Notes: generated by a model from the letters alone, not told the origin. A DNA stretch of 12,852 bases from a bacterium (GCA_040757115.1 JBFLYA010000109.1:1-12852), one strand, 5' to 3'; shown: positions 1 through 12,852, counted from the stretch's first letter. A program made the numbers and translations.

Positions 1-35
1 TTTAACAAAATATCTGGAATAGTAACTATCATCAT
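1..35 (-). CDS. 5' end of an unidentified leftward gene (partial)
   Basis: Only the first eleven codons are inside the window. Read on the minus strand, ATG at 35 gives MMIVTIPDILL and the frame runs open off the edge. The start is supported by a strong Shine-Dalgarno run, GGGAGGAG, about ten bases upstream (roughly 53-46); the second codon is also ATG and could serve instead. A TTGACA hexamer on the same strand at 105-100 may be part of its promoter, but I see no good -10 box at normal spacing. The peptide is too short to assign a family. It is divergent from the AlbA_2 gene that begins at 676. Confidence 0.55.
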   Translation of the reverse strand, partial: MMIVTIPDILL

Positions 36-138
36 ATCTATTTCTCCTCCCTTTTATAATTAATATCGGGAGGAAATAGATAATACTTAATACTTTAATT
101 GTCAATTTGTTATAAAAAAACGCAAAAGTTTAGATAGT

Positions 139-664
139 AAATTTGGGTAACTGTTCAGCCACAGAGGCACAGAGTTCACAGAGAATTAGAGAAATTAGCC
201 ATAAATGGACACGAATTAACCTCTGACATTCGATAAATGTAATGCGAACCTTTGTATGTGTTTAGCGTATTTATGCATTGGATACAAACCTGAAAGGTTT
301 GAATTTTACATAACCGTAGGTAAAACCTACGGAAATGGACATTTACGATGTCTCTCAACCCTGAAAGGGTTGAATTTTAAACGAGGGATAAAATTCGACC
401 CTTTCAGGGTCTCAGAGTGCATGTATGTGTTTCTTCCGTAGATTGCATCTACGGTTATGTGAAGTTTGACGCTTTCAGCGTCGGAAAAAAATATCGTCAC
501 GCTAAACACATACGAACCTTTAGGTTTGCTTTCCTGCTTGCCAGAAGCGAGGCTAAAGTCTCGCACTACAAATCTTTTTATTATTCGTGTTCATTCGTGG
601 TTATATATTCCCTCTGTGTTCTCTGTGACTCTGTGGTTATATCCCGGAACGGTTACAAATTTGG
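139..664. mobile_element. GTAAC-type MITE copy 1 with 8-bp duplication, carrying a nested element
   Basis: The element proper is 147-656 (510 bp). It starts GTAACTGTTC and ends GAACGGTTAC, and is flanked by the perfect 8-bp direct repeat AAATTTGG at 139-146 and 657-664. Behind the tips the arms remain inverted repeats made of CACAGAG-like words (about 157-185 against 611-636). Removing the nested 260-bp element and its duplication leaves 242 bp, matching the 240-bp copy at 6763-7002, which is closely similar throughout. There is no transposase gene. GTAA tips and 8-bp duplications match what is known of IS66, so IS66-type mobilisation is the likely but unproven mechanism. The right duplication supplies part of the Shine-Dalgarno sequence of the gene at 676. 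Confidence 0.93.
246..521. mobile_element. Nested 260-bp palindromic MITE inside copy 1
   Basis: The element is 254-513. It has perfect 15-bp terminal inverted repeats, GTATGTGTTTAGCGT and its complement, and an 8-bp direct duplication GAACCTTT at 246-253 and 514-521. The paralogous copy at 6763-7002 has one uninterrupted GAACCTTT at the corresponding place (about 6863-6870), which is a direct empty-site control. The interior is a near full-length foldback built of smaller palindromes: CCTGAAAGG units near 289, 361 and 399, and CCGTAGGT/ACCTACGG-like stems near 314-332 and 436-454. There is no coding capacity. The tips differ from the GTAAC family, so a different transposase may have moved it. 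Confidence 0.9.
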
Positions 665-668
665 AGAA
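663..668 (+). promoter_or_regulatory. Ribosome binding site partly made of a target-site duplication
   Basis: GGAGAA lies nine bases before the ATG at 676. Its first two bases are the last two of the duplicated AAATTTGG, so the insertion landed inside the leader and the duplication rebuilt the binding site next to the gene. This site decides the start at 676 rather than any of the in-frame upstream codons, which lie within the MITE. Confidence 0.75.
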
Positions 669-675
669 TAAAAAA

Positions 676-1875
676 ATGGGTAATGAAGAGATAGAAAAAC
701 ACCTGGAATTAGGTGAAGATTCTAAGTGGGAGTTTAAGTCAGAAATTTCACATCCCGATGACCTATCTTCTGAAATTGTCGCTATGGCAAACTCTGAAGG
801 CGGAACTATCCTACTTGGTGTCTCTGATAAGGGAGAACCAACTGGTAACCTTGATGATAAGGAAACAATGAATACAGTGGTTGTCTCAATAGAAAATATC
901 TCTCGGAATAATATAGAACCCGCTTTATTTCTTACCTGGGAAAAGATAAAGATAAATGGTCACACAATCCTGGCGATTAAAATTCCCAAAGGTCCAGATA
1001 GACCATACCGCACCAACAAAGGAGTCTATTATCTCCGTGTGGGGACAAGCAAAAAGATTATTAGTCGGGGAGAGTTAGCAAAGCTCTTTCAATCTACCGG
1101 CTTATTTTATCCTGATGAATCCCCGGTTTTAAATACGGACATCGCTGATATTGATAGTGATTATCTGAACAAAGCCTGGCCCGAATTAGTAAGCATACCT
1201 TTATCTAAAGCCAGACTCAAAGACTGTGGGATAATAAGCACTGATGAATCTGCTTTGACAATTGGTGGGCTTATCTGCTATGGCAAAGAACCACAAAAAA
1301 GGCTACCTTATGCCAGGATTACTGCCATCAGATTCCCGGAAGGAGATATTGAAGGTGGACATAGGTATCTTGAGAGGTTAGAGATTGAAGGCAGGATTGA
1401 AGACCAGGCAAAGGAAGCAACTATGTTTTTGACTCGTCATCTTGGAATAGTAGAAGAAATTTTGACATTTGCTTCGGAAACTCAAACCAGCCCTCCCAAA
1501 CTCTTATTATCAGCCATTCAGGAAGGAATAATCAATGCCCTGGTTCACCGCGATTACACCCTTCCTTCCCAAATTAGACTCTTTGTCTTTGATGACAGGA
1601 TAGAAATATTAAGTCCTGGCAGGTTGTTGAATACGGTAAATCTTTCAGAACTGAAACTTGGCTGTCATGCGGTTAGAAACCGTATCATCTTTGCCCATTG
1701 TCTGAGGCTGAAATTGGTTTATAATGTGGGATTGGGTATTCCAACAATGTTCAGGCTAACACTCAGGGCAGGTCTTCCTGAACCAGAAATAAGTCTTGTC
1801 GGCTCAGAATTTAGACTTGTCTTCAGGAGAAACGCTCATGTCCACAGCGCGGACACAAACGACGATGAAAATTAA
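676..1875 (+). CDS. AlbA_2 (Schlafen-type) / RecG-like ATP-binding domain regulator
   Basis: The protein has 399 residues from the ATG at 676, chosen for its GGAGAA site; the reading frame extends upstream to 466, but only through mobile-element DNA. Residues about 15-135 form an AlbA_2/Schlafen putative nucleic-acid-binding domain, with the typical EIVAMANSEGGTILLGVSD stretch (33-51) and YYLRVGTS (118-125). Residues about 270-390 resemble the HATPase_c_4 domain found in such proteins, including INALVHRDY (286-294), the RNRIIFAH stretch near 334 and a final RLVFRR. Families with this layout are annotated as putative transcriptional regulators or RecG-like ATP-binding proteins; their biochemical role is not settled. 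The last 13 or so residues after RLVFRR are encoded by a dispersed repeat (1822 onward) and are probably not ancestral. It precedes the NACHT gene on the same strand but is separated by about 390 bp of repeats. Confidence 0.85.
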   Translation: MGNEEIEKHLELGEDSKWEFKSEISHPDDLSSEIVAMANSEGGTILLGVSDKGEPTGNLDDKETMNTVVVSIENISRNNIEPALFLTWEKIKINGHTILAIKIPKGPDRPYRTNKGVYYLRVGTSKKIISRGELAKLFQSTGLFYPDESPVLNTDIADIDSDYLNKAWPELVSIPLSKARLKDCGIISTDESALTIGGLICYGKEPQKRLPYARITAIRFPEGDIEGGHRYLERLEIEGRIEDQAKEATMFLTRHLGIVEEILTFASETQTSPPKLLLSAIQEGIINALVHRDYTLPSQIRLFVFDDRIEILSPGRLLNTVNLSELKLGCHAVRNRIIFAHCLRLKLVYNVGLGIPTMFRLTLRAGLPEPEISLVGSEFRLVFRRNAHVHSADTNDDEN

Positions 1876-1880
1876 TGGGA
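1822..1880 (+). repeat. TTCAGGAGAAACG..CATG module, copy A (overlaps a gene end)
   Basis: TTCAGGAGAAACGCTCATG at 1822-1840 is followed by a small hairpin (GTCC, seven-base loop, GGAC) and then CACAAACGACGATGAAAAT. The same order recurs at 12734-12796: TTCAGGAGAAACGGACATG, a hairpin (GAGCC/GGCTC), then CACAAAGGGCAATGAAAAT. A third copy of the first part is at 2181-2200. The hairpin stems differ in sequence but keep their position. This copy encodes the C-terminal tail and stop region of the AlbA_2 gene. Confidence 0.75.
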
Positions 1881-2170
1881 CGCAGATTTACAGGATTTAC
1901 AAGATTTTAAAGAAAAGCCACTAATGCTCTGTCGCCATTCAAGTGATTGATTGGCCGTTGTCCCCCGCTGGCGGGGGTAGGGGGTGGATTCTTCTATTTC
2001 AGATTTCATATTCCACCCCCTTAATCCCCCGCCAGCGGGGAACATCAATTGAGTAGCGACAGAGCACTAAGGCACTATAAAAACATCAAGAAACTTTAAG
2101 GAAATAACTATAGAAATACAATAATAAAAAATTAATTTTAATCCTGTTCATCTGCGAAAATCTGCGTCCA
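1876..2170. repeat. TGGGACGCAGA foldback repeat interrupted by a second element
   Basis: The left arm begins TGGGACGCAGATTTACAGGA at 1876, and the right arm ends with the matching inverted sequence AAATCTGCGTCCA at 2170. A shorter relative, 78 bp and uninterrupted, lies at 12649-12726. The space between the arms here is enlarged by the 142-bp foldback at 1925-2066. No target duplication is evident at the outer ends. There is no coding capacity on either strand beyond short shadows. Confidence 0.75.
1921..2070. mobile_element. 142-bp GC-rich foldback element with CTAA duplication
   Basis: The element is 1925-2066, with perfect 11-bp terminal inverted repeats TGCTCTGTCGC / GCGACAGAGCA flanked by CTAA at 1921-1924 and 2067-2070. 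The inner stem is strong: CCCCGCTGGCGGGG at about 1963-1976 pairs with CCCCGCCAGCGGGG near 2027-2040. Inside that, GGGGGTGGA pairs with TCCACCCCC. The four-base duplication is short enough to need other copies for confirmation; a TA duplication with slightly longer ends fits almost as well. It is far more GC-rich than its surroundings. It could fold into a long hairpin in any transcript crossing it and may separate the two flanking genes transcriptionally. Confidence 0.8.
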
Positions 2171-2180
2171 ATTTTACATT

Positions 2181-2250
2181 TTCAGGGGAAACGGGCATGA
2201 CCTGCGGCTACCAGCCTTTCCGAGTCCCGAACCCCGAGTCCCGAGTCCCG
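2181..2250 (+). repeat. TTCAGG-GAAACGG-CATGA module, copy B, with CCCGAGT tandem repeat
   Basis: TTCAGGGGAAACGGGCATGA at 2181-2200 is followed by a GGCT/AGCC hairpin, and then by three to four imperfect CCCGAGTC units (2219-2250). Sequence of the same kind ends this window (CCCGAGTCCC, 12843-12852), again downstream of a TTCAGG module. The ATG at 2197 is in frame with the NACHT gene and has purines upstream, so the repeat could give that protein a 24-residue N-terminal extension. I prefer the ATG at 2269. Confidence 0.65.
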
Positions 2251-2256
2251 ATTTTC

Positions 2257-2262
2257 AGGAGA
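2257..2262 (+). promoter_or_regulatory. Ribosome binding site deciding the NACHT gene start
   Basis: AGGAGA stands six bases before the ATG at 2269. It sits in the string ATTTTCAGGAGAA (2251-2263), which repeats the ATTTTCAGGGGAA at 2178-2190 almost exactly, so the binding site itself resembles the start of the dispersed TTCAGG module. Confidence 0.7.
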
Positions 2263-2268
2263 ACAATA

Positions 2269-5200
2269 ATGGAATGGTATGAAAGATTAGATGGATGGAA
2301 TAAGATAAATGAAGGCGACCTGGTAACCATTGCCTTATTTAAGTTTGATATGGCAAAATCTACCCAGCTTGGAAAACAACTTGGTGCAGAAGAAAACAGA
2401 GATTGCCTTAAGAAATATCACGACCTGGTAGAATATATTCTAACCGGGTTTAATATCGCTCCCCAGCCATTTGAATTTCAAAAGGATGGGGCAACGGTCT
2501 ATTTCCTTGGGGAAAATGCCGTCTCTGAGGCAGTTCGTGCCGGGAAAAAACTTCTTTCTGAGATAAGAAGGACTCTGGAATACGAGGTTCACATCAGAAT
2601 TGGCATTGGTGTTGACGATGTGTATTTCAAGAAAAGACTGGGAGAGATTTCATCACATCAGTTTGACCTTGGAGGACATTCAGAAAAGGTTTGCCCCATC
2701 GATTCCCTTGTCTTAACCGAGGAGGCATATTTAGACCTTGATAGATTAGATAAAGGATTGGCAAGTGAGTTTGGCTTTCTTGGAACTACACTTGAGGATA
2801 AGTCACCTTTATTTGTCTATCCCAAAACTCGCCAGATAAACAAACCAGCTGAATTTTTTAAGCCAGAGGATGACCCATACTGCATTAAGGCACGGCTTAT
2901 CAATTACTATAATACCCCATCATTTTGTCAATTTAGATTTGTGGGCATCCGTCAATTTGAAAAGGTAGGGTTAGCCCTGGAGATTCGTAAGGCTTATGTC
3001 CTTCTTAAAGCCCGTGCCTGGAAGGAAAGGGAAGAGATAGATGAAAGTAGAAAGATGAAAGATGAAAGAGAAAGGGAAGAAAGGGAAAGAAGACCTTTTC
3101 TAAGCGAAAAGACCTATCGCGAGACACCTATTCCCCTTGACGGACTTTTAAAGAAAGACAAAAATATTATTCTGCTTGGTGACCCCGGTTCTGGAAAGAC
3201 AACCTTTCTTCGCTGGCTTAGCTTGATGTTTATAGATGGGGTAAGGAATATAAAAAGGCATCTGGGAATTGAGGAAAGCCTTATTCCCCTCTTTATCTCT
3301 GTAGGTAGATTCTTTAATTTGCGTTCAGAAAATCCAAACCTTGGATTACTTAATCTCCTTTCCCTCTATTTTTGTCCCTATGGCTGTGAGGGATTGGAAA
3401 AGATGCTTGAACCTCGATTAAATGATGGGCAGGTTATCTTTCTCTTTGATGGTCTGGATGAGCTCCCATCTGCCAATGAAAGAGAGATAGCAAGAAATCT
3501 GGTTGAACTCTATACCAGCCAATATTCAAAGAATAGATTCATCATCACCAGTAGAATTGTTGGCTATCCCGGGCTTTCTATCCCTAATTCCAGAGAGTAT
3601 TGTCTGGAAGGACTTGATGAAGATGAGGCAACAAAATTGGCTTTTGCCTTTTACTTTAGTTTAGCCATTAAGGATGAAGAAAAAAAACCCCGGGCAAAGG
3701 AACTGGCAGAAGAGAAAAGCCATATCCTTATCTCATCATTAAAGGAGCGGGAAAACCTCCTTGCCTTTCTCCAGAACCCACTCTTACTTACCCTGTCTGC
3801 CATCTGCCACACAAATCTTGGCAAACTTCCCAAATATAGGGTTCGGCTATATGAGGTCGCCACCCAGACATTGGTTGATGCCTGGGCAAATGCAAGAAGA
3901 CCTGAGAGTATAACAGAAAGAGAACACATTGACTATGAGGCAGAAGGACTGCGTGTCTTACCAGCCATTGCTCTCTGGATGCATCAGGAAAAACCAGCGG
4001 GATTGGTCAGAGAGGATGAACTTATAGAAAAGATTAAAGCCCTGCTTGGAAAAGGGGAATTTGATGCCAAAGAATTTATGAGGAGACTTGAAGCCGCAGG
4101 AAGCCTTTTAATAAATAGAGGAGAAAACCAATATGGCTTTATCCACCAAACATTCCAGGAGTATTTAGTGGCAAAACAAATGGTAAAATCAGTAAAAGAT
4201 TCCTGGGAAGATTACATCTCTGAATTTCTTTACAACCCCCGCTATGAAGAAATATGGAGACTAATTGCAGGTGAGATTGGCATAATTGAAGGAAGCGGTG
4301 AGAAGGCAAGCCTTTATATAAAAAAGATTTACGAAGATACTGATGACATTAATGCACAAATCCTTAAGAAGAACCTTTTGCTCTCTGCCAAAGCCCTTTC
4401 AGATACCGTCTCTTATGATGAGGAGCTGAATAATGGGATTGTATCTGACCTCTTTAATGCCTGCATTAAGGATGAACCACCACCACCCAGAGAACAACTC
4501 TTCCTTGCCATCCGACAATTAAAAGGAAGGGAAGAAGGTGAAAGGCTTTGTGGCCTTCTGGTAGATAGACTGAAGGATTTTGATAGGGATGTTCGTTCTG
4601 CCGCAGCAGAGGCAATAGGGAATCTGGGGGATAAAAGTGCCCTCCCACAACTTATTCCTTTGTTGAGTGATGCTGTTGGGTATGTTCGTTCTGCCTCAGC
4701 AGAGGCAATAGGGATGTTGGGGGATAAAAGTGCCCTCCCACAACTTATTCCTTTGTTGAGTGATGCTAATTGGTTTGTTCGTTCTGCCGCAGTAGAGGCG
4801 ATAGGGAAGTTGGGGGATAAAAGTGCCCTCCCACAACTTATTCCTTTGTTGAGTGATGCTGAGTGGGATGTTGTTCGTTCTGCCGCAGCCGAGGCAATAG
4901 GGAAGTTGGGGGATAAAAGTGTCCTCCCAAAACTTATTCCTTTGTTGAATGATGCTGATGGGTATGTTTGTTCTGCCGCAGCAAGGGCAATAGGGGAGTT
5001 GGGTGATAAAAGTGTCCTCCCAAAACTTATTCTTTTGTTGAAAGATGCTAAGTGGGATGTTCGTTCTGCCGCAGCAAGGGCAATAGGGAATGTGCGGGAT
5101 AAAAGTGTCCTCCCACAACTTATTCCTTTGTTGAGTGATGCTGATGGGTATGTTCGTTCTGCCGCAGCAAGGGCAATAGGGAAGTTAGGTGATAAAAGTG

Positions 5201-5571
5201 CCCTCCCACAACTTATTCCTTTGTTGAGTGATGATGAGTGGTATGTTCGTTCTGCCGCAGCAGAGGCAATAGGGAAGTTAGGGGATAAAAGTGCCCTCCC
5301 ACAACTTATTCCTTTGTTGAGTGATGCTGATGGGTATGTTTGTTCTGCCGCAGCAAGGGCAATAGGGGAGTTGGGTGATAAAAGTGTCCTCCCAAAACTT
5401 ATTCTTTTGTTGAAAGATGCTAAGTGGGATGTTCGTTCTGCCGCAGCAAGGGCAATAGGGAAGTTGGGTGATAAAAGTGCCCTCCCACAACTTATTCCTT
5501 TGTTGAATGATGCTAAGTGGGATGTTCGTTCTGCCGCAGCAGAGGCAATCTGGAATCTCTCGCTGGTCTAA
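2269..5571 (+). CDS. Cyclase-like / NACHT NTPase / HEAT-repeat STAND protein
   Basis: The protein has 1100 residues. Residues about 15-190 resemble a class III nucleotidyl cyclase domain: FKFDMAKST gives a first metal-type Asp27, QKDGATVYF a second (Asp73), and RIGIGVDD (110-117) the following strand. The region that normally carries the catalytic Asn and Arg is shortened (FDLGGHSEKVC, 132-142), so activity is doubtful. A charged linker spans about 250-276. The NACHT core has Walker A GDPGSGKTT (304-312), Walker B FLFDGLDELP (391-400) and a sensor-like RFIITSR (423-429); FIHQTFQEYLVAK near 624-636 is typical of NACHT proteins. Residues 774-1100 are ten full 31-residue HEAT-like (PBS-lyase-type) repeats plus part of an eleventh. 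STAND proteins of this plan sense a ligand through the repeats and activate the N-terminal domain; several bacterial NACHT proteins protect against phage. The ligand and output here are unknown. An alternative start at 2197 would add 24 repeat-encoded residues. Confidence 0.88.
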   Translation: MEWYERLDGWNKINEGDLVTIALFKFDMAKSTQLGKQLGAEENRDCLKKYHDLVEYILTGFNIAPQPFEFQKDGATVYFLGENAVSEAVRAGKKLLSEIRRTLEYEVHIRIGIGVDDVYFKKRLGEISSHQFDLGGHSEKVCPIDSLVLTEEAYLDLDRLDKGLASEFGFLGTTLEDKSPLFVYPKTRQINKPAEFFKPEDDPYCIKARLINYYNTPSFCQFRFVGIRQFEKVGLALEIRKAYVLLKARAWKEREEIDESRKMKDEREREERERRPFLSEKTYRETPIPLDGLLKKDKNIILLGDPGSGKTTFLRWLSLMFIDGVRNIKRHLGIEESLIPLFISVGRFFNLRSENPNLGLLNLLSLYFCPYGCEGLEKMLEPRLNDGQVIFLFDGLDELPSANEREIARNLVELYTSQYSKNRFIITSRIVGYPGLSIPNSREYCLEGLDEDEATKLAFAFYFSLAIKDEEKKPRAKELAEEKSHILISSLKERENLLAFLQNPLLLTLSAICHTNLGKLPKYRVRLYEVATQTLVDAWANARRPESITEREHIDYEAEGLRVLPAIALWMHQEKPAGLVREDELIEKIKALLGKGEFDAKEFMRRLEAAGSLLINRGENQYGFIHQTFQEYLVAKQMVKSVKDSWEDYISEFLYNPRYEEIWRLIAGEIGIIEGSGEKASLYIKKIYEDTDDINAQILKKNLLLSAKALSDTVSYDEELNNGIVSDLFNACIKDEPPPPREQLFLAIRQLKGREEGERLCGLLVDRLKDFDRDVRSAAAEAIGNLGDKSALPQLIPLLSDAVGYVRSASAEAIGMLGDKSALPQLIPLLSDANWFVRSAAVEAIGKLGDKSALPQLIPLLSDAEWDVVRSAAAEAIGKLGDKSVLPKLIPLLNDADGYVCSAAARAIGELGDKSVLPKLILLLKDAKWDVRSAAARAIGNVRDKSVLPQLIPLLSDADGYVRSAAARAIGKLGDKSALPQLIPLLSDDEWYVRSAAAEAIGKLGDKSALPQLIPLLSDADGYVCSAAARAIGELGDKSVLPKLILLLKDAKWDVRSAAARAIGKLGDKSALPQLIPLLNDAKWDVRSAAAEAIWNLSLV
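4588..5571 (+). repeat. 93-bp in-frame tandem repeat array encoding HEAT repeats
   Basis: Ten full copies and a partial one of a 93-bp unit, each encoding 31 residues of the pattern VRSAAAEAIGKLGDKSALPQ followed by LIPLLSD and a variable tail. Copies are nearly identical in DNA as well as protein. Differences concentrate in the residues after LLSDA (VGY, NWF, EWD, DGY, KWD) and in R/C after V. One copy, near 4860-4875, carries an extra GTT codon (VVRS). The 140 bp at 4951-5090 recur without change at 5323-5462, exactly 372 bp (four units) later. Confidence 0.93.
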
Positions 5572-5802
5572 TTCCAGGTTCATAAGAAGCGGAAATTTTC
5601 CTTATAGGGCTATTAACTGGAAGTCTACATAGGATAATACCCATAAATAAGGCATGAGAATAATCGTTCCGTTAGGAACATAATATCGGTAGGAATAGAT
5701 AGACAAACCAATCAGTTCCGTAGATGGTAGAAAATTTATGGAAAACCATTTACCAATATATTGTCCCTATGGGACATTAATGAAGGATGAGGTAGAATTT
5801 TC
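5572..5802. repeat. Gene-free stretch with short palindromes
   Basis: I see no gene here. The stretch holds short dyads separated by AT-rich spacers: GTTCCGTTAGGAAC at about 5669-5682 and GTCCCTATGGGAC at 5763-5775. The string AATATCGGTAGGAATAGATA near 5685-5704 resembles AATATCGGGAGGAAATAGATA at 63-83. The pattern of a small palindrome followed by CATAA and a GGTAGG-like word is shared with the interior of the nested element at 254-513, so this may be a decayed relative. No inverted-repeat ends or target duplication are visible. Confidence 0.5.
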
Positions 5803-6056
5803 GTAACCGTTCAGATAGTAATTCACCGCAGAGACGCAGAGGAACAGAGAAGAAATTGAAATAAATCAGACAACAGAAAAGATTATTGAGGCAATTATTG
5901 TCCTACATAGGACCTCAAAACCAAATTTGTTAATCAATCATGATATGTCGGTTTTCAAAAGCTTGCTCTGATGAAAATCCGTGATGGAATGAGGCATGTG
6001 GTAAATAGTTTTTAATTTTTTCTCTGCGTCTCTGTGTCTCTGCGGTGAACGGTTAC
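5803..6056. mobile_element. GTAAC-type MITE copy 2, without a visible duplication
   Basis: The ends are GTAACCGTTC at 5803-5812 and GAACGGTTAC at 6047-6056. Inside them, inverted arms rich in CACCGCAGAGACGCAGAG (left, about 5824-5840) match TCTGCGTCTCTGTG-like sequence on the right (about 6022-6044). The left arm has about twelve extra bases (AGATAGTAATTC) between the tip and the CACCGCAG word. The flanking octamers GAATTTTC and TGGTCAAC do not match, unlike the other four copies. The core, about 5850-6005, is unlike the other copies and holds a small GTCCTACATAGGAC palindrome (about 5900-5913). It lies 37 bp upstream of the cyclophilin gene. Confidence 0.75.
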
Positions 6057-6093
6057 TGGTCAACAATACATATTATACGAGGAGGTAAAAGGT

Positions 6094-6780
6094 ATGAAAA
6101 AAATAATTGTATGTGGATTGCTTGTTCTGAGTTTATCAGGATGCATGGGAACAAAAGAAAAACCTGTTACGACTGAAGAAATTACTATGGCAGAATCAGG
6201 AATTAGTTCGTCAGGTAAATTGGAGTTTTCTAACGAAGAAGAGGTAAAAGGGTTGGAAATGAAGTCTGAAGAAAGTAAGAAGGAAATGGAAGAAATAGGG
6301 GTTATTGAGACTAAGTTTGGTAAAATGACTATCAGATTTTTCCCGCAAGATGCACCAGGTCATGTAGAAAACTTTAAAAAATTGGCTAAAGGAAGGTTTT
6401 ACAATGAAACAACATTTCATCGGGTCATACCAGGGTTTATGATTCAAGGCGGAGACCCAAATAGTAAAGATGATGACCGAACTAATGATGGTATGGGTGG
6501 ACCAGGTTATACAATTAAGGCAGAATTTAATAGCCTATCTCACAAAAGAGGTATCGTTTCTATGGCACGCAGTGCTCATCCGGATAGTGCCGGGTCTCAA
6601 TTCTTTATCTGTGTTGCCCCAGCGACTTTCTTAGATGGACAATATACAGTATTTGGAGAGGTAATAAATGGGATGGATGTTGCGGATAAGATTGTCAATG
6701 TCCCACGGGATAGCAATGATAACCCAATAGAAAAAATACCAATGACCGTATCGATTATCAGTGTAAGCGTTCAGCCATAG
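6094..6780 (+). CDS. Cyclophilin-type peptidyl-prolyl isomerase, lipoprotein
   Basis: The protein has 228 residues and a clear GGAGG site at 6081-6085. The N-terminus is a lipoprotein signal (charged MKK, hydrophobic core, lipobox LSGC with Cys17), so the mature enzyme should be membrane-anchored outside the cytoplasm. A Glu/Lys-rich linker (about 20-68) leads to the cyclophilin fold at about 70-225. This fold holds FHRVIPGFMIQGGDP (109-122, with the catalytic Arg110), SMARSAHPDSAGSQFF (156-171) and LDGQYTVFGEV (180-190, Tyr where cyclosporin-sensitive forms have Trp). It catalyses cis-trans isomerisation of Xaa-Pro bonds in exported proteins. The last five codons (VSVQP) and the stop lie in the MITE that starts at 6763; without it the frame would read ...SIISK and stop directly before the next gene's ATG. 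Confidence 0.92.
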   Translation: MKKIIVCGLLVLSLSGCMGTKEKPVTTEEITMAESGISSSGKLEFSNEEEVKGLEMKSEESKKEMEEIGVIETKFGKMTIRFFPQDAPGHVENFKKLAKGRFYNETTFHRVIPGFMIQGGDPNSKDDDRTNDGMGGPGYTIKAEFNSLSHKRGIVSMARSAHPDSAGSQFFICVAPATFLDGQYTVFGEVINGMDVADKIVNVPRDSNDNPIEKIPMTVSIISVSVQP

Positions 6781-7010
6781 AGGCACAGAGTTCACAGAGA
6801 ATTAAGGAAATTAGCCATAAATGGACACGAATTAACCTCTGACATCCCATAAATGTAGTACGAACCTTTAGGTTCGTCTTTTGGCTTGCCACAAGCGAAG
6901 CTAACGCCTCGCACTACAAATCTTTTTGTATTTGTGTTCATTCGTGGTTATATATTTCCTCTGTGTTCTCTGTGACTCTGTGGCTATATCCTGAACGGTT
7001 ACTTATCAGT
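6755..7010. mobile_element. GTAAC-type MITE copy 3 with duplication TTATCAGT
   Basis: The element is 6763-7002 (240 bp), from GTAAGCGTTC to GAACGGTTAC, with the perfect octamer TTATCAGT on both sides (6755-6762, 7003-7010). This is the uninterrupted form of copy 1: the CACAGAG arms, the CCATAAATGGACACGAATTA stretch and the CTCGCACTACAAATCTTTTT stretch all match. It keeps the single GAACCTTT into which the nested element inserted in copy 1. It lies across the 3' end of the cyclophilin gene and fills the whole space to the amidohydrolase start. Confidence 0.95.
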
Positions 7011-7016
7011 AAATAA

Positions 7017-8258
7017 ATGACTTGTGAATTAATTCTTAAAGCAAATTATATATTACCTATATTAAAGCCTTTAATTGAAGATGGAGCTATTCATATTAAA
7101 GATGGCACAATAATTGAATGTGCCAAATTTTCTAAAATCTCAAGTGCAGATAAAAAGATTGTAGAATTAAAGAATGCCTGTTTATTGCCTGGTTTTGTCA
7201 ATGCGCATAGTCATCTTGAATTAACCAGTCTAAAAGGTAAAGTTCCGTATAAAGGGTCATTTATTCAATGGATTCGGGATATAATTGAAGCAAAAAATGT
7301 CTGGAATGAAAAGAATTACATAAGTTCTTTAAAGTTAAGTATTAAACAATTAGTCGAAAGTGGCACAACAACAATTGTAGATATTACGGCAAGTGGATTA
7401 TCACCACAAATTTTATTAACCTCTAATTTACGAGGTAGAATTTATAAAGAGATAACTGGCTTTAAATTTGATTCAGTAAGTCAAATTATTACAGACTTAA
7501 AAAAATATCTATCAAATTTATCCCCAACAAATTTAATTGACTTTGGTGTAGCTCCACATGCACCTTATTCAGTTAGTCCAAAGTTACTTACAGAATTACT
7601 TAGTCTATCCAGAAATAATAACTTACCTCTGTCTATTCATCTATCTGAGGATAAAACAGAACTAAAATTTCTTATGAAAGGTAAAGGTGAAATAATAAAT
7701 TTATTAAAAGAATTAAATGTTTGGGAAGATGAATGGAAGCAACCAGGACTGTCTTCAGTAAAATATTTAGATTCCATAGGGATATTGAATTCAAATATTA
7801 TTGCTGTGCATCTAAATTGCATTAATGAAGAAGATTTAGAGATTTTAAAAAAAAGAAGGGTAGGAGTAGTTCATTGTCCTAAAAGTCATAAATTTTTTCA
7901 ACGAGATGACTTCCCTATTCAAAAATTAATAGATAAAGGGATTATAATTGCTTTAGGAACAGATTCATTAGCCAGTAATGATTCATTAAATATGTTAGAG
8001 GAAATAAAGGAATTAAAAAGAAGATATAAAACCCTTTCTGCCGAAGGAATTCTTGAATTAGCTACGATAAATGGAGCAAAGATATTGGGACTTATGGATA
8101 AGATTGGAACTTTGCAACCAGGTAAAAAAGCGGATATAATTGCCTTGAGACTGCCTGAAGATTTAACTAAAGAGAAATTATATGAATTTATAGTAACAAA
8201 TGCAAAAAAGGTTATATTAAATATGGTAGATGGGAACTTCTTAAGATTTGAAGTTTAG
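7017..8258 (+). CDS. Amidohydrolase, aminofutalosine / methylthioadenosine deaminase group
   Basis: The 413-residue protein has an N-terminal beta-sandwich strand (to about 58) followed by the TIM-barrel metal site. Visible ligands are His64 and His66 in VNAHSHLE, His181 (APHAPYSVSP), His208 with Glu211 (SIHLSED), His265 (IIAVHLN) and Asp316 (ALGTDSLAS). The C-terminal AKILGLMDKIGTLQPGKKADIIAL closes the fold. The HSHLELTSLKG...SFIQW pattern is nearer to aminodeoxyfutalosine deaminases (menaquinone by the futalosine route) than to MtaD-type methylthioadenosine/S-adenosylhomocysteine deaminases, but substrate cannot be fixed from motifs. No Shine-Dalgarno is seen before the ATG. Before the MITE at 6763 inserted, the cyclophilin stop TAA abutted this ATG, so it was probably read by translational coupling. 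It is very AT-rich. Confidence 0.85.
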   Translation: MTCELILKANYILPILKPLIEDGAIHIKDGTIIECAKFSKISSADKKIVELKNACLLPGFVNAHSHLELTSLKGKVPYKGSFIQWIRDIIEAKNVWNEKNYISSLKLSIKQLVESGTTTIVDITASGLSPQILLTSNLRGRIYKEITGFKFDSVSQIITDLKKYLSNLSPTNLIDFGVAPHAPYSVSPKLLTELLSLSRNNNLPLSIHLSEDKTELKFLMKGKGEIINLLKELNVWEDEWKQPGLSSVKYLDSIGILNSNIIAVHLNCINEEDLEILKKRRVGVVHCPKSHKFFQRDDFPIQKLIDKGIIIALGTDSLASNDSLNMLEEIKELKRRYKTLSAEGILELATINGAKILGLMDKIGTLQPGKKADIIALRLPEDLTKEKLYEFIVTNAKKVILNMVDGNFLRFEV

Positions 8259-8299
8259 AAGTTATAAAGTTCTTAAGTTAAAAATTGGTAACTGGTAAT

Positions 8300-8336
8300 T
8301 AGTGATTGGTAACTAATTATCAGTTACTAATTACTA
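8300..8336 (+). promoter_or_regulatory. Inverted repeat just upstream of the cooC ribosome binding site
   Basis: TAGTGATTGGTAACT (8300-8314) and AGTTACTAATTACTA (8322-8336) form a 15-bp stem with two mismatches and a seven-base loop. The right arm touches the AAAGG at 8336-8340 that serves as the weak ribosome binding site of the gene at 8349. The arms also contain direct GGTAACT/GGTAATT units (8287-8314), so simple repeat expansion is an alternative explanation. Confidence 0.5.
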
Positions 8337-8348
8337 AAGGTCCGTAAA

Positions 8349-9167
8349 ATGAAAATAGCCATAAGTGGTAAAGGAGGCGTTGGCAAAACAACATTAAGTG
8401 TTTTGTTAGCCTCATTGTATGTTGAAGAAGGAAAAAAAACCTTATTAGTCGATGCAGACCCGGATAGTAATTTAGCCGCTTGTCTTGGACTTTCACAAGA
8501 AATAGTCAATCAAATTACGCCTATTTCTAAAATGAAAGCACTTATTGAAGAACGCACCGGGGCAAAATTAGACCAGACAGGAACTTTATTTAAAATAAAC
8601 CCCCAGGTAAATGATATTCCTGATAGATTTAGTCTAAATTTTAATGGGATTAAACTTTTAATTATGGGGACTGTTGAAAAAGGTAAATCTGGTTGTATGT
8701 GTCCGGCTAATACCCTTCTTAAAAATTTAATGAAAGAACTCTTAGTTAAAAAAGATGAGGTAGTTATTTTAGACATGGAGGCAGGAATTGAACATTTAGG
8801 CAGAGCGACGGCAGGTAATGTTGATGTATTTTTAGTCGTAGTAGAACCTGGACTTAGAAGTATTCACACCGCTAAAAATATTCAAAGATTAGCCAGAGAT
8901 ATTGGAATTAAAAATGTCCTGATTGTGAGCAATAAGGTAAGAAATGAACAGGATTACAGTATCATCACCCAGGAGGTAAAACCTCTTGAAATTATTGGTT
9001 CTATTTCATATCATGAAGAATTAATCAAAGCCGACCTCATGGGAAAAGGTATATTACCTATCCCAAATCCAAAAATTAAAGAAGAGATAGAAAATATAAA
9101 GTATATGATAAAAAGAAGTGAAGAAAGAGGAGAAGAGAGTAACGGTAAAGATGGGATACAATTTTAG
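8349..9167 (+). CDS. cooC: CooC-type ATPase for carbon monoxide dehydrogenase nickel insertion
   Basis: The 272-residue protein is a MinD/SIMIBI-class P-loop ATPase. It shows the deviant Walker A GKGGVGKT (7-14), DADPDSNLAACLG (35-47), the Cys116-Met-Cys118 motif that holds nickel or zinc at the CooC dimer interface, and the family signature LDMEAGIEHLGRATAG (141-156). The role known for the family is ATP-driven nickel loading of CO dehydrogenase or acetyl-CoA synthase; no such subunit is in this window, so a role in either (CooC or AcsF-like) is open. The ribosome site AAAGG is weak. The stop TAG is half from the target duplication and half from the first base of the MITE at 9167. Without the MITE the protein would end three residues later at a TGA now at 9580-9582, overlapping the gspE 3' end. 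Confidence 0.88.
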   Translation: MKIAISGKGGVGKTTLSVLLASLYVEEGKKTLLVDADPDSNLAACLGLSQEIVNQITPISKMKALIEERTGAKLDQTGTLFKINPQVNDIPDRFSLNFNGIKLLIMGTVEKGKSGCMCPANTLLKNLMKELLVKKDEVVILDMEAGIEHLGRATAGNVDVFLVVVEPGLRSIHTAKNIQRLARDIGIKNVLIVSNKVRNEQDYSIITQEVKPLEIIGSISYHEELIKADLMGKGILPIPNPKIKEEIENIKYMIKRSEERGEESNGKDGIQF

Positions 9168-9572
9168 TAGCTGTTCACCGCACAGACACAGAGACGCAGA
9201 GAAAAAAATTAAAATCTATTCACCAGAGACAGAAATTTCCTTTTTTTGTGTGCCTTTCGGGTCTTTCGTTGTTTATTAATCTTCTAATACTTACTTTTAA
9301 CTAACTGTTTTTAAGCCTTTTTAAACACCGAAAAACGCGATAAACACGAAAAAAAAGTAACCGTTCACCGCAGAGACACAGAGACGCAGAGAAAAAATTA
9401 AAATTTATTGATAACTATTCAGCCACAGATGGACACAGATGAAACACTGATTTTATTTTTTATCCGTGCTAATCCGTGTTAATCAGTGGCTGAATAGTTA
9501 CTTTATTTCTATGTTTTCTCTGTTCCTCTGCGTCTCTGCGGTAAAGGATTACTTGAACGGTTACCAATTTTA
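9159..9572. mobile_element. GTAAC-type MITE copy 4, complex, with duplication CAATTTTA
   Basis: The element is 9167-9564 (398 bp), from GTAGCTGTTC to GAACGGTTAC, flanked by the perfect octamer CAATTTTA at 9159-9166 and 9565-9572. It holds further structure. A second left-type end, GTAACCGTTCACCGCAGAG, starts at 9357. A decayed right-type end, CTCTGCGGTAAAGGATTAC, finishes at 9552. A 91-bp foldback (9411-9501) has 16-base ends (A/G)TAACTATTCAGCCAC flanked by TTTATT on each side. An imperfect inverted repeat joins about 9238-9275 and 9325-9356. This fills the space between the convergent cooC and gspE genes. No coding frame of note is present. Confidence 0.9.
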
Positions 9573-11078
9573 TTCTTCTTGAACGACTCTGAGAACCTCC
9601 TCTACGGTAGTTACTCCTCTTTGCACCTTTTGAAAACCATCTTCTTGCATAGTTTTCATTCCTGATTTAATAGCAAGTTCTTTTATTTTATGAGCATTAG
9701 TCTTTTGGAGTATTAATTCTTGTAATTCATCATTTATCAGCAGTAATTCAAATATACCTATTCTTCCTTTAAAGGCAGAGTAATTGCACTTTTCACAACC
9801 ACGTCCTTTAAGAAGTGTTTTTGAATGAAACTCTTTGACTAATTCTGGAGCAGGGAGATATTCTTCCCTGCACTCCGGGCAAATAAGTCGAACAAGCCGC
9901 TGGGCTAATATTCCAATTACCGACGAGGAAATCAGAAAATCCTCAACTCCCATATCATGGAGTCGGGTAATAGCACTTGCGGCATCATTGGTATGTAATG
10001 TTGAGAAAACTAAATGGCCCGTCAAAGCCGCCTGAACAGCTACCTCAGCCGTCTCTAAATCCCTTATCTCACCAACCATCATAATATCCGGGTCTTGCCT
10101 TAACATTGACCGCAATCCTTGAGCAAACCCAAAGTTTATTTTAGGTTTTACCTGCAATTGATTTATTCGCTTTATTTGATACTCAACCGGGTCTTCAATG
10201 GTAATAATTTTTTTCTCAGTTGAATTAATGCGGTTTAATGTCGCATACAGGGTTGTGGTTTTACCTGAACCAGTAGGACCTGTAACTAAAATAATTCCAT
10301 TTGGTCTATGGATTAATTTTTTAAATTGTTCAAGTATTGTTTCCTCAAATCCTAAGTCTTCTAATTCCAATAAAATACTTTCTTTTTCAAGTATTCTAAG
10401 AACTAAACTTTCGCCATAGAGTGTAGGTAATGTTGCGACACGAATATCAATTTGTTTGCCACCAACCTTAAGTTGTATTCGACCGTCTTGTGGTAATCTT
10501 CGTTCTGCAATGTTCATCTCAGCCATAAGTTTGATTCTTGAGATAATAGCCGGATAAAGCCATTTAGGTGGAGGAGCGGTATCATACAACACACCATCTA
10601 TTCTATATCTCACCACCATTTCATCTTCAAAACATTCAATATGAATATCACTGGCTCTTTTTTTAATTGCCTCCATGATGATTAAGTTGACTAATTTAAT
10701 CACCGGTGCCTCATGAGCCAAACTCTCTAAATCAGCAGTTGTTTCTTTATCCTGGTCACTAATTTTCTTCTCTTTAATCCCGGAGATAATATCTTCAACG
10801 GTCTGTGCACCTGTTCCATAATATTTTTGTAATGCCTGGTCTATCTCATCTTGTGAACTAAACACTACTTCTATTTTACATCCTAATAAAAGTCCAATAT
10901 CATCAAGGATATGAATTTCTAATGGGTCTGCGGTAGCAATAGTCAAAGTGTTATTATCCATTTTAATCGGGATTAGTCGATACCTATTGACAAATTTTGC
11001 CGGTAATTTTTTAATTACTTCTTGAGGAATCTCAAGACTTAAAATATTTACTATTGGAATTTCATGTGTCAAATTCAT
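9570..11078 (-). CDS. gspE: GspE/PilB-family secretion ATPase
   Basis: The 502-residue hexameric cytoplasmic ATPase powers type II secretion or a related pilus. An N-terminal MshEN/GspE-N domain covers about 1-90. The motor core holds DIHIE (144-148), Walker A GPTGSGKTTT (267-276), the Asp box TIEDPVEY (293-300), Walker B DPDIMMVGEIRD (329-340) and the His box HLVFSTLHTND (355-365). The zinc tetracysteine is Cys400/403 and Cys428/431. The length suits GspE better than the longer PilB, but without neighbouring secretion genes either system is possible. The start at 11078 is supported by AGAAGG six bases upstream. The 3' end is convergent with cooC. The promoter is a full-consensus box at 11435-11406, with a 272-bp MITE between it and the gene. 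Confidence 0.92.
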   Translation of the reverse strand: MNLTHEIPIVNILSLEIPQEVIKKLPAKFVNRYRLIPIKMDNNTLTIATADPLEIHILDDIGLLLGCKIEVVFSSQDEIDQALQKYYGTGAQTVEDIISGIKEKKISDQDKETTADLESLAHEAPVIKLVNLIIMEAIKKRASDIHIECFEDEMVVRYRIDGVLYDTAPPPKWLYPAIISRIKLMAEMNIAERRLPQDGRIQLKVGGKQIDIRVATLPTLYGESLVLRILEKESILLELEDLGFEETILEQFKKLIHRPNGIILVTGPTGSGKTTTLYATLNRINSTEKKIITIEDPVEYQIKRINQLQVKPKINFGFAQGLRSMLRQDPDIMMVGEIRDLETAEVAVQAALTGHLVFSTLHTNDAASAITRLHDMGVEDFLISSSVIGILAQRLVRLICPECREEYLPAPELVKEFHSKTLLKGRGCEKCNYSAFKGRIGIFELLLINDELQELILQKTNAHKIKELAIKSGMKTMQEDGFQKVQRGVTTVEEVLRVVQEE

Positions 11079-11092
11079 TCTAAACCTTCTTT

Positions 11093-11380
11093 AAAAAATT
11101 GTAAGCGTTCAGGCTACACATCCGGTGTGTAAAAAGGGGGATAAAGAGATAAGGGAGATGTGGAGATTATAAATTAAAAGATTATGGTTATGAAGTTGGT
11201 ATGGAAGCCTGCTCCTGACAGGCTCAGGAATTAGGTCAAGATGGTTCTAACTTCATAACCACTAAACCAAACCAGCCTCCTAACCCTAACCCTTTCACCA
11301 AGAACTCCTAAATATATCCTCTTATCTCCATAATCTCCATATCTCCTTTTCTTACACTACCTGAACGCTTACAAAAAATT
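11093..11380. mobile_element. GTAAG-type MITE copy 5 in the gspE leader, duplication AAAAAATT
   Basis: The element is 11101-11372 (272 bp). Its 13-base ends GTAAGCGTTCAGG / CCTGAACGCTTAC differ only at the innermost base pairings, and the perfect octamer AAAAAATT flanks it (11093-11100, 11373-11380). Arms rich in GGAGAT/ATCTCC pair over about 11137-11170 and 11325-11357. A central sub-hairpin has 12-base arms GGTTATGAAGTT (11186-11197) and AACTTCATAACC (11249-11260), and inside it AGCCTG/CAGGCT (11206-11224). The interior is unrelated to copies 1-4; only the tips are shared. It begins 23 bp upstream of the gspE ATG. Confidence 0.93.
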
Positions 11381-11384
11381 TTTC

Positions 11385-11413
11385 TTGCTAATATAGCCTG
11401 ATAATATTATAAT
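11385..11413 (+). promoter_or_regulatory. Candidate divergent promoter for larC
   Basis: TTGCTA (11385-11390), a 17-bp spacer and TATAAT (11408-11413) point rightward to larC at 11479. The -10 box overlaps the gspE -10 box because ATATTATAATAT is palindromic, so RNA polymerase could not fill both at once. The -35 box is only a four-of-six match. Confidence 0.5.
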
Positions 11414-11435
11414 ATATTCAGGTGGTTATTGTCAA
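11406..11435 (-). promoter_or_regulatory. Consensus sigma-70-type promoter for gspE
   Basis: On the minus strand TTGACA (11435-11430) is followed by an 18-bp spacer and TATAAT (11411-11406), matching both hexamers fully. It points to gspE, whose start is about 330 bp away because of the intervening MITE; before the insertion the distance was about 50 bp. A dyad GGTGGTT / AACCACC at 11421-11440 overlaps the -35 box and could be an operator. Confidence 0.75.
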
Positions 11436-11478
11436 CCACCTTTTGCAGAAAATTAAAAGTAGTAACAAGAGGTGAATA

Positions 11479-12687
11479 ATGAAAATAGCGTATTTTGATT
11501 GTTTTTCTGGGATTAGTGGAGATATGATTTTGGGGGCTCTGGTTGATGCTGGATTGAATTTTGAGGATTTAAGAAACGAACTAAAAAAGATACCAGTAGC
11601 CGACTACGAAATCAAATATGAAAAGATGATTAAAAAAGGTATTGCTTGCACAAAAGTAGATGTAATTACTGCGAGTGAAATTGGCTCACCAGCAGAAATG
11701 ATTGAATTGGTGGAAAAAAGCACATTAGAAGATGATATGAAACAGAAATCCAAAAAAATTCTCTATCGAATGGGAGAGGTTGAGGCGAAAGTTCATAGCA
11801 TCTTAAAATCCAAAATAGAAGATGTGCATTTTCACGAGTTAAATTCTGTTGACACAATCATTGATGTTGTTGGAGCAGTTATTGGATTTAAAAAATTATG
11901 TATTGATGAAATTTATTCATCTCCTTTAAATGTGGGCAGTGGCATAATAAAAACTAAACATGGCATTCTTCCTGCACCTGGACCGGCGACTTGTGAATTG
12001 CTAAGAGGTATTCCTGTGTATTCAAGTGGAATAAAAGCCGAACTTACGACACCAACGGGTGCGGCAATTATCACAACATTAGCTACTGGATTTGGTCATT
12101 TACCCGCAATGAAGATTGAGACAATTGGCTATGGAAGTGGGAATTTTGAACTCGAGCAACAGAGTAATTTACTTAGAGTCCTAATCGGTGAATCTCAAAA
12201 AGATGAGTGTGAATCTGATATAATCTCTTTAATTGAAACAAATATTGATGATTTAAACCCACAGATTTATGAATATTGTTTTGAGCGATTATTTGAGGCA
12301 GGGGCATTGGATATTTATTTGACCCCAATTATAATGAAAAAGAACCGTTCTGGGATAATTTTATCAATCATTGCCCCGCTGGATAAAGTGGATGAACTGA
12401 TTAATATCGTTTTTAAGGAAACAACTTCTATTGGTATCCGATTGCAGGAGATAAGACGGAAAAAAATCAAAAGGGAAATAATAGAAATAGAGACGGAATT
12501 AGGCAAGATGAAGGTCAAGAAAGTCATTTTTGAAGGCAAGGTTGAAATTATTCCTGAATATGAATCGTGCAAAAAGATTGCTATAGAAAAAGGAATTCCT
12601 TTAAAAAAAGTTTATTCAATAATAAACTCATCTGCAGATACGGGAAAGTATGGGACGCAAATAAACGCAGATTATCAGGATTTTTAA
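11479..12687 (+). CDS. larC: LarC, nickel pincer cofactor biosynthesis protein
   Basis: The 402-residue protein has an AGAGGTGA site at 11468-11475. The family signature YFDCFSGISGDMILGAL (5-21), FHELNSVDTIIDVVGA (118-133) and the ELTTPTGAAIITTLA region near 192-206 identify LarC (formerly DUF111). In Lactobacillus LarC inserts nickel into the dithiolated pyridinium precursor made by LarB and LarE, giving the cofactor of lactate racemase and relatives, in a CTP-dependent reaction. Neither larB, larE nor a racemase is here, so the client enzyme is unknown. The length is normal, but the last 12 residues (from Tyr391) are encoded by a foldback repeat (12649-12726) and are probably not part of the ancestral protein. 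Confidence 0.92.
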   Translation: MKIAYFDCFSGISGDMILGALVDAGLNFEDLRNELKKIPVADYEIKYEKMIKKGIACTKVDVITASEIGSPAEMIELVEKSTLEDDMKQKSKKILYRMGEVEAKVHSILKSKIEDVHFHELNSVDTIIDVVGAVIGFKKLCIDEIYSSPLNVGSGIIKTKHGILPAPGPATCELLRGIPVYSSGIKAELTTPTGAAIITTLATGFGHLPAMKIETIGYGSGNFELEQQSNLLRVLIGESQKDECESDIISLIETNIDDLNPQIYEYCFERLFEAGALDIYLTPIIMKKNRSGIILSIIAPLDKVDELINIVFKETTSIGIRLQEIRRKKIKREIIEIETELGKMKVKKVIFEGKVEIIPEYESCKKIAIEKGIPLKKVYSIINSSADTGKYGTQINADYQDF

Positions 12688-12726
12688 ATATACATCCTGA
12701 TAATCTACGAAAATCTGCGTCCCATA
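12649..12726. repeat. 78-bp TATGGGACGC foldback repeat at the 3' end of larC
   Basis: The tips are perfect 10-base inverted repeats, TATGGGACGC (12649-12658) and GCGTCCCATA (12717-12726). An inner 13-base stem pairs AGATTATCAGGAT (12669-12681) with ATCCTGATAATCT (12694-12706). This is the same family as the interrupted copy at 1876-2170. The larC stop TAA (12685-12687) falls in the loop, so the mRNA end forms a strong hairpin; no T-run follows, so it is not a standard terminator. Confidence 0.85.
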
Positions 12727-12733
12727 ACCTATT

Positions 12734-12852
12734 TTCAGGAGAAACGGACATGAGCCAAGGCTCACAAAGGGCAATGAAAATGGGAGAAGGACAACCCCCT
12801 AACCCCCTTTATTAAGGGGGAATTGCTGAGAGTTTCTTTCTTCCCGAGTCCC
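12734..12852 (+). repeat. TTCAGGAGAAACGG-CATGA module, copy C, with CCCCCTT hairpin
   Basis: TTCAGGAGAAACGGACATGA (12734-12753), a GAGCC/GGCTC hairpin and CACAAAGGGCAATGAAAAT repeat the layout at 1822-1880. It is followed by a 7-bp hairpin CCCCCTT-TATT-AAGGGGG (12803-12820) and CCCGAGTCCC at the edge. AGGAG eight bases before the ATG at 12750 looks like a translation start, but the frame closes after 21 codons, so I do not call a gene. No other gene is seen from 12688 to the end. Confidence 0.7.

Follow-up and report, generated by a model that had tools for sequence, protein, structure and literature searches.

Insertion sequences of the ISBst12 group of the IS66 family, among them ISDge4 and ISAva2, have ends that start with GTAA and carry a TTCAG or CTCAG core, produce an 8-bp target duplication, and encode a single tnpC-type transposase. 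ISDge4, placed in this group by a 2026 paper, has ends GTAACTGCTCAGCA and GTGACTACTCAGCA and was seen to transpose with formation of an 8-bp repeat (PMC12898284). Bacteria also harbor miniature elements such as ERIC, which is present in 711 copies in Photorhabdus luminescens, and the text of the review that covers them does not mention IS66 (PMC10969869). No earlier description of IS66- or ISBst12-derived MITEs was found in the literature that we searched, most subscription papers lying outside it. The window analyzed here, the whole of a 12,852-nucleotide stretch (contig C109:1-12852) from an uncultured bacterium whose genome comprises 4,317,218 bases (4.32 Mb) in 462 contigs, contains five elements with ISBst12-like ends that, unlike members of that group, are gene-less. 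On the strength of sequence comparisons, we consider it very probable that these are non-autonomous MITEs whose movement depends on a TnpC of the IS66 family, of the single-gene ISBst12 type, acting in trans.

All five elements reported in a preliminary description of this DNA are borne out at the positions listed below, as are the exact and mutually different 8-bp flanks that it noted at four of them (AAATTTGG, TTATCAGT, CAATTTTA and AAAAAATT at elements 1, 3, 4 and 5, respectively). Element 2 lacks a target duplication, its flanks being GAATTTTC and TGGTCAAC. The tip sequence given earlier, GTAA(C/G)CGTTC, was close to correct, but GTAASYGTTCA is a better consensus, from which the left tip of element 4 (GTAGCTGTTC) departs by one base. 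The elements are 240 to 510 bp in length (<600 bp) and lack a transposase gene, containing short mechanical ORFs only. The features of the window are as follows.

139-146, strand.: left target duplication of element 1, AAATTTGG (right copy at 657-664)
147-656, strand.: element 1, subfamily A (GCCACAGAGGCACAGAG arms), holding a nested second MITE
254-513, strand.: nested 260-bp MITE within element 1, tips GTATGTGTTTAGCG/CGCTAAACACATAC, with 8-bp duplication GAACCTTT at 246-253 and 514-521
657-664, strand.: right target duplication of element 1, AAATTTGG
5803-6056, strand.: element 2, subfamily B (CCGCAGAGACGCAGAG arms), without target duplication
6755-6762, strand.: left target duplication of element 3, TTATCAGT
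6763-7002, strand.: element 3, subfamily A; same site filled in the same-genus genome G005
7003-7010, strand.: right target duplication of element 3, TTATCAGT
9159-9166, strand.: left target duplication of element 4, CAATTTTA; one copy at the empty site of G005
9167-9564, strand.: element 4, a composite of outer left tip GTAGCTGTTC and a B-type unit at 9357-9564
about 9411-9501: GTAACTATTC-type foldback inside the B-type unit of element 4, inner boundaries read off the sequence
9565-9572, strand.: right target duplication of element 4, CAATTTTA
11093-11100, strand.: left target duplication of element 5, AAAAAATT; G005 empty, with a single AAAAGATT
11101-11372, strand.: element 5, whose interior is a singleton within the 1-Mb sample
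11373-11380, strand.: right target duplication of element 5, AAAAAATT
11466-11473, strand.: empty target CAAGAGGT; the G005 site holds an A-type element between duplicated copies of CAAGAGGT

The tips are highly abundant beyond the window. Genome-wide, GTAASYGTTCA has 433 + 452 = 885 exact matches, compared with 8 + 5 = 13 for a reversed-pattern control. In 1.02 Mb of the same genome, we paired each forward tip with a reverse tip wherever the latter was the next tip along and no more than 3 kb away, and all of the resulting 62 strict pairs were kept. An exact flanking repeat of 8 bp is present in 24 of these pairs, of 7 bp in three and of 4 bp in one, and repeats of 5, 6 or 9-12 bp occur in none of the 62. 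When right flanks were dealt to other pairs as a shuffled control, exact octamers arose at a frequency of 0.041%. The earlier judgment that chance is a negligible source of the octamers is borne out (24/62 pairs versus 0.04%). The 38 pairs without an exact octamer are attributable to decay, recombination or the mispairing of neighboring tips. A lack of further copies with matching octamers had been named in advance as a result that would refute the idea, but the genome has many of them: if one mismatch in a tip is permitted, the 1.02-Mb sample alone contains 39 exact-octamer elements. Scans of related genomes with a slightly looser tip gave 8-bp repeats at 6 sites in G005, 16 in G011, 2 in G002 and 2 in G003, besides which there was one 6-mer. 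The octamers are 75% A+T, compared with 63% for the sampled DNA, and the interiors of ORFs are avoided, such that 3 of the 39 elements lie within ORFs versus 71% of random sites. In total, these element families cover ∼4.2% of the sampled DNA, at a density of ∼205 tips per Mb.

Comparison with G005, whose gene flanks are 97-98% identical to those of the window, shows that insertions have occurred in both lineages. The G005 sites corresponding to elements 4 and 5 are empty, the former with one copy of CAATTTTA and the latter with one AAAAGATT, which is one base off AAAAAATT. Reciprocally, the lone CAAGAGGT of the window at 11466-11473 corresponds to two copies in G005, one on either side of an A-type element. 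Element 3 and its TTATCAGT octamers occupy the same place in both genomes, and a 97% identical copy of element 2 is found at G005:C3:37703-37956 with its own octamer, ACTCTAAT (L287:17703-17956). Some insertions are therefore older, and others younger, than the split between the lineages, and elements of this kind have moved recently, after the split from the G005 lineage.

When folded, all of the elements form strong foldbacks, with element 3 having a minimum free energy of -54.5 versus -21.6 ± 2.8 for shuffled sequences. This structure, along with the mostly intergenic placement, would also be expected of static palindromic repeats (REP/ERIC-like sequences or terminator-like hairpins) that spread by recombination and whose octamers are incidental. 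We regard such an origin as extremely improbable in light of exact octamers far in excess of chance, clean empty sites in G005, and nested insertions that bear octamers of their own. Immobile repeats as a full explanation are refuted by the empty sites. It is possible that the elements act as terminators or RNA hairpins once inserted.

The preliminary description proposed a partner IS66 transposon with the same terminal repeats, and two have been found. The window's own genome (G000) contains five matches to the Pfam IS66 DDE domain. One of these belongs to a 1563-bp element of contig C277 (L036:3061-4623) that has the same tips at both ends and a single gene, tnpC, which scores 136.5 bits in the IS66 DDE transposase test and is broken by two in-frame stops (TAG and TAA). 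An intact counterpart of 1505 bp (L195:4970-6474) resides in G004, a relative of the same order, and carries a 468-codon ORF that matches PF03050 with 135 bits (cut-off 23.1) and the NCBIfam model NF033517 transpos_IS66 with 270 bits (cut-off 180). The two ends of each full-length element are inverted repeats that start with GTAA and differ from each other at 0-1 of 14 positions. Each element contains tnpC alone between its tips, and a search of the window's genome for TnpB gave no match. A same-tip autonomous element of another family had been the second refuting outcome named in advance, and the full-length elements found are instead IS66. Thus, the IS66 assignment of the partner holds at the level of the family, but the tnpA/B/C layout anticipated for it does not, with a single-gene tnpC found instead. 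The flanks of the two full-length copies differ (TTATTTTT/AAAAACTT and GATTTTGA/GGAAAATT), as can also be the case for old or recombined copies. Shared tips, octamers and same-tip IS66 transposase elements together support the earlier proposal that the window elements are probably IS66-mobilized and transposase-free.

Independent elements on plasmids display the same pattern. Three tnpC-only IS66 comparators from plasmids combine perfect ends of 14 bp with exact octamers. ISAva2-type ends GTAAGGATTCAGG occur with octamer CGATAAAG (twice) or CTGAATTC, another comparator has ends GTAACTACTTAGG and octamer TTTAATTT, and a Kovacikia plasmid element has ends GTAACTGTTCAG / GTAAGCGTTCAG with CCAAAATG present twice. 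The match to these comparators and to ISDge4 identifies the tips and the duplication as being of the ISBst12 type of IS66. The G000 and G004 enzymes are 40% identical and represent two lineages with the same tips in one phylum; even the top plasmid matches listed share <30% identity with the G004 enzyme.

Duplications of 8 bp are made by several further IS families. Since this length is not peculiar to IS66, and since the genomes richest in MITEs lack intact same-tip IS66 copies, a different and unrelated transposase with similar ends and 8-bp duplications could be responsible, in which case the likeness to IS66 tips would be coincidental. We consider this very unlikely. The G000 IS66 element matches the MITE tips over 13-16 bp at either end, which is beyond chance, two divergent tnpC lineages in the phylum carry the same tips, and independent tnpC-only elements elsewhere combine nearly the same tips with exact octamers, in agreement with ISDge4. 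The involvement of TnpC is favored because of the tips, the octamers, the lineage-specific empty and filled sites, the full-length IS66 elements with shared tips, and the lack of other IS66 sequence in the MITEs. TnpC would recognize the 12-16-bp inverted ends GTAASYGTTCA(GG) and insert the intervening DNA into AT-rich targets, most of them intergenic; the insertion would be staggered by 8 bp and filled in to give the 8-bp target duplication. We infer that TnpC is the enzyme and that it acts in trans, with recognition confined to the tips and the interiors therefore at liberty to vary.

The interiors of the elements are indeed diverse, although not to the extent that had been described. Several unrelated interiors exist, but elements 1 and 3 belong to one subfamily, and elements 2 and 4 share arms. 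If the nested 260-bp insertion is removed from element 1, its alignment with element 3 contains 219 identities, 19 mismatches and 6 gap positions, and the arms common to elements 2 and 4 are 80-96% identical. Both relationships were missed earlier because of the nested insertion and the composite element. Within the sample, family A (GCCACAGAGG arms) has 7 members, family B (CCGCAGAGAC arms) comprises two groups of 10 and 5, and family C (237 bp) has 6 members, with full-length copies up to 100% identical. Several interiors are singletons, among them that of window element 5. In G015 and G014, the second tip type, that of the nested MITE (GTATGTGTTTAGCG), also occurs close to fragments of the IS66 DDE domain.

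Octamers are retained in a nested element (L090:4223-4976, enclosing 4646-4923) and in a composite whose left end is A-type and right end C-type (L066:11027-11572). Such arrangements are predicted by tip-only recognition, although they fall short of proving it, and the earlier suggestion that only the tips matter is supported as a matter of sequence anatomy.

We also considered whether the MITEs arose from one IS66 element simply by internal deletion. Their tips are shared with such an element, and a real IS66 deletion derivative of 579 bp exists in G001 (L205:2071-2649). Nonetheless, this origin is very unlikely for the MITEs, which share 12-16 identical tip bases with the G000 IS66 element and nothing else, have several unrelated interiors, and most commonly contain an interior that is found elsewhere without tips. 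BLAST comparison of the octamer-bearing MITEs with the G000 element likewise revealed no similarity past the 12-16 tip bases.

This commonest interior of the MITEs is a foldback with an 8-bp period, CRCAGAGR, and the same foldback is common in other DNA, where it has neither tips nor octamers. We scored 300 arms in an outside sample of 199 contigs from a viral collection, fetched by motif scans. GTAA is present at the IS66-tip position in 3 of these 300 arms, compared with 57 of 91 in the window's genome. No exact match to the combined tip and CAGAG motif was found in the viral contigs, and tips are present in 0 of 3 arms scored in a Verrucomicrobia genome (G036). A search of free-standing CAGAG foldbacks for a constant target duplication found none, and the literature searched yielded no mention of the CAGAG motif. 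Because CRCAGAGR arms are mostly tipless elsewhere, the foldback body can be separated from the tips, and it seems that IS66 tips became attached to a distinct class of foldback. The idea that the tips and the CAGAG interior form one universal unit in other bacteria was rejected on the basis of the GTAA frequencies (3/300 versus 57/91 arms).

TTCA adjoins the CRCAGAGR arm in 101 of the 300 viral-collection arms. Beside CCRCAGAG, this boundary is the same as the inner portion of a tip of IS66 type (GTAANNGTTCA), such that approximately seven further bases might then suffice for a full tip. We tentatively suggest, as a possibility that the sequences make plausible rather than probable, that CRCAGAGR foldbacks are a separate, widespread repeat class that became IS66 substrates here via the TTCA boundary, and that one-ended ‘double tips’, such as GTAACCGTTCAGATAGTAATTCACCGC in element 2, could be traces of tip renewal. 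If this capture took place, what is seen in the phylum is the conversion of a static class of palindromes into transposons.

Among the 19 genomes of the phylum in our collection, tip counts range from 858 in G005 and 652 in G011 down to background. Searches for same-tip tnpC detected none in G005, one small fragment in G011, and one broken full copy in G000. Hundreds of MITEs thus stand against no more than one detectable master. With no intact same-tip tnpC in these three genomes, the current source of the enzyme is absent from the assemblies; master copies could be hidden in collapsed repeats of short-read assemblies. Hundreds of copies, some of them recently moved, in genomes nearly without an intact same-tip transposase raise the question of where the enzyme comes from.

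TIMEs generate mosaic non-autonomous transposons. In principle, composite element 4 and L066:11027-11572 resemble TIMEs, which are Tn3-derived inverted-repeat miniature elements (PMC4133298) and differ in belonging to the Tn3 family and not to IS66. The IS982-derived MITE of Cardinium cOegib is similar in its lineage-specific spread from a parental IS, but it belongs to the IS982 family and coexists with intact parent copies in its genome, whereas none were found here (PMC9769881). Like the prokaryotic MITEs Correia, ERIC, Chunjie, Nezha and MITEAba12, the window elements are short and gene-less, with terminal inverted repeats, target duplications and a mostly intergenic distribution; unlike them, they have several unrelated interiors behind one set of tips (PMC10969869). 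The 885 exact tips in 4.3 Mb place them near the top of the copy-number range in that review and rank them with the most abundant repeats on record from any one bacterial genome. The association of many interiors with one tip constitutes a natural experiment on the recognition needs of an IS66-type transposase, a poorly characterized enzyme. The window elements are ordinary in kind, being MITEs of a known IS family whose parent group, ISBst12, has already been described, and unusual in their abundance, in how many different interiors one tip accompanies, and in the near absence of their enzyme.

B-type MITEs, the interior subfamily that includes element 2 and one unit (9357-9564) of element 4, carry at one end a good tip on the outside and an apparent decayed tip inside it (GTAACCGTTCAGATAGTAATTCACCGC; GTAATCCTTTACCGC). 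This double tip is seen in many B-type elements, two sites in the window among them, and suggests that tips have been renewed. The window features considered here are:

5803-5830 and 9520-9564, outer good tip with inner decayed-looking tip
254-513, nested MITE of a second family, inside element 1; tips GTATGTGTTTAGCG, octamer GAACCTTT
664-1875, AlbA_2/Schlafen-type ORF, adjoining the next
2197-5571, 1124-aa ORF encoding a NACHT domain plus some ten HEAT repeats that are almost identical to one another
12783-12824, short repeat of about 34-42 bp, close to the right end

The tips of the nested MITE recur close to IS66 DDE fragments in two other genomes, G015 and G014 (L196:3081, L201:1635, L204:2006). 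For the stretch with the NACHT/HEAT ORF, the matches listed include none in the same-genus relative G005. The right-end repeat is found at near identity in many places in genomes G006 and G007.

Foldbacks of the 8-bp-period CRCAGAGR type are widespread on unrelated contigs (L308-L506 of the viral collection; L250, L251 and L259), where they are often preceded by TTCA and have neither IS66 tips nor a constant target duplication. The motif was not found in the literature searched. In several of these free-standing foldbacks (L494, L497, L356), the palindrome carries on into the flanks, and the arms look as though they reached into DNA that is otherwise unique; GCCTAACC...GGTTAGGC is one such case.

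A stretch of genome G001 (L205:2071-2649) holds a 579-bp internal-deletion derivative whose parent is an IS66 element with tnpC only. This is the ordinary route to a MITE, with which the window elements contrast.
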